This document shows positions 1 to 62,282 of a stretch of DNA of 62,282 nt, in pieces. Positions within the stretch are counted from its first letter, which is position 1. Every line of letters begins with the position of its first letter. The DNA is taken from assembly GCA_027450145.1 (NCBI GenBank), contig DAIDKH010000015.1:1-62282 (forward strand), read 5' to 3'. The DNA is from Chthonomonadaceae bacterium. GTDB lineage: Bacteria > Armatimonadota > Chthonomonadetes > Chthonomonadales > Chthonomonadaceae. Made by a program: the position numbers and the translations under genes. Under the pieces are notes generated by a model. It saw only the letters and a list, made by a program, of their open reading frames with translations, was not told where the DNA came from and searched no databases.

Positions 1-2
1 GA

Positions 3-419
3 AACTCACCGGGGTACCTATGGTCCTATACGTATGGCATCTACACAAATCTGGGTGCCGAGTTGACGTCCGTTCCCCTCAAGCACTTGCACTCGAAGCA
101 GCCTAACCCGTTGCCGCCTCCACCGACCGATAGTTCGGACACACTCGGTTTGGGAATTAGTGCCGTATCACACTTTTTTGTGTTGAACGAGCCGTTCTAT
201 TACCACCAATATTACGAAGGCATCACGAACGCGCCTATTAATTCCATACTGCCCAAACATAAAGAATATGTGGACTATTTTGTGCAATACATGGAGAATG
301 TTGGGTTTGTCCGCATACCCTGTGATATGCTTTTTTACCGTGTGCCTGATTTGGAGATTGATGATACGGAAAACCCTGACGTTTTTAAGTGTTTGTTCTC
401 CTTTACGGAAGTTTGGTAG
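3..419 (+). CDS. Partial gene of unknown function, open at the left edge
   Basis: The reading frame is open from base 3, so the real start probably lies outside the window; an internal TTG at 63 is the first possible start inside. The visible product is about 138 residues and ends at TAG 417-419. It has a proline run (PPPP) and a tyrosine-rich stretch, and I do not recognise a family. An RHS-repeat relic lies about 80 bases downstream on the same strand, so this could be the variable tip of an RHS-type protein, but that rests only on proximity. It could also be a decayed or spurious frame. Confidence 0.35.
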   Translation, partial: NSPGYLWSYTYGIYTNLGAELTSVPLKHLHSKQPNPLPPPPTDSSDTLGLGISAVSHFFVLNEPFYYHQYYEGITNAPINSILPKHKEYVDYFVQYMENVGFVRIPCDMLFYRVPDLEIDDTENPDVFKCLFSFTEVW

Positions 420-494
420 GTCTGATGGTACCTCGCAAACGTCATAACCATTGGGTAGTAGCTGGCGCCGTGTACCAACGTTAAGTTCGGATAG

Positions 495-716
495 GCAATT
501 TGCGTTGCGCTTATTGCGCCCGGCGCAGCGACTGACTCGCTGGTCTACGATGCGTTTGGCGAGACGTTAACGCGCAGCGGCAGCACGGCGACGCCTGTTC
601 AGTTTGCGGGTACCAGCGGCTACCAGGCGGATGCGGCCACGGGGCTGATGCTGCTAGACTTCAACAAATCTGCTAGACTACAGGTTGTAAACGGACAATT
701 TCCTGTGGAGAGCTAG
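495..716 (+). pseudogene. RHS-repeat protein fragment (relic)
   Basis: A frame without a start codon, closed upstream by TAG at 492-494, reads through the hallmark of RHS/YD-repeat core ends: the YDAFGE block (546-563), the SGST block, then GYQADAATGL followed by LLDF (621-662). Intact RHS proteins continue from this point into the conserved core end and a variable toxin tip. Here the frame drifts into unrelated residues and stops at TAG 714-716. Only about 70 codons remain, so this is a leftover of an RHS gene from a deletion or rearrangement. Confidence 0.7.
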
Positions 717-723
717 TAGTTAG

Positions 724-1638
724 ATGCCTCAAAACTACGACACTGTTTGTAAGCGCCTAATTGCCGATAATCCCATGGGGTTTTTGGAACTAGCAGGGCA
801 TTCTTCGTCGCACTGCCAGCTGTTAAGTACACATGTAACGTATAAGTAGGGTGATGCAGATGGCGTTATATTGCACGGTCCACCGCACAGGATTACGCAT
901 TTTGAACTACAGTCAACCTACGATCCAGAGATGGGTGTCCGTATGCTGTCCTATGACGTAGCACTGCGCGCAGCAAATGGGTTAGACGTAAATGGTGTGG
1001 TCATTCTGCTACGTCGTGCTGCCGATGGGCCCAACATGCGGGGTTATTTGCATTACGAAAACCTACATTACACGTATCGTATCATTCGCATATGGGAGTT
1101 GAGTGCAGACAGTCTCTTCGAGCTACCGGTGGGTGTACTGCCGTTTGCCCCATTATGTGCGGTGGATGAGGTGGAATTACCTCAACTGCTTCATCGTATG
1201 GATAGCCATGTGTTAAGTGAGGTAGGCAATAGTGGATATCGTTCTGAGTTTTGGACGATGACGGCTATACTGCTTGGGTTAAGAATGGATACAACGGATT
1301 CTGTCAGGCTAATAGGAGGAGCTATAGGTATGGATGCATTGGAACAATCAAGTTTTTATCAATACCTCATAGACAAGGGCCGGCTTGAAGGGCGTCAGGA
1401 AGGGCGTCAGGAAGGGCGTCAGGAGGGTCGCGAGGAGGGAAGACATGCCGGGTTAGTAGCCGGGCGGTTAAATGAAGCTCGCCGTTTTGTTACCCTCATT
1501 GGCGCAACCAAATTCGGCAATGTACCTGCGAGTGTGGAAACGTTGCTTAATTCTACGCAGTCCGTGGATGACCTTGAAAACCTTGCGATTAAAATAAACT
1601 CGTGCAACTCGTGGGAGGAGGCATTAGGCCGCCAGTAG
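724..1638 (+). pseudogene. Rpn family nuclease (PD-(D/E)XK, transposase-like) interrupted by an in-frame TAG
   Basis: Rpn proteins are PD-(D/E)XK nucleases related to transposases; some promote RecA-independent recombination. The gene should start at ATG 724, after a GGAG-like site in GTGGAGAGC (705-713). It reads 41 codons, meets TAG at 847-849, then continues in the same frame. The nuclease core spans the stop: GDADG directly after it, HFELQ with E61/Q63 shortly after, then the YDP..RMLSY segment. A CAG-to-TAG change would explain the break. TTG 871 could restart translation (255 residues) but would omit the first acidic motif. The C-terminus has the EGRQ repeats common in this family. It is probably inactive unless the stop is read through. 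Confidence 0.75.
1387..1422 (+). repeat. Three perfect tandem 12-base repeats encoding EGRQ
   Basis: The unit GAAGGGCGTCAG occurs three times back to back inside the Rpn-like gene, followed by a diverged fourth copy (GAGGGTCGC...). It encodes EGRQ repeats in the linker after the nuclease core. The unit is a multiple of three, so changes in copy number would keep the frame. Confidence 0.85.
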
Positions 1639-1666
1639 CCAAAGTCTGGGCTTTCCTACCCTATTG

Positions 1667-1698
1667 AACCACCTAGAAAGGATGGTCCCTAGGTGGTT
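1667..1698. terminator. Hairpin after the Rpn-like gene
   Basis: AACCACCTAG (1667-1676) pairs perfectly with CTAGGTGGTT (1689-1698) around a 12-base loop, 29 bases after the Rpn-like stop. There is no clear T-run, so intrinsic termination is only a guess. Confidence 0.35.
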
Positions 1699-1917
1699 AT
1701 TGCTAGCGAATTAAATTGCATTGGTTAAGTAATGACATTTGCGTTGGGCCTGGTGCGATGACCAGCGCGTGGGACAAGGTAGCGGCGGCGCACTAATCGG
1801 TAAGCTGTACGCAGGCTCAACGGAAGGCAGCCCGTTGCTGCAAAACTGCGAGGGCACGTACACGCCACGCGGCAGCCGGCACAGCAGAGGATGCGCTGGA
1901 CGATAACAAGCAGGCTG
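1699..1917. other. Stretch without a supported gene between the Rpn relic and cheB
   Basis: Short frames exist on both strands, but none has a convincing start, ribosome binding site or family signature. It may hold eroded coding sequence from the same accessory patch. Confidence 0.4.
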
Positions 1918-3000
1918 CTACGCGACAGATCCAAGTGACTGTGGGTGAGTGTTCGGTGACCCCGCCAGCCTCAGCATCTCAGATGCCACTTTACCTAACG
2001 GCAACACATGTTCAGCGCCGCCACGTAAAATTGCCTCACGCGGCATGCCAAACACCACGCACGTAGCTTCGTCTTGAGCTATTGTGTGTGCACCCGCATC
2101 GCGCATTTTCTTCAGGCCCCGTGCGCCGTCATCCCCCATTCCTGTTAAAAGTACGCCCACCGCATTGTGCCCCGCACCCTCGGCCACCGAGTTGAACAAT
2201 ACATCGACCGCTGGCCTGTGTCTGTTGACTGGCTCATCTGAATAGACGCGCACGCTGAAATCTGCGCCGGATCTGCGCAGTGCCATGTGGAAGTTACCTG
2301 GGGCGAGCAGAGCCTGCCCGGGAATTACGCGATCACCATCCTGGGCCTCTTTTACCCGAATGGCACACAGACCATCGAGTCGGTTGGCAAAGGATGCCGT
2401 GAATCCGGGCGGCATGTGCTGAACTATGACGATTCCTGGACTATCGGCGGGCAGCTGCACCAGCACCTCTCGAATTGCCTCTGTACCTCCCGTGGATGCG
2501 CCAATTGCAATAAGCTGATGGGTTGTGCGGTAGGCCGAATTAAACGAGGACGTGATCGGTGGGCGCGCAACAGGAGATTTACGCGTCGCTAACCGCGCCG
2601 TCGCTGCAGATTTGACCTTCTCGATTATTACTGCAGCGTTATCCACCAGGCCCGTTGCAGTATCTATTGTTGGTTTAGAAAAGAAATCTACTGCTCCAAT
2701 CTCCAGTGCTTTCATGGTAATGTCGCAGTTTTTCTGTGTGAGGGTAGAGACCATCACGACAGGCATTGGATGTACGGCCATCACTTTTTCCAGGAAGGTG
2801 ATTCCATCCATTCGGGGCATCTCAACGTCCAGTGTCATCACGTCCGGCTGCAAATCACGAATGCGATCGCGCGCGATGTATGGATCAGGAGCGGTGCCCA
2901 CCACTTCAATCGCCGGATCTGAGGATAACATCTCAGTGAGAAGCTTGCGCATAAGTGCACTGTCATCAACGATGAGTACCCGAATTGTTTTGCCTGGCAT
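1918..3000 (-). CDS. cheB: CheB chemotaxis protein-glutamate methylesterase/deamidase
   Basis: Cytoplasmic chemotaxis adaptation enzyme that removes methyl groups from receptor glutamates when its receiver is phosphorylated. The 360 residues show a receiver domain at about 7-125, with acidic DD at 12-13, phospho-acceptor D58 (DVEMPRMDG) and K109. A linker leads to the catalytic domain at about 160-345 with the Ser-His-Asp triad: S169 in GASTGG, H195 in QHMPPGFT and D291 in TGMGDDG. The start ATG follows AGGAG by about 10 bases. It is the last gene of cheR-cheD-cheB. No cheA, cheW or receptor gene is visible, so the phospho-donor must be encoded elsewhere. Confidence 0.96.
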   Translation of the reverse strand: MPGKTIRVLIVDDSALMRKLLTEMLSSDPAIEVVGTAPDPYIARDRIRDLQPDVMTLDVEMPRMDGITFLEKVMAVHPMPVVMVSTLTQKNCDITMKALEIGAVDFFSKPTIDTATGLVDNAAVIIEKVKSAATARLATRKSPVARPPITSSFNSAYRTTHQLIAIGASTGGTEAIREVLVQLPADSPGIVIVQHMPPGFTASFANRLDGLCAIRVKEAQDGDRVIPGQALLAPGNFHMALRRSGADFSVRVYSDEPVNRHRPAVDVLFNSVAEGAGHNAVGVLLTGMGDDGARGLKKMRDAGAHTIAQDEATCVVFGMPREAILRGGAEHVLPLGKVASEMLRLAGSPNTHPQSLGSVA

Positions 3001-3061
3001 CTAATCGAACTCCTGCAAAAATTGCTGTGTACCGAGATTGGCGCTGCCGTGCACCAATCTA

Positions 3062-3655
3062 CTAGAATAGCGTTATATTGCTGTCATCCACCTGTGCGTC
3101 TTGCCGCGCACGCACTCGGCTGGTTCGCTCTTCCTGTTCCAGTTCCTTCAACTCATCGCCTGTAAGACCTGTGCTCGCAAGGCGTTTCAGCAGTATTCTG
3201 CCTGTATCTGTAAAGAAAAAGACTTCCCGTGCAGCGTAACCGCCTACGTCCTGGGCGAGTATGTCGATACCTTCGGTATCTAGGAACTGTAGTGCAAAGC
3301 GAATGTTCCTCTGTGGTACATTATCGTCACTTTCCCTAATTCTCAATACATGACCGCCACCGAAAACTTTTGCCTGCAAGCGGGAGCGGTCTGCGCCCAT
3401 CTTCATGCAGTTGTTAATGAGTAGTTCCATAGCGTGCACGCCATAGCGCGCACTTACCGCTTCCCCGCTGCTTGATTCTGGTAGCATGAAGTGATTCATT
3501 CCGCCAATCCCGGTAAATGGGTCACGCAGACAGACGGCAATACACGAACCCAACACCGTGCGCACTACCGCCGGGGCATGGCTCGCAAATACGCCGCCAA
3601 TGTGAATGGAGTGCAGCGAACGGCCCTGCAACTGTTCCTTAATTCCTCGGCTCAT
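3062..3655 (-). CDS. cheD: CheD chemoreceptor glutamine deamidase
   Basis: CheD deamidates specific receptor glutamines and in some bacteria binds CheC. The 197-residue product carries the papain-like core: TVLGSC with catalytic C38, and GGMNHFML with H55. This spacing matches the family. The C-terminal 30 residues are charged and rich in E, R and D, a common variable tail. Its ATG overlaps the cheR stop by four bases (ATGA), so the two are probably translationally coupled; a 61-base gap separates it from cheB. Confidence 0.95.
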   Translation of the reverse strand: MSRGIKEQLQGRSLHSIHIGGVFASHAPAVVRTVLGSCIAVCLRDPFTGIGGMNHFMLPESSSGEAVSARYGVHAMELLINNCMKMGADRSRLQAKVFGGGHVLRIRESDDNVPQRNIRFALQFLDTEGIDILAQDVGGYAAREVFFFTDTGRILLKRLASTGLTGDELKELEQEERTSRVRARQDAQVDDSNITLF

Positions 3656-4527
3656 GCTGCGAACTTCATAGCAACGCCTTCTGGTAGGCGAAAGATGGTT
3701 CGACCCAGGGATTCGAACGCATCGGATATTCCAAGGAGGGACTCCGAATGACCCAGGAATAGATAGCCTCCTGGCCGTAGAACCTGTGTAAACCTGTCTA
3801 CAAGTCTGAGTTGTGTGGGTTTGTCGAAGTAAATCACTACGTTGCGGCAGAAGATGATGTCAAATTGAGTTTTTGCCGAGAATGGCCAGGGCGAGTTCAA
3901 CAGGTTTATCTGTCGAAACGCGATTTGATCGCGTAAGATTGATTTTGCACGTACCCTGCCGCTGTTTGGTCCTGTACCGCGAAGGAAGTACTTACTAAGA
4001 AGTGGTTGTGGTATGGGGGCTACGCGATCCAGGTCATACACTCCTGCCTCAGCGTGCGCGAGCACTTGAGTGTCGATGTCGCTCGCTAACTGTTTTACGT
4101 CCCAGGTGCCTCTACCCTGCAGTGCTTCCTGAAGTGTAATCGCCAGGGTATATGGTTCCTCACCGCTCGAACATCCGGCATGCCAAACACGAATTCGCGG
4201 GCTTCCCATCGCTGTTTTAGCACGGGCGGTCACCTCTGGGATAAACTGCTCGGCAACAAATTTAAAATGGTGCGCTTCTCGATAAAAATCAGTTTTATTC
4301 GTGGTCACGCAGTTAATGAAGTCGGTCCACTCACAGTCTGTTTCAGGCGTGTTGATGAGTAGATCGTAATATGCCTGATAGGAAGAAAGCTGGTGGTGGG
4401 CCAACCGTTTACGAAGGCGTGACTGCACCAGGTTGCGCTTTCCATCTGCAAGGGAGATGCCGACTTTTTTGTAGATAAGCTTGCGGAACAGGTCGAATTC
4501 ATTCGGAGTTAACAGGTACTCTTCCAT
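3652..4527 (-). CDS. cheR: CheR chemoreceptor methyltransferase
   Basis: S-adenosylmethionine-dependent methylation of receptor glutamates, opposing CheB. The 291 residues include the N-terminal helical domain with NKTDFYRE (77-84), the SAM-binding motif AGCSSGEE (117-124), FCRNVVIYF (226-234) and the GHSESL block near 259-264. There is no TPR extension, so this is the single-domain form. GAGG precedes the ATG by about 6 bases. It is first in the minus-strand operon and divergent from the Nif3-like gene. Confidence 0.96.
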   Translation of the reverse strand: MEEYLLTPNEFDLFRKLIYKKVGISLADGKRNLVQSRLRKRLAHHQLSSYQAYYDLLINTPETDCEWTDFINCVTTNKTDFYREAHHFKFVAEQFIPEVTARAKTAMGSPRIRVWHAGCSSGEEPYTLAITLQEALQGRGTWDVKQLASDIDTQVLAHAEAGVYDLDRVAPIPQPLLSKYFLRGTGPNSGRVRAKSILRDQIAFRQINLLNSPWPFSAKTQFDIIFCRNVVIYFDKPTQLRLVDRFTQVLRPGGYLFLGHSESLLGISDAFESLGRTIFRLPEGVAMKFAA

Positions 4528-4563
4528 AGGACCTCACAATAACCAACCAGGTTTAATTGCTAT

Positions 4564-4593
4564 ACATTATTTTTGTTCCACACCGGGTTTCAA
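4564..4593 (-). promoter_or_regulatory. Possible promoter of cheR-cheD-cheB
   Basis: On the minus strand TTGAAA (4588-4593) is followed after 18 bases by TAATGT (4564-4569), about 37 bases upstream of the cheR ATG. Both boxes are imperfect sigma-70 matches. Confidence 0.35.
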
Positions 4594-4636
4594 TTTGCGA
4601 TACCGGTTTATTGAGAGAAGATAAGGATGGGTGCAC

Positions 4637-5392
4637 ATGGTGCTACTTGATGAGATGAGAGCATATTTGGATGAGTACCTGCATGTAGCAGATGTACCAG
4701 ATTGGAAAGATGCAATGAATGGCCTGCAGATTGAGGGCAGTCGTGAGGTATCGCGAGTGGCGTTCGCTGTAGACGCATGTGAGGCGAGTATTGCGAAATC
4801 GGCAGAATGGCACGCCGACATTCTCATCGTTCACCACGGGCTGTTCTGGGGGGCGAAACAGCGCCTGGTGGGCGCGGCCTATCGCAAAATCGCGCTTCTC
4901 GTACAGAGCAAAATGGCGCTTTACTCATGCCATACCCCGTTGGACGCTCATGAAGAGGTGGGAAACAATGTGGTTCTGTGCAAACAGCTCGGAATGTCGC
5001 CATCCGGCAGATGGGCTCCGCTAGAGGGAGTGAACCTGGGTGTGTACGCCGACTGTACAATCACCCTGTCGGAGTTGCGCGATCGCATTGCAAATGTGCT
5101 CAACGTTGAACCAGTAATTGCACGGGGTGGCTCGGCACAGCTTCGTCGCGTTGGTGTTCTTACAGGCAGCGGTGCTGATTGGGTTGACAGAGCTCGGGCT
5201 AGTGGTATATGTACGCTCATCACAGGGGAGGGGCCGCACCACACATTTCTGCAGGCGGAGGAGCTAGGCATGAACCTGCTTTATTGTGGGCACTATGCCA
5301 CTGAAACGGTTGGACTAAAGGCATTAGCCGCTCACTTAGAGAAAGTCATGGGGATTAGTACGACATTTGTGGATCACCCAACCGGGCTGTAG
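4637..5392 (+). CDS. Nif3-like dinuclear metal center protein (YbgI/DUF34 family)
   Basis: Conserved family forming hexameric rings with two metals per subunit; proposed roles include GTP cyclohydrolase I type 2, and the true function is unsettled. The product is about 251 residues. Metal-binding signatures are the HHGLFW motif near residue 66, the SCHTPLDA segment near 97, and GHYATE near 222. I prefer ATG 4637 over GTG 4631 because AAGGA (4623-4627) then sits 9 bases upstream. It converges on the WecA-like gene with only a 5-base gap. Confidence 0.9.
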   Translation: MVLLDEMRAYLDEYLHVADVPDWKDAMNGLQIEGSREVSRVAFAVDACEASIAKSAEWHADILIVHHGLFWGAKQRLVGAAYRKIALLVQSKMALYSCHTPLDAHEEVGNNVVLCKQLGMSPSGRWAPLEGVNLGVYADCTITLSELRDRIANVLNVEPVIARGGSAQLRRVGVLTGSGADWVDRARASGICTLITGEGPHHTFLQAEELGMNLLYCGHYATETVGLKALAAHLEKVMGISTTFVDHPTGL

Positions 5393-5397
5393 AAACA

Positions 5398-6435
5398 TTA
5401 CCTAATGTGGTGTCGCGCCTGAAACAGGGCAAAGGCTGCGAGGCAAAGAGCAATGGCCAGGCTGTAGATGAACATTGTAACCTGTCGCTGGCTCCATCCA
5501 CGTTCAAGAAGCCGATGGTGCAGGTGGCGTTTATCAGCCTTGGTTAGGGGCGCATGCGCGATTACGCGGCGGGTGAGTACGTGCACGTAATCAAACAGAG
5601 GTACGCCTAAAACCAATACAGGCACGAACACCGAAAGAATGGTCGCCATCTTGAACGCACCTAAAATAGAGATGGCGGCAAGGGCGGTACCGAGGACCCA
5701 TGCGCCGGATGTGCCCATGATGATTCGTGCTGGGTGATAATTAAACCGAAGAAAACCTATACAAGCCCCCATGAGTGCTGCTGCGATAAGAGCGAGCGTT
5801 GGGCCGTCATACCGCTGCAGGGTAGGACCGTCCGCGGTGTGCAGCTGGGCAGACATAAGCGCTAGCGTCGCAGCGGCTATTGCGCACACTCCGGCGGCTA
5901 GACCATCAACGCCATCAATGGCATCGACAGTTTTTGTAACCACAAAGACCCACACCACAGTGCAGATTAACGAGATTGGCGGTGCCAGGGCGTGCCAGTA
6001 GACATCCGGATTGTAGTGTGCAGGAAGCGGTCCGGCAAAGGGGTTTGATATGCCTTCTATTCGCACGCCAAACAGGAAAAGGATGACTCCAATCGCCACA
6101 AGCCCGATTGCCTGCCATTTTGCCGATAGGTCCTTTAGGTCGTCGGTCAAGCCCAGTAGGGCCGCGAAGATAACCGCAACCAGTAATCCAACAACCTCAT
6201 GAGTCCAGTTATGTTGGCCACTTGATATCTGGCGGACGGTCACCGTGAGAATCACGGCTACCAGGAAACCCACTAGTATGGCTACACCGCCAAGCCTTGG
6301 CATGGGGGCAGTGTTGATTCGCCTGGCAGATGGCTGGTCGACTGCACCAATTTGCTCTGCCCATCGCTTTACAGCGGGCGTTAATGCGCCTACCAGTAGC
6401 GCAGCGACTATCGCCGCAGTTAGTATTCCGTACAC
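5398..6435 (-). CDS. WecA/TagO-like polyprenyl-phosphate N-acetylhexosamine-1-phosphate transferase
   Basis: Integral membrane enzyme that moves a sugar-1-phosphate (usually GlcNAc-1-P from UDP-GlcNAc) to undecaprenyl phosphate, starting surface polymers. The 345 residues are mostly membrane helices. Family signatures are the DD pair at 98-99 (GLTDDLKD), the metal-binding DAIDGVDGLAAG at 171-182, the FNYHPARI loop near 231, and HLHHRLLERG at 304-313, which separates it from MraY. It lies nearly 40 kb from the polysaccharide cluster, which has its own initiating transferase at 58592-59368, so it may serve a different polymer. Confidence 0.92.
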   Translation of the reverse strand: MYGILTAAIVAALLVGALTPAVKRWAEQIGAVDQPSARRINTAPMPRLGGVAILVGFLVAVILTVTVRQISSGQHNWTHEVVGLLVAVIFAALLGLTDDLKDLSAKWQAIGLVAIGVILFLFGVRIEGISNPFAGPLPAHYNPDVYWHALAPPISLICTVVWVFVVTKTVDAIDGVDGLAAGVCAIAAATLALMSAQLHTADGPTLQRYDGPTLALIAAALMGACIGFLRFNYHPARIIMGTSGAWVLGTALAAISILGAFKMATILSVFVPVLVLGVPLFDYVHVLTRRVIAHAPLTKADKRHLHHRLLERGWSQRQVTMFIYSLAIALCLAAFALFQARHHIR

Positions 6436-6445
6436 AAATAATTCC

Positions 6446-7249
6446 TCATCCGCCCTTGCTGAGACTTCCTACCCTTTGCGCGCCAGGCTTCATATGAATT
6501 ACAAAAGCTGACAGGGATAGTGGTGGATTTAGCGCTGATTTGACGACTGAGCTGTGAACTTCCACGTGCATAAGAACGGAATGACCCACCATCTTGCCCT
6601 TAGATTTCGAGAGAACAGGCATGGTGATAGAAAATGGTGATGAAAGCGCATCGGTACGCACTATCTGATTTGTGTTCAAGTTTATGAACCACGTCCATTT
6701 AACATCTACGGATTTAACATGCGCTTTTGATTTACTGGCGGGCACCATTGCCGAAATAGTTGCGTATTCCTGGCCGCGAAGCTGTTTGGTTCTTACAAGC
6801 TTTATCTGAGCGAGGTTTGGCGGAAGCACTTCGCCCGCTGTGAAGAAAAGTCCGTTAAAAATGGTGCCCATCTGGGCGTGTGTGGATAATAGTGATAAAA
6901 CCCCTGCCAGCGTGGGCGCGGTTTTTGAGAGAGTGTATCGGTTGACCGACGGAACGTAGACGGTAAACTGTTTGCCGTTACTGCATATCTCTCGGACTCC
7001 ACCTTCCGCCTTTACAGAAATGAAGAGGTAATTTGGCTTCATCACAATTACTTTAACGCGTTGTTGTGCTACGCCAGACGGGGAGTGAACGGTGACATCG
7101 GCTGTTTCAGTGTAAGACTTCAGCCCGGCATACATCCGCTCGCATTGCTTCATTACTTTTTGGGGGGACGGCGCTACGGGTTGAACAACGGCTAATACAT
7201 GGCACTGCGATGCTAGCAGCAGGATTGCTGAAAGTGAGATGATGTTCAT
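6446..7249 (-). CDS. Secreted LolA/DUF2092-like lipoprotein-binding fold protein
   Basis: The frame extends upstream to 7327, but ATG 7249 fits best: GGTGGA lies just upstream and it opens a signal peptide (MNIISLSAILLLASQC...). The mature part alternates beta-prone segments (AEGGVREICSNGKQFTVYVP, then WTWFINLNTNQIVRTDAL), as in proteins of the LolA/LppX or DUF2092 type that bind lipid or report on outer-membrane lipoproteins. No catalytic motif is evident. It lies 10 bases upstream of the WecA-like gene on the same strand and probably shares its transcript. Confidence 0.65.
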   Translation of the reverse strand: MNIISLSAILLLASQCHVLAVVQPVAPSPQKVMKQCERMYAGLKSYTETADVTVHSPSGVAQQRVKVIVMKPNYLFISVKAEGGVREICSNGKQFTVYVPSVNRYTLSKTAPTLAGVLSLLSTHAQMGTIFNGLFFTAGEVLPPNLAQIKLVRTKQLRGQEYATISAMVPASKSKAHVKSVDVKWTWFINLNTNQIVRTDALSSPFSITMPVLSKSKGKMVGHSVLMHVEVHSSVVKSALNPPLSLSAFVIHMKPGAQRVGSLSKGG

Positions 7250-7410
7250 TTGTTCCACCGGGAATGTTGCAATCAGTATAGCACGGTACGAATGCAGGCG
7301 GACGGTGCTCAATAAAGCCACCGACAAATTGATGTGTCTTCCGATTCGTCACACCGCTGAAAGTACCAAACGGTGCTGGACATATTAGTGCAGGATGCCG
7401 AGTTGTCTGC

Positions 7411-8379
7411 GTGGAATATGTCAGCAACCTTCCCTTTGTGAGGTTCAATTTGACAGAATTTGAAATTGCCCGGATGTCTGTTGCCGACTTTTCCGAAGTA
7501 GGCTCGCTTATTCACAATTCCACCAATTACTGGTACAAGGAGCATACAGGTAACGCAGTGTTCAATTGCTCGCCGCGCGAGACCGAGCTCTTCTGCACCG
7601 AGTATGAGGCGCTGGATCCCGGTTGCTGTCTGGTTTTGCGGACCCCGAGCGACGGGACAATTGTTGCTTCCTGTTTCTATCATCCAAGGCCCACCCACAT
7701 TTCACTAGGGATATTAAATGTACATCCCGACTATTTCGGTCGCGGCGCTGCGCGACAGCTTCTGAACGCTGTAATCGAGATTGGCTCACAATGCGGTCTC
7801 CCAGTTCGCCTGGTATCAAGTTTAATGAACCTTGATTCTTTTTCGCTTTACAACCGCAATGGGTTTATACCACGAGCTGTTTTTCAGGACATGGTCCTAC
7901 CTGCCGATGCCACTCGCCTTCAGTTTGACGCGAGCCGGATCGGGGACACGCGTGACGCACAACTGGGGGATGTCGAGAACATGGTCCGGCTAGAACATGA
8001 ACAATGCGGTATCGACAGGCACGCAGATTTTCGACACATACTAAACAACCGCGCCGGTATATGGCATGTATCGGTGATGAACGATACGCGTGGACGGCTG
8101 CTTGGGTTCCTAGCGTCATGCGTCCATCCCGCTCACTGTATGCTTGGCCCTGGTTGTATGCTCTCTGATGAAGTAGCGGAGGCCCTAATTTGTCGTGAGC
8201 TTCGTTATCGTCTTCCCCACCAGCCACTTCTGCTTGTGCCTTCAGCACAACAACCACTTTTGGCCAGGCTCTACGCCCGCGGTGCAACAAACCTGGAATT
8301 ACATACCCTGCAGTGCCGCGGCGAATGGATTGAGCCACAGTGCATCGTCATGCCCTCATTTCTACCCGAAAGCATGTAG
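7411..8379 (+). CDS. GNAT family N-acetyltransferase, probably tandem
   Basis: The first half carries a GNAT acetyl-CoA site: a beta strand ending in LGILNVHPDYFGRGAARQLL (motif A, R/Q-x-x-G-x-G/A), then VSSLMNLDSFSLYNRNGF, the usual end of the fold. The second half (about 175-322) looks like a degenerate second GNAT unit without a clear acetyl-CoA loop. Substrate cannot be assigned. The GTG at 7411 has no strong ribosome binding site and ATG 7474 is an alternative. The gene stands alone. Confidence 0.75.
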   Translation: MEYVSNLPFVRFNLTEFEIARMSVADFSEVGSLIHNSTNYWYKEHTGNAVFNCSPRETELFCTEYEALDPGCCLVLRTPSDGTIVASCFYHPRPTHISLGILNVHPDYFGRGAARQLLNAVIEIGSQCGLPVRLVSSLMNLDSFSLYNRNGFIPRAVFQDMVLPADATRLQFDASRIGDTRDAQLGDVENMVRLEHEQCGIDRHADFRHILNNRAGIWHVSVMNDTRGRLLGFLASCVHPAHCMLGPGCMLSDEVAEALICRELRYRLPHQPLLLVPSAQQPLLARLYARGATNLELHTLQCRGEWIEPQCIVMPSFLPESM

Positions 8380-8505
8380 CGGGTATGAAACGGGTAAGAA
8401 AGTCGTGTGCAAATATTGGGTAAGGCATTCCGTTGTGGTTGACAGGCGGATACCTTGTAAGGAACCCTGGATCATTAGGGATGGATGTTTCATTCGTTTT
8501 CGGGA

Positions 8506-8521
8506 GCCGCATTTATGCGGC
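8506..8521. other. Small hairpin upstream of the Gfo/Idh/MocA gene
   Basis: GCCGCA and TGCGGC face each other around TTTA, 16 bases before the GGAGGTG ribosome binding site of the next gene. It may end the upstream transcript or structure the leader; no T-run follows. Confidence 0.3.
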
Positions 8522-8550
8522 ACTATTAGCCGGAGATGGAGGTGTACACA

Positions 8551-9855
8551 ATGGCGAACATCATTAACAGGCGTACGCTGCTAACGGGCGTAGCTGCAGC
8601 GGTTCCGTCCGTTGCTGCGCACGCCCAAAAAGCGGTGAGCGCGAACAGCAAGGTGAACATCGGAATTATTGGCCTGGCAGGTCGGGGATTTGGTGCACAT
8701 TGCCATGTATTTGGAGCGATGCCAGATGTCAATCTGGCTGCAATGTGCGATGTCTATCCCCCTCATCTTGAACAGGGCGTTCAATTCACAGGTGGCAAGG
8801 CGAAAGGGTATAGCGACTTTCGCAAACTCCTAGAGCAGAAGGATCTGGATGCCGTTGTGGTTGCCACGCCACCGCACTGGCATCCGATTATCTCGATCCT
8901 CGCGATGCAGGCGGGCAAGGATGTCTACTGCGAGAAACCAATGAGCCGCTATCCCATGGAGGCTCGAGCAATGGCGGCTGCCGCAAGTCGCTATAAGCGC
9001 GTTACCCAGGTAGGCACACAAATTCATGCCACAGAGAACTACCATAAGTGTGTGGATATTGTAAGAAGCGAAGCACTTGGTACTATTACTGCGGCGCGAA
9101 TCTACTGTACGATGGATGACAATTCTGAAGGCCTTGGCTATCCAAAAGACACGGCTCCGCTTCCGGGGCTGGACTGGAATTTTTGGCTTGGCCCTGCGCC
9201 CAAGGTCAACTTCAACATTGGGCGATTTCGAGACGGCATGCATCGTTATTTCGCGGATTATGTCAACAGCTGGTTACACGAACTTGGTCCGCATATCGTG
9301 GATCTTCCCGTGTGGGCACTGAAGTTGGGACATCCGCTCACGGTAGCTGCCAGCGGCGGACGTTACGCTACCACGAGCATCGCCACTGTGCCCGACACGC
9401 TGGATGTAATCTGGGAGTACCCGGGTATGAACATGACCTGGACCCTCATGCAGCAGAGTAACTATAATTTTGGGGTTGACAGCATGGGGCAGGAGAGGCA
9501 GTTGGGTATTTCGTTCCACGGCAAAAAGGGCACGCTTTTGTGCGATTACGGGGTGCGTAACGTAATGGATCCTAACGGTAAACCCATGCCGAATGACGGC
9601 TATCCCAAATCTGTACCAGACTCGCCGGGCCACTGGCGAGAGTGGGTCAATTGCATAAAGTCACGGGAGCAGCCCTCCTGTAACTTTGTCGCCGACCTTC
9701 CGCTCCATTTGGCGCTGAACCTTGCACACACCTCGCTGTATACTGGCAGAAAGCTCCATTGGGATGCTGAGAAGTTTGAGGTAACGGGCGATCGCGAGGC
9801 GAACGAGCTTCTGCACCCGCCCTATCGATCACCATGGAGGCTACCAAATGTGTGA
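8551..9855 (+). CDS. Exported Gfo/Idh/MocA family oxidoreductase
   Basis: NAD(P)-dependent oxidation or reduction of a sugar or cyclitol. ATG 8551 is chosen because GGAGGTG (8538-8544) sits at ideal spacing. The N-terminus (NRRTLLTG, then a hydrophobic run ending AHAQ) is a Tat-type signal, usual for exported members of this family. The Rossmann motif is IGIIGLAGRGFG, the EKP motif is in DVYCEKPMS, and WLHELGPHIVDLP provides the conserved histidine of the C-terminal domain. The next gene overlaps its end by 8 bases, and both look exported and sugar-related. Substrate unknown. Confidence 0.92.
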   Translation: MANIINRRTLLTGVAAAVPSVAAHAQKAVSANSKVNIGIIGLAGRGFGAHCHVFGAMPDVNLAAMCDVYPPHLEQGVQFTGGKAKGYSDFRKLLEQKDLDAVVVATPPHWHPIISILAMQAGKDVYCEKPMSRYPMEARAMAAAASRYKRVTQVGTQIHATENYHKCVDIVRSEALGTITAARIYCTMDDNSEGLGYPKDTAPLPGLDWNFWLGPAPKVNFNIGRFRDGMHRYFADYVNSWLHELGPHIVDLPVWALKLGHPLTVAASGGRYATTSIATVPDTLDVIWEYPGMNMTWTLMQQSNYNFGVDSMGQERQLGISFHGKKGTLLCDYGVRNVMDPNGKPMPNDGYPKSVPDSPGHWREWVNCIKSREQPSCNFVADLPLHLALNLAHTSLYTGRKLHWDAEKFEVTGDREANELLHPPYRSPWRLPNV

Positions 9856-10777
9856 TGCCAGACGAAGCATTACTCGCCGGGAACTTATTGCCTCAGCGGC
9901 AGCCACAGGTCTTGTGGCGGGCCAAGCCACAGCGCCTGCTGACGCCCGGCCCCACACTGGTCCCAAGAAATCGGTTATGTGGACTATGCTGCCGTCATCG
10001 CTAACTGTTGAGGAGCGAATGGGGCTTGCGGCGCGCACCGGGTTTGCCGGCGTGGAAGTACCGCCAACTAACGACGTTAGCGAGATTGAACGAATGAAAG
10101 CGGCCGCTGCTACCGCCGGCGTTCACATTCATTCGGTTATCTACGGTGGTTGGAGTCCACCGCTCACCTCTCCTGATATTACCCAGGCACGACAATGTTT
10201 TCAGGGCGCTGTGGAAGCACTTCATTGTGCTCATGCCTACGGTGCTGAGGATATATTGCTTGTTCCGGGTGTTGTGGACTCCGTTACTACTTACAGCGAT
10301 GCCTGGAAGCGTTCCCATAGTGCTATACGAAAGCTTCTGCCTCTCGCGGAACACTTAAAGGTATTCATCTGCCTCGAGGAAGTTTGGAATAACTTCCTCC
10401 TTAGCCCACTCGAATTTTCTGCCTACCTGGACTCCTTTCACAGCAGCTGGATCCGCTCCTATTTTGATGTTGGCAATGTTGTGATTTTTGGTTGGCCCCA
10501 GGATTGGGTACGTACCTTGGCACACCGCATTAAGAAGGTACATCTAAAGGATTACCATGGTGGTCCGGGCCTATTTGGCGGTGCCGATGGACATTGGGCA
10601 AATATCGGAGAGGGGTCGATAGATTGGCAGGAACTGCGCAAAGCGTTTGCGGAAATAGGCTTTAACGATTACATGAATCTCGAACTTGCAGCTGGCGATG
10701 AGGCCTACTTACGGGACGTAAGCCATAGGGTGGATCGATTTCTGGCGGGGCAAAAGCCGTGGCCGGCATCCACTTAA
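9848..10777 (+). CDS. Sugar phosphate isomerase/epimerase-like TIM barrel with Tat signal
   Basis: Xylose-isomerase-like TIM-barrel family that isomerises or epimerises sugars and related polyols with a divalent metal. The 309 residues begin with SITRRELIASAAATG (twin-arginine signal). Likely metal-site segments are CLEEVWNNF near 178, RSYFDVGNV near 210, KKVHLKDYH near 232 and the terminal E in MNLELAAGDE. The start overlaps the upstream oxidoreductase gene by 8 bases, implying co-translation and a shared pathway, as in inosose or 3-keto-sugar metabolism. The exact reaction is not readable. Confidence 0.88.
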   Translation: MCDARRSITRRELIASAAATGLVAGQATAPADARPHTGPKKSVMWTMLPSSLTVEERMGLAARTGFAGVEVPPTNDVSEIERMKAAAATAGVHIHSVIYGGWSPPLTSPDITQARQCFQGAVEALHCAHAYGAEDILLVPGVVDSVTTYSDAWKRSHSAIRKLLPLAEHLKVFICLEEVWNNFLLSPLEFSAYLDSFHSSWIRSYFDVGNVVIFGWPQDWVRTLAHRIKKVHLKDYHGGPGLFGGADGHWANIGEGSIDWQELRKAFAEIGFNDYMNLELAAGDEAYLRDVSHRVDRFLAGQKPWPAST

Positions 10778-10822
10778 TGTAGATGAACCGAGCGCTGAAA
10801 TGGAATGAGCTTTAACTGCAAT

Positions 10823-10870
10823 GTACCCGTTGGGGCGGTTTCGCGTAGCAATTACCGCTCCAATGGGTAC
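10823..10870. terminator. Long hairpin between convergent genes
   Basis: GTACCCGTTGGGGCGGT (10823-10839) pairs with ACCGCTCCAATGGGTAC (10854-10870): 17 pairs including two G-T wobbles around a 14-base loop. It lies between the isomerase gene and the convergent lipoprotein gene, so it probably ends both transcripts, although no long T-run flanks it. Confidence 0.6.
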
Positions 10871-10902
10871 TCCCGCTATATTACTGGTGGTAAGTGCCCT
10901 AA

Positions 10903-11109
10903 CTAGCGCTTGCCAGCGGCAGCGTTTGTCGCCGACGTGCTGCCTTGGGCCATAGGTGCGCCGTGTTGTTTAAACGACTGCTGCACCAGGCTGCGCGGTG
11001 GTGAAGGCACGGTGTTGCCAACCCCGTTACCACTGCAACCTGTGCAAGCGGCCACAATTCCGAGGGTTATTAAGGAGAGTGCTAACTTGTATACCCGGTT
11101 GTAAATCAT
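10903..11109 (-). CDS. Small lipoprotein downstream of a pseudopilin
   Basis: A 68-residue product with a basic start, a hydrophobic stretch and cysteines in VAACTGCSGNG consistent with lipoprotein processing. The mature part is short and rich in S, Q, A and P. AGGAAGG precedes the ATG by a few bases. It follows the pseudopilin gene on the same strand by 94 bases. I do not recognise a family; such short lipoproteins often follow pseudopilin genes and may assist or accompany them (inference). Confidence 0.6.
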   Translation of the reverse strand: MIYNRVYKLALSLITLGIVAACTGCSGNGVGNTVPSPPRSLVQQSFKQHGAPMAQGSTSATNAAAGKR

Positions 11110-11203
11110 TGCGCCTTCCTGTGACGTTTGTTCGTAGTAGGAGCCGGTAGAGCCAGGCCGTACATTCTCACCCTGGCCCCACGCAGCTTCCCTCGCCAGG
11201 GCT

Positions 11204-12010
11204 CTAATGCCCTATGTAGGGATTTGTCCACATGTTATCATCGCTCTGAATCGTCCAATCCGAAGGCTTGGTACTGCCCCACATTCTTGTGCTGGCGTGC
11301 CCATCTGCCCAGGTGATGTCGATGTGCTGGTTAAATGGACCTCCCTGATCTGCAGTATGTGCCTGGTAATTGTCTCCCACGTAGGTTGGCCCGGTGGAAG
11401 TTGGATGCACGCGGTTGTAATAGTCGGTGAACGGCTCCCAACCAACGTCCGTGTAGATTCCATTGGTCAGCAGTATGGTTGCAGCGGGATCGTCTACGGC
11501 CGCATCCGAAACAGCTTCAGTAGGTAGATACCTAAACCCATAGTGGTTGGCATTGCCGTCCTTCCACGTAGTATCCACCCAACTCCACGTATCAAAGCTG
11601 TTCATCATATAGGAGATGTAGAACTGTCCGTTGATCAACATTGGTTTAAGGTGATCATGGCAGTACCACGTTGTGCCCCACAAGTTATCTAGTGCCTTGA
11701 ACTGCGGCGAGATGAATATCGCTCCGTTTTTGACATACGGGTAGACCAATGCTGGCCACAGGTCCCAAGTTGCCTGCGGTTCTCCCGGACAGTTGGCTCC
11801 ATCGCCGTTGCCTGTAGGGTTATAGGTCTCATCATAGTCCTGCATATACATCATCATTGCGAGGCCAATCTGCTTCATGTTACTGATATCTGCAGCCTGA
11901 CGAGCTTTTGTACGGGCTTGCGCGAAAACCGGAAACAGAATTGCAGCTAGAATGGCAATTATTGCGATTACTACCAGAAGTTCAATTAGCGTGAAACCTT
12001 TGCGGTTCAT
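11204..12010 (-). CDS. Type II secretion-type pseudopilin with H-X-DG C-terminus
   Basis: The N-terminus has the class III signal [10 protein letters not shown]: cleavage after G5, conserved E10, then a hydrophobic helix ending [13 protein letters not shown], characteristic of Armatimonadota pseudopilins. The body is rich in W, Y and D, and the end has [13 protein letters not shown], related to the H-X9-DG processing-associated motif (the His lies closer to DG here). Such proteins are numerous in these genomes and are thought to form short pseudopili or surface fibres. AAGGG sits upstream of the ATG. It neighbours LacI genes and sugar enzymes. Confidence 0.9.
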
Positions 12011-12033
12011 GTTTTCCCTTCCTCTATTCTATG

Positions 12034-12062
12034 CGAGTGACACTCGTGAAAACTCTAGAGTT
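12034..12062. promoter_or_regulatory. Two palindromes upstream of the pseudopilin gene
   Basis: CGAGTG-A-CACTCG (12034-12046) and AACTCTAGAGTT (12051-12062) are perfect inverted repeats 4 bases apart. A TAGAAT box (minus strand, about 12026-12031) lies next to the first, so either palindrome could be an operator over the pseudopilin promoter. The LacI proteins encoded upstream are possible binders (inference). Confidence 0.4.
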
Positions 12063-12092
12063 GTTGTCATACAATGCGATGATCAAGGGTCG

Positions 12093-13145
12093 TCAATGGA
12101 TTAATTTACGTAGTGACGAGCCACGATTTAGAAAAACTGCCTGCAGGTTGGTGCAAGTTTGCGGCATGTCTGGGTGCGCCAGTCGTTCTGCCATGGCGTT
12201 CCACGCAGCGGAACACAATCCACTTACTGGCTGTACTATGGTGGATAGCGACGGTGAAATATACTCCCCTTCATCGCATCCATCGCATCCAATCAGAAGC
12301 ACGTCCTCGGGTACTGCAATACACTCCTCTCTCAGCACGCGGTTAGCCGCAATTGCTATCTCGTCGTTGAAGCAGAAAATGGCATCCGGAACACCGTTTC
12401 TTCCCATATACTCTCTCAGCGAGTCCATCGTAGTCTGTCGATTGTTGGGACTACCATCTATAACCTCTACGGGCCGGTTGGTGTCATGCATGTGTTTGCT
12501 ATAGATCTGGTACCGCACGTCCTGTTGGTCATCTGGAGCTAATGAATTCCAAACATCCTCGTGTGAACTAAGGCCTGGGCCAATGAAGGCAATTCGCTTT
12601 GGTTTGTACGCAAGCATGTGCTCCATTGCGGCCTCCACGGCTGGGGCAAGATTCACTTGCACCTTATCTGTTCCATCTACTGTGAATATGCCGGCCGATA
12701 CTACAGGAATGTCGCCGTGCATCTGTGCCTTAATGTGCGGTATGAAGGGCGGGGGCATATCAAACATAACTATCCCGTCTGTTAGGCTCGAAAATACATC
12801 GCAGACATCGGGTTCAACGGTTTCCATGCCGATGTGACCGATCGTAGTTGTAATTAGGTGAAATCCATGTTGATTGCACTCGCGCTCAAAAGCCTGCAAG
12901 ACGTGGGCATAAAAGCCGCTTATTCGTATGGGGAACGCCGCCGTTATAGTATGCGTTCGGCCAGATCGTAACGCACTAGCCGCGGCATGTGGACGGTAAC
13001 CTAGTTCATCCGCCGCTTTCTGCACCCTTTGTCTTGTGCTGAGCGGTATCGCGATATCAAAGCGGTTATTGAGAACGTACGTCACCGTCGTCTTCGAAAC
13101 TCCAGCCTTGAATGCCACGTCTTCGCGCGTCGTTCTGCGTTTCAT
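12093..13145 (-). CDS. LacI family transcriptional regulator (copy 1)
   Basis: Sugar-responsive DNA-binding repressor of 350 residues. The N-terminal helix-turn-helix reads TREDVAFKAGVSKTTVTYVL, followed by the hinge helix (PHAAASALRSGRT), then a periplasmic-binding-protein-like effector domain with DGIVMFDMP, KRIAFIGPG, DAIFCFNDEIAIAA and GCDGCDEGEY. It is collinear with the regulator at 13475-14530; the two look like a duplication. It probably controls nearby carbohydrate genes. The ligand is unknown. Confidence 0.93.
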   Translation of the reverse strand: MKRRTTREDVAFKAGVSKTTVTYVLNNRFDIAIPLSTRQRVQKAADELGYRPHAAASALRSGRTHTITAAFPIRISGFYAHVLQAFERECNQHGFHLITTTIGHIGMETVEPDVCDVFSSLTDGIVMFDMPPPFIPHIKAQMHGDIPVVSAGIFTVDGTDKVQVNLAPAVEAAMEHMLAYKPKRIAFIGPGLSSHEDVWNSLAPDDQQDVRYQIYSKHMHDTNRPVEVIDGSPNNRQTTMDSLREYMGRNGVPDAIFCFNDEIAIAANRVLREECIAVPEDVLLIGCDGCDEGEYISPSLSTIVQPVSGLCSAAWNAMAERLAHPDMPQTCTNLQAVFLNRGSSLRKLIH

Positions 13146-13474
13146 AGCTCCCTAAAAGGCAGTACGTGTATTTACTGACTCGAATAAGTAATTTGAGAAT
13201 ATGATACAGAATGTTATTCACTTTGTCAATAGATAATATTAATATTCACGCGTATGCCTCTATCATTGAGCCGTCATATCACCCTGAATGAGTGTAGGCG
13301 AATTGACAGAGAGCAGGGGGCGCCTGAATAAGTGGCGCCTTCCGCGCAGTAACCGATGGTCGTGAGTTGCCGCGTGTAAGTGGTTGGCCAATACGGCGGA
13401 TGCACCTGGGGATGTGAGTTTGGTTTGTGTGATCGCCTCAGCAGGTCACCGATCAACGGCGATATCGGTGCCTT
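13146..13474. other. Intergenic region between the two lacI genes
   Basis: No gene is supported. A hairpin CACCGAT/ATCGGTG (13447-13470) lies just past the copy 2 stop, and a second hairpin pairs 13316-13324 with 13334-13342 (GGCGCC core); either may end the copy 2 transcript. Nearer copy 1 the DNA is A+T-rich, with the 12-base palindrome AATATTAATATT (13235-13246) and TTACT/AGTAA half-sites about 10 bases apart, a likely promoter-operator for copy 1. Confidence 0.4.
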
Positions 13475-14530
13475 TTACACTGGATAGCGGGAGGAGTCGC
13501 GTGCAGCGAATTCCGCGTCGAGTGTGGTGGTTTGTAGAGGTGCTTCCGCAGAGTCGAGCCGCCTGGCCATCAAATTCCACGCCTCGGCGCACATCCAGTC
13601 TACTGGTTGAAGGATAGTTGAAAGCGCTGGGTACATGTATTCCGCTTCCTCGGACCCGTCACAGCCAACAACGCGCACGTCCTCTGGTACACGAAGACCA
13701 AGGTCACGAAGGGCTCGTACGGCGCCAATAGCCATTTCATCGTTGATGCACATAAGTGCATCGGGATGCCCATTGTCCTCAATGTACTCTCGTAGCACCT
13801 TACGGGAAACACTGCGGCTCCCTGGGCTGCCGGTTATGACCTCCAGCGGCTTGTGAATGTTCCGCATAGCGCGGCAATAGGAGGTAAACCGCGCGTCGAG
13901 CTGACCGCTGGAGGCGAACGATGGGGGATTATCAGGATCGATGTCTTTACCACTGCCAAAAAATGCAAGACGATTGGGTTTACCTGCTAGCAGATGGTTC
14001 ACAGCCTCACAACTTGCTTTTTCGAGGTTGATCTTTACGCTGTCTGTTCCTGGTACAGTAAACACTCCGGCTGAAATTACTGCCTTTTGGACAGGCAGCA
14101 TCTCTTCAAAAAATGGTTGAAACATGCCCGGCATGTCAACAAAGATGATTCCATCTGTTAGGCTGGAGAGGAGCTCGTCGAGGTCCGGCGCAACGTTGTG
14201 CATGCTCACGTGGCCAATGGTTGTAGCTACCATATGATAGCCGTGGATATTGGTCTGCCGCTCAAAGCTTTGAAGTACGTGGGCGTAGTGAGAGGCAATG
14301 TGAATAGGAAAAGCAAGGGTGATCGTTTTGGTGCGACCGCTGGCTAGGGCCTGAGCCGCCGCATGAGGTCTATACCCAAGTTCTGCCGCTGCCTGCCGCA
14401 CACGTTCTCGTGTTGGTTCTGGAATGGCAACATCGATTCGCTCACTCAGCACGTAGGTCACAGTTGTCTTAGAGACCCCTGCCTGACGTGCCACATCATC
14501 TCGAGTTGGTCGTCTATTCATAGCATTCAA
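13475..14530 (-). CDS. LacI family transcriptional regulator (copy 2)
   Basis: A 351-residue paralogue of copy 1, with the same order of helix-turn-helix (TRDDVARQAGVSKTTVTYVL), hinge (PHAAAQALASGRT) and effector domain (DGIIFVDMP, NRLAFFGSG, DALMCINDEMAIGA, GCDGSEEAEY). Differences concentrate in the ligand-binding half, consistent with different inducers after duplication. A perfect 12-base palindrome lies 20 bases upstream of its start, fitting autoregulation. Confidence 0.93.
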   Translation of the reverse strand: MNAMNRRPTRDDVARQAGVSKTTVTYVLSERIDVAIPEPTRERVRQAAAELGYRPHAAAQALASGRTKTITLAFPIHIASHYAHVLQSFERQTNIHGYHMVATTIGHVSMHNVAPDLDELLSSLTDGIIFVDMPGMFQPFFEEMLPVQKAVISAGVFTVPGTDSVKINLEKASCEAVNHLLAGKPNRLAFFGSGKDIDPDNPPSFASSGQLDARFTSYCRAMRNIHKPLEVITGSPGSRSVSRKVLREYIEDNGHPDALMCINDEMAIGAVRALRDLGLRVPEDVRVVGCDGSEEAEYMYPALSTILQPVDWMCAEAWNLMARRLDSAEAPLQTTTLDAEFAARDSSRYPV

Positions 14531-14549
14531 TGGTAATGCGCATTAGAAG

Positions 14550-14561
14550 TTACCCGGGTAA
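14550..14561. promoter_or_regulatory. Candidate LacI operator TTACCCGGGTAA
   Basis: Perfect 12-base palindrome centred on CG, typical of LacI-family operators, 20 bases upstream of the copy 2 start. Likely site of autoregulation. The remaining stretch to the tRNA (14562-14834) shows only a GAGGATGCA direct repeat near 14740 and no supported gene. Confidence 0.5.
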
Positions 14562-14834
14562 GTATTGACACTTGAAAACTGCAATGAGTTAAGTAGAAGA
14601 CGAAGCATGCCAGGAATTGTTCGCTCCATTTTCACAATCTCTAAAGTTAATGCCACCATGCTGCATCTTCGTATCGCTTTTGCGTGAGCATAATGACAGT
14701 AAATACGTTACGAACATATTCTTGGAACAACCGCATAGAGGAGGATGCAAGAGGATGCATTGTGAGCCGATGCAGGTCAATCACGGCATTAGGGTACAGG
14801 AAAACACATGATCCACGAACTTACTGAATACCTA

Positions 14835-14906
14835 TCGGGGTGACTGGACTTGAACCAGCGACCACTCGCCCCCCAGACGAGCACTCTACCACTGAGCTAC
14901 ACCCCG
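14835..14906 (-). tRNA. tRNA-Pro (anticodon GGG)
   Basis: All arms fold on the minus strand: acceptor CGGGGTG/CACCCCG, D stem GCTC/GAGT, anticodon stem CTCGT/GCGAG around loop CTGGGGG (anticodon GGG), T stem GCTGG/CCAGT around TTCAAGT, discriminator A. C1-G72 and A73 are the usual bacterial proline identity features. The length is 72 bases. The 3' CCA is not encoded and must be added. Confidence 0.95.
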
Positions 14907-14918
14907 TAACACTCCAGA

Positions 14919-14947
14919 ATTCTACCGCACCAGTTCACCTTTGTCAA
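14919..14947 (-). promoter_or_regulatory. Promoter of tRNA-Pro
   Basis: On the minus strand a consensus TTGACA (14942-14947) and TAGAAT (14919-14924) are separated by exactly 17 bases and end 12 bases before the tRNA. This is an almost ideal sigma-70 promoter. The 233 bases beyond it, up to the end of the next gene, show no supported feature. Confidence 0.85.
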
Positions 14948-15180
14948 GGATGGTGAGGGTACACGAGATAGATGGTTGTCGCGACAATTTCAAGAGAATG
15001 CTCGGTTGGTTCCAATGGTAATTTGAACCTGAATTATAGGCATGACGCCGTGGCCCAACAAGGTTACATGGCGAGGGCACCTACATCAGCGCAACAAAAA
15101 GTGACCAACTCCTTGTCACGGTATACGATGTGCGCCAATGGAACGTCGTCATCGGTCGTCTTGCGAGATTTGTGGCTGTC

Positions 15181-16533
15181 CTACTTCCTCGTGAGCTTTA
15201 TTTGGCTTATCTTTACCCATGAAGTCTCGTGATGAGTTACGTAGGGATCCAAGCGTAATTGTATCATGGCACCTGTATAACCCGCCGCGTTAGTCAGCGG
15301 TATGCGGTACGAGTGATAGAATCCATCCGCCTTCACCGCAAACTGAATACTATGTTCCGCGTCAAAGTTTGGTTGATTGAATGGGCGATAAAACAGCCGT
15401 GCGTTTCCTGTCCCGCCTTTAATAGCCATGCGTACTATCAGTACATCGCTGCTTTGCGCATGCCACAAATCAAGCGGGCCAATGATCTGCGGGTTATCCG
15501 ACTTTGGTAGGACTTTTAGTTGTCGTGATATTGGCCACCCCGTGTCACTGGCATTTCCATAGAACCAGTTGCTGCGTGATTTTGAAAATTTGTAGTTGGG
15601 AAGCGGCTGCTTGCTTTCGGAAGGGGTATGGCTGTAAACGTAACTTCGTATCTGTTTGAGGCTGCCGACTATGAGGGTGTAATCATACTGGAAGACGATG
15701 TCATGATCCAAAATCTCCATCTGGTTGGGGGCGAGATAGCCAGTAGGATTATCATGCGGACCACCGGATCCTGGCGCACCGGCGAACCCGCCGGAAAACT
15801 GTACGGCCGTCGGTTCCCAAATGCCTAAGCCTCGGTTTTGCTTGTTCACCAGTGCTGCCCAGTGTTCGGTGGCCATCCACGAGCGCCACATGAATACAGA
15901 TGGCTCACGGGTAAGCGCGCCTCCGGTAAAGGGTTGGCTGCCGCTGTAAGTGAAAATGCGGTACCATGGCCCGTTCGTGTATACGGCAGGCAGCTCTTGC
16001 GGGCGCGCAGCGTATTGCGTAATGTCCTTACGATGGAGTGAAACCGTACAATGAATGACCGCAGCATTACCGTGCAGCGTAATGCTGCTGGTGTAAGTGC
16101 AGTGTGCCGGCTCGTCATTCAGCGGCCAGTGCATCGGAATGCATGTCACCGTTAAATGGTTACCGTGTTTCGAAAATGAAATAACCTTACTTCTATTGCC
16201 AAATGCGTCGCCGCTCTGTATGGGGTTCCATCCCAGACCCGCCCAGTTGGGCTGCGGCTTTTTGCCTAGGGGTTCATACGGGACCGGGCCCGAGTAATCG
16301 GACATCTGGATCTGCCGGCCCCAATCGTGGCTGTTTACCATGTTCGGCCCGCCAATGCGTTGAAGGCAGGTGATCGCACCTCCCAAATCCAGGTCGATGC
16401 CCAGCCGTATGTGATTATTGGCGAGGTATTCCATCCTGTCGGGTTGTTCTGCCCTTGCAGGTTGTAAGCTGCCCATTCCTGAGAGTACTACGGCGCTAGG
16501 GACAACGGCCAGCGCCAAATGAATGCGTGTCAA
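15181..16533 (-). CDS. Secreted protein of unknown function, carbohydrate-related beta-sandwich type
   Basis: Start chosen at TTG 16533: AAAGGGAG lies 5 bases upstream and a signal peptide follows (MTRIHLALAVVPSAVVLSG... ending PARA). The mature protein is about 420 residues. Its N-terminal half has a conserved-looking block (GIDLDLGGAITCL, NMVNSHDWGRQIQMS, WNPIQSGDAFGN) rich in G, W and N, as in sugar-recognising beta-sandwich or galactose-mutarotase-like folds. The last 120 residues resemble a jelly-roll binding module (FYRPFNQPNFD, PLTNAAGYTG, IQLRLDP). No catalytic pair can be assigned. It stands next to sugar regulators and divergent from mnmA. Confidence 0.7.
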   Translation of the reverse strand: MTRIHLALAVVPSAVVLSGMGSLQPARAEQPDRMEYLANNHIRLGIDLDLGGAITCLQRIGGPNMVNSHDWGRQIQMSDYSGPVPYEPLGKKPQPNWAGLGWNPIQSGDAFGNRSKVISFSKHGNHLTVTCIPMHWPLNDEPAHCTYTSSITLHGNAAVIHCTVSLHRKDITQYAARPQELPAVYTNGPWYRIFTYSGSQPFTGGALTREPSVFMWRSWMATEHWAALVNKQNRGLGIWEPTAVQFSGGFAGAPGSGGPHDNPTGYLAPNQMEILDHDIVFQYDYTLIVGSLKQIRSYVYSHTPSESKQPLPNYKFSKSRSNWFYGNASDTGWPISRQLKVLPKSDNPQIIGPLDLWHAQSSDVLIVRMAIKGGTGNARLFYRPFNQPNFDAEHSIQFAVKADGFYHSYRIPLTNAAGYTGAMIQLRLDPYVTHHETSWVKISQIKLTRK

Positions 16534-16682
16534 AGTAACTCCCTTTCTCTCAGTAAACTGAATTATGGCCCTGATAGCTTTTGTCGACAGGCTCGTTTTT
16601 TCCTGCAAACCGCACCTAGAGGAATTAAAAACTATCGTTCGGCTAACGCGGGAATATACACGTTTGATAGGCACACCATTAC

Positions 16683-16712
16683 TCGACATTCGAGTTGAAT
16701 TCGTGTGATAAT
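16683..16712 (+). promoter_or_regulatory. Likely promoter of mnmA-cdd
   Basis: TCGACA (16683-16688), an 18-base spacer, then GATAAT (16707-16712) preceded by TGT (extended -10), 54 bases before the mnmA start. Confidence 0.45.
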
Positions 16713-16766
16713 TAGCCAATAACTGCGGACGATTTGGCAATGACGCAAGATTACGGGAGGGCCTAA

Positions 16767-17927
16767 TTGAAAGGTGTAGTTGCCGCTGCCATGAGTGGTG
16801 GGGTAGACAGCGCTGTAACAGCGGCGCTGTTAAAACAACAAGGCTATGATGTCATTGGCATCACCCTACAAATATGGCAGGAGCACAGCGACACGGGCAA
16901 ATATGGCGGATGTTGCTCCCTTGGCGCAGTGGAAGACGCTCGGCGTGCAGCCGCGAAAATTGGTATTCCTCACTATGTTCTCAACTTTCGTGAGTACTTT
17001 GCGGATAAAGTTATCGATAACTTCGTGAGCGAGTATTCAAAAGGCAGAACGCCTAATCCTTGTGTTGAATGCAACAGAAGCGTGAAGTTTGAGGAGTTAT
17101 TACGGCACGCACGGGATTTGGGAGCGGATTATTTAGCCACAGGGCATTATGCACGCATTCGGTACAACGAAGTGTCCGGTCGGCACGAGCTACTTAGGGC
17201 TTATGATACTAGCAAGGATCAGTCTTATGCCCTGTACACGCTTGGACAGGAGGCACTTGCACGAACGCTTATGCCGTTGGGGTCGTTAGCCGGCAAGCAT
17301 GAAACGCGCAAGATAGCGTCGGAATTAGGGCTTGCCCTCGCCAATAAGCCCGACTCACAGGAGATCTGTTTCGTTCCCAAGGAGGGATACATTTCATTTC
17401 TGGAGAAAAAGGCACCTGCTATTTTCTCGCCCGGACCAATAGTGGATCTTTCCGGTAACAGGGTTGGAACGCACGAAGGCATTGCGATGTACACCATTGG
17501 CCAGCGAAAGCGTTTGCCTGGGGGAAGTTCACGCCCAATAGTAGTCGTTAAGCTGTTGGCCGACTTGAATACTGTTGTTATTGGTTACGAAGAGGACCTC
17601 CTGCAATCCGAGTTTGACGTGCTGAATTGCACCTGGAGTGCAATTGACGGTATCAGCGAACCAATAGAGGCGTTGTGCAAGATACGTTATAATGGCTCCT
17701 CGTCCGCAGCGCTCATACTGCCATCTACCGAACCGACAGTGGTGAGTGGCAGGTTTCGCGAACCTCAGCGGGCAATTACACCGGGCCAAGCTGCCGTATT
17801 TTACGGTGGTACCGGCGACGAAAGCGGGCAGGTTGTCCTTGGCGGCGGTACAATAGACGATCTCCGCGCCGGTAATGCCCGTTTACCGATGGGCACACAG
17901 ACCTCACAGGTAGCATCTCAATGTTGA
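16767..17927 (+). CDS. mnmA: MnmA tRNA-specific 2-thiouridylase
   Basis: Installs the 2-thio group on U34 of tRNA-Lys, -Glu and -Gln, using ATP and relayed sulfur. The 386 residues show the PP-loop SGGVDS (10-15), catalytic C102 in NPCVECN and the partner C201 in DSQEICFVP, with GHYAR between them. Length fits the family. The start is TTG 16767 with GGGAGG (16755-16760) 6 bases upstream. Its end overlaps cdd by 7 bases. Confidence 0.96.
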   Translation: MKGVVAAAMSGGVDSAVTAALLKQQGYDVIGITLQIWQEHSDTGKYGGCCSLGAVEDARRAAAKIGIPHYVLNFREYFADKVIDNFVSEYSKGRTPNPCVECNRSVKFEELLRHARDLGADYLATGHYARIRYNEVSGRHELLRAYDTSKDQSYALYTLGQEALARTLMPLGSLAGKHETRKIASELGLALANKPDSQEICFVPKEGYISFLEKKAPAIFSPGPIVDLSGNRVGTHEGIAMYTIGQRKRLPGGSSRPIVVVKLLADLNTVVIGYEEDLLQSEFDVLNCTWSAIDGISEPIEALCKIRYNGSSSAALILPSTEPTVVSGRFREPQRAITPGQAAVFYGGTGDESGQVVLGGGTIDDLRAGNARLPMGTQTSQVASQC

Positions 17928-18340
17928 CGAGAGACGAAGAGTACCTGTTGCTTAAAGCCAGGGAGGCGGCTGCAAATGCCTACTGTCCATATTCGCATTT
18001 TGCGGTTGGCGCCGCATGCGAAAGCGAAATAGGAATTGTGACCGGATGCAATGTTGAAAATGCGAGTTTTGGCCTGACAGTGTGTGCCGAACGGGTCGCA
18101 CTTTTTGGTGCGCGCAGTCGTGGAGCCTCACACATCAAACGTTTAGCGGTAAGCTGCGTGAATGTCAGCAGCGAAGCACCGGCCGCAGAACGCATGTGTT
18201 GTGGTGCTTGTAGGCAGGTAATGGCGGAACTCATGCAGCCAGATGCGGTCGTACTCGTGGATGGCGTCGGTACGTTCACTTTAGCCGATCTGTTGCCTAC
18301 ACCATTCGCATTAAAACTAGGCGAATTAAACGGGGAGTAA
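17921..18340 (+). CDS. cdd: Cytidine deaminase
   Basis: Zinc-dependent deamination of cytidine and deoxycytidine to uridines in pyrimidine salvage. The 139 residues match the small homotetrameric form. Motifs are CAE (C55-A56-E57; C55 binds zinc, E57 moves protons) and CCGACRQ (93-99), where C94 and C97 are the other zinc ligands; the usual first residue of that motif is P and here is C93. It overlaps mnmA and is followed within 5 bases by the next gene. Confidence 0.95.
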   Translation: MLTRDEEYLLLKAREAAANAYCPYSHFAVGAACESEIGIVTGCNVENASFGLTVCAERVALFGARSRGASHIKRLAVSCVNVSSEAPAAERMCCGACRQVMAELMQPDAVVLVDGVGTFTLADLLPTPFALKLGELNGE

Positions 18341-18344
18341 ACCT

Positions 18345-18827
18345 GTGAACGTAGCAATAGGGGTTTTGGTAGTTTTACTTTTAATAGGGGCGATTGCTGT
18401 TACTGTCAGGATTTGGGGTGTTCTAGGTACGCTGCAAAAGGTTTTAGTGAGCCTGGAGGAGACTAAGGCGCAACTGCAGGGTACACTTCATGAGGTAGAT
18501 GTCACGCTTGCTACTACAAATGCGTTGCTTAAGGAGCAGGCTATTCCAGTATTAATTTCGACTCAACGGACCATCGCCAATCTGGAGGTGTCTACCAAGG
18601 CAATGGCAGACGTAACAGAAAGTGTAAGAGGTCTAACAGCTCGCGCAGAGTCCATTGGGAAAGCCGCAAGCGTGGCCGCTGCCGCGGGCTCGGCACTGGT
18701 GACCATGGCGACGGCCCGGGGTGACAAAAAGAGCGGTAATCGCGGGGCGGTTGGTGGGCTGGTGGCTTCTGTTACAAAACTGTTCGTGGGTTCTAAAGTA
18801 AGACAGGAAAATACACAGACCAAATAA
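18345..18827 (+). CDS. DUF948-like membrane-anchored coiled-coil protein
   Basis: GTG start with one N-terminal membrane helix (IGVLVVLLLIGAIAVTVRIWG), then a long amphipathic helical region (LEETKAQLQGTLHEVDVTL..., repeated T, L and A heptads) and a glycine/alanine-rich tail. This matches DUF948 proteins, found beside YtxH genes in many bacteria and linked to envelope stress, though the role is not established. A YtxH gene follows 12 bases later. Confidence 0.7.
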   Translation: MNVAIGVLVVLLLIGAIAVTVRIWGVLGTLQKVLVSLEETKAQLQGTLHEVDVTLATTNALLKEQAIPVLISTQRTIANLEVSTKAMADVTESVRGLTARAESIGKAASVAAAAGSALVTMATARGDKKSGNRGAVGGLVASVTKLFVGSKVRQENTQTK

Positions 18828-18839
18828 GGGAGTGGAAAA

Positions 18840-19115
18840 ATGGCGAATGGAAACGAGGATCGCGGCATCCTGCTTAACGTACTGGCCGGAATTGGTATTG
18901 GCGTGTTGGTAGGTGCCGCCGCCGGGATGTTGTTGGCGCCAAAAGCAGGTGAGGAGACTCGCGGTGATCTTGGCAAATCGCTGAACGACCTGAACGACAA
19001 ACTGTCGGACTTGGGCAAAACGGTGAGCCAGAAGGTTACCGAAGCCAGTGAACGGCTACGTACGCAGATGACCCAGAAGCTGGGTGAGAACGGCGACGAG
19101 GAGGCCGCTGGCTAA
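18840..19115 (+). CDS. YtxH-like small membrane protein
   Basis: A 91-residue protein with one glycine/alanine-rich membrane helix (LAGIGIGVLVGAAAGMLLAPKAGEETRGDL), exactly the YtxH signature, followed by a charged helix with heptads (LNDLNDKLSDLGKTVSQKV). Function in the family is unknown, with links to general stress. It sits between the DUF948-like and AI-2E-family genes in an apparent operon. Confidence 0.85.
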   Translation: MANGNEDRGILLNVLAGIGIGVLVGAAAGMLLAPKAGEETRGDLGKSLNDLNDKLSDLGKTVSQKVTEASERLRTQMTQKLGENGDEEAAG

Positions 19116-19122
19116 CGCACCT

Positions 19123-20484
19123 ATGCCAGACTCGGCCCCAAATGAGATTAATCATGAGGTGACAGTCAACAGCAGCGACGTTAACGGCGCTGCTGTTGCG
19201 ACTATTGCTCATTGCGATACCGGTGAGTCTCAGATGACGATGGCTGCGCAAGCCAATTTCCTCTTTGGCTGGACTAATTCGTCGATTAGGCGAGCGCTTA
19301 GTGTCTCGGTATCGATAGTGATACTGGTCGGGTTTTTATGGCTGGTGCAGTCAATCTTGCCACCATTCATCATTGCCTTTTGTCTGGCCGCCCTTTTAGA
19401 CCCCTCTTTGCGCCACCTCGAGAAGCATGGTACATGGCTTAAAACACGCACTCAGGGCATTATAGTGTTTTATCTGCTCGCAGTAGCATTTATTGTGGTT
19501 AGCGGCGTCGTTATCGTTCCGCTCGCGGTTTCACAGGTTCAGGAGATCAGTTCTAACCTGGGTAGGTACTATACGGGCATCCAGGCTTCTGCCAATCACT
19601 ACATGCAGATGCACCAGCACCTCCTGAAAATGGTTGGCGTTAAACAGACAAATATTAATCAGCTCATTAACGACAGGTCTGGGCCAGTTCAGCATGCGAT
19701 CGACGTTTTCCTAGACGGCCTTAGATCTACAGCGAACTGGGGAGTAGCTCATGTCTTGTGGCTCATTATTATCCCCGTAGCTGGTTTCTTCCTCATGAGG
19801 GATTATCCAGACATCCGCGCGCGAATTATTGCGTTATTTCCCAAGGCAAAGCGCGCACAGATTGACCGGCTTACGTACGACATCCTAGATGTATTCACCG
19901 CCTATTTACGGGGCCTTACGAAGATTTGCATGCTCTACTCCTTGGTAGCGTTTGTACTTTTTGAGATTCTCGATGTTCAGTATGCCGTGTTTCTTGGTCT
20001 AATCGCAGGGCTTTTTTACGCCGTTCCCTATGTTGGAAACCTCATTACTGCAGCTAGTGCTGGTGCAATAGCGTACCTTAACGCACACCATTCGTTTCTA
20101 GGGTTTTCGGTGCCCGCTCATTCGCTGGGTTATTCCGTGTTGGTGGTGGCGAGCTGTATTTCGCTTGCCAATGTTGTTTTCGACAATATTGTCTATCCTC
20201 GGGTTGTTGGCGGATCAGTGGGGTTGCATCCTGTAGTATCAATCTTTTCGTTGGCTGCAGGCGCCACTCTCTTTGGTGTGTGGGGGATGTTGCTCGCCAC
20301 TCCTGTAGCGGCATCCATAAAGATCATCGTATTCTACTGTTATCCTCGACTTGCAGAAGTTGAAGAGATGACGGAAGCGAGCGCAGATTGGGTTGTCGAC
20401 AACAGCGACGATAATTCAGATATAACCGCCTCCGGACCCTGGAAGCGGCTGTTCAATGTTCTTAAAAGAAGGGCAGAGGAATGA
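19123..20484 (+). CDS. AI-2E family (TqsA/PerM-like) membrane transporter
   Basis: Polytopic membrane protein of about 453 residues with the family pattern: paired N-terminal helices (LVQSILPPFIIAFCLAALLDP), a long extramembrane segment, then YLRGLTKICMLYSLVAF, GLIAGLFYAVPYVGNLI, and VVGGSVGLHPVVSIFSLAAGATLFG. Members export small molecules or act as Na+/H+ antiporters, so the substrate is open. ATG 19123 is chosen to avoid a 32-base overlap with the YtxH gene; GTG 19084 and a later ATG are alternatives. It ends overlapping the next gene by 4 bases. Confidence 0.88.
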   Translation: MPDSAPNEINHEVTVNSSDVNGAAVATIAHCDTGESQMTMAAQANFLFGWTNSSIRRALSVSVSIVILVGFLWLVQSILPPFIIAFCLAALLDPSLRHLEKHGTWLKTRTQGIIVFYLLAVAFIVVSGVVIVPLAVSQVQEISSNLGRYYTGIQASANHYMQMHQHLLKMVGVKQTNINQLINDRSGPVQHAIDVFLDGLRSTANWGVAHVLWLIIIPVAGFFLMRDYPDIRARIIALFPKAKRAQIDRLTYDILDVFTAYLRGLTKICMLYSLVAFVLFEILDVQYAVFLGLIAGLFYAVPYVGNLITAASAGAIAYLNAHHSFLGFSVPAHSLGYSVLVVASCISLANVVFDNIVYPRVVGGSVGLHPVVSIFSLAAGATLFGVWGMLLATPVAASIKIIVFYCYPRLAEVEEMTEASADWVVDNSDDNSDITASGPWKRLFNVLKRRAEE

Positions 20485-21512
20485 AGGCGATTGCAAAGTT
20501 GGAGAGCGCTCCCGGGGCGAATCTCATCGAAGTTCGGGAACCATCTATCACGAGGCCCGACCAGGTGCTGGTGAAGGTCGCGGCGACCTCAATTTGTGGG
20601 ACAGACTACCACATCTACTCATGGGATTCATGGTCGGCTAATAGGGTGAAACCGCCAAGGATCATGGGGCATGAGTTTGCTGGCGAGATCGTTGACGTAG
20701 GAAAGGATGTCGCCCGTGTTAAGATTGGCGACTACGTAAGTGGCGAGAGTCACTGGGTGTGCGGAAACTGTCCGCAGTGTCTGCGTAATAACTACCACGT
20801 TTGTTCCAATACCCGCATTCTCGGTGTAGATGTAGATGGTTGTTTTGCGCCTTACGTGGTCGTGCCAGAGAGGAGTGTCTGGCGGAATGATCGATCCGTA
20901 CCACCCCATCTTGCGTGTATCCAGGATCCCTTGGGCAACGCGGTACACGCTACACTGGCCGGTGACATTGTGGGTTGTTCGGTTGCCGTTTTGGGCTGCG
21001 GACCTATCGGAATGTTTGCTGTAGCCGTTGCACGCGCCGCAGGTGCGACTAAGGTGATCGCCAGCGATACACGCGAATATCGCCTTCAGTTAGCAACTAA
21101 ACTTGGTGCGGATGCCGTCGTGAATGCTGCGTCGGAGTCGGCTGAGCGGGAAATCCTCAAGTTAACGGACGGTGGCGTAGACGTAGTACTCGAGATGTCT
21201 GGCGCGCCTGTGGCTATACAACAGGCTATGCGGATTGCACGTATGGGTGGCAGGGTTTCGCTTATGGGTATTCCCTCTGGCCCGGTGCAATTGAACATGG
21301 CCGAAGATATGATTTTCAAGGGTCTCACCGTTAAGTGTATTGTGGGCAGGCGCCTATATGAAACGTGGGATACCATGAGTTCACTGCTTTCATCTGGGAG
21401 GTTGGATATCAGTGCAGCAGTGACGCACATTATGCCGTTAAACGAGTTTGATCGTGGAATGGCACTTATGCGTGATGGACTATGCGGTAAGGTCGTTTTT
21501 GAGATGCCGTAG
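20481..21512 (+). CDS. tdh: Zinc-dependent dehydrogenase, L-threonine 3-dehydrogenase-like
   Basis: Medium-chain dehydrogenase of 343 residues, closest by pattern to L-threonine 3-dehydrogenase (threonine to 2-amino-3-ketobutyrate with NAD+). Catalytic zinc ligands are C39 (ICGTDYHIY) and H64-E65 (GHEF); structural zinc cysteines are C94, C97, C100 and C108. The cofactor motif is VLGCGPIGMFA. The HIYSWDSWS and IQDPLGNAVHATL blocks are Tdh-like. The usual partner kbl is not adjacent, so a polyol dehydrogenase is possible. The ATG overlaps the upstream stop (ATGA). Confidence 0.82.
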   Translation: MKAIAKLESAPGANLIEVREPSITRPDQVLVKVAATSICGTDYHIYSWDSWSANRVKPPRIMGHEFAGEIVDVGKDVARVKIGDYVSGESHWVCGNCPQCLRNNYHVCSNTRILGVDVDGCFAPYVVVPERSVWRNDRSVPPHLACIQDPLGNAVHATLAGDIVGCSVAVLGCGPIGMFAVAVARAAGATKVIASDTREYRLQLATKLGADAVVNAASESAEREILKLTDGGVDVVLEMSGAPVAIQQAMRIARMGGRVSLMGIPSGPVQLNMAEDMIFKGLTVKCIVGRRLYETWDTMSSLLSSGRLDISAAVTHIMPLNEFDRGMALMRDGLCGKVVFEMP

Positions 21513-21543
21513 CCCAGCGTGGCCTGATAGTTTTTGGTATTAT

Positions 21544-21572
21544 TTGACTTTATGAATGAACTGTGCTAGAAT
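21544..21572 (+). promoter_or_regulatory. Promoter of rpsO
   Basis: TTGACT (21544-21549), 17 bases, then TAGAAT (21567-21572) with an extended -10 TGC just before it. It ends 35 bases before the rpsO start, leaving a short leader with GGAGG. Confidence 0.85.
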
Positions 21573-21606
21573 TACGCACATAAGAGTGAAGGAGGTCGCT
21601 GCTTCT

Positions 21607-21882
21607 GTGGCCCTGACCCGTGAGAGAATTAGAACGGTAGTTGCTGAAAGTGCTACCCACGAGGGTGATACTGGTTCACCCGAGGTACAGGTTGCGCTGC
21701 TTAGCGCTCAAATTTCCCAGCTTACAGAGCACCTGCGAGAGCATAAGCACGATCATCATTCCCGTCGTGGATTGTATATGATGGTTGGCAGGCGCAAACG
21801 TTTACTAGCTTACCTAAGCAAAAGAGACATCGAACGGTACCGCGCCCTTGTTTCAAGGCTCGGTATCCGAAGCAAAATTTAA
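21607..21882 (+). CDS. rpsO: 30S ribosomal protein S15
   Basis: Small-subunit protein that binds 16S rRNA early and forms bridge B4. The 91-residue product begins [13 protein letters not shown] after GTG 21607, preceded by GGAGG 12 bases upstream. Family blocks are visible: [43 protein letters not shown] and the C-terminal [13 protein letters not shown]. It is followed by a terminator and pnp, the classic rpsO-pnp arrangement. Confidence 0.97.
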
Positions 21883-21900
21883 TTCCTGCTAATGTACGTG

Positions 21901-21934
21901 TGCCGGGCAGTTATTGCCCGGCATAATCGTTTTA
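21901..21934 (+). terminator. Intrinsic terminator of rpsO
   Basis: TGCCGGGC and GCCCGGCA form a perfect 8-base stem around AGTTATT (21901-21923), followed by TAATCGTTTT. Read-through into pnp remains possible, as in other rpsO-pnp pairs. Confidence 0.75.
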
Positions 21935-21973
21935 GAATGACCGCTTCCGGCAGGAATGCCCATGCAACAGGGT

Positions 21974-22022
21974 TCAGGGTAAGCCAATTAGCCCTAAAAC
22001 TGGCGGTTTTGATTTACCCTGA
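21974..22022 (+). other. Inverted repeat in the pnp leader
   Basis: TCAGGGTAA (21974-21982) and TTACCCTGA (22014-22022) are a perfect 9-base inverted repeat enclosing a smaller AAAAC/GTTTT hairpin. A G+C-rich stretch follows before the pnp start. PNPase genes are often autoregulated through leader hairpins cut by RNase III, and this structure could play that role (inference). Confidence 0.4.
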
Positions 22023-22184
22023 CCCCTAATCACCGGGCATCGCGGTCGACCGCGGGCCGCGGCGCGTTCCTCTCTTGCCGCTCTCCCTCTCTGTGCAATC
22101 TGTGTTAGAAATAAACCGGTTATACTGGTATATCTATCAGTAAAACCATTGTTCATACATTTGTCGTGTTTTCAGGAGATTAAC

Positions 22185-24464
22185 TTGACCCAATCAGTAA
22201 CCCGAGAAATAGCCGGTAAGACTATTCGGCTTGAAACCGGGCGGGTAGCCAGGCAGGCCGGTGGCGCCGTCTGGCTCTATTGTGGCGATACCGTCGTTCA
22301 AGCGACTGCAACGATGAGCCGCGAAGCCCGCCTTGGCATTGATTTCTTCCCATTAACCTGCGATTACGAAGAGCGAAAGTACGCTGTAGGCAAGATTCCT
22401 GGCGGATATGTTAAACGTGGCGGTCGTCCAGCGGAAAAATCTGTTTTAACATCCCGTTTGATTGATCGTCCTTTGCGCCCTCTGTTCCCCGACGGCATGC
22501 GTAATGATGTGCAGGTGATCGCGATGCCACTTAGCGCAGATGCCGACCAGCGTACAGATGTACTTGCAATGCTCGCAGCTTCTGCTGCGCTCACCGTTTC
22601 AAATATTCCCTTCATGGGCCCGATAGGCGCGGTTCGCGTAGCCCGAACCGATGGGCAATTCATCATCAATCCGTCGTTTGCTGAGACCGAGGAATCAGAC
22701 CTCGACCTTATTGTTGCTGGAACACGCGATGCGGTACTGATGATTGAGGCCGGCGCCAAGTTTATTTCAGAAGCCACGCTGATGGAAGCGATAGACGCTG
22801 CCCATAAGGTCATCTGTGAACAGTGCGATCTTCAGGATGAACTAGCCCAGCTGGTTAACGCTCAGAAAGCGGAAATTCAACTCCATCTGCCTGATCCTGA
22901 AATTCTAGACGCGATTCAGACACAAATGGGTGAAGAGATACGTGCAACCATACAGAACCCTGATAAAGCTGCACGCGAATCTGCTATTGACGACCTTAAG
23001 CGTGAGATTGTTGAGCGCTTTACACCACAGTTCCCCGACCGGGCAGGCGATATCGCAGAATGTGCTGAAAAAGCTGTGAAGAAACAGATCAGGCATATCA
23101 TCGTGCATGAAAACGTGCGCCCAGATGGACGTAAACCGGATGAAATCCGCCCGATTACGTGTGAGGTCGGTGTGTTGCCTCGTGTACACGGAACCGGGCT
23201 CTTCACTCGTGGCCAAACACAGGTGTTAACTGCACTCACGCTTGGTACCGTGGGTGAGGGCGAGTTGGTAGACAATCTTGAAGAGGAAGTGAAGAAGCGC
23301 TACATGCACTACTACAACTTCCCACCATACTCTGTTGGAGAGGTTCGGCCACTTCGCAGCGCAGGCCGAAGAGAAATTGGGCATGGTGCATTAGCAGAGC
23401 GCGCGCTCGTGCCTGTCTTACCGGCAGTGGATGCATTTCCGTACTCGCTACTCTTGCAGAGCGAGGTTTTGGAGAGTAACGGCTCAACGTCCATGGCATC
23501 GGTTTGCGGTTCTACACTCGCCTTGATGGATGCCGGCGTAAAGATCAGCGCTCCCGTGGCCGGCATTGCAATGGGCCTTATGACGCTCGATGGCCAGTAC
23601 AAGGTGTTGACCGACATACAGGGAATGGAAGATTTCTCTGGAGACATGGACTTCAAGGTTGCAGGAACAGACGAGGGAATTACCGCGATACAGCTAGACT
23701 GTAAAATTCGAGGACTCCCCCGGGAAGTGATGGTAGCTGCACTGGATCAGGCGAAAGCCGGTAGATTGCACATTCTTGGCAAAATAAACGAAGCGCTTAA
23801 TGCGCCACGTGAGGGACTCAGCCAGTACGCTCCCGCAGTTATTACCATTGAAATCAATCCTGAACGAATTGGTGAAGTGATTGGGCCAGGCGGCAAGATG
23901 ATCAAAAAGATCACGGCTGAAACCGGCGCTCAAATTGATATTCAGCAGGATGGCAAGATATACATCTCCAGTGCAACCCAGGAAGGCGGCCAGAAGGCTG
24001 CTGGCATTATCATGGGAATGGTGAGTGAGATCCTACCGGGCACTATTTACACAGGAACGGTCACCCGCCTCATGGGAATCGGCGCATTCGTAGAGATACT
24101 TCCTGGCAAGGAGGGGCTAGTTCACACGAGCAACCTTGCATCTCCCGCACCTCGCCGCCCTGATGACGTTGTAAAGGTTGGATCCGAGCTACAGGTGCGC
24201 GTGATTGAGGTAGACGGTCAAGGAAGGGTTAACCTCTCTGCCATCAATCTGGATCAGCCATTTGATCCCTCGACGGTACGCCATGAGGACCGTGGTGGAC
24301 GCGGAGGACGAGATCGCGACCGTGGCGGTGACCGGGATAGAGGTGATCGAGGCGATCGTGACCGCTCCCGCGGCGGTGCACCGCAAGCAGCACCTTCGCG
24401 ACCTGAGCCCGAAATTGAAGAAGAGGAAGGCGTGCCGCGCGCCCGATTCCGTCCGAGACGATAG
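22185..24464 (+). CDS. pnp: Polyribonucleotide nucleotidyltransferase (PNPase)
   Basis: Phosphorolytic 3'-5' exoribonuclease of the RNA degradosome. The start is TTG 22185, with CAGGAGA 7 bases upstream, giving about 759 residues. The order is the first RNase PH domain (GKIPGGYVKRGGRPAE), a helical linker, the second RNase PH domain (RRSAGRREIGHGALAERAL, FKVAGTDEGITAIQLDCK), KH (ERIGEVIGPGGKMIKKI) and S1 (GTVTRLMGIGAFVEILPGKEGLVH). An unusual arginine/glycine/aspartate-rich tail of about 50 residues (RGGRGGRDRDRGG...) follows S1. It probably adds RNA contacts. Confidence 0.97.
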   Translation: MTQSVTREIAGKTIRLETGRVARQAGGAVWLYCGDTVVQATATMSREARLGIDFFPLTCDYEERKYAVGKIPGGYVKRGGRPAEKSVLTSRLIDRPLRPLFPDGMRNDVQVIAMPLSADADQRTDVLAMLAASAALTVSNIPFMGPIGAVRVARTDGQFIINPSFAETEESDLDLIVAGTRDAVLMIEAGAKFISEATLMEAIDAAHKVICEQCDLQDELAQLVNAQKAEIQLHLPDPEILDAIQTQMGEEIRATIQNPDKAARESAIDDLKREIVERFTPQFPDRAGDIAECAEKAVKKQIRHIIVHENVRPDGRKPDEIRPITCEVGVLPRVHGTGLFTRGQTQVLTALTLGTVGEGELVDNLEEEVKKRYMHYYNFPPYSVGEVRPLRSAGRREIGHGALAERALVPVLPAVDAFPYSLLLQSEVLESNGSTSMASVCGSTLALMDAGVKISAPVAGIAMGLMTLDGQYKVLTDIQGMEDFSGDMDFKVAGTDEGITAIQLDCKIRGLPREVMVAALDQAKAGRLHILGKINEALNAPREGLSQYAPAVITIEINPERIGEVIGPGGKMIKKITAETGAQIDIQQDGKIYISSATQEGGQKAAGIIMGMVSEILPGTIYTGTVTRLMGIGAFVEILPGKEGLVHTSNLASPAPRRPDDVVKVGSELQVRVIEVDGQGRVNLSAINLDQPFDPSTVRHEDRGGRGGRDRDRGGDRDRGDRGDRDRSRGGAPQAAPSRPEPEIEEEEGVPRARFRPRR

Positions 24465-24499
24465 TTACCGTGCTGGTAACCGCTGCCAGTAATCAAAAC

Positions 24500-24545
24500 G
24501 ACCTGATTCGTGTTGAGTTAAACACGGGTCAGGTCATCCTTTCGT
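24500..24545 (+). terminator. Terminator after pnp
   Basis: GACCTGATTCGTGTT (24500-24514) pairs along 15 positions, two of them G-T, with AACACGGGTCAGGTC (24521-24535), around GAGTTA. A short pyrimidine run (ATCCTTTC) follows. Confidence 0.65.
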
Positions 24546-24572
24546 GTCCTTTGCAGCCGCATTATTATATGG

Positions 24573-25688
24573 ATGTGTCGACAAGTTCGCTTCTCCTTCG
24601 CATTGTTCGGCAGGAGAATGGTAGTTAATGCAAGTGACTCTAACCATCGCAAGTTGGTACCGCTGCCAATGACGTCAGGCCGTGGCCACGAAGGTGCTGC
24701 TACTTGCAATGAGCCAGGTCTTCGCAGCGGGATTGTGCTTCAAGCCAGTGCCGGAAGTTACGTTGTTCAGCCATTGGATGGCCACGGCGCAGACGAACCT
24801 CTGCTATGCAGCCTTCGCGGCAACCTTAAGAAGGCATTCGACCTTTCAACCAGCAGTAGCCTGCCTACACGGGTAACCAGGGCTCGTAGACCCCGAACGA
24901 CGGACACGGTTGCGGTGGGCGACCGTGTGTGCTTCAGCATTCATGACGATAACAACGGCATGATTGAGGAAGTCCTGCCTCGCATATCCCGGTTTGTTCG
25001 CACTGCGTTTCGCGGTCAAGAGCAGACTATTGTCAGCAATCTCGACCAAGTTGTTATCGTATTTGCATGCAACAATCCGTTGCCAGATCCGTGGCTAATA
25101 GACAGGTGGCTGGTTGCGGCAGAGGCAAACGCATTAAGACCCATTATTGTTGCCAATAAATTTGATTTAGTAACAGAGGCTGAGTTCACTTCTGCCTTTA
25201 AAGAGTTTATTGATTTGGGAATAACTGTCATTGCTGCCAGCGCCCACAATGGTACAGGAATCCCCCAACTCCATGCAGAACTCCAAAATCGTATATCTGC
25301 GTTTACAGGTCCTTCTGGGGTGGGCAAGAGTAGCCTGCTCAATGTCCTTCAGCCCGGCTTACAGCAGGCTGTTGGCGAAGTTGGGACAGTTACGTGGAAG
25401 GGGCGCCATACAACCACCGTTCGCCGATTGTTCCCGCTTACGGATGGCGGCTGGGTAGCCGATACCCCCGGGCTGCGACAGATAGATCTCGCACAGCTTG
25501 ATCGTTATGATTTAGCCCAATGTTTCATAGAAATCGGCAAGACGTTAACCCAGCCTTGTCGATTTGCCAATTGTAGGCATGACACTGAGCCAGATTGCAG
25601 GGTAAAAGACGCCGTAGAAGCCGGTCTCATTTCGGTTCGCCGGTATCGAAGTTTCATTCAGATGGCAAATGCCAGCGAAGAAAGCTGA
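24573..25688 (+). CDS. rsgA: RsgA ribosome small-subunit-dependent GTPase
   Basis: Circularly permuted GTPase that helps mature the 30S subunit. The G motifs appear in the permuted order NKFD, then GPSGVGKSS, then DTPG, after an N-terminal OB domain (GIVLQASAGSYVV, VGDRVCFS). The C-terminal zinc knuckle is CRFANCRHDTEPDC. About 50 residues precede the OB domain, longer than usual. The start is uncertain: ATG 24618 lies only 1 base after AGGAG, and ATG 24669 is also possible. Confidence 0.93.
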   Translation: MCRQVRFSFALFGRRMVVNASDSNHRKLVPLPMTSGRGHEGAATCNEPGLRSGIVLQASAGSYVVQPLDGHGADEPLLCSLRGNLKKAFDLSTSSSLPTRVTRARRPRTTDTVAVGDRVCFSIHDDNNGMIEEVLPRISRFVRTAFRGQEQTIVSNLDQVVIVFACNNPLPDPWLIDRWLVAAEANALRPIIVANKFDLVTEAEFTSAFKEFIDLGITVIAASAHNGTGIPQLHAELQNRISAFTGPSGVGKSSLLNVLQPGLQQAVGEVGTVTWKGRHTTTVRRLFPLTDGGWVADTPGLRQIDLAQLDRYDLAQCFIEIGKTLTQPCRFANCRHDTEPDCRVKDAVEAGLISVRRYRSFIQMANASEES

Positions 25689-25693
25689 ATATT

Positions 25694-26737
25694 ATGAAAA
25701 GCGATGACACCAGCCGAAAGGTTGTTGTACGGGTAGCAGGAGAGGAAGACCGACATAAAACGGACTTCGTGCGTTGGTCCGTAGGATGGGAGTCTGCGCC
25801 CACGACCCATCGAATATGGCCAATGGCAGATGAAGAGTGGCTGGATGGTAACTATTTTTGTGAGTTTGTGGCGGAGGTAGATGGTGTCGTCGCTGGTCGC
25901 GTTGGCCTGGAGGCGTTCTACCCGCCCTTTGCGCAAATGGTTGATCTTGCAGTAAGACCGGATTACCGTAGACGCGGGATCGGCAAACAGCTAATGCGAG
26001 CCTGTTTCGAGGCGGCTGGCCGGCGTGGGTTTTCCGCACTGTTCCTACAAACAGAAACAGACAACCTCAATGCGCACCAATTGTATCACTCCTTAGGGTT
26101 CGTGCCTACTGCTTACGGACGTATGTTGCGCATGGTGAAGTTTTTGGACTATCCGCTTGTAAACGATTTTATTAACGCCCATCCACTTGCAGCGTACTGG
26201 TGTGAACCTGGCGAAGGGCCAGAACGCGAATGGACGTTGCAGTGGAAGGGTTACATCTCTGATGATTACCTTCGTCTTGCCGTGACGGGCGGATCATGCC
26301 AATCCGAAAGCGACGGGATGGCGCCATCGCTGCCTCATGCTGAGTGGTACCTTCAGGGTGGGGACCGCCACCTGTCCATGAGGATCATTGGTGAGAATGT
26401 ACGAGATGTAGAACCCGGAAACCACATTGAGGTACGGATTGTGGTTCAAAATCTTGGGGAACGCGAGGAATACGGTGCTCTGCAAATGTGCCTTCCACCA
26501 GGAGTCTCGGTTCGAAGCCCCGAATCACACCAAGAACGGGTTTTCATTTGGGGTGCCCAGCCTGGTACTACCTTTGAACAAACTGTGATTGTGCAGATAG
26601 GGCACGAGTTCAACTCTGCGGTTCTTCGGCATCTTAACTACTCCTGCATACCAGTTGGCTGTGAGGTTTATTGGGAGAACCACCGAGCACTTCTCTCATC
26701 AAGTCTGCACATGGCCGCTCCTCTGCCTCGTTCTTAA
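25694..26737 (+). CDS. GNAT N-acetyltransferase fused to a beta-rich C-terminal domain
   Basis: Residues 10-150 are a GNAT domain: VDLAVRPDYRRRGIGKQLM (motif A at 83-101), LFLQTETDNLNAHQLYHSLGF (motif B). Residues 170-345 are a separate module rich in beta segments (HIEVRIVVQNLGEREEYGALQMCLPPGVSV, FEQTVIVQIG), which resembles an Ig-like or NEW3/CARDB-type sandwich normally seen outside the cytoplasm. No signal peptide is present. ATG 25694 is 5 bases after the rsgA stop, so the two are probably co-transcribed. Substrate unknown. Confidence 0.75.
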   Translation: MKSDDTSRKVVVRVAGEEDRHKTDFVRWSVGWESAPTTHRIWPMADEEWLDGNYFCEFVAEVDGVVAGRVGLEAFYPPFAQMVDLAVRPDYRRRGIGKQLMRACFEAAGRRGFSALFLQTETDNLNAHQLYHSLGFVPTAYGRMLRMVKFLDYPLVNDFINAHPLAAYWCEPGEGPEREWTLQWKGYISDDYLRLAVTGGSCQSESDGMAPSLPHAEWYLQGGDRHLSMRIIGENVRDVEPGNHIEVRIVVQNLGEREEYGALQMCLPPGVSVRSPESHQERVFIWGAQPGTTFEQTVIVQIGHEFNSAVLRHLNYSCIPVGCEVYWENHRALLSSSLHMAAPLPRS

Positions 26738-26862
26738 ATAGTGAAACAGGTCGCTTTAGGCCTTATCTGCAGCAACTTAATAGGTGCTTGCATGACACTG
26801 AGAAGGTATGATTATTTATTGAGGCACATAACGGATATTTATGATAACTAAATCAAAAACTG

Positions 26863-26891
26863 TTGCACTGCGGTACCGCATGTGCTATACT
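26863..26891 (+). promoter_or_regulatory. Promoter of the act-cta respiratory operon
   Basis: TTGCAC (26863-26868), exactly 17 bases, then TATACT (26886-26891). Transcription would begin near 26898, leaving a leader of about 245 bases before actA. It is the only good promoter in the 405-base gene-free stretch 26738-27142. Confidence 0.75.
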
Positions 26892-27095
26892 TAAAACCTA
26901 ACAAGGAAGCAGAAATGCCTCCTGCTTATATCGCCGCTGACAATTATCGACAACTGTGTCTGTTTTCACGATCAAGTATTTATACCTGACTAAAATGGAC
27001 GGCAGGATGTTCAGTGGTCGTATCAGTCGGCCACGTCGCGTTAGTGGCATCGTGAAAAATTACACAAGCTGTACTCCGCGCCCCGCGAGATGCAG

Positions 27096-27130
27096 TTTCC
27101 GTTCCCAACGGAAGGTCACCCCAGGTGACC
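27096..27130 (+). promoter_or_regulatory. Twin hairpins next to the actA ribosome binding site
   Basis: TTCCGTT/AACGGAA (27097-27113, loop CCC) and GGTCACC/GGTGACC (27114-27130, loop CCA) are perfect 7-base stems stacked end to end. The second stops one base before GGAG (27132-27135). An alternative pairing, CCAGGT-G-ACCTGG (27121-27133), would cover part of that site. This looks like a translational or DNA-level control element. Confidence 0.55.
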
Positions 27131-27142
27131 TGGAGCTTGCAG

Positions 27143-27889
27143 ATGGCCCAAGTCTTTAGCCCGGTTAGTAATACAATTGCCCGTGTTGTGATGTTTTGCG
27201 GCGTTGTAGGACCAATATTTACCCTCATTGTCGGTAGCGCAATAACCCGGTCTCCGTACAATACCAATGTTGGCGTGCCTATCGCGCAACCGGTTCCTTT
27301 CAGTCACGAACACCACGCAATAGAACTTGGCATCGACTGCCGATATTGCCATACAGGTGTCGAAAAGTCAGGAAACCCCGGCATGCCGTCAACACAGGTC
27401 TGCATGTCCTGTCACTCGCAGATTTGGACCGACAGCCCCCTTATTAAACCAGTACGAGATAGCTATCGAGAAAATAAGCCGTTGGTGTGGAATCGGCTTA
27501 ACTGGGTGCCCAGATTTGTGTACTTCCCGCACAACATCCACATTGCGCGTGGTATTAGCTGCAATAACTGCCATGGTCCCATTCAAAAGATGATGATCAC
27601 GTACAAAGGGAAAGCGTTTTGGATGACATTTTGTCTCAACTGCCACCGGCAGCCGCAGAAGTTTCTGGCGCCTCGCAAGGATGTATGGCAACTTTACCGC
27701 GACATTCAGCGCTACGGATATCATCTTGCTGTGGACGGTAAGCCCGGCCTTACCCCAAGGGAATACGCTTTAGCTCAAGGGAAGTACTGGGAAAACGATG
27801 GTACCGATCTTGCTGAGGGCGAGGCCCTGAAGCGCGCCTACCACATACACTCTGCACAGCTTACCAACTGTGCGATATGCCATCACTGA
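27143..27889 (+). CDS. actA: ActA, pentaheme cytochrome c of alternative complex III
   Basis: Periplasm-facing heme subunit that accepts electrons from ActB. Five CxxCH sites are present (CRYCH, CMSCH, CNNCH, CLNCH, CAICH), the expected number, plus extra histidines such as PFSHEHH and FPHNIH for axial ligation. An N-terminal helix (VVMFCGVVGPIFTLIVGSAI) anchors it. Start ATG 27143 follows GGAG by 7 bases. It is first in the operon. Confidence 0.94.
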   Translation: MAQVFSPVSNTIARVVMFCGVVGPIFTLIVGSAITRSPYNTNVGVPIAQPVPFSHEHHAIELGIDCRYCHTGVEKSGNPGMPSTQVCMSCHSQIWTDSPLIKPVRDSYRENKPLVWNRLNWVPRFVYFPHNIHIARGISCNNCHGPIQKMMITYKGKAFWMTFCLNCHRQPQKFLAPRKDVWQLYRDIQRYGYHLAVDGKPGLTPREYALAQGKYWENDGTDLAEGEALKRAYHIHSAQLTNCAICHH

Positions 27890-27915
27890 GAGAGCGGATA
27901 GAGGACAAGTATCTG

Positions 27916-30900
27916 ATGGAGAACTCCAGTAACCAGAGGTTGGATCTGGCGAAGATCAAGGAAAAACTTAGTGCATCTCGGGGAAAACGCTACTGGCGTA
28001 CGCTGGAAGAGTTGGCGGAAACTCCTGAATTTATGGATGCGCTACACGAGGAGCTGCCACAAGCCGCTCGCACTAGTGACATTCACGTGGATCGCCGGCA
28101 GTTTCTCACCCTCGGTGCAGCCTCGCTCGCGCTTGCAGGCCTGAGCGGTTGCCGGTATCTCCCACAAAAGAAGCTGGTGCCCTACGTGGTGCAACCCGAG
28201 ATTGAGGTGGTTGGAATCCCGCTTCTTTATGCCACAGCGATCCCGGGCATCTATGGCTATGGAAATGGCGCATTAGCGTTGAGCCATGAAGGGCGACCGA
28301 CCAAGCTTGATGGAAACCCCAAGCATCCAGGTAGCCTTGGCAAGTTAGATGCGATTTCCCAGGGTACATTGCTTTCGCTCTACGATCCTGACAGAGCCCA
28401 GGTTATTTCGCAAAATGGAAACACTGCTACTTGGGACGACTTTTACGGGTTCGCGCGGCCCGTGTTAGCTAACTACGCCAAAACTGGTGGTGCGCAACTT
28501 CGCATTCTCACGCCCTCGGTAACATCGCCAACGTTGATATCTCAAATCAACGCAGTGCTTAAGCAATTCCCTGCAGCAAAGTGGGTGCAGTATGAACCGG
28601 TCAATCGTGACAATGCGCGGGTGGGGTCACAGTTAGCATTCAATCGAAGAGTAGATACCTATTACGACCTTTCCGCCGCAAAGCGAATTGTTTCCCTCGA
28701 TGCGGACTTCCTGATGTCAATGCCAGGCAGCGTGCGCTATGCACACGATTTTGCCAACGGCAGGAGGGTGCGTAAGGGAACCACTGCGGACGATCTGTGC
28801 AGATTGTACGTGCTGGAGAGCGCTCCGACGATTACCGGAGCTTCGTCCGATCACAAGATTGCGATGCGGGCTAGTGAAATACCCGCCGCGGCCTCTGCTC
28901 TTCTTCAGGCTCTGGGAGGCCCAAATGCTTCAGGTGGTACGGTAGATCAAGAGGTGCAGTCGCTGATCGCAGCGATAGCCGCGGATCTTCAGGCAAATCA
29001 GGGTTCGTCTGTCGTTATAGCAGGCGAGTTCCAGCCGCCTATCGTCCATGCGATTGCGCACGCAATCAACGAGAAAATTGGTGCGGTTGGTAAAACCGTA
29101 CATCACATTGAGCCCATTGAATCAGGTTCGGGGATGCATGTGCAGGACTTCGCCCAGTTGGTCTCAGACCTAAATTCAGGCAGCGTAGAGATGCTGTTGA
29201 TTCTTGGCGGTAACCCTGTATTTGACGCCCCTGCAGATCTCCATTTCTCGGAAGCATTGTCTAAAGTTACCAACAGAATTCACCTTAGTCAGTATGAAGA
29301 TGAGACCTCACAACTGTGTCAGTGGACGCTTCCTGAGTCTCACTTCCTTGAGGCCTGGAGCGACGTTAGAGGATACGATGGTACTGCCTCCGTTATCCAG
29401 CCGCTAATTGAGCCACTGTACGATACTCGATCATCCCACGAGGTAATATCCGGCTTATTCGACGCGTCAATCAGTGACGTTCCAGGTGCGCTTTCTATTC
29501 CGGAGCCAAAGGACGGTTACCACCTGGTTAGGGATTACTGGATGACACACGGTGTTCCGGATCCGTCCAAGCCGTTCGATTTCGATTTCAATCGCGTGTT
29601 GTTTGAGGGATTTGTCGCTGGTAGCGCGCCCAAATTGGCGACGGTGTCCGTAGATCAGCGTTTCCTTACCCAAGCCCCTGTACCTGCTGCCTTAAGTGCC
29701 TCTGGAAACACAGTAGAGGTGATGTTGCGTCCTGATCCCACCATTTGGGACGGACGGCATCTGAATAACGGCTGGCTGCAGGAACTGCCGAAACAGTTCA
29801 CGAAAACGACCTGGGATAACGTGGCACTAATGAGCCCGGAAACGGCAGCTAGCCTACATATACCTATCAATAAAGAGGGGAACCACGCGTCTCCCGTCGT
29901 CACTCTTACAGTAAGCGGTAATTCAATTAAAATTCCAGTGTGGACTGTGCCTGGGCACCCAGACAACGCAGTTACCGCGTTTGTAGGTTATGGCAGGACC
30001 AACGCTGGGCATGTAGGGAGCGGGACTGGTTTTGACGCATTTCCAATTATGTTGTCTCACACCGGTTGGAATACCGTAGCGGAGATATCGTATAACGGAG
30101 AAGGTTACGATATTGCTACCACGCAGCATCACCATCTCATGGATGGTCGCGATATTATCAGGTCTGGGAGTATCCAAGATTTTATAAAGCGCCCTAGCCT
30201 TGCACCCGATGACGCTAATGTTGACACAACTGACGGTGATTATGGGCGCAACCTGGATCAACCAGATGAGTATCCACGGTACCCATGGCCAACCGAGAAG
30301 ATGATTCAGGAAGGCGACGCACCTTATGCATATGCCTGGGGTCTCAGTGTTGATCTTTCGGTCTGTATTGGCTGTAATGCGTGTCTTGTGGCGTGTCAGA
30401 GCGAAAACAACATTCCGGTGATCGGGAAAAATCAGGTGATGCGCGGTCGTCATATGAACTGGATCCGAATAGACACCTATTACCAGAGCAACCCTGGCGA
30501 TTACAGAACGTACTTCAGGCACCCAAAAGTCTACTTCCAGCCTCTTACGTGCATGCAGTGCGAGCAAGCTCCATGTGAGCCAGTTTGCCCTGCTGCAGCC
30601 ACGATGCACAGTGTTGAAGGCATCAACCAGATGGTCTACAATCGATGCATCGGTACGAGATATTGCTCGAACAACTGTCCCTATAAAGTTCGACGATTTA
30701 ATTTCCTGAACTATAACAATCACTTCAGCCGAGACCGCTTTGGCCGGCCGATGACGACACTTGAGATGGTTTACAACCCTGAGGTGACCGTTCGTAGCCG
30801 CGGCGTGATGGAAAAGTGTGAGTTTTGCATCCAGCGAATCAACAAGGCGCGGCAAACCGCTAAAATCGAAAATAGGCCGATAGCTGATGGCGAAATTGTT

Positions 30901-31107
30901 ACCGCCTGCCAGCAGGTGTGTCCCGCTGATGCCATTGTCTTCGGTAATATCAACGATCCTAATTCAAAGGTATCCCAGTTGAAAGCGCAGCCACAGAATT
31001 ACGGACTTCTTGCGGAACTTAATACTCGGCCGCGACTTACATATCTAGCACGGGTCACTAACCCCAATCCGTCTATTAGTGGCGGCACGGAGCAGCAAAA
31101 TGGATAA
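27916..31107 (+). CDS. actB: ActB, iron-sulfur/molybdopterin-fold subunit of alternative complex III
   Basis: Start ATG 27916 follows GAGGA by 10 bases. The 1063-residue protein has a Tat signal (RRQFLTLGAAS at 60-70) ending in a lipobox-like LSGC (C79). A long molybdopterin-oxidoreductase-like domain follows, which in known ActB proteins has lost the cofactor. The C-terminal quarter is a ferredoxin-like domain with four cysteine groups: CIGCNACLVAC, CMQCEQAPCEPVC, a CIGTRYCSNNC group and CEFC...CQQVC. One group deviates (CxxxxYC), as expected for mixed 3Fe-4S/4Fe-4S content. It passes electrons from quinol at ActC to ActA/ActE. Confidence 0.93.
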   Translation: MENSSNQRLDLAKIKEKLSASRGKRYWRTLEELAETPEFMDALHEELPQAARTSDIHVDRRQFLTLGAASLALAGLSGCRYLPQKKLVPYVVQPEIEVVGIPLLYATAIPGIYGYGNGALALSHEGRPTKLDGNPKHPGSLGKLDAISQGTLLSLYDPDRAQVISQNGNTATWDDFYGFARPVLANYAKTGGAQLRILTPSVTSPTLISQINAVLKQFPAAKWVQYEPVNRDNARVGSQLAFNRRVDTYYDLSAAKRIVSLDADFLMSMPGSVRYAHDFANGRRVRKGTTADDLCRLYVLESAPTITGASSDHKIAMRASEIPAAASALLQALGGPNASGGTVDQEVQSLIAAIAADLQANQGSSVVIAGEFQPPIVHAIAHAINEKIGAVGKTVHHIEPIESGSGMHVQDFAQLVSDLNSGSVEMLLILGGNPVFDAPADLHFSEALSKVTNRIHLSQYEDETSQLCQWTLPESHFLEAWSDVRGYDGTASVIQPLIEPLYDTRSSHEVISGLFDASISDVPGALSIPEPKDGYHLVRDYWMTHGVPDPSKPFDFDFNRVLFEGFVAGSAPKLATVSVDQRFLTQAPVPAALSASGNTVEVMLRPDPTIWDGRHLNNGWLQELPKQFTKTTWDNVALMSPETAASLHIPINKEGNHASPVVTLTVSGNSIKIPVWTVPGHPDNAVTAFVGYGRTNAGHVGSGTGFDAFPIMLSHTGWNTVAEISYNGEGYDIATTQHHHLMDGRDIIRSGSIQDFIKRPSLAPDDANVDTTDGDYGRNLDQPDEYPRYPWPTEKMIQEGDAPYAYAWGLSVDLSVCIGCNACLVACQSENNIPVIGKNQVMRGRHMNWIRIDTYYQSNPGDYRTYFRHPKVYFQPLTCMQCEQAPCEPVCPAAATMHSVEGINQMVYNRCIGTRYCSNNCPYKVRRFNFLNYNNHFSRDRFGRPMTTLEMVYNPEVTVRSRGVMEKCEFCIQRINKARQTAKIENRPIADGEIVTACQQVCPADAIVFGNINDPNSKVSQLKAQPQNYGLLAELNTRPRLTYLARVTNPNPSISGGTEQQNG

Positions 31108-32554
31108 TACCCGCCATATTTCGTCGAGCAACGGGCCGGTTGATCCGGCCGTTGCGGGCCTAATGGAAGGCGAGCAGACTTTTGAGACGGTATCAGAGCG
31201 ACTAGCTTCCATCGTATTGCGGCAGGACAAGCATAAGCTGCCTTGGTGGATCATGCTGGGTATCGGATTTGTGATGTACAACTTACTTGGCATTGCACTC
31301 ACCAAACTTTTACTCTACGGTGTTGGTATATGGGGTATTGACGAACCTGTCGGTTGGGGTTGGGCAATCATCAACTTCGTATGGTGGATTGGAATCGGGC
31401 ACGCTGGTACGTTGATCTCCGCGTTCCTTTTGTTGATGCGGCAAAACTGGCGTAACTCCATTAACCGCTTCGCTGAAGCTATGACCATCTTTGCCGTACT
31501 CTGCGCCGGTATTTACCCTGTTTTCCATACTGGACGACCTTGGTGTGCATATTGGCTGTTCCCATACCCCAACATTCTGGGCATGTGGCCAGGTTGGCGT
31601 AGTCCGCTATTGTGGGACGTCTTTGCTGTTTCAACGTATGCTTCTGTTTCAATCTTGTTCTGGTTGATCGGATTGATCCCTGACTTCGCAACCCTGCGCG
31701 ATCGTGCAGAAAATGTAGTGGTTAAAAAGACTTATGGCGTGCTGTCACTTGGCTGGAGGGGAGCCGCGGAACATTGGCAGCGATACGAGACAGCGTCACT
31801 CATTCTAGCTGGTATCTCCACGCCGCTGGTGCTATCAGTCCACTCGATTATCAGTTTTGACTTCTCCATTGGTATCGTGCCTGGATGGCACACTGCAATT
31901 TCGCCTCCGTACTTTGTCGCAGGCGCTCTCTATGCAGGTTTTGCGATGGTTATTATTCTCGCGGTGCCGCTGAGAAAGTGGTACCACCTGGAAGATTACA
32001 TCACGCCGAAGCACATGGACTGGTGCGCCAAGTTAATGCTCACATCGGGGCTTGTTGTGTTGTACGGGTATATGTCGGAATGCTTCTTTAGCTACCTGAG
32101 CGGGAACCACATCGAGATTAGGATGATGGAGTTGCGTCAGTTTGGTCCTTACGGCGCTGCCTACTGGTTTCTAATCCTGTGCAATGGCGTCATTCCGCAG
32201 TTGTTATGGATCCCGAAGGTCCGCTTTCACAATGGATGGTTGTTCTTCATCTCGGTGGTGGTTAGCATAGGTATGTGGCTAGAGCGATACGTCATTGTCG
32301 TAGTCAGTCTCACTCGTGACTTCTTACCGTCCAGTTGGGGTTATTTCGCCCCTACCATCTGGGATATCCTGATGTACGCAGGAACCATCGGGCAATTTAT
32401 CTTCCTCTTCTTTATGTTTGTTCGCGTAATGCCCATGATCAACATCTTCGAGATGCGGGAACTGGTTCACAAAACGCACGGACATGTTCATTCCTCCGCA
32501 GAGGAGCATTCTGCGGCTACACCTGTCAGCCTGCCAGCTCAACCAGCGGAATAG
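31100..32554 (+). CDS. actC: ActC, NrfD-like quinol-binding membrane subunit
   Basis: Membrane subunit of about 484 residues with roughly ten helices and the NrfD/PsrC pattern (WWIGIGHAGTLISAFLLL, GRPWCAYWLFPYPN, SVHSIISFDFS). It provides the quinol site and probable proton path of alternative complex III. ATG 31100 overlaps the actB stop by 8 bases; GGAG lies 7 bases upstream. The C-terminus is histidine- and glutamate-rich (HKTHGHVHSSAEEHS). Confidence 0.94.
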   Translation: MDNTRHISSSNGPVDPAVAGLMEGEQTFETVSERLASIVLRQDKHKLPWWIMLGIGFVMYNLLGIALTKLLLYGVGIWGIDEPVGWGWAIINFVWWIGIGHAGTLISAFLLLMRQNWRNSINRFAEAMTIFAVLCAGIYPVFHTGRPWCAYWLFPYPNILGMWPGWRSPLLWDVFAVSTYASVSILFWLIGLIPDFATLRDRAENVVVKKTYGVLSLGWRGAAEHWQRYETASLILAGISTPLVLSVHSIISFDFSIGIVPGWHTAISPPYFVAGALYAGFAMVIILAVPLRKWYHLEDYITPKHMDWCAKLMLTSGLVVLYGYMSECFFSYLSGNHIEIRMMELRQFGPYGAAYWFLILCNGVIPQLLWIPKVRFHNGWLFFISVVVSIGMWLERYVIVVVSLTRDFLPSSWGYFAPTIWDILMYAGTIGQFIFLFFMFVRVMPMINIFEMRELVHKTHGHVHSSAEEHSAATPVSLPAQPAE

Positions 32555-32590
32555 GCTCAAGTAAACCATTCTTAAAGGTGAAGAACGATT

Positions 32591-33121
32591 ATGAGTAGAA
32601 TTTACGGACTGGTCGCCGAATTCGACACCGCAGAGGCCCTCCTCCGCGGTGCCGAGGCTGCGCGCGAGGCAGGCTATCGCCGTGTTGAGGCCTATTCGCC
32701 GTTTCCTGTCCATGGTATGGCCGAGGTTCTTGAACATGACGATCCGCGCCTTCCATGGGCGGTGTTCATAATGGGTGTGATCGGTTGTGCAACAGGGTTT
32801 GGATTAGAGAGCTGGACGGCAGTTATTAACTATCCCTTTAATATTGGCGGTAAGCCAACATTTAGCTGGCCAAACTTCATTCCCGTGGCGTATGAGTTGA
32901 CTATTCTGTTCTCTGCGTTTACTGCCGGTCTCTCGATGTTAGTGCTGAACGGACTTCCTAGGTACCATCATTCAATTTTCAATACACCACGGTTTGAGCG
33001 GGCGAGTTCAGATCTTTTCTTCTTGTGTATTGAGGCGCGAGACGCAAAATACGACCCTGAGGAGACGGCTCACTTCCTTGAAAACCTGGGAGCCCAGCTA
33101 GTTTCTGAGGTGGAGAAGTGA
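32591..33121 (+). CDS. actD: ActD (DUF3341) subunit of alternative complex III
   Basis: A 176-residue protein with a soluble N-terminal part (IYGLVAEFDTAEALLRGAEAAREAGYRRVEAYSPFPV) and two membrane helices, the standard DUF3341 layout. Role is structural or proton-related. The actE GTG overlaps its stop; actE more likely starts at ATG 33127. Confidence 0.93.
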   Translation: MSRIYGLVAEFDTAEALLRGAEAAREAGYRRVEAYSPFPVHGMAEVLEHDDPRLPWAVFIMGVIGCATGFGLESWTAVINYPFNIGGKPTFSWPNFIPVAYELTILFSAFTAGLSMLVLNGLPRYHHSIFNTPRFERASSDLFFLCIEARDAKYDPEETAHFLENLGAQLVSEVEK

Positions 33122-33126
33122 GTTAC

Positions 33127-33855
33127 ATGCAGCTTAAACCATACAAATTGCGCGCCATTCTCGCAGGTGCAACTTTAACGGGCCTCGCTCTGCTGTCGGG
33201 TTGCCATCAGGATATGTGGAATCAGCCCAAAGTTCGTCCGTTTGATCCGTCGTCGTTTTTCGGTAACGGCTCTGCAGATCGGATGCCAGTTCCGCACACG
33301 GTGGATCAGGCTCACTTTTGGACCGATGAGGGTCGGTATACCGGCTATACAGGCACACGAATAGTTAATGGGAAGTTGATCCCTGGACGGCTAGTCACAA
33401 AGTTTCCTATTAAGATTACAATGGCTGATCTTCAAAGAGGACAGCAGCGATATGATATCTTCTGCACTCCTTGCCATGGTGCATTAGGCAATGGTAAAGG
33501 CATGATAGCCGAACGAGGCTTTGCGTTGCGAAAACAGCCTGCTTCATATCTAACCAAGCGCCTTCGCGACATGCCGATTGGCCACTTTTATGACGTAATC
33601 ACCAACGGCTATGGGATGATGTACTCTTATGCCTCACGCATAACTCCCGATGACCGCTGGCGTATTGCCGCGTATATACGCGTGTTGCAGAGAAGCGGAG
33701 ACGCCAAGATCTCGGACGTTCCTCCTAATAACCCCGAGATAAATACTCTGCAGCAGGAGATGCAGCCTGGAGATGGCGCCGCCCCTGTTAATGTGAAATC
33801 GCCTGGTAATACAGCAAATAATTCTATGCAAGAGGGGGGTTCAACAAATGGTTAA
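33127..33855 (+). CDS. actE: ActE, lipid-anchored monoheme cytochrome c of alternative complex III
   Basis: Signal peptide with lipobox LLSGC (C26) and one heme site CTPCH (113-117). The late MMYSYASRI segment may supply the methionine ligand. It receives electrons and hands them to the oxidase. ATG 33127 has GGAG 11 bases upstream, better than GTG 33118, which is only 2 bases away. The next gene overlaps its end by 8 bases. Confidence 0.92.
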   Translation: MQLKPYKLRAILAGATLTGLALLSGCHQDMWNQPKVRPFDPSSFFGNGSADRMPVPHTVDQAHFWTDEGRYTGYTGTRIVNGKLIPGRLVTKFPIKITMADLQRGQQRYDIFCTPCHGALGNGKGMIAERGFALRKQPASYLTKRLRDMPIGHFYDVITNGYGMMYSYASRITPDDRWRIAAYIRVLQRSGDAKISDVPPNNPEINTLQQEMQPGDGAAPVNVKSPGNTANNSMQEGGSTNG

Positions 33856-35074
33856 CAACTCAGGTTTTCCTAAATTGTTGACTCGTATCGGCATTGTTGG
33901 ACCTGTGTTTGCAGTCATAGGGCTGGTTCTATTGCTGGCCGGCAGTGGTGGGGGTGTCTCGCAGTTCTATCATGCTTGGATAAATGGCTGGATATTCTGG
34001 ATGAGCCTCAGTACGGGCTGTTTTGGTTTGATGATGCTGGGTGCCATGGTGCGCGCCCAATGGGTACAACCCCTGCAACGGTTCTTTGAGGCTGGTGCGT
34101 GGAATTATGCTCTGTTAGCTATTCTGTTTGTTCCAATCATAGTAGCTGCAGCTACAAACCACTTGTTTCCGTGGGCCCATCCTGTTCAGGTAGCAGCGGA
34201 CCCTATTTTAGCCTACCGGTCACACTGGTTCAACACTCCATTTTTGACGGTAAGAACCTACCTGATGTTTACGGTTTTCCTAGTCTTTATTCGAATGTTG
34301 ATAAAGGTTGGCAAGGTTCAAGACGAGCATCCCGACATTCCAACGCGGCTTAAAGCCGGCAGTCTGCGCGCTTCAATCGCGGCACCAGGATTCCTTATTA
34401 TGGTGCTTCTAATTACGCTAGGGGTAACAGACTGGATCATGTCCTTAGATCCTCATTGGTATTCTACAATGTACGGCTTTTTGTTCTTGATAGGTGCTGG
34501 TCTCGCTGCAATGACATTTGGTGTCATCCTTGCGTCTCAAATGGCGATTGAGAATGAGGAGCCTTTCAAGGAACTAGTCACGCGTCAGATGACGCGCGAC
34601 TGGGGTAACCTGTTACTCATGATGACCATGGTTTGGGCTTATTTTTCCATTTCCCAGTACCTCATCTACTGGTCTGGTAACCTTCCGGAAGAAGTGACCT
34701 TCTATATCCAACGAAACGCCGGAACGTTTGCCTGGGTGACTAGCGCCATTGTAATTTGCCAGTTCTTCCTGCCGTTCCTGTTGTTGCTTTCGTCTCGCTT
34801 GAAGAGGCGTCCAAACATGATCCGTAATGCAGCGATACTCATTTTCCTCACGAGAATCGTCGAGGAAGCATGGAATGTCGTTCCTATGTTTCACAGTTGG
34901 CACGGTGCCGATTCAGGGCTAGCCGTGCAGTTTCAAGGTCTGATTTCTTACCTAGGTGCGTGGCTTTTGATAGGTGGACTGTGGTTAATACTGTTTACAC
35001 GATACCTGCGCAAAGGAAGCTTGGTTGGCAGTCCTGATCCGCAGCTGGTGGAGGTTTTGGAACATGCACACTAG
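33848..35074 (+). CDS. actF: ActF, NrfD-like membrane subunit of alternative complex III
   Basis: A 408-residue polytopic protein with about ten helices, related to ActC but shorter (WINGWIFWMSLSTGCFGLMMLGAMV, SLDPHWYSTMYGFLFLIGAG). Together with ActC it forms the membrane core of the complex. Its 3' end overlaps the next start by 11 bases. Confidence 0.93.
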   Translation: MVNNSGFPKLLTRIGIVGPVFAVIGLVLLLAGSGGGVSQFYHAWINGWIFWMSLSTGCFGLMMLGAMVRAQWVQPLQRFFEAGAWNYALLAILFVPIIVAAATNHLFPWAHPVQVAADPILAYRSHWFNTPFLTVRTYLMFTVFLVFIRMLIKVGKVQDEHPDIPTRLKAGSLRASIAAPGFLIMVLLITLGVTDWIMSLDPHWYSTMYGFLFLIGAGLAAMTFGVILASQMAIENEEPFKELVTRQMTRDWGNLLLMMTMVWAYFSISQYLIYWSGNLPEEVTFYIQRNAGTFAWVTSAIVICQFFLPFLLLLSSRLKRRPNMIRNAAILIFLTRIVEEAWNVVPMFHSWHGADSGLAVQFQGLISYLGAWLLIGGLWLILFTRYLRKGSLVGSPDPQLVEVLEHAH

Positions 35075-35627
35075 CAACAATGGCCCGGATCCAAATCTAG
35101 ATCCCAGTAAGGGCTATGAAACTCGGGATCTCGATCCGGTAAAGCTGCTTCCGATTGTGTTCATGATGGCGGTGTTCATTTTAGTCGCATCCGGTGCGGG
35201 CTACGCGGTATGGTACTTCAACCAGGGAGTATCTCCCTACCACAAGGAAGCAATGTTGCCAAGGCAGATTGAGCGCCCGTTGCCGTCGTCGCCTGTAGTT
35301 CAAGCTAACCCACAAATGGACATCCGTCAGTTTCGAGCCCAGGAGTACACGGAGTCGCATACATACTGGGTAGGACCCGACCATCACTTGCACATCCCGA
35401 TTTCGCGGGCGATGGAGCTTGTTGCCCAGGAAGGGCTTCCAACGCGTTCCAATCCTGGCACACCTGACAAGGACGGTCCCAACGAACCATCATTTATGTC
35501 TGGTCAGGCGCCAACTGCATCTTCTAGTGGTTCAGCGGGTTCCGCAACGGCATCTCAAAAGGCTGGCAGTGTAACCATGGCTCCAGCCACCTCTGCAATG
35601 GCCGCGGCTGGCGGCGGAAAAGGTTAA
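35064..35627 (+). CDS. Small membrane-anchored protein of the alternative complex III operon
   Basis: About 187 residues: a short polar N-terminus, one membrane helix (IVFMMAVFILVASGAGYAVWYF), an outer segment with YTESHTYWVGPDHHLHIPISRAMELVAQEGLPTR, and a low-complexity tail rich in A, S and G. Proteins with the IPISRAMEL..GLP block recur in such operons and may assist assembly or bind the oxidase, but function is unproven. ATG 35064 follows GGAGG at 35048. It overlaps actF. Confidence 0.75.
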   Translation: MHTSNNGPDPNLDPSKGYETRDLDPVKLLPIVFMMAVFILVASGAGYAVWYFNQGVSPYHKEAMLPRQIERPLPSSPVVQANPQMDIRQFRAQEYTESHTYWVGPDHHLHIPISRAMELVAQEGLPTRSNPGTPDKDGPNEPSFMSGQAPTASSSGSAGSATASQKAGSVTMAPATSAMAAAGGGKG

Positions 35628-35633
35628 GATAGT

Positions 35634-36497
35634 ATGTGTGGACTGTGGTTGGCATTTAAACGTGGCCTTACAACTTCCGCTATAGCTGCTGTGGCGCTAT
35701 CGTCACAGGTAGCAAATGCCCAGATTAACCTTAACCAGGGCGCCTATATGACGCCCGCTGTAGATGCTCATTTCGATGTACGGCTCAACAAGACGTTGCC
35801 AGGTATCCTTACTTTCACCAACAGCCGGGGAAAGTCGGTTAACCTGGACAGCTACTTCGCTACGCACGTTCCGATCGTTTTCATGATGCCATCGTACAAA
35901 TGCAAACTTGACTGTGCCGCAGAAATGCGAGGACTTGCGGTAGCGACAAAAGACCTATCACTGAAACTGGGAAAGGACTACCAGATAGTAACGGTAAGTC
36001 TTTCGCCTAATGACCAACCTGGCGATGCCCGCGCGGCTGCAGGTCGAGCGTGGAGTGGTCTGTCGAAAAACGGTGTTCCACCAGCGGGCTGGCATGCATT
36101 AGTTGGCAACGAAACGAACATCGTTAAGCTTGCGGAAAATTTGGGTGTCCACTATATTCAAGATGCATCCAAGAACAACTTTAACAATCCAACCGGAATT
36201 ATTATCACCACCGGCAGTGGCCGGATTTACCGTTACATATATGGAGTCCAATTTATGCCCTCATATCTCCAGTCTTCTCTCCGAGAGGCTGGTGATGGCA
36301 AATTGGGAATCCCCACTGAGCAGCAAATTACTTATTGCTACGGCTACAAGAATCCAACTGGCGTGATTGGTCGTAGGTTGCAGGATTTAATAGTGTTCAG
36401 TGGTTGTCTAACGGCAATCGTGGTGGCAGGATTTATCGGCTTGTCGATCGCTAACGAAGTTACAGGCCGAAAAAAGCCACCGACCGTTGCGGTGTGA
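35634..36497 (+). CDS. SCO/SenC-type protein, first copy, copper-ligand histidine replaced by Asn
   Basis: SCO proteins are thioredoxin-fold chaperones that deliver copper to the CuA site of oxidase subunit II, using CxxxC plus a distant histidine. This 287-residue protein has a signal peptide (ending VANA), C90 and C94 in YKCKLDC, and a C-terminal membrane helix (FSGCLTAIVVAGFIGLS). At the position of the usual histidine it has N185 (FNNPTGI), whereas its neighbour has FNHPTGI. It may therefore act as a thiol reductant rather than a copper donor (inference). Confidence 0.85.
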   Translation: MCGLWLAFKRGLTTSAIAAVALSSQVANAQINLNQGAYMTPAVDAHFDVRLNKTLPGILTFTNSRGKSVNLDSYFATHVPIVFMMPSYKCKLDCAAEMRGLAVATKDLSLKLGKDYQIVTVSLSPNDQPGDARAAAGRAWSGLSKNGVPPAGWHALVGNETNIVKLAENLGVHYIQDASKNNFNNPTGIIITTGSGRIYRYIYGVQFMPSYLQSSLREAGDGKLGIPTEQQITYCYGYKNPTGVIGRRLQDLIVFSGCLTAIVVAGFIGLSIANEVTGRKKPPTVAV

Positions 36498-36561
36498 ACC
36501 TGCAACGATTGGCGCATTGATATGCTGTGGCGACATCCATGGCGGAAGGTTCAGGCAAGAC

Positions 36562-37455
36562 ATGGGCATGGTTAGATCAAAAATGGCGGCATTACTGTTA
36601 CGAGCTGGTGCAGGCATTATGCTAGCATCGGTTCCTTTGGTGTGCCGCGCCCAGATTTCGTTCAATAAGTTGTCTGCGTCAGAGATTCAGGCGCATATTG
36701 GCTTTACACAGTTGGTTAATCGTCAGGTTCCTTTGAACCTAACATTTACTCGCTCTAATGGCAGTACTGCGACGCTCGGTCAGTATGTCAACGGTAAGGT
36801 GCCATCGATACTCGTGATGCCATTTTATAAATGTAAAGCGGGCTGTACCCTGGAAATGCACGCGCTTGTAAGCGACATCGATTCCATGCATCTGATCCCC
36901 GGCAAGGACTATCAGATTCTGACCGTGTCGATCAATCCATACGAGACGCCAGCGTTGGCCGGTCAGATCAAAACCTACTATGGATCCCAAATTAAAACGC
37001 CCGGTGCGACTGCTGCTTGGCACTTTTTCACCGGCACAGAACCGAACATCGTTGCTCTTGGCGAGGCAGTCGGTTATCATTGGGTGCAAGACCTAAAGAA
37101 CCAAGCATTTAATCATCCAACCGGAATAATACTCCTAACGCCGAAGGGCCGTATTTACCGGTATTTCTACGGAACAGATTATAACTCGCATGACCTTCAA
37201 ATCGCCCTAACGAAAGCTGGGGATAATCAGACCGGTACTGTAGTTCAGCAAATACTGTCTTACTGCTGTACTTGGAATCCCACCACGGGACATTACGGTC
37301 TGGTGCTGTATCGGCTCCTATGGATCGCATGTTCTGCGACCGTCGCTATTATTGTGCTAGGGGTAGGTACCTTATTATTCCTGGAGCGACGTATTCGTCG
37401 CATCAAAGGCCGATCTTTAATTGACAACAACAGCGGTACACCCCATGCCGTCTAA
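36562..37455 (+). CDS. SCO/SenC-type copper chaperone, second copy
   Basis: Paralogue of the preceding gene, aligning residue for residue: C91 and C95 in YKCKAGC and H185 in FNHPTGI complete the copper site. It has an N-terminal signal peptide (ending CRA) and a C-terminal membrane helix. Start ATG 36562 is favoured because it opens directly into the signal; ATG 36568 is equally possible. It probably metallates the CuA centre of the oxidase subunit encoded 18 bases downstream. Confidence 0.88.
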   Translation: MGMVRSKMAALLLRAGAGIMLASVPLVCRAQISFNKLSASEIQAHIGFTQLVNRQVPLNLTFTRSNGSTATLGQYVNGKVPSILVMPFYKCKAGCTLEMHALVSDIDSMHLIPGKDYQILTVSINPYETPALAGQIKTYYGSQIKTPGATAAWHFFTGTEPNIVALGEAVGYHWVQDLKNQAFNHPTGIILLTPKGRIYRYFYGTDYNSHDLQIALTKAGDNQTGTVVQQILSYCCTWNPTTGHYGLVLYRLLWIACSATVAIIVLGVGTLLFLERRIRRIKGRSLIDNNSGTPHAV

Positions 37456-37473
37456 ACTGGGAGCATTGCATCT

Positions 37474-38547
37474 ATGAATTTTCCTATAATGCCGCAAACG
37501 GCGAGCAATTATGCCGTGAGTATAGACGACATATACTTCACGCTCGTGGCGCTCACAGTAATTTTTACTGGTATCGTCACGCTGATGCTTCTTGTGTTTT
37601 CTGTTCGCTATCGACGGGGCACGAAGGTGAGCCGTAAGAATCCATCAACGGGCAATCTCTATATGGAGTTGACCTGGTCGATCATTCCAATGTTGCTGGG
37701 ACTATGGATTTACGGCTGGTCGGCGATTCCGTATTCGAAAATCTACGGGGATCCACCGTCAAATGCGTCCGAGATCTATCTAATTGGCAAGAGGTGGATG
37801 TGGCATTTTCAGCACGCGAATAGCGGAATTCGCGAAAACAACGAGCTGCACCTAGAGGTAGGTAAGGCAGTTAAGGTCACCATGATTTCGCAAGATGTCA
37901 TCCATGGTTTTTACGTACCAGCCTTACGTCTGAAACGTGATTGTCTGCCCGGAAGGTACAACACTGTGTGGTTTCGCCCAAATAAGGTAGGGAAGTATTA
38001 CCTTTTTTGCAGTGAGTACTGCGGTACAAACCACTCGGAAATGACTGGGTATGTGTACGTATTATCGCCACAAGACTACGCGCAATGGAAGGCCAATGGT
38101 GGTTCAGAACATCTTGCGCACACGTTGACCACTGTAGAAATCGGTCATGATCTGTTTGAAAAATACGGTTGTATCCAGTGCCACGGTGCGCAGGACAATG
38201 TACACGGGCCCACCATGAACGGACTTTACGGAACAACTGTTAAACTTAGCAATGGACAGTCGTCCACTGTAGATGACAACTTCTTGCGGACGGCGATTAT
38301 TAATCCGCAGGCACAGAGAATCGCTGGTTGGCCTGCTGTAATGAGCGGCTTTCCGGTTGGATCGGGCGATGGACAGATATCGGAAGAGAATCTACTCGAT
38401 CTCATCTCTTACATTAAATCACTTGGTAATGCACAGCAGGCGACGGTATCGGCAGCCGCCAAAGCATCAGCCACTGCAGCGGCACCTTCAGCCGCGCATC
38501 CGCCCAAACATCATGTGTCATTAGCTACGAAAGGCCAGAGTAGATGA
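37474..38547 (+). CDS. ctaC: Cytochrome c oxidase subunit II with fused cytochrome c (caa3 type)
   Basis: Two N-terminal helices, then a cupredoxin domain whose CuA ligands are H144, C179, C183, H187 and M190 ([12 protein letters not shown]). A cytochrome c domain follows with CIQCH (233-237), then an A/P/H-rich tail. The fusion lets the oxidase take electrons directly from ActE/ActA. There is no obvious lipobox and the N-terminus is short. It overlaps ctaD by four bases. Confidence 0.95.
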
Positions 38548-40301
38548 GCAGCATACCGCTAAATCCGGGTGCCATTGGAACTGGCGGGCGCACCCGGGCC
38601 CGCGAAAACTATCTTAATATTAAGCACACGGTATCTTCGTGGCTGCTTACCGCAGATCACAAGAGAATTGCAGTTCTCTACATGATCTCTATATCAGTGA
38701 TGTTCCTGTTTGGGGGTGTGGCTGCTGCCGGAATTCGAATCGCATTGGTTCGACCACACGACACATTCTTCTCCTCTGAGACCTACAATAAGCTGTTCTC
38801 CGCGCATGGCATCATCATGGTGTTTTTCTTCTTGGTGCCGTCTATCCCTGCCACGTTGGGCAACTTCTTGTTACCAATTATGATAGGGGCCCGAGATCTG
38901 GCATTTCCGCGCCTCAATCTGCTCAGTTGGTATCTCTACATGTTTGGTGCAGTCTTAGTGATGGGGGCAATTCTGTTTGGTGGTATTGACACTGGTTGGA
39001 CCTTCTACGAGCCGTATAGTTCCGTGTACTCTAATACGAACGTTGTTGCGGTGATAGTTGGCGTCTTTATAGCAGGCTTTTCGTCTATTGCAACTGGTAT
39101 AAACTTCCTTGTTACAGTGCACAAGATGCGTGCTCCTGGCCTTACGTGGTTCCGTCTGCCGCTGTTCGTCTGGGCTATGTATGCAACCAGCATCATCATC
39201 GTGCTGGGGACGCCAGTTGTTGCCATTACATTATTAATGGTCGTTTTGGAGCGCGTGTTTGGAGTATGCGTATTTAATCCAGCCTGCGGCGGGGATCCAA
39301 TCCTTTTCGAACACCTGTTCTGGTTTTACTCGCATCCTGCTGTGTACATCATGATCCTTCCCTCCATGGGAATTATCAGTGAGGTGATCGCCTGTTTTGC
39401 ACGAAAGCGTATTTTTGGTTACGAGTTTGTGGCCTTCTCGAGCATGGCAATTGCGCTGTTGGGCTTCCTAGTATGGGGCCACCATATGTTTGTCACCGGC
39501 GAGTCGATGTACAGTGGTATGGTGTTCTCGCTTATCACGTTCCTCATTGCGGTACCATCGGCAATTAAGGTGTTTAACTGGTCGGCTACGCTATATAAAG
39601 GGAATGTTTGGCTGACCTCGCCGCTAGTGTTCGCGATAGGCTTCATCCTGCTATTCACAATAGGTGGATTGACTGGCCTGTTCCTTGCTTCACTTGCCGT
39701 AGACGTGCATCTTAACATGACCTACTTTGTGGTGGCCCACTTCCACTACGTCATGGTCGGCGGCGCGATATTTGGGTATATGGCCGGGCTCCACTTCTGG
39801 TGGCCAAAGATCACCGGCCGAATGTATCCTGAAGGCTGGGCGATGCTTTCTGCCTTCATTATGTTTATCGGCTTTAACCTTACGTTCTTCCCGCAGTTCA
39901 TTCTGGGTTTCGATGGTATGCCCCGTCGATACCACTTCTACCCACCGGAATTCCAGATGTGGAATATTCTGTCCTCGGCGGGATCAAGCGTTCTAGCTGT
40001 TGGGATGATTATTCCCGGTATCTATTTCCTCTGGTCGCTGAGATATGGTGCTCTTGCACCTAGCAATCCGTGGGGTGCAAAGGGGTTGGAGTGGACTATT
40101 CCATCTCCACCGCCATCTCATAACTTCGACAACGTGCCCATCGTAACCGAGGATGCCTATGCTTACGAGGCGATATATGCCGCCGAACTTGCTGGCGACT
40201 ATTCGCATGTTGAGGCACCGATTCCCTTAGGAGCGGAAGCGGAATACTCAAGTCCTGCGGAACCCTCGAAATTACCTAACTCCAGTGAGGAGCGTCAATG
40301 A
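38544..40301 (+). CDS. ctaD: Cytochrome c oxidase subunit I (A2-type heme-copper oxidase)
   Basis: Catalytic subunit of 585 residues, twelve helices. Heme a ligands are H88 and H401, the heme a3 ligand is H399, CuB ligands are H264, H313 and H314, and the crosslinked tyrosine is Y268. The helix VI motif reads YSHPAVY (262-268), so the glutamate of A1 oxidases is absent and the Tyr-Ser pair replaces it, defining subtype A2 as in Rhodothermus caa3. It is flanked by 4-base overlaps with ctaC and ctaE. Confidence 0.96.
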
Positions 40302-41074
40302 GCTTAGAACTCCAACATCCTGCGGTCGCTCCGCAGCGGTTGTCTCATCAGTTCGAGCAAATCGATCAGCAAAACGAGATCTATATAGTAGGTATGTGGA
40401 CTTTTCTTGTAACAGAGATTATGTTCTTCGGCGCGCTTTTCGTCGCTCTCACAGTTTATCGAAGTGTCTATCCCGATGCATTTGAACAGGCCCACAGCGC
40501 ACTCAATGTGTGGTTGGGCCTAACAAACACGTTCATTCTGCTTACATCGAGCTTCACAGCCGCTATGGCAGTTCGAAGTAAAATGTTGGGGCAGCGTGTA
40601 CTTACACTGCTGTTTCTGGGCATCACGATAGTCTGCGCCTTTGGCTTCCTAGGTGTAAAATATGTCGAATACTCGGCCGAGTTCAGGGAGCACCACTTCC
40701 CAGGTCCGAATTTCCAATGGTCACAAACAGTCTCACCTTCGACGGCACAGGGCGACCTAGCGGCTAATTCTCAAGTAGCGTTAGGGGTGCCGAAGATTGG
40801 GGTGAACGAATTTCCAGCTAATTACCAACCGCAACAACTAGAGCTGCACAAGCGCGAACTATTCTTTAGTCTATACTTTGTGATGACGGGGTTGCACGGT
40901 TTCCACGTGATTATTGGTATTCTGGTTCTCTCCACGTTGTGGCTGCTTATTTACTTCAATCATCCAACCGTAGACGACTACATGCCAGTGGAACTTGCTG
41001 GTTTGTACTGGCATTTCGTCGACATCGTGTGGATATTTCTTTACCCACTCGTTTATCTCATAGGAAAGCAGTGA
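40298..41074 (+). CDS. ctaE: Cytochrome c oxidase subunit III
   Basis: Membrane subunit of 258 residues with the [20 protein letters not shown] start and [15 protein letters not shown] core. A hydrophilic insert of about 60 residues (roughly 125-190) separates the third and fourth helices, longer than in most subunit III proteins. The start overlaps ctaD by 4 bases. Confidence 0.94.
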
Positions 41075-41412
41075 TGGACAACTCAGAACACATTAACCAT
41101 GGACCTGGTGTAGGTCATCACCATGTTACACCTGTTGGAACCTACGTTGCTACTTATCTGGCCCTCTTGGTGCTGCTCGTACTTACCTTTGCAGTATCAC
41201 GTATAGATCTGGGCGCATTCAACATTGTGGTTGCACTTGGTATTTCAGTCGTTAAGACTGCCCTTGTAGTACTTATATTCATGGGTGTGCGCCACAACTC
41301 GAAGTTGACCTGGTTTTGGGCGTCGATAGGATTTGTATGGCTTATATTGCTCTTTCTCACTCTAGGCGACTATGTCACCCGGCAGTGGGTACATCTGCCG
41401 CTCGGCTGGTAG
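41074..41412 (+). CDS. ctaF: Cytochrome c oxidase subunit IV (small, bacterial type)
   Basis: 112 residues, histidine-rich start (HGPGVGHHHVTP) followed by three helices (YVATYLALLVLLVLTFAV, FNIVVALGISVVKTALVVLIFMGV, WFWASIGFVWLILLFLTLGDY), the COX4_pro layout. ATG 41074 shares its A with the ctaE stop (TGATG) and has AGGA 8 bases upstream. Last gene of the respiratory run. Confidence 0.92.
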   Translation: MDNSEHINHGPGVGHHHVTPVGTYVATYLALLVLLVLTFAVSRIDLGAFNIVVALGISVVKTALVVLIFMGVRHNSKLTWFWASIGFVWLILLFLTLGDYVTRQWVHLPLGW

Positions 41413-41432
41413 GAGTTGATTTGTCGGATCGC

Positions 41433-41472
41433 AAAAACGGGTGCTCCTCCTAACGAGGTGCACCCGTTTTTT
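41433..41472. terminator. Bidirectional terminator between ctaF and the photolyase gene
   Basis: AAAAACGGGTGC (41433-41444) and GCACCCGTTTTTT (41460-41472) pair around a 15-base loop, with A-runs and T-runs on the two sides. It serves both the respiratory operon and the convergent photolyase gene. Confidence 0.9.
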
Positions 41473-41493
41473 GTCGCTATTTAACCTTAGGCT

Positions 41494-42909
41494 CTAGAAT
41501 AGCGAGGGTTGATCGTCTGCTTTAGTTGCACGGGCGGAGCCCCGAGCGTCGGAACGAGCGGCACTACTTTCGTTAAACAATTGCATGTAGCGGCGCCTGC
41601 CCTCGGAATGCTCTACAACGGGCATTATGGGGTATGCGGATGTGCCCCATTCAGGTATCCACTCTTTGATATATAGATAGTTTGGATCGTATCGTTGCTG
41701 CTGTAAAACTGGATTAAATATTCGCGTTGCTCTTCGTGGATCCGTGCCGCAGCCTGCAACCCACTGCCATCCACCGTTGTTCGAAGGCCAGTCACCGTCG
41801 GTGAGCATTTGCATAAAATACCGTTCGCCCATTTGCCAACTAATGCAGAGGTCCTTGCATAGGTAGGACGCAGTGACCTGCCGCAGCCGGTTATGCATCC
41901 ATCCTGTAGCGTTTAGTTGCCGCATTCCGGCATCTACGAAGGGGTAACCAGTTTTACCTTGTTTCCACAACTCGAAATGCTCGGTATTGTTCGACCACGG
42001 AAAGTCGGAATACTCGCGTAACATGGGGCCGGTGTAGACATGGGGAAAGTGAAAGCCAACGTGGTAGTAAAACTCTCGCCAGGCAAGTTCGTCGAGCCAC
42101 TTTATCGCCCCTGGAGCGTCGTGATGTTGCGCTGCGCGTATGCAATCTCGAACCGACAGGGTGCCCCATTTCAGATGGGGGGATAATCGTGACGTACTTG
42201 TCGGCAAGTACGCGAGGTCACGTTCTTCGTGGTACCTATTGATACCTAATTCTACGAACTGCTCTAACCGAGTCTGCGCGGCGTGTTCGCCGGCAGGTTC
42301 TATCTGTTGTGTAAGAACCAGTCCGAAGTCACTTAATGTTGGTAAAGGCTCTGATATATTTGATGGTGCAGGTGCGAGCTTGTAAAAATAGGGCTCTGGA
42401 CTTTTTGGTTCGATTAATTGAAGTAGTGCTTCCCATTTACGTTTGAAAGGAGTAAATACCGTATACGGGTTCCCGGCGTCTGTCTTTACAATTTCCGGGG
42501 GGACGGCGAGCTGGTCATCGCACAGAATGAGCTTGCGCCCGTCACTTTCGAGCAAATTCGAAAGCTTTTTATCGCGTTCCATGGGGTAGGGCATGTAGTC
42601 GCGATTCGCATACACTCTTCCAACCCCGAGAGTGTGGGCTAGCATGGCGCATTCTTCAGGTATTTGTTGAGCACGCCGGATGATGAGACCCCCACCACGA
42701 TGCTGAAGATCCTCAGACAATATAGTGAGTGTATCAAGCAGGAAGGACGCGCGCGCCGCACCTATATCTCCACCTCGCATGTAGAAATCATCCAGGATAT
42801 AGCAGCAATACACTTGCGTGTTAGCTTTAAGTGCTTCGTAAAGACAGGAATTATCGCGAATCCGCAATCCACCACGGAACCAGACGAGGGCTTTTGTATC
42901 TGGAGACAT
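41494..42909 (-). CDS. phrB: Deoxyribodipyrimidine photolyase
   Basis: Light-driven repair of cyclobutane pyrimidine dimers with FAD and an antenna chromophore. ATG 42909 is chosen because AAGGGAG lies 8 bases upstream; the frame continues upstream but without support. The 471-residue protein has the alpha/beta antenna domain (ALVWFRGGLRIRDN) and FAD domain: LSPHLKWGTLS, WREFYYHVGF, WKQGKTGYPFVDAGMRQL, WMHNRLR, and the electron-relay tryptophans in WPSNNGGWQWVAGCG with RIFNP after it. Confidence 0.96.
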   Translation of the reverse strand: MSPDTKALVWFRGGLRIRDNSCLYEALKANTQVYCCYILDDFYMRGGDIGAARASFLLDTLTILSEDLQHRGGGLIIRRAQQIPEECAMLAHTLGVGRVYANRDYMPYPMERDKKLSNLLESDGRKLILCDDQLAVPPEIVKTDAGNPYTVFTPFKRKWEALLQLIEPKSPEPYFYKLAPAPSNISEPLPTLSDFGLVLTQQIEPAGEHAAQTRLEQFVELGINRYHEERDLAYLPTSTSRLSPHLKWGTLSVRDCIRAAQHHDAPGAIKWLDELAWREFYYHVGFHFPHVYTGPMLREYSDFPWSNNTEHFELWKQGKTGYPFVDAGMRQLNATGWMHNRLRQVTASYLCKDLCISWQMGERYFMQMLTDGDWPSNNGGWQWVAGCGTDPRRATRIFNPVLQQQRYDPNYLYIKEWIPEWGTSAYPIMPVVEHSEGRRRYMQLFNESSAARSDARGSARATKADDQPSLF

Positions 42910-43094
42910 AAAGATTGCTCCCTTACCATTGGAGTGAAGTTGGTGCACGGATATAACGAAATCCGCCGTTGGGTAGTTCCAGGGCACTTCTATGGCAGCC
43001 TTGATATTGAAAACTATGCGCAGATGGTCGCAACCGTCTGGAGCTTTGTTAAATTTACCGGGTATAATTGTCCGGAACTCTTTAGGAGAGCGTA

Positions 43095-43865
43095 ATGAAG
43101 GTTGCTATATTGGCAGGGGGAATGGGAACACGTCTAGCCGAGGAGACGGAGATTAGACCCAAGCCCATGGTAGAGATTGGCGAGCGACCTATACTGTGGC
43201 ACATCATGAAACAGTATGGCCATTATGGCCATCGTGAATTTTTGATTGCGCTTGGCTATCGTGGCGAAGTTATAAAGCGCTTCTTTGTCGATTACTACAC
43301 GTTACAAGGCAACATGACGGTAGAAATGCCCCACGGTGGAGTGGTAAGGCACGAGCGCGATATGGAAGCTTGGCGAGTGCACCTGGTAGACACTGGTCAG
43401 AGCACTATGACCGGCGGACGGCTGTCGCGCATGCGCTCATTTCTACAAGATGAGCCGTTCATGGTTACCTATGGCGACGGCGTTAGCAATATAAATTTAG
43501 CTGAGCTTGAGACCTTCCACAAAGCCCATGGCAAGCTGGTAACGATATCAGCGGTAAAGCCACCATCGCGATTTGGTGGTCTGACCTTTGATGGCGACCT
43601 CGTGTCGGAATTTACAGAAAAGCCCGTGGTAGGCGAAGGGTGGATTAACGGTGGATTTATGGTGATGCAACCGGAAGTCTTTAGATACTTTGGCGGTGAC
43701 GATTGTGTTATGGAGAAGGATGTACTGGAGGGTCTTGCGAAAGACCGCCAGCTTGTCGCTTACCGGCACAATGGGTTTTGGCAATGTATGGATACCATTC
43801 GCGATAAGAGATATTTGGAAAGTTTGTGGCAGTCTGGCGATGCTGCTTGGAAGGTTTGGGAATGA
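43095..43865 (+). CDS. rfbF: Glucose-1-phosphate cytidylyltransferase
   Basis: Makes CDP-glucose from CTP and glucose-1-phosphate. The 256 residues show [13 protein letters not shown] (nucleotide loop), [19 protein letters not shown], the YGDGVSN metal site near residue 135, FTEKP, and [29 protein letters not shown], diagnostic of RfbF rather than RfbA. First gene of the polysaccharide cluster. A TATAAT box (43063-43068) lies 26 bases upstream, without a clear -35. Confidence 0.95.
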
Positions 43866-44845
43866 GCAATTTCTGGCAGGATCGTACTGTTTTGGTGACG
43901 GGTGGTACGGGGTTGGTGGGAGGTTGGCTCGTTAAGCGTCTTTTGGCAGCTGGTGCTGACGTTGTCTGCCTCGTTCGAGATAGAGTTCCGCAATGTGAGT
44001 TGTACCGTAGCGGCGACATAGATAGAGTTCGCGCAGTGTACGGCGACTTGATACATCTGGAAACTCTAGAGCGGGCACTGGGCGAGTATGAGGTAGATAC
44101 CGTTATACATCTGGCAGCGCAAACTATCGTGGGCATTGCTAACCGCAATCCACTGTCAACGTTTGAGTCGAACATCCGCGGTACATGGAATCTACTTGAG
44201 GCTTGCCGTCGAAGTCCACGGGTCAAACATATTGTAGTTGCGTCAAGCGACAAGGCGTACGGTGACCAGGAAATTCTTCCATATAGTGAAGAGACACCTC
44301 TGCAAGGCAGGCATCCGTACGATGTTAGCAAGTCGTGCGCGGATCTTATTTGTCATACATACGCCCATACCTATGGTCTACCGGTGGTGGTTACCCGGTG
44401 TGGGAATTTCTACGGCGGGGGCGATCTCAACTGGAACCGGATTGTACCCGGTACCATAAGGTCGATAATTCGCGGTGAGCGTCCGGTTATTCGGTCTGAT
44501 GGGCAATTCGTTCGAGATTATTTTTATGTCGAAGACGGTGCAGCAGCTTACATGCACCTCACTGAGAAGCTAGCTCATAATCCCGATCTGCGCGGAGAGG
44601 CGTTTAACTTCTCAAACGAAATACAAATGAACGTGCTTCAGCTGGTTGGGCTAATATCCTCGATCATGGGTAGCTCTGTGGAACCTGATGTGCGAGGAGA
44701 AGCCACCAATGAAATTAGACACCAGTATCTGAGTGCTGCGAAGGCACGAAGAATGTTGAATTGGAGCCCGCTGTTCGATCTCGACAAGGGCCTCGCATCG
44801 ACAGTGGACTGGTATCGCAACTTCCTCACAAGTGGGCAATTATAA
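43862..44845 (+). CDS. rfbG: CDP-glucose 4,6-dehydratase
   Basis: NAD-dependent conversion of CDP-glucose to CDP-4-keto-6-deoxyglucose, the branch point to dideoxy- and branched sugars. The 327-residue SDR protein has GGTGLVGG (14-21), ASSDKAYGD (127-135), the catalytic Y153-x3-K157 in YDVSK, and the [21 protein letters not shown] block characteristic of RfbG. Its ATG overlaps the rfbF stop (ATGA), so the two enzymes are coupled. Confidence 0.94.
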
Positions 44846-44856
44846 GGAGAAATCGC

Positions 44857-45780
44857 TTGACAACGCATCCTTCCAGGTTAATCATGATATCCGCCATGTA
44901 CGAGAACGGTGGTAATACTACGCACCGTATGCTAGATGGCCATCCCGAGCTATTTGTTTACCCGTTCGAGTCGCAGGTCGGTACCAGTCTCGTATCTGAT
45001 TACCTCACCAGCTTCGTGCCATTTAAATACCGGTGGCCAGAGTTTCCACTGGAAGGCAGCCTGGAAAATGACTACGAGCTGTTCTTCGATGAAGAGATGA
45101 AGGTAATGCTGCGAACCCCATCACGCAGCAAGTTTGCGCATGCGGACCTGCAAATCAACGAAGCTGATAGGAAAAAGCGCTTCGTAGAAATTGCTTCTGC
45201 CAAGCCGCGAACCCGCGGTAACCTGGTGATGGCCTTCTTCCGGGCGACTTTTGATACGTGGAAGAACGTTCAGCGCACGGGTAAAGAGACCACCTATCTT
45301 GGATATAACCCAGTGCAGGGCATAGACACCGAGAAAATCCTGAGCGACCTACCAGAGGGGCAGGTGCTCCATGTGGTTCGCAATCCGTACAGCGGCTATG
45401 CCGATACCAAAAAGCGGCCATTTCCACTGTCCTTATCGCGGTACACGTGGACATGGTCGATCATGCAGCATATGGCACTCACCTTTGCAGAAAGGTACCC
45501 CGATCGGTTCCACATAATGCGATTTGAGGATATGGTTGCTGATCCCAAGAAAACGCTGGGCGACCTCGCGGCAAAGCTCGGTCTATCTTATTCCGAGACT
45601 CTTCTCTATCCATCCTGGAATGGCGTAAAACTGGAAGAGGTATATCCGTGGGGAACCGTTCGAACACCCACGACCGAGGCGAATATTGCGACCATGAATG
45701 AGCTTTCGGCAGCAGAGAAGGCGGAAGTGAAGTCTCTTGCTTCGGTCATGATAAAGCAGTTTGGCTACTCTGATCTCTAA
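44857..45780 (+). CDS. Sulfotransferase-family protein with altered PAPS loop
   Basis: TTG start 44857 with AAGGAG 7 bases upstream; 307 residues. PAPS-dependent sulfotransferases move sulfate to hydroxyl or amino groups. The N-terminal loop here reads ISAMYENGGNTTHRML (11-26), where most members have RSGTT, and the 3'-phosphate motif is HVVRNPYSGYADTKKR (172-187). MRFEDMVADPKKTLGDLAAKLGL near 225 is typical. Setting predicts a sulfated glycan or sugar donor. Alternatively a sulfotransferase-like protein with another substrate. Confidence 0.8.
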   Translation: MTTHPSRLIMISAMYENGGNTTHRMLDGHPELFVYPFESQVGTSLVSDYLTSFVPFKYRWPEFPLEGSLENDYELFFDEEMKVMLRTPSRSKFAHADLQINEADRKKRFVEIASAKPRTRGNLVMAFFRATFDTWKNVQRTGKETTYLGYNPVQGIDTEKILSDLPEGQVLHVVRNPYSGYADTKKRPFPLSLSRYTWTWSIMQHMALTFAERYPDRFHIMRFEDMVADPKKTLGDLAAKLGLSYSETLLYPSWNGVKLEEVYPWGTVRTPTTEANIATMNELSAAEKAEVKSLASVMIKQFGYSDL

Positions 45781-46894
45781 ACTGGCTGCGGGCTCTCCCG
45801 CAGTACTTTCCCGGTCAAAAGGGTGGGCGGCTCAACGTAGAGCCGTCCACTTACTTAAGGCAGACATCACCGCTTCACCGGAGTTTTTGTTAGGCCTTAA
45901 AAAGCGGCGTGAGGACCTTGCGTTGCGGCACGCTTCCACCGTAACACGATTGATGGCGGAGTATGCAGGCACTAAAGTTTCTGTGACACCTCTGCCGGCT
46001 CTAGGTACGTTCCATAGCCTCTTTTGTGCCGAGGATGCCCACAGTAACCGGTATGTGGTGCGTACGTCACTGTTGGATGAGGTAGATGGCACGCCGGATT
46101 TTGTTTTAGATTGCTGGATTGCGGGACTCGCTGATCGATCAGGCATACCAGTTTCCGTTCCGTGTTGCGTCGACATTACGGAAACGCGAGCGACCTTTCC
46201 CTTTGAAGTGTTTATGGAAAGCACCGCGACTACAGTTAAGCAACTGGAGAACAGCGCTACCCAAGCACTCCCCTGGGGCCTGGCGTTTGAAATGGGCAAG
46301 ACGCTGGCGCAAATTCACACTGTACCTGCGGTTGGAGCTGGTCCCTTAGACGTGGCGTCTTTAACCGATGACATCGCAGATCCACCAATTGGTGTTCTAA
46401 ATAGTTGGCCGCAGTTCGTGATGCTAAACCTATCCGAGCACTTGAGGTACTGCAGAAATGCGTCCGCTATTTCATACGACGATGAAAGGACCATCGAAAC
46501 GGTGTTCCGTGACCTTGCGCCCCTAATGAGCATCAGTTCCAGTAGCCTGTTGCACGGGGATTACAGCGGAAGCAACCTGTTTACGGATGGCAGTTGCGTC
46601 TCTGCCGTTATCGACTGGGAGGATGCTCTTGCAGGTGATCCTGTGTACGATATAGCTGCTTGGGCTACATTCTACCGGGAAGCGATTTATTCTGAATTTC
46701 TTGAAGGGTATTCATCGGTACGGTCGGTGGGTAGCAATTTTGATGTAAAATTCTGGTTGTACTATCTGCGCGTCGCGTTGGCGAAAACGGCCCACCGATA
46801 CAGGTTCGGCGTCTCAGATGTTCCGGGTAGGCCACCAGCTTCTCGTAGAATTCTGCAGGCACTCGAGCACCTATCCTTGCTTCAAAATCCATAA
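45761..46894 (+). CDS. Aminoglycoside phosphotransferase-like small-molecule kinase
   Basis: 377 residues with the APH/choline kinase core: LLHGDYSGSNLF (catalytic loop with HGD and N), then VIDWEDALAGDPVYDIA (metal-binding D). The N-lobe is less clear (YVVRTSLLDE). In a polysaccharide cluster it probably phosphorylates a sugar or alcohol precursor. TTG 45761 overlaps the upstream stop by 20 bases, so a later start is possible. Confidence 0.8.
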   Translation: MATLISKLAAGSPAVLSRSKGWAAQRRAVHLLKADITASPEFLLGLKKRREDLALRHASTVTRLMAEYAGTKVSVTPLPALGTFHSLFCAEDAHSNRYVVRTSLLDEVDGTPDFVLDCWIAGLADRSGIPVSVPCCVDITETRATFPFEVFMESTATTVKQLENSATQALPWGLAFEMGKTLAQIHTVPAVGAGPLDVASLTDDIADPPIGVLNSWPQFVMLNLSEHLRYCRNASAISYDDERTIETVFRDLAPLMSISSSSLLHGDYSGSNLFTDGSCVSAVIDWEDALAGDPVYDIAAWATFYREAIYSEFLEGYSSVRSVGSNFDVKFWLYYLRVALAKTAHRYRFGVSDVPGRPPASRRILQALEHLSLLQNP

Positions 46895-46914
46895 TTTGCA
46901 ACTAGGAGTTCAAT

Positions 46915-47850
46915 TTGCGAGTTCTAGTCACCGGGGGTACGGGGGCCGTTGGTTCGCACGTGGTGCGTAATCTTGTGCTGCGAGGCGATGAAGTTGCGAT
47001 GCTCGCGCGTCAAGATTCCGATACCTGGCGGGTGCACGATGTAATTGGTCAGGTGCGTACACTCACGGGGCAACTTGAACATCCTGCCAGCTACCGCGAT
47101 GCTCTACGCGACTTTCATGCGGAAACTGTGATCCATCTTGCGTGGAGCGGGGTACTGGGTAAACACAGAAACGATTGCGAGCAGGCATATATCAACATTC
47201 CCGGTACACTTGCCCTCTTGTCCGAGGCTCACGATGCAGGCGTAACCACATTCGTAGGGCTGGGTTCTCAGGCAGAGTATGGCGCAGTGCAGCACGTTAT
47301 TCGGGAAGATCGCATGGCCGATCCAACCACTCTCTACGGCGCGTCCAAGTTTGCAGCGTACACCTTGTGTAAGACATATTCAGCAATACATAACGTGCGT
47401 TTCGCGTGGTTGCGTCTGTTCTCCTCATACGGTCCCGCAGACAATCCTGAGTGGATGATTCCGTACCTGATCTTGGAACTGTTGCAAGGAAAGCGTCCAT
47501 CACTTACCGCCGGTGAACAGAGGTGGGACTATCTGTTTCAGTCTGACGCTGCCAATGCAGTTGCGACAGTAGCTCACAATGAGAGTGCAAGCGGGTTGTT
47601 TAATCTAGGTGCAGGAGAGGCGCGGCCCTTGCGTTCTACTGTAGAGTTTATTCGAGACTTAATCGATCCCTCGTTGCCATTAGGCTGGGGCGAGGTTCCG
47701 TATAGGGATGATCAGGTCATGCACCTTCAAGCGGATATCTCGCGTCTTGCTGCAGTAGGATGGCAGCCAACAACTTCCCTTGAGCAGGGGCTTACTAAAA
47801 CAGTGGAGTGGTTCCGTGACAATCAACAACGCTATCGCGACGTCCACTAG
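46915..47850 (+). CDS. NAD(P)-dependent sugar epimerase/reductase (extended SDR)
   Basis: TTG start with AGGAG 7 bases upstream. The 311-residue SDR protein has GGTGAVGSH (7-15), S118 and YGASK (Y141, K145), plus a substrate domain ending WGEVPYRDDQVMHLQADISRL. It resembles CDP-sugar 4-reductases and epimerases such as CDP-abequose or CDP-paratose synthases. It may reduce the 4-keto group made by RfbG or act after the transketolase. It overlaps the next gene's start. Confidence 0.85.
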   Translation: MRVLVTGGTGAVGSHVVRNLVLRGDEVAMLARQDSDTWRVHDVIGQVRTLTGQLEHPASYRDALRDFHAETVIHLAWSGVLGKHRNDCEQAYINIPGTLALLSEAHDAGVTTFVGLGSQAEYGAVQHVIREDRMADPTTLYGASKFAAYTLCKTYSAIHNVRFAWLRLFSSYGPADNPEWMIPYLILELLQGKRPSLTAGEQRWDYLFQSDAANAVATVAHNESASGLFNLGAGEARPLRSTVEFIRDLIDPSLPLGWGEVPYRDDQVMHLQADISRLAAVGWQPTTSLEQGLTKTVEWFRDNQQRYRDVH

Positions 47851-48640
47851 AGCGACGCAACTGCGCGCCCATGCGCTCAGAATGGTGCACGCAGTAAATG
47901 CATCTCACATTGGAACCTGCCTGAGCATGGCTGATCTACTTGCAGTCCTTTACGGGGGTATTCTTAACGTGCATCCATCGGAACCGCAGTGGCCGAATAG
48001 GGACAGGTTAATACTCTCCAAGGGGCACGGAGCTGCAATACTATATGCGGCTCTTGCAGAAGCCGGCTTTTTCGCTGTAGATGAGCTAGCGACCTACTGT
48101 CAAAAAGGTTCGCAGTTTACTGGGCATATAAGCCATCACATACCAGGCGTTGAAGTATCAACTGGTTCGTTGGGGCACGGTTTGTCGTTTGGAACAGGAA
48201 TGGCGCTGGCGAGCAAGGCCGACGGACTGAATTGGCGGGTATTTGTTATTTTGAGCGACGGTGAACTAGACGAAGGATCCAACTGGGAGCCCATACTTCT
48301 TGCACCGCATCTCAAGCTGGATAATCTTATAGCGATAGTAGACTACAACAAAATTCAAAGTTTTGGTCGTGTCGATGAGGTGTTGCCACTGGAGCCACTT
48401 AAAGCGAAATGGGAAGCGTTTGGGTGGGAAGTACAGGAGGTGGATGGCCATGATCACCAGGCACTACACGCCACGTTAGGCACTATCCCGTTTAAGCCGG
48501 GTAAGCCATCGGTAGTAATTGCGCACACCATAAAAGGTAAGGGTGTGTCTTTTATGGAGAACGAGCTAGCCTGGCACTATCGCTCACCAAACGAACTATT
48601 GCTAGAGCAGGCACTCGCCGAACTGGGATGTAATTCATGA
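47816..48640 (+). CDS. Transketolase, N-terminal subunit (thiamine diphosphate half)
   Basis: GTG 47816 with GGAG 7 bases upstream. 274 residues covering only the ThDP/metal-binding domain: SHIGTCLSMADLLAVLYGGIL, LSKGHGAAILYAALAE, the GSLGHGLSFGTGMA loop and the metal motif DGELDEGSNWE...N (GDG-type). The pyrimidine-binding and C-terminal domains are in the next gene. Split transketolases in sugar-nucleotide clusters are not central pentose-phosphate enzymes but modify activated sugars (inference). Confidence 0.92.
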   Translation: MTINNAIATSTRATQLRAHALRMVHAVNASHIGTCLSMADLLAVLYGGILNVHPSEPQWPNRDRLILSKGHGAAILYAALAEAGFFAVDELATYCQKGSQFTGHISHHIPGVEVSTGSLGHGLSFGTGMALASKADGLNWRVFVILSDGELDEGSNWEPILLAPHLKLDNLIAIVDYNKIQSFGRVDEVLPLEPLKAKWEAFGWEVQEVDGHDHQALHATLGTIPFKPGKPSVVIAHTIKGKGVSFMENELAWHYRSPNELLLEQALAELGCNS

Positions 48641-49554
48641 GGACACGCTTTATAGAGACGTTGTGTAGGTTGGCTCAGGAGGATGATCGCATCTGGCTAA
48701 TTTGTGGAGACCTGGGCTATTCTGTATTAGAGGCTTTTCGGGATAGGTTTCCCAATCGCTACCTCAATGCAGGGGTTGCAGAACAGAATATGACAACGAT
48801 GGCTGCCGGGCTTGCTCATAGCGGTAAAATCGTTTTTACATATTCAATTGCCAATTTTCCGGTAATGCGGTGCCTTGAGCAGATTAGAAATGATGTGTGT
48901 TATCATAATCTTCCAGTGAAGGTTGTCGCTGTGGGCGGAGGTCTCGCCTATGGCACTCAGGGCTATACACATCACGGTGTTGAAGATCTGGCGGTTACTC
49001 GCGTGTTACCGAACATGACTGTTTTCGCCCCGGGCGATCCGTGGGAAGCCGAGTGTGTCACCGAGAGTGCTGCGGCATTACCAGGACCATGTTACATTCG
49101 TCTGGGTAAGGCTGGTGAACCTGTCGTGCATGAAGAGCGTCCGGCATTTAGAGTGGGAGAACCACTCACGCTGCGCACGGGTACAGACGTAGCCATTCTT
49201 AGCACTGGGGGTATGTTGGTAACGGCACTTGCAGCGGCACAGCTACTGCAGGAAAAAGGAATTTTAGCCAGCGTGGTATCTGTCCCCACCATTCAACCGT
49301 TCAGTGATACCGCATTTGTATTTGCGGGGAAGCCAGCCGCTTTTGTTGCCACTGTTGAAGAGCACGCCGAGGGAGGACTAGCCACTATAGTGGCGGAACG
49401 CATTGCCTTTGGTGGGTACGATACGCGCCTGTTGCCGTTTAGGCTAGGGCGAGAGCCATTGAGTGTTGCAGGAAGTCAGGAGGAGCTTCGTGCAATGAAG
49501 GGGTTGTCCTCCCAGGCAATTGCCAGCAACATACACCAGTGGCTTTCAACATGA
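48637..49554 (+). CDS. Transketolase, C-terminal subunit (pyrimidine and C-terminal domains)
   Basis: 305 residues: the pyrimidine-binding domain (NRYLNAGVAEQNMTTMAAGLA, with the catalytic E in GVAEQN), AYGTQGYTHHGVEDLA, and the C-terminal domain (VAILSTGGMLVTALAAAQLLQEKG). It completes the split transketolase. Four-base overlap with the N-terminal subunit gene and with the flippase gene that follows. Confidence 0.92.
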   Translation: MRTRFIETLCRLAQEDDRIWLICGDLGYSVLEAFRDRFPNRYLNAGVAEQNMTTMAAGLAHSGKIVFTYSIANFPVMRCLEQIRNDVCYHNLPVKVVAVGGGLAYGTQGYTHHGVEDLAVTRVLPNMTVFAPGDPWEAECVTESAAALPGPCYIRLGKAGEPVVHEERPAFRVGEPLTLRTGTDVAILSTGGMLVTALAAAQLLQEKGILASVVSVPTIQPFSDTAFVFAGKPAAFVATVEEHAEGGLATIVAERIAFGGYDTRLLPFRLGREPLSVAGSQEELRAMKGLSSQAIASNIHQWLST

Positions 49555-50966
49555 GCTTAGTTGGAAGAGTGCGATCCTTTCTACATCGTATTGGCATTGA
49601 CCCGGCAGTAAGGAACACGCTTCTTGGCCGCGGGTGGTTTGCATTCTCTGGCCTAATCTCGATGTTCCTTCTCGCGCACTTTCTTACCCGCTCTGAACAG
49701 GGTTACTACTTTGCATTCAGCAGCGTGGTAGGGTTGCAAGTTTTCTTTGAGTTAGGTCTCTCGTCCGTTATCCTGCAATTTGCAAGTCATGAACGTGCGC
49801 ACCTTTCCGTTAATTCCGACGGTACTCTAAGTGGTGATCCGAATCACAAATCCCGTCTGGCATCACTTTTACGAAGTAGCCTCCTTTGGTACCTGGTTTG
49901 CGCCGTGCTGCTTGTGGTGCTGTTGCTGCCGGGTGGGTATGCATTTTTTGTTACGAACAGCAAACATAACGTGGGCATAAATTGGCGACTACCGTGGTGC
50001 TGGATTGTGATAATGACCGGTGGGTGGTTGGCAATAACGCCGATGTTGGCGCTGATAGAAGGTTGTGGATTTGTTCGCGAAATAGCGGGACTTCAGCTTC
50101 GCTATTCACTAGTAGGATCATTGCTCTTCTGGCTAGCCCTCGTGGCGCATTGGCACCTGTATACTGCCCCCATCACTAATACTGTAAGCCTCGTCTATGG
50201 TATGGCGTGGATATGGAAAAAGTACAAGGTAATGCTTCTAGACCTTCTGCGTACGCCAATTAACCATGTGTCTGGTGTCATTGGGTGGCGGGCCGAGGTG
50301 TGGCCATTGCAGTGGAAGATTGCCGCGAGTTGGGGTAGTGGATATCTCGTTTTCAGCACCTTCACGCCAATTCTATTTGCTGAACGTGGATCGGTTGCAG
50401 CTGGGCGCATGGGGCTCAGTCTAACCGTAATGTCTGCCATATCGGCACTTGCACTTGCGTGGGTGTCAACCAAGGCGGCCCCATTTGGCAGCTTGGTGGC
50501 AGTGCGGAACTGGAAGGAACTGGACCGTATTTTTTTTCCGAGCATGCTCTATTCCAGCCTTGCGTTGGCACTGCTTGGCGCGTTGGTTTTTTTAGGGACC
50601 GTGCTTCTGGATGTGGCTCATGTTGCACTCGCAGCGCGCGTTCTTCCACCTATCCCCTTATTGCTGCTTATACTAACCACGCTTATTAACCAACCGCTCT
50701 TCGCCGCCGCGATATACTTGCGCGCCCACAAACAGGAACCCTTCATCTGGTTGTCGGTGCTTAACGGTATCGCCGTAACGACATGCACTTTGGTGGTGGC
50801 GCGTCATTTTGGAGCGACAGGAATCATGGCAGGTTATCTGGTGATTAACACAATGAGTACTACATACGGCCTGTGGTTGTTCTATACTCTTCGTCGTCGT
50901 TGGCACGAGGGGCCCGCGGTTGCAGTAACCGCATTAGAAACAGGGAAAGATGTAGTCAATGGCTGA
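49551..50966 (+). CDS. Wzx/polysaccharide flippase-like membrane protein
   Basis: 471 residues with about twelve hydrophobic helices (LLAHFLTRSEQGYYFAFSSVVGLQVFFELGLSSVILQF at the start), the layout of MOP-superfamily polysaccharide transporters. It would flip the lipid-linked repeat unit to the periplasm for a Wzy-type polymerase at 54281. ATG 49551 overlaps the upstream stop by 4 bases; TTG 49539 is less likely. Confidence 0.75.
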   Translation: MSLVGRVRSFLHRIGIDPAVRNTLLGRGWFAFSGLISMFLLAHFLTRSEQGYYFAFSSVVGLQVFFELGLSSVILQFASHERAHLSVNSDGTLSGDPNHKSRLASLLRSSLLWYLVCAVLLVVLLLPGGYAFFVTNSKHNVGINWRLPWCWIVIMTGGWLAITPMLALIEGCGFVREIAGLQLRYSLVGSLLFWLALVAHWHLYTAPITNTVSLVYGMAWIWKKYKVMLLDLLRTPINHVSGVIGWRAEVWPLQWKIAASWGSGYLVFSTFTPILFAERGSVAAGRMGLSLTVMSAISALALAWVSTKAAPFGSLVAVRNWKELDRIFFPSMLYSSLALALLGALVFLGTVLLDVAHVALAARVLPPIPLLLLILTTLINQPLFAAAIYLRAHKQEPFIWLSVLNGIAVTTCTLVVARHFGATGIMAGYLVINTMSTTYGLWLFYTLRRRWHEGPAVAVTALETGKDVVNG

Positions 50967-51966
50967 GAACCCAATATTACTCAGTCTTTGTGTCCCTACT
51001 TATAATCGGGCAGACTTACTTATTGAGACACTCGGTGTCATCGCCGGTCAAGCTCGGTCGGCGGGGCTAGTCGACCAAGTCGAAATTGTTGTAAGTGACA
51101 ATGCTTCCACAGATGATACACAGGACAAGTTAAACGAATTCGTGGCTTCGCATGCTGACCTCTCTATCAAGACCCATAAGCAGCAAACCAATCTTGGTCC
51201 GGACGGAAACATTTACACGGTTGTCAAGATGGCCACTGGGGCCTTTATATGGATATTGTCCGATGACGATCTTCTATTTTCCGGAGCTTTGCAAACCGTC
51301 TTTCGCATTGCGAGGCAATTTCCAGATGTTGGTGCGTTTTGCCCAAATATCCGTGGATTCACACACACTCTTGAAGATGCGGGACCAATACAATTCCATA
51401 GTGACTCGGGGTTCATTCAAGGCAAGGATGAGGCTCTCGACCATATCGGGTATATGATCACCTTTTTGTCTGTTCTGATAATTCGTCGAGACCTGGTTTT
51501 AGGCCGAAACTACGACGAACGAATTGGTACAGACATCATCCATTCATACATGTTCCTCGACGTTCTTAGGTTGGCCAATGGATTGTACGTAATTTCCGAT
51601 CCACTTTTAGGCTGCCGTATGTTTAACTCAGGAGGATACAATTTCTTCAGGATCTTAGTTAGTAATTTTAACGACTTGCTGAGCACTGCTACCAAGGCTG
51701 GGTTCGGTAAATCTGTTGTTCAAGACATTCAACACCGATACCTTCGGAAGTATCTCCTTGACATGGTATACATGTTTAAAATACAAGGTACCGTAGGCCG
51801 TTTGCGTCCGAACTTTGTAGATGCATTCAAGCGGATGGCGCCAATTTACTATAACGATCCATTTTTCTACACCAGGATTGTTCCCTACATGCTGTGCCCC
51901 GCATTTATGATGCGTTATCTTGTCAAGGTAAAAGCAGCGGTAGAGGGTCGGCTGTCAAATTCATGA
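50959..51966 (+). CDS. Family 2 glycosyltransferase
   Basis: GT-A fold: LSLCVPTYNRADLLIETLG, EIVVSDNASTDDTQDKL, and the metal-binding DDD in WILSDDDLL. The C-terminal half has CRMFNSGGYNFF and is of the type that transfers hexoses to lipid-linked oligosaccharides. 335 residues. Start overlaps the flippase gene by 8 bases. Donor and acceptor unknown. Confidence 0.9.
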   Translation: MAENPILLSLCVPTYNRADLLIETLGVIAGQARSAGLVDQVEIVVSDNASTDDTQDKLNEFVASHADLSIKTHKQQTNLGPDGNIYTVVKMATGAFIWILSDDDLLFSGALQTVFRIARQFPDVGAFCPNIRGFTHTLEDAGPIQFHSDSGFIQGKDEALDHIGYMITFLSVLIIRRDLVLGRNYDERIGTDIIHSYMFLDVLRLANGLYVISDPLLGCRMFNSGGYNFFRILVSNFNDLLSTATKAGFGKSVVQDIQHRYLRKYLLDMVYMFKIQGTVGRLRPNFVDAFKRMAPIYYNDPFFYTRIVPYMLCPAFMMRYLVKVKAAVEGRLSNS

Positions 51967-51976
51967 AGGAAATGTC

Positions 51977-52027
51977 ATGAACCCCGTACGTCGCAAAGCC
52001 CCTGCGGACATCCTTAGTTACCAATAG
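51977..52027 (+). CDS. Possible 16-residue leader-type ORF between glycosyltransferase genes
   Basis: In the 111-base gap between two glycosyltransferase genes, ATG 51977 follows AAGGAAA and runs 16 codons (MNPVRRKAPADILSYQ) to TAG. No attenuator structure is obvious. May be chance. Confidence 0.25.
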   Translation: MNPVRRKAPADILSYQ

Positions 52028-52077
52028 TTGTTCGCTTTTAGCCAATTTACAATACTAGCTTCTCGGAGAAATGCAAT

Positions 52078-53064
52078 TTGAGTGCTCTTTGTACTGTAGC
52101 GATACCTGTTTACAACCGCAAGGATGCCGTCGTTATCGCAGTTAGGTCAGCTCTACAGCAGACACTCGACAACCTAGAGGTTCTTGTTATAGACGACGGC
52201 TCGACAGACGGCGCGTGGGAGGCCGTGCAATCCATTTCTGACCCACGGTTGAACCTGGTGCGCAACTCCTCAAATCTCGGACTGTTCGGCAATTTCAATC
52301 GATGCGTCAGTCTTGCTTCCGGTAAATATGTCAGGATTCTGTGCACTGACGACCGGCTAATTGATGACTGTCTCTCGGCTGAGGTCGCCTGGCTCGAAAG
52401 TCATCCGGACGTATCGATGTTGAGCACGCGCGGCGAGTTTATAGGTGCCGAAGGGCAGCATACAGGGTATCTTGGTGATGACATGCAGCCAGGAGTTTAC
52501 ACCGGTGCCGACATGATCTATGGTGCTTTGTGGGTTCTGGCGCAATACGGCCACAACGCATTTAATTACCCGTCTGGAATTTTGTTTCGACGGAGTGTCG
52601 CCGCGGGTGTACGCGGATTCGACAGTCACTACAACCTCGTAGGTGACGTCGATTTCTGGTTACAGCTTGCCGAAAAAGGCAGTGTAGGCGTTGGCTCAAA
52701 AGTAGGATGCCAAGTGTTGAGACATGGGGGACAGGCCGGGACTAAAGTACTGGAGAGTGGTGAATATGTACGAGAGTGGGTTGATCTCCTAGAGCGATGG
52801 CAAGGCTATGTACCGCCAGATAATGTGCCAAACTTAAAAAGGCAAATGGGTGCTCACGCCTTTTGGTATTCACGCCATTTTGCAAAAAGCAGGAACCATG
52901 CGGTGAGCAAGATTTACCATAACCAAGCTTTAGAGCTCAATTCGGGGCTGCCACCCTTGCTGGTCTCAACATTGCGGCTTATATCACTGAAGTTATATTC
53001 CAGGCTCTTTCATCGGCAGGTTCAACCCCCTGTTCGCGCATTAGATGGTGGTGGACTGCTGTGA
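52078..53064 (+). CDS. Family 2 glycosyltransferase
   Basis: GT-A fold: VAIPVYNRKDAVVIAVRSALQQTLDNLEVLVIDDGSTDGAWEAV, with the metal-binding DD in LCTDDRLID, and DVDFWLQLAEKG near the end. 328 residues. TTG start with GGAGA 9 bases upstream; the preceding 111-base gap may hold a promoter. The next gene overlaps it by 4 bases. Confidence 0.9.
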   Translation: MSALCTVAIPVYNRKDAVVIAVRSALQQTLDNLEVLVIDDGSTDGAWEAVQSISDPRLNLVRNSSNLGLFGNFNRCVSLASGKYVRILCTDDRLIDDCLSAEVAWLESHPDVSMLSTRGEFIGAEGQHTGYLGDDMQPGVYTGADMIYGALWVLAQYGHNAFNYPSGILFRRSVAAGVRGFDSHYNLVGDVDFWLQLAEKGSVGVGSKVGCQVLRHGGQAGTKVLESGEYVREWVDLLERWQGYVPPDNVPNLKRQMGAHAFWYSRHFAKSRNHAVSKIYHNQALELNSGLPPLLVSTLRLISLKLYSRLFHRQVQPPVRALDGGGLL

Positions 53065-54272
53065 AACCGTTACCGTCCACTATAGTGTGGATTGCGGCTC
53101 ATGCTCCTGTACCGCCATACACTGGCGGTAAACTTAAGACACGTACCGCTTTAACGCTGTGTGCCGAGCACGTACATATTCACGTAATTACATTTGCCGC
53201 GCAGGAATCTATAAATGCGGTTAGGAATGAACTTACTCGGGAGTGGGGATCTTATGGTGTCGCCGTGACCGTACTACCGCTTCGAGAGGGATCAAACTCG
53301 ATTACTGCTCTACGACATCGGAAATTATTGACGACTACCCGCCTGCCCTTGGAAGAGGTTTTGGAACAAATGAAGCAGTTGGGTGGCACCTGTGAAACAG
53401 GATTAGTCATTTTAGACGATATTGCGTTGGCACCAATGCTCTCATACTGCGGTATGCATACTTTGTTTAGCCCACACGATTGCATATCTGCAATGGAATT
53501 AAGCAGTCTGCACCAAATGGCTGTTGGCCCCCGATGGCTTAGGCAATATCTGCAATATATTGTCTCGCTTCATTATGAACGCACTTACTATCATAACTCA
53601 TTATTGGTGCACCTGGTTACAGATCGTGATCGAAAGAACCTACTAGATGTCAATGCAGCATGCAGGTGCCATGTTGTGCCCTACAGAGACGACTCGGTTA
53701 CTCGTTCTAATGCTCGCGATAAGTTTACTCATGACGTGGTAATCTGGACAGATTTAAATCGCGATGGCTTGCTCCAAGGAACGATAGGTTTTGTACGAGA
53801 GGCCTTGCGGGGATCACTCAATGAACGAAAGGTATTGATTGTAGGGAAAGTCACAAGTCAAGAAGCACTTCAGAAATTGCGAACTACGATACCGAGCAAC
53901 TGGGAGTATTCAAGGCTTTTAGAGGACGACCAAGGCGCATTTCGGTACGGTCGTGTAACAGTGGTACCAGATATTGGTGGGGCAGGAATAAAATCCCGCA
54001 TCTTAAATGTTATTTCCAGAGGGGATTGCGTTGCTGCTCTGTATGAACAGATGTCAGGAATAGACGGCCTTGCGGATGTCGGCGCGCTTAACAGTTTTTC
54101 TATGAATGGCCTCGTTAAACTCGTGGAACGGGCCCTCGATGATGGCTCTTGGGAACAGATAGGACTTACCGGACAAGCCATGCTTGACGAAGAGATGAAC
54201 GAAACAGTTCTGCGACGCAAGTGGTTGGATATGATCGTTCGTGCGATGACCATTAAGCAAAGGGTTCATTAA
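53061..54272 (+). CDS. GT-B-like glycosyltransferase of uncertain specificity
   Basis: 403 residues. The N-terminus VWIAAHAPVPPYTGGKLKTRTAL is the glycine-rich entry of GT4/GT-B enzymes, and GGAGIKSRILNVISRGDCVA (about 308-327) sits where the nucleotide-sugar site ends. The E-x7-E motif is not clear, so the family is divergent. GTG start overlaps the previous gene's stop. Confidence 0.6.
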   Translation: MKPLPSTIVWIAAHAPVPPYTGGKLKTRTALTLCAEHVHIHVITFAAQESINAVRNELTREWGSYGVAVTVLPLREGSNSITALRHRKLLTTTRLPLEEVLEQMKQLGGTCETGLVILDDIALAPMLSYCGMHTLFSPHDCISAMELSSLHQMAVGPRWLRQYLQYIVSLHYERTYYHNSLLVHLVTDRDRKNLLDVNAACRCHVVPYRDDSVTRSNARDKFTHDVVIWTDLNRDGLLQGTIGFVREALRGSLNERKVLIVGKVTSQEALQKLRTTIPSNWEYSRLLEDDQGAFRYGRVTVVPDIGGAGIKSRILNVISRGDCVAALYEQMSGIDGLADVGALNSFSMNGLVKLVERALDDGSWEQIGLTGQAMLDEEMNETVLRRKWLDMIVRAMTIKQRVH

Positions 54273-54280
54273 CAAGCGCC

Positions 54281-55594
54281 GTGTTCAACAATCCATACAA
54301 CTTTGTACGTGCGCGACACCTGCATCCAGTATCAATTGAGATGCTGGCGATTCTCATTGCGGCTTATTTTCTCTACAAGCAGCACAAGGCTGGCAAATTC
54401 TCGTTAGAGATGGCCTACTTCGTGGTCCTGCCGTTTTCGGACATTCCCTTTCGAATAGCCTCCGTTCAACCGGTAGAGTTTGTATCTATGATGTTGATCG
54501 CCGCAAACTATAAGCGGTTGAGGTTGAACTGGCTCCTTGTACTGGGATTTCTATTCGTCATTTTTTCGATCCTGGGTATGACTAGCACTGTACGAGGTGA
54601 TGCATATTCACTGTTATACTCGTTTCGTTTCATTTTAACCGGGTTGGTATTTTCCATTTTGAGTCGACGGCGCGAGGTTTTATCCGCTGAGGTACTTAAG
54701 TTTGTCGTTTCGCTCTGTTTCTGGATGACGTTTCTACAGATCTTTTTGTGGATAGGTGGATTGCCTATTCACGGAATTTTTTACTCGTTTGGCTTCCCAC
54801 GCGCTAAAGGTCTGGCGCAGGAACCAGCGACCTGGTCTATATTCGTCACCATGCTTTTTCCATTCGTCCTTCATTTTAAATTAGGCAAAAAATATGTGTT
54901 CATGGTTTGGGCTCTGCAGTTTATGACATTTTCTGTGTTTGGCGGCGTGTCGATAATTACGTTCTACATGTTTAGATGGTGGCTTAAGGGCGGCAGGATT
55001 AATGTGAGGCGCTGGAAAAAGGTTATTTTCACGACCGCCGCCGTCGTAGTCACAATGCTTGTTATATCGCCTCCACTGTTGGATAGTACGGTCATGTTAT
55101 TTAAGGGCTTCTCTAAGATCATCTATTATGCCTATGAGCTTACGACTTTCGCGGGCCTAAATGTCATTCAAAAACCTCACGTTATTTCTGCTGGAGATAG
55201 CGGGAGGAACACAGATCTAATCATGCTCAAGAAGAATTTTCCCGACAACTGGCTGTTGGGAATTGGCAGTTTTAAGGCGGACAGCGAACCCATACGGCTA
55301 GAGGGGGTAAACGCTACCAACACATACATTGGTTTCCTTGTGGAAACAGGTGTTGTAGGTACCTTACTGATCTTTATCATACTTGGCCTACATTACAAGA
55401 GCCTGTTGCACAACCGAGACCAGCGCAGTCCGGATTTTCTTGCGGCAGCCCTCAATATGTTCATCATGATCGCTGGCATTCGCTGTTTTGCTTTTCACGA
55501 GATATGGTATGCGCAAGGATATATTTACCGAACAGCGAACGACTTCAAGGTGGAGGAGGAGCCTGTGATGGCAGCAGTAACCTATGCCGGGTAA
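54281..55594 (+). CDS. Wzy-like O-antigen/polysaccharide polymerase
   Basis: 437 residues with about eleven helices and a large outer loop (residues about 285-345; NTDLIMLKKNFPDNWLLGIG, then NTYIGFLVETGVVGTLLIFIILG), the O-antigen ligase/Wzy pattern. It would join repeat units flipped by the Wzx-like protein. GTG 54281 has no strong ribosome binding site, so an internal start is possible. Confidence 0.75.
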   Translation: MFNNPYNFVRARHLHPVSIEMLAILIAAYFLYKQHKAGKFSLEMAYFVVLPFSDIPFRIASVQPVEFVSMMLIAANYKRLRLNWLLVLGFLFVIFSILGMTSTVRGDAYSLLYSFRFILTGLVFSILSRRREVLSAEVLKFVVSLCFWMTFLQIFLWIGGLPIHGIFYSFGFPRAKGLAQEPATWSIFVTMLFPFVLHFKLGKKYVFMVWALQFMTFSVFGGVSIITFYMFRWWLKGGRINVRRWKKVIFTTAAVVVTMLVISPPLLDSTVMLFKGFSKIIYYAYELTTFAGLNVIQKPHVISAGDSGRNTDLIMLKKNFPDNWLLGIGSFKADSEPIRLEGVNATNTYIGFLVETGVVGTLLIFIILGLHYKSLLHNRDQRSPDFLAAALNMFIMIAGIRCFAFHEIWYAQGYIYRTANDFKVEEEPVMAAVTYAG

Positions 55595-56690
55595 AGTCTT
55601 CATCAACGGGTGCTTTTTAGTACACCAACCCACCGGTATACAGCGGTACGCCTGGGAAATCAGTCGTCGCATCGTTAATATGGTAGATTTTGCGGAGCTC
55701 ATAGTGCCGAAGGATTTGCCTATTGCAGAGGGCTACGACTTTACTGGGTTGCGGAAGCCGACAGGCATTGGCTCTGGTTCAATACGCCTTTGGGAGCAAC
55801 TCGCTCTTCCAAGATTGATAGGAAAGAATGATGCGCTTTGGACGCCTGCTGGCCTAGGGCCGTTGTTTGCGCGGTCGCACCTACTAACTGTACATGATCT
55901 ATCGGTACTGGAACAGCCAACTTGGTTTTCTAGAAGCTATGCGATGTTCTACCGAGCATTTCAACCCCAAGCAATACGTCGTGCGACCGCTGTTTCAGCT
56001 GTTTCGGCCTTTACTAAACAACGAATTCAGGATATATTGGGAGTAAGTCCCAATAAAATATCTGTCGTGGGTAACGCCGTTAGTGAAGAAATGACGGTAG
56101 TTTCCCATGCCGGAGATGAGGACGTGCGCGATCAACTGGGCATATCCGGAAGGTATATCCTTGCTGTGGGCAGCTTAGAACCGCGCAAAAATCTTGATCG
56201 TCTGGTTGCGGCATTTGCACTTATAGAGCAAGATTTCCCAGATCTCTCCTTGGTAATTGTGGGCTCTCACCGCGACATATATGCTAGGGTAGAGCTAGGA
56301 AAGCGCACTGCCGATAAGATTCACTTGACCGGCTATGTACGAAATGAACAGCTTGGCGCGCTTTATCGTGGTTCCACGGTTTTTGCATATCCTTCTATAT
56401 ACGAAGGCTTCGGCATTCCCCCGCTTGAGGCAATGGCATGTGGAGTTCCTGTGCTAACATCTAATGTCACAGCGCTTCCCGAGGTAGTCGGTGAGGCAGC
56501 AATTACCGTCGATCCCACGGATGTTTCCGCAATCGCGAACGGCTTAAAGTTGCTTGTAAGCGATCAAGGCTTGCGGGCGCGATGTATTAGTGCGGGGCTC
56601 GCGCGTGCTGCGAGCTTTTCATGGGATAAATCAGCTTCAGAAATTTTACGGCTACTGCTGCAAATTAGTGATGTAGGCGCGGCGAAATGA
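55584..56690 (+). CDS. Family 4 glycosyltransferase
   Basis: GT-B fold, 368 residues: an N-terminal [14 protein letters not shown] loop, [25 protein letters not shown], the donor site [16 protein letters not shown] and the E-x7-E motif in [17 protein letters not shown]. These are usual for mannosyl/rhamnosyl-type transferases. Overlaps the Wzy-like gene by 11 bases and the next by 4. Confidence 0.93.
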
Positions 56691-57820
56691 AATTCGTTCA
56701 GGCAAATAAAGCATATCTTCCACACATAGGTGGCGTGGAAACTATCGTGAGGCAAATAGGAGAGGGAATGGCGCGCCTGCCTGGAACCACCAGCGCAGTG
56801 GTCGCCTGTAGTGATGATTCCAAGACCTCTCACCGTACGATCGAGGGCGTGGATGTAACGTTGGCGGGCACGGTTGCGCGCATCAAATCGCTGCCAATTA
56901 GTCCATCGTTTACTCGCTGCCTTCTCCGGCACGAGGGTGATGTACTCCTTGCCCATGAACCATTTCTACTTACTGGGCTGGTCTACGCAACCCGCCGTAG
57001 GAGAGTACGTCGCCGATTCAAGAACCTGGTGGTTTGGTGGCACAGTGATATTGTGCGGCAGAGTGCTATGCGCACTGCTTTCGTTCCGTTGCAGAGGGCG
57101 TTGCTAGAAGAGGCGGCTGCGATTGTTGTAGCTACTCCGCGGCATATTGACTCATCTATTTACCTTGAAGAGTTTAGAAGCAAATGCAGAGTAATACCTT
57201 TCGGTATCAATCCTGCCAGGTTTATACGGACACCAGAGGTGGAGCGTCGTATCGCGGAGATTCGTGGAGCGCACCCGGGCCCGATGGTCCTGTTTTCTGG
57301 ACGCCTCGTATATTACAAGGGCGCTGAGTACCTTGTTAGGGCAATGGCCAATCTTCCTGATGTGCAGCTGGTCATGGTCGGAAGGGGACCGCTCCGCGCC
57401 GACTTAGAGACTCTAGCCAGTGTCGGCCACGGGAATGTACATTTCCTGGATCACTTATCCGAGTCAGATCTCATAGCCTATTACCATGCATCGGATCTCT
57501 TTGTACTACCGTCTGTAGAAAACAGCGAAGCCTTTGGTATTGTGCAGCTAGAAGCAATGGTGTGTGGTAAACCAGTTATTACCTGTGATCTTCCAACGGG
57601 CGTAAACTACGTGAATCAGGACGGTAAGACGGGAATTGTGGTACCAAAGAGAGATCCTGCCGCGCTTGGCAATGCCATATCCACTCTCGTGGGAGATGCG
57701 GAACTACGTGTGCGGCTGGGCGAATATGCGCGCAACAGGGTCTTGCGTGAGTTTTCGGAAGCGACTATGGTGAAGTCGGTCTACGATCTATGCCAGGAGT
57801 TGACCACAATAAAAGCTTAG
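56687..57820 (+). CDS. Family 4 glycosyltransferase
   Basis: GT-B fold, 377 residues: NKAYLPHIGGVETIVRQIGEGMA, LFSGRLVYYKGAEYLVRAM, and E-x7-E in SEAFGIVQLEAMVCGKP. The N-terminal HIGGVET loop is typical of WbaZ/mannosyl-like transferases. Last plus-strand gene of the cluster before a 111-base gap. Confidence 0.93.
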   Translation: MKFVQANKAYLPHIGGVETIVRQIGEGMARLPGTTSAVVACSDDSKTSHRTIEGVDVTLAGTVARIKSLPISPSFTRCLLRHEGDVLLAHEPFLLTGLVYATRRRRVRRRFKNLVVWWHSDIVRQSAMRTAFVPLQRALLEEAAAIVVATPRHIDSSIYLEEFRSKCRVIPFGINPARFIRTPEVERRIAEIRGAHPGPMVLFSGRLVYYKGAEYLVRAMANLPDVQLVMVGRGPLRADLETLASVGHGNVHFLDHLSESDLIAYYHASDLFVLPSVENSEAFGIVQLEAMVCGKPVITCDLPTGVNYVNQDGKTGIVVPKRDPAALGNAISTLVGDAELRVRLGEYARNRVLREFSEATMVKSVYDLCQELTTIKA

Positions 57821-57887
57821 ACAATTCTCATGAAACTTAACGGTCCTAAGTAGTCACAGTTTTGCAGTAGGTTCGTAATTATTTTGC

Positions 57888-57899
57888 GTGACGCGTCAC
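57888..57899. promoter_or_regulatory. Perfect palindrome GTGACGCGTCAC
   Basis: A 12-base perfect inverted repeat 32 bases upstream of the secreted QH-repeat protein start, just ahead of its ribosome binding site. Spacing and symmetry (TGA-n4-TCA core) recall CRP/FNR-type operators. Confidence 0.35.
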
Positions 57900-57931
57900 C
57901 AGTTCACAACTCAATTAAGGAGGTTAGTGAA

Positions 57932-58474
57932 ATGGTAAACATGAAATCTGTTACTGCCGGTTGTACGGCATTTACCATATTAGCCGGTACAGTTGCGCTT
58001 CCCGTAAATGCTCTTGCTAGTGAAAATGGAAGACGAAACACTACCATTGTACTTGGGGCTGCTGCTCTTGCCCTGCTGCTTGCGAAGCGCGACAAAACTG
58101 CGGGTGTTATAACTGCTCTGGGTGCAGCCTATGCGTATAAGCGTTGGAATGATGATATTGCTGCACGGCACCGATACGAACAGCGCTACGGATACGGTTA
58201 CAATTACAGGTACAGGCAGCAGGAGGCCTACAGACAGCACGAGGCGTGGCTGCAGCACGAAAGGTGGGTTCAACACGAGCAGTGGCTCCAGCGGCAACGA
58301 GAGCTACAAATGGAGCGTAACCGCTGGCGTGTGCGCCAAGAGGATTATAACCGTGAGCGGGACCACCATGACAACGGGTGGGGACGCGGTGGACGGTTTG
58401 GCTACCATGTGAGACAGGACGGACACCATGGCGACGGTGAGCACCGCGGAGATTGGCACCGACGAGATCACTAG
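57932..58474 (+). CDS. Secreted repeat-containing H/R/W/Y-rich protein of unknown function
   Basis: ATG 57932 follows a strong AAGGAGGT by 8 bases. Of 180 residues, 1-30 form a signal peptide (ending NALAS). A glycine/alanine-rich hydrophobic patch (TTIVLGAAALALLLAKRDKTAGVITALGAA, 38-66) may cross or insert in a membrane. Residues about 96-125 are four or five imperfect six-residue repeats (QHEAWL, QHERWV, QHEQWL), and the end is rich in H, G, R and D. The sequence suggests surface or matrix adhesion or metal binding, but I recognise no family. Confidence 0.75.
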   Translation: MVNMKSVTAGCTAFTILAGTVALPVNALASENGRRNTTIVLGAAALALLLAKRDKTAGVITALGAAYAYKRWNDDIAARHRYEQRYGYGYNYRYRQQEAYRQHEAWLQHERWVQHEQWLQRQRELQMERNRWRVRQEDYNRERDHHDNGWGRGGRFGYHVRQDGHHGDGEHRGDWHRRDH

Positions 58475-58498
58475 GTAGTTGATTAAGACTTAGTTGAT

Positions 58499-58533
58499 AG
58501 GCCGGTATTATGTTGAGGACATAATACCGGCCT
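58499..58533. terminator. Perfect 15-base hairpin between convergent genes
   Basis: AGGCCGGTATTATGT (58499-58513) and ACATAATACCGGCCT (58519-58533) pair perfectly around TGAGG. It lies between the repeat protein gene and the convergent initiating transferase gene. No T-run follows, so rank as probable terminator or RNA-end structure. Confidence 0.65.
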
Positions 58534-58591
58534 CATTGCCTAAGGTCATTGTTTCTTTAAGTATCGACCAGTAAACGGTACACTCAGTAGT

Positions 58592-59368
58592 CTAGCGTAC
58601 AACCGGCATATCCGATGCTGGGTCATCACGATCATGGCTGCTAACGGCTACAACTACCGCCTCGGCAGGAAGCGCGGCAAGCGCTCTGTTCGCCTTTTTA
58701 GTAAACCGCCTGGCAAGGCCAATCACGACTACCCAAGCAGTCTTGAGCAACACGGCTACATCGCTCGTTGCCGATCGATTCACAACATAGTCGTAGTCCA
58801 TTCTGCATTTTCGGGGCAGCAGCACAGAAATGTAGTAGGCCTCACGATCAGCGCGATCCTGCAGTAACGTCTCTTCATCTCGATAATGAAGTTGGGTCGG
58901 GCCAGTTACACCTGGTCGTACAGATAGTACTACCTCTCGGAGATCTGGCGGAAAGTTCTCTACAAACCGTGGTACCTGTGGTCTCGGGCCAACCAGACTC
59001 ATCTCACCCCGAATAACATTAAACAGCTGGGGTATTTCATCAATTTTGTTATTTCGTAAGAATCTGCCGAAGGGTGTTATTCGGTCGTCGTCCGCTGCGG
59101 TGCACAGCGGTCCGCTCCTGTCCGCATCGGAAACCATTGTGCGAAATTTGAACACATTGAAATAGCGTCCATTCAGTCCAACGCGTCGCTGGACGTAAAA
59201 GACCTTTCCAGGGGATGTTACTTTTACCAGCACAGCTACAATGAGCAAGGGTAGAGACAGAATTAGGATCAACGCCGCACTTATGACAAGGTCAAATATG
59301 CGCTTCGCAATCTCGAACAGAGTGGGGGGGTGTGAGTTGACAGGTAGTTTAACGGTATCCTGAGCCAT
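58592..59368 (-). CDS. Undecaprenyl-phosphate sugar phosphotransferase (PglC/WcaJ family)
   Basis: 258 residues: one N-terminal membrane segment (IFDLVISAALILILSLPLLIVAVLV), then FRTMVSDA, and the catalytic block NNKIDEIPQLFNVIRGEMSLVGPRPQVPRF. This monotopic phosphoglycosyl transferase class moves a hexose-1-phosphate to undecaprenyl phosphate and starts polysaccharide repeats. It is the short form without the long WbaP/WcaJ N-terminus. Placed opposite the cluster, it probably initiates the repeat unit assembled by those glycosyltransferases. Confidence 0.94.
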   Translation of the reverse strand: MAQDTVKLPVNSHPPTLFEIAKRIFDLVISAALILILSLPLLIVAVLVKVTSPGKVFYVQRRVGLNGRYFNVFKFRTMVSDADRSGPLCTAADDDRITPFGRFLRNNKIDEIPQLFNVIRGEMSLVGPRPQVPRFVENFPPDLREVVLSVRPGVTGPTQLHYRDEETLLQDRADREAYYISVLLPRKCRMDYDYVVNRSATSDVAVLLKTAWVVVIGLARRFTKKANRALAALPAEAVVVAVSSHDRDDPASDMPVVR

Positions 59369-59571
59369 TTAGACAAACCTTTCGCGCTGCGCATTACCAT
59401 GGTACTATAATCAGTATTGGTTAGTTACCTGAAGTTTTATAACAACACCATCCTGCTGAATTATAGCCCGAACTGAACCACCACGTCAATAGTACTAGGT
59501 TCTTAGCGCTAATTGACGCAACTTCTGGCGGGTATAATTGGCATGCAAAAACTTTGTATGTGAAACGACAT

Positions 59572-59599
59572 TTGAATCAAATTGTGACATAGGTATGAT
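59572..59599 (+). promoter_or_regulatory. Possible promoter of the trm112-like/aroQ genes
   Basis: TTGAAT (59572-59577), 16 bases, TATGAT (59594-59599), ending 57 bases before the first gene. Confidence 0.4.
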
Positions 59600-59656
59600 A
59601 CCTCTGTCATGGAAGAATTCTTGTGGCGTTTATGACGAACCAGGGAGAATGTTACC

Positions 59657-59911
59657 TTGCCAGAGCAACAAGACGCACAAGCCCCCCAGCCAATGGATGA
59701 ATGGCTGCTAAAGCTACTCGCCTGCCCAGCATGTCCGCAGCACTATCCATTAACGTATGATGCGGTGAAATCTGTGTTAGTTTGCCATTGTGGTAGATAT
59801 GCCTTTCCGGTTGGAAACGACGGAATACCTAATCTGCTAGTTACTGACGACAAAGTCGTTAACCCAGATGCAGACCCATCAAAATGCACACCTCCAGCAG
59901 GAGGCAGTTAA
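59657..59911 (+). CDS. Trm112-like zinc-ribbon protein
   Basis: 84 residues, TTG start with GGGAG about 10 bases upstream. The core LLACPACPQHYPLTYDAVKSVLVCHCGRYAFPVGNDGIPNLL has the two CxxC/CxC groups and the final GIPNLL of Trm112/UPF0434 proteins, which stabilise methyltransferases or other partners. The N-terminal 13 residues (rich in Q, P and A) are extra. The aroQ ribosome binding site lies in its last codons. Confidence 0.82.
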   Translation: MPEQQDAQAPQPMDEWLLKLLACPACPQHYPLTYDAVKSVLVCHCGRYAFPVGNDGIPNLLVTDDKVVNPDADPSKCTPPAGGS

Positions 59912-59912
59912 A

Positions 59913-60362
59913 GTGAGTATGCGGATATCAGTTATCCATGGCCCCAATTTAAATCTGCTAGGGGCTCGTCAGCCAGAGTTTTATGGTAGTGACTCGCTGG
60001 ATGAAGTCAATCGGCGCATCAAACGTCGTGGTGAGGAACTGGGGCTAGATGTACGAATACTATGGTCCAATCACGAGGGCGAGATTATAGACGCCATCCA
60101 CGACGCACGTGAGTGGGCAGACGCCATTATTATTAATCCTGGTGCTCTCACCCACTACAGTTATTCTGTACGCGACGCGTTAACCGCAGTCCGGTTACCG
60201 GCTATTGAAGTACATCTTAGCAATATACACGCCCGCGAGGAGTTCAGGCGTCATTCGGTCGTCTCGCCCGTGGTGATTGGGCAGATTGTGGGCCTTGGTT
60301 CGTTAGGATATTTGTTGGCTTTGGAGGCGATCCAGCGGATTGTAGATGCAAGTCATACGTAG
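59913..60362 (+). CDS. aroQ: Type II 3-dehydroquinate dehydratase
   Basis: Converts 3-dehydroquinate to 3-dehydroshikimate in the shikimate pathway. GTG 59913 is chosen because AGGAGG ends 8 bases upstream; ATG 59919 is the alternative. With this start the catalytic R19 and Y24 (GARQPEFYG) fall at their usual positions. Other motifs are INPGALTHYSYSVRDAL and EVHLSNIHAREEFRRHSV. 149 residues, the family's normal length. Confidence 0.95.
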   Translation: MSMRISVIHGPNLNLLGARQPEFYGSDSLDEVNRRIKRRGEELGLDVRILWSNHEGEIIDAIHDAREWADAIIINPGALTHYSYSVRDALTAVRLPAIEVHLSNIHAREEFRRHSVVSPVVIGQIVGLGSLGYLLALEAIQRIVDASHT

Positions 60363-61341
60363 TGCGGTATTCATGTTGAGTATTCTGGGAGTGATTGCTG
60401 AACTGGCATGCCATGCAGCGCCTGCGCCATCGTCCGTACCCACGCCTGAGCCACAGACTGTCTATGCAGTGGGTTACCGCGATTGGGAGGGGTTGCCTGA
60501 ATTTAGTGTATTTGCAAATGGTACAACCATTGTGAACGCTACATTGGATCCGGGCTTGACATTCAGTACCCTGAAGCCATCGGTTGCAAAGTCACTTAAA
60601 GTGGCCGCGGATCCCTCCTCGGTTACATTTGCGTTTCTAAACAACCATTTTACCGCACCTGCGACTGCGAGTGTTAATTTAGGTATTGGGAATGGCGGCG
60701 TACTGCCTGTCAACGTGGGCCTAATCAACATCATGGCAACTCTCTCGCCCGTTATGGCTCACAGACCAGATGCACCTGCAATTTGGCTGGGGTACCCCTT
60801 CCTAAAACAGTTTCAGATTCGTTTCAACCCTTCGTCTCATCTTATTGAGTTTATACCTGGCACTCGTAAGACCAAACTGAAGGCCGGTGCAATGGTTGTA
60901 AACTTTGTTAAGGGAAGCACGGCCCCTGCGGTCAGTGTAACCGTTCCAGGAGCGCCTCCATTTACTGCAATAATCTCTGTCACTTCACCAGTGACTGTGC
61001 TACCGCCCCAGGTGGTCGCAAAACTAGCTGGAAGGTCACCAATGCAAATCCCGGTTAAACTTCCTGATGGCTCAGAGACACACGTTGAGGGCATTAATGT
61101 CCCATCGCTTGAGGTGGGACATGCAAAAGTGGGTGATATGCAGGTTTTAGGTGGTGAAGCCGGGGGATCTGCCACTGGGATACCGACAGCCCTGTTAGGA
61201 ATGGATTACCTGCAACATTTTAGATTTACGATTGATTTTGCAAATAGCAGACTAATTCTGGAACCCATTACCGTGAAGGTAATAAGCCCTTCTACAAATG
61301 CCCGGAGCGCAGACGCACACGATGGATTTAATCCTCATTAA
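60346..61341 (+). CDS. Secreted retropepsin-like double-domain protein with altered active-site motifs
   Basis: 331 residues starting with a signal peptide (AVFMLSILGVIAELACHAA). Two repeats show the retropepsin end motif: LGYPFLKQFQIRFNPSSHLIEF (148-169) and LLGMDYLQHFRFTIDFANSRLIL (about 287-309), so the fold is that of gag-asp-type bacterial proteases. The catalytic D-T/S-G reads DPG in the first (D68) and lacks a clear D in the second (TAIISVTSPVTVL). Probably a binding or inactive homologue. Its start overlaps aroQ by 17 bases and its end overlaps birA by 14 bases on the opposite strand. Confidence 0.72.
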   Translation: MQVIRSAVFMLSILGVIAELACHAAPAPSSVPTPEPQTVYAVGYRDWEGLPEFSVFANGTTIVNATLDPGLTFSTLKPSVAKSLKVAADPSSVTFAFLNNHFTAPATASVNLGIGNGGVLPVNVGLINIMATLSPVMAHRPDAPAIWLGYPFLKQFQIRFNPSSHLIEFIPGTRKTKLKAGAMVVNFVKGSTAPAVSVTVPGAPPFTAIISVTSPVTVLPPQVVAKLAGRSPMQIPVKLPDGSETHVEGINVPSLEVGHAKVGDMQVLGGEAGGSATGIPTALLGMDYLQHFRFTIDFANSRLILEPITVKVISPSTNARSADAHDGFNPH

Positions 61342-62104
61342 GCGAGGAAGCAGAGGTAACCAGGAGTACCGTTCCATCATCAAGAAGAAGAGATAGCTCT
61401 CCTTGCGGTCCCAGACCATTCGCTGTGCCTTTAATGGCGCCATGGTCCGTGACAGTCGTGTAGACTCTTCCGGTTGAAGCGTCCCATCTGCTCCATCGCC
61501 TTAGAATGGCTTGCATTCCAAATGTCTCAAGTTGAAGTACAAGTCGCGTAAAAGTCCTCGTGAACCAGAGTACCTGTTGATCGGGCTGCAGATGATAAAT
61601 CTCACTGGCAAGCAAGGAAGTGGAATTTCGGGCAATGTCCGCGGAAACGGGCAGCGACGTGAGGTTTATGCCTAAACCAACTGCGGCAAACTGAGTGTCT
61701 CCTGAGCCTGCGTGCAACTCAGTAAGGATTCCACCTGCCTTTAGATTGTCTATTACCACATCGTTCGGCCACTTAAGACCAACCTTGGAGAGTGCCTCAA
61801 TGTGCCCACCATGACGTAAGTGAACTTCACAAATACTGTCCACTGCCGAGGCACCCGCAATTAGGCCAATTAAAGCGGTGTTCATCTTTACATTTCGTGG
61901 TATCTCTACAAGCACAGTGGCATATAGATTACCAGAACTATGCGAGTCCCAATTCCGGCCACGTTGACCGCGACCTGCCAACTGTTTGCGAGCAAGAACG
62001 ATTGCCTTAACGGTGCCGGAACTGTGAAAGTTTGGCGCATCCTGTAGCAGCTCTCTAGCGCAGTCCATAGTAGACTGTACTGTATCGTACCTCACTAGAA
62101 TCAC
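61328..62104 (-). CDS. birA: Biotin-protein ligase
   Basis: Activates biotin with ATP and attaches it to acetyl-CoA carboxylase carrier protein. 258 residues, no N-terminal DNA-binding domain, so a monofunctional ligase. Motifs: QSTMDCARE, the adenylate loop [20 protein letters not shown] with the catalytic lysine, and AAVGLGINL, then a C-terminal SH3-like domain. GTG start overlaps the nadC stop (GTGA). Confidence 0.93.
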
Positions 62105-62282
62105 TGTTTGATCTCTATATCCAGTCCAATATCCAGTGACCCGGCAGAGTGGGTAAGGGCCCCAACCGAGATAATATCTACTCCGGTTAGAGCGATCTCC
62201 TGAACAGTCTCAAGTGTAATACCGCCGCTTGCTTCTGACACCGCCCTACCGCCAATTAAATCCACTGCGCGTTTAAGTTCGT
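62101..62282 (-). CDS. nadC: Nicotinate-nucleotide pyrophosphorylase, C-terminal fragment
   Basis: Only the last 60 codons fall in the window and the gene continues beyond the right edge. They read [20 protein letters not shown] followed by [20 protein letters not shown], which is the conserved end of NadC (quinolinate to nicotinate mononucleotide in NAD synthesis). It is followed by birA with a 4-base overlap, an arrangement often seen in bacteria. Confidence 0.88.

Follow-up and report, generated by a model that had tools for sequence, protein, structure and literature searches.

In humans, SCO2 acts as a copper-dependent thiol reductase beside the donor SCO1, and in Paracoccus ScoA has been proposed as the reductase for ScoB/CoxII, as described in PMC6696091. 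The roles of bacterial SCO proteins in copper carriage and in thiol reduction are the subject of an old argument, resting largely on proteins with a full set of ligands or on laboratory mutants. Among the latter, the Streptomyces lividans SCO with its His ligand changed to Ala is described in PMC3603459 as binding copper almost normally and reducing it to Cu(I), with an unchanged potential of the Cys pair (-279 versus -280 mV), no reductase activity in the insulin assay and no restoration of wild-type oxidase activity at low copper. Here, a natural bacterial SCO pair is described in which one partner keeps the Cys pair and carries Asn at the position of the His ligand, while the other keeps the complete set.

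The tandem SCO genes and their operon

The window, i.e., the whole stretch of 62,282 nucleotides analysed here, corresponds to contig C15 of draft genome G000 (4.14 Mb, 96.65% complete). Two tandem SCO genes, referred to as copy A and copy B, are located between alternative complex III act genes on the 5' side and cytochrome c oxidase genes on the 3' side. The features are as follows:

27125..35627, + strand: alternative complex III act genes and a small membrane protein, directly 5' of the SCO pair
35085-35627, within that + strand block: the small membrane protein, in the interval between the last act gene and SCO, seen in 12/16 related loci, in some of them weakly
35634..36497, + strand: SCO copy A, 287 aa, His ligand replaced by Asn185 (open reading frame, alignment, AlphaFold2, structure matches)
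35901..35915, + strand: C90-x-x-x-C94 of copy A, inside MMPSYKCKLDC (codons TGC and TGT)
36150-36152 and 37078-37080, + strand: His173 of copy A and of copy B, shortly before the ligand loop (alignment)
36186..36188, + strand: Asn185 of copy A, codon AAT, at the copper-ligand position (His in 88/91 aligned rows)
36336..36338, + strand: Cys235 of copy A, a third Cys a little ahead of the C-terminal helix (Cys in 90/91 rows)
36562..37455, + strand: SCO copy B, 297 aa from ATG 36562, full CxxxC and His set (Pfam below cut-off, AlphaFold2)
36832..36846, + strand: C91-x-x-x-C95 of copy B (codons TGT and TGT)
37114..37116, + strand: His185 of copy B, codon CAT (codon readout)
37264-37266, + strand: Cys235 of copy B, before the C-terminal helix (Cys in 90/91 rows)
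37474..38547, + strand: subunit II of the cytochrome c oxidase, carrying CuA ligand residues and fused to a cytochrome c domain (Pfam, alignment)
37942..37944, + strand: Cys157 of subunit II, an extra Cys in a loop of the CuA domain, KRDC (alignment, motif pattern)
38544..41412, + strand: COX1 (subunit I), COX3 (subunit III) and a putative fourth subunit of the oxidase, downstream of subunit II
40939-41412, + strand: open reading frame of the putative fourth oxidase subunit, named by its position

ActD and one cytochrome c subunit were named by Pfam and the other act names were assigned from gene order, while the small membrane protein matched neither Pfam nor NCBIfam. The order act, SCO, oxidase is found in 14 of 16 chosen related loci, and in two of the 16 (L115 and L119) only SCO was recognised. 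The residues that the sequence-only reading had given for the two proteins (C90/C94 with N185 and C91/C95 with H185) are exact, and its numbering is right with the second open reading frame starting at ATG 36562. Copy A thus has the CxxxC motif and lacks the distal His ligand, while copy B has both. That the operon also makes the CuA subunit was likewise borne out, as a PF00116 search of the draft genome detected a single COX2, encoded by the gene after copy B. Within this subunit, H144, C179, E181, C183, H187 and M190 are the residues that we take to be the CuA ligands.

By alignment, position 185 is the SCO copper ligand, because the His column of a family profile of 91 rows coincides with the His of Bacillus subtilis Sco and of plant and human SCO1 when compared with solved structures. 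The underlying alignment comprises the two window copies and 89 relatives, leaving out the near-duplicate row L084, and its ligand column holds Asn in only three rows, namely copy A and its two orthologues within the genus. Similarly, 150 distinct SCO sequences were divided into 145 with the Cys-Cys-His triad (CCH), three with CCN, one with CSH and one interrupted by an in-frame stop. These sequences, including the two of the window, were obtained from 229 open reading frame matches in fetched stretches after removal of identical or contained ones, and most come from a search of one phylum, covering genomes at least 85% complete, that gave matches in 138/237, part of which were fetched. A pattern scan that covered 84,980 species, with one genome per species, yielded six confirmed relatives of the Asn copy, two of them close (66 and 76% identical, taken as those of G012 and G011) and four at 28-34%; as the scan requires exact short peptide matches, diverged Asn copies would be missed. 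A search of open-licence PMC texts found no report of a natural bacterial SCO lacking the His with CxxxC intact. A genome survey of Sco proteins is reportedly that of Banci et al. 2007.

His173, which in sequence lies near the ligand loop, is present in 10/10 SCOs of the clade to which the pair belongs versus 6/81 of the remaining rows of the 91-row alignment. In the AlphaFold2 models of both copies (mean pLDDT 85.0 for copy A and 86.6 for copy B), strands 175-177 and 182-184 flank the ligand loop, with residue 173 just before the former and residue 185 just after the latter. Cys235 lies in a low-confidence stretch of the copy A model (residues 231-240, mean pLDDT 55). In position it resembles the membrane-proximal Cys of COX11, a residue described in PMC9232578.

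Copy A consists of an N-terminal signal peptide, recognised by eye, a thioredoxin/SCO domain and a C-terminal helix (residues 244-278) that is taken as a membrane anchor. When its model was compared with solved structures, ranks 1-15 were all SCO entries (Z 22.1 to 13.4), with 3me7_A as the best match (Z 22.1, rmsd 2.0 A, 163 residues aligned), while other thioredoxin-fold proteins begin at rank 16 (Z 13.4). On the model, copy A has an SCO-type thioredoxin-like fold. In profile searches, copy A had no match to Pfam PF02630 (SCO1-SenC) at E 0.001, copy B scored 19.6 bits, under the cut-off of 22.8, and neither matched NCBIfam at E 0.01. As the operon SCO exceeds the PF02630 cut-off in only 8/17 family genomes, this Pfam model is weak for the SCO subfamily in question. 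Copy A carries CxxxC instead of the CxxC active site by which TlpA/ResA-type proteins are recognised; its action may resemble that of such a reductase, but we do not classify it among them.

Copy A is also under constraint. In comparisons between species, non-synonymous differences amount to a proportion of 0.172-0.211 for copy A and 0.097-0.150 for copy B, while the synonymous differences of copy A are saturated (0.78-0.80), for which reason no dN/dS ratio is given. Set against saturated synonymous sites, the non-synonymous proportion of copy A indicates purifying selection, somewhat weaker than that on copy B. A pseudogene or decaying gene was ruled out, as the frame is intact and under such selection. 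The segment MMPSYKCKLDCAAE is identical across the three A copies, and F83, S87, L92, D93, W140, N169, V172, N185, Y211 and K239, among others, are shared by all three and occur in none of the other 88 rows, so the His change does not stand alone. Altogether, 39 positions are specific to copy A, scattered over the whole protein.

Distribution and history of the pair

SCO was found in 17/17 family genomes, with two copies in four (G000, G011, G012 and G010) and one in 13. The first three of these are species of one genus, while G010 belongs to another genus of the same family. The Asn/His split occurs in 3/3 species examined of the genus, with copy A before copy B every time. The sequence-only reading had considered that the substitution might be unique to this strain, and the same split in the same order in G011 and G012 speaks against that; its presence in three separate assemblies likewise rules out a strain-specific mutation or an assembly error. 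Aligning the SCO pairs of related operons, the check proposed with that reading, gave a split result: the Asn/His arrangement extends through the genus but is not general, as 13/14 other family genomes encode a single SCO. A search at the level of the order (24/31 genomes with a match) revealed no further SCO pair.

In G010, the first copy of the tandem pair is canonical (CKSGC, FNHPTG), while the second carries CKAGS and FDHPTG and has thus lost the second Cys (Cys2) and kept the His (L007 1282-2283; contig C71, about 6924-7679). Judged from these motifs, one full SCO and one copy minus a ligand are common to both genera, with the Asn/His split itself being genus-wide. Loss of a ligand as a general trait of tandem SCO pairs was ruled out by G068, a genome of another family, in which both copies of the tandem pair are CCH.

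Copies A and B are 38% identical, which rules out a recent duplication and, on sequence, makes them an old pair. The Asn copies are joined to the Cys-Ser-His copy of G010 with support of 89/89 in a 92-row tree and 95/94 in a 22-row tree, and their clade sits on a long branch (1.2-1.5). Copy B, in turn, falls with the canonical copy of G010 in the 22-row tree (64/86). A single duplication shared with G010 is therefore favoured by the tree topology but not proven. The alternatives, with the six copies of the genus (p-AU 0.15) or the two of G010 (p-AU 0.33) forming a monophyletic group, were not rejected, so that one or two duplications are both possible. Shared rare residues are also mixed, with five for copy A and the G010 Ser copy, two for copies A and B, none for copy A and the canonical G010 copy, and five for the G010 pair. 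The SCOs of six genomes (G000, G011, G012, G010, G008 and G007) form one clade (100/100 in the 92-row tree), and this clade contains both pairs with a lost ligand.

Candidate roles of copy A

The CuA subunit itself has an unusual residue in the same lineage. Cys157 of subunit II lies 22 residues before the first CuA Cys, and its aligned counterpart in the subunits of Thermus and Paracoccus is Ala. In 60 distinct sequences readable by the motif pattern, position 157 is occupied 42 times by Val, 13 times by Ala and five times by Cys; the subunit II of G068, with its canonical SCO pair, falls outside the 60. The five Cys157 sequences represent six genomes (G000 and G011, identical there, G012, G010, G008 and G007), the same six whose SCOs form the clade holding both ligand-loss pairs. 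It could be speculated that a third Cys forms wrong disulfides with the CuA pair and so favours a helper. Contrary to such a need, G007 and G008 combine Cys157 with a single SCO.

Other copper and thiol factors were searched for by profile. PCuAC was detected in 0/17 family genomes (3/14 control genomes positive), Cox11 in 0/17 (1/14 controls positive) and Caa3_CtaG above cut-off in 0/17, with one weak match in G013 (2/14 controls). The absence of Cox11 is unsurprising, as PMC9145763 describes it as restricted to proteobacteria and eukaryotes. A DsbD-type membrane domain is encoded in 16/17 family genomes, with or without an SCO pair, and is a possible electron supply. Two further proteins in G000, of 429 and 454 residues, give partial PF02630 matches above cut-off. 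Named by eye, both appear TlpA-like and not SCO, look secreted and carry a CxxC motif (CPDC and CGPC in the two):

L220, 97-1386 (contig C2): TlpA-like protein
L221, 988-2352 (contig C4): TlpA-like protein

Periplasmic reductants besides copy A therefore probably exist, which argues against a dedicated SCO reductase.

We read the His-bearing copy B as the copper donor and the Asn-bearing copy A as a specialised accessory SCO. Our preferred, still tentative, account is that copy A is an old and retained accessory SCO that acts through its Cys pair, with its likeliest task being thiol-keeping for CuA or for copy B. Copy A would dock on the same partners, presumably subunit II and/or copy B, and work via its Cys pair without stable coordination of Cu(II). 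It would keep or put the CuA cysteines (C179/C183, with C157 nearby), or those of copy B, in a reduced and unpaired state, supposing that the redox reaction runs in this direction, and copy B would then load copper, if the events follow in this order. The accessory role is supported by the conservation of the Asn/His split in 3/3 species, the purifying constraint, the SCO fold and the fixed residues specific to copy A. It is further supported by the single COX2 detected, by PCuAC, Cox11 and over-cut-off Caa3_CtaG each being found in 0/17 family genomes while the DsbD-type domain is found in 16/17, and by the precedents of human SCO2 and Paracoccus ScoA (as given in PMC6696091).

Several observations speak against it. 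As far as described in PMC3603459, replacing the His by Ala in the S. lividans protein created no reductase activity. Beyond the genus, 13/14 family genomes manage with a single SCO, among them G007 and G008 with Cys157. The G010 copy that falls with the Asn copies in the tree has lost Cys2 and so cannot be a dithiol reductase. The two TlpA-like CxxC proteins could do the same job, which lowers our confidence, and the DsbD-type domains do not track the SCO pair. Moreover, the 39 positions specific to copy A are spread along the whole protein, and His173 might partly replace the lost ligand.

Viewed against this evidence, the functional proposals of the sequence-only reading hold in part. Its division of labour agrees with a canonical/His-less split maintained genus-wide beside the only CuA gene detected, but as a general split it fails with the 13/14 single-SCO genomes. 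Its premise that copper transfer needs the His agrees with the S. lividans mutant, which fails to support the oxidase at low copper, while loss of the His alone keeps copper binding (PMC3603459). The mutant therefore supports a need for the His in transfer in vivo, and not that a protein without the His is without copper or is a reductase. A dedicated thiol reductase, as that reading had suggested for copy A, is possible, but the His-to-Ala Sco described in PMC3603459 gained no such activity and other CxxC candidates exist. As that protein bound copper nearly normally, the tightness of copper binding by the two copies, which had been proposed as a distinguishing measurement, would not separate the hypotheses.

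The main rival to an accessory role is one in which copy A holds or makes Cu(I) and copy B holds Cu(II), so that the two jointly feed the mixed-valence CuA site and copy A replaces the undetected PCuAC. We consider this rather unlikely. According to PMC3603459, removal of the His from S. lividans Sco, and reportedly from the B. subtilis protein too, leaves copper bound and driven to Cu(I), and the CxxxC of copy A is intact. In the Bradyrhizobium model presented in PMC9145763, Sco carries Cu2+ while PCuAC delivers Cu2+ and then Cu1+, and PCuAC was detected in none of the 17 family genomes. However, 13/14 other family genomes have a single SCO and are likewise without detected PCuAC, the authors of the S. 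lividans work propose that the His mutant can no longer transfer copper once in its Cu(I) form (PMC3603459), and Asn differs from the Ala of the laboratory mutant. An extended version strikes us as improbable: in a system without detected PCuAC, the Asn SCO would make Cu(I) and pass it on, the His SCO would supply Cu(II), and the two would also have to cope with the lineage-specific third Cys.

Alternatively, copy A may be a relaxed paralogue in which ligands were lost singly after duplication (Cys2 in G010, His here), while a docking or stabilising role on subunit II was kept. The loss of a different ligand in each of two family genera would fit such relaxation, as would the grouping of the Asn copies with the Cys-Ser-His copy and their long branch, and plant HCC2 persists without both Cys and His (PMC3971200). 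Yet both Cys are kept in 3/3 Asn copies at 68-74% overall identity, constraint is strong, a shared origin of the two odd copies is unproven given the p-AU values of 0.15 and 0.33 for the alternatives, and the cited literature, as far as it covers the subject, neither shows nor proposes a docking role. We consider relaxation slightly less likely than the division between Cu(I) and Cu(II). A continued role of copy A as copper chaperone, in which His173 or the family-wide Cys235 would serve as substitute third ligand, is very improbable: the clade-wide presence of H173, its possible closeness to residue 185 across the adjoining strands in the models and the Cys in 90/91 rows would allow it, but copy B has H173 as well and needs no replacement, and C235 lies in the stretch modelled with low confidence.

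Comparison with known SCO systems

With copy A read as an accessory SCO, the locus resembles the human SCO1/SCO2 and Paracoccus ScoA/ScoB systems in having two SCO paralogues for one CuA site (PMC6696091). Human SCO1 and SCO2, as described in PMC9232578, both keep the Cys pair and the His, while copy A is without the His. Unlike the human and Paracoccus pairs, the genes here stand in tandem within an operon that encodes alternative complex III and the oxidase, and the anchor is apparently C-terminal. In Arabidopsis, HCC2 is likewise an SCO paralogue that has lost ligands and exists beside a canonical one, HCC1 (PMC3971200). HCC2 lacks both the Cys pair and the His and is dispensable for the oxidase according to the same source, whereas copy A keeps its Cys pair and is encoded in the oxidase operon.

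The closest likeness in ligand composition is to the S. lividans Sco H176A and B. subtilis Sco H135A mutants, in which the ligand His is gone and the Cys pair is intact (PMC3603459). Yet these are engineered Ala substitutions in a canonical Sco, while copy A has a natural Asn and is an accessory protein with a canonical partner. By both sequence profile and fold, the closest solved structure is Aquifex aeolicus aq_2194 (3me7/3me8), which has His at the ligand column, as do four other solved structures aligned, where copy A has Asn.

Evolution has removed a single ligand from one copy, the His here and Cys2 in G010. With both genes in one operon, one CuA target detected and neither PCuAC nor Cox11 detected, the natural pair can show directly which ligand is required for each activity. 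Division of labour between SCO proteins and the existence of helper SCOs are already known from the systems above; what is new here is a natural partner that lacks the His while its Cys pair is intact.
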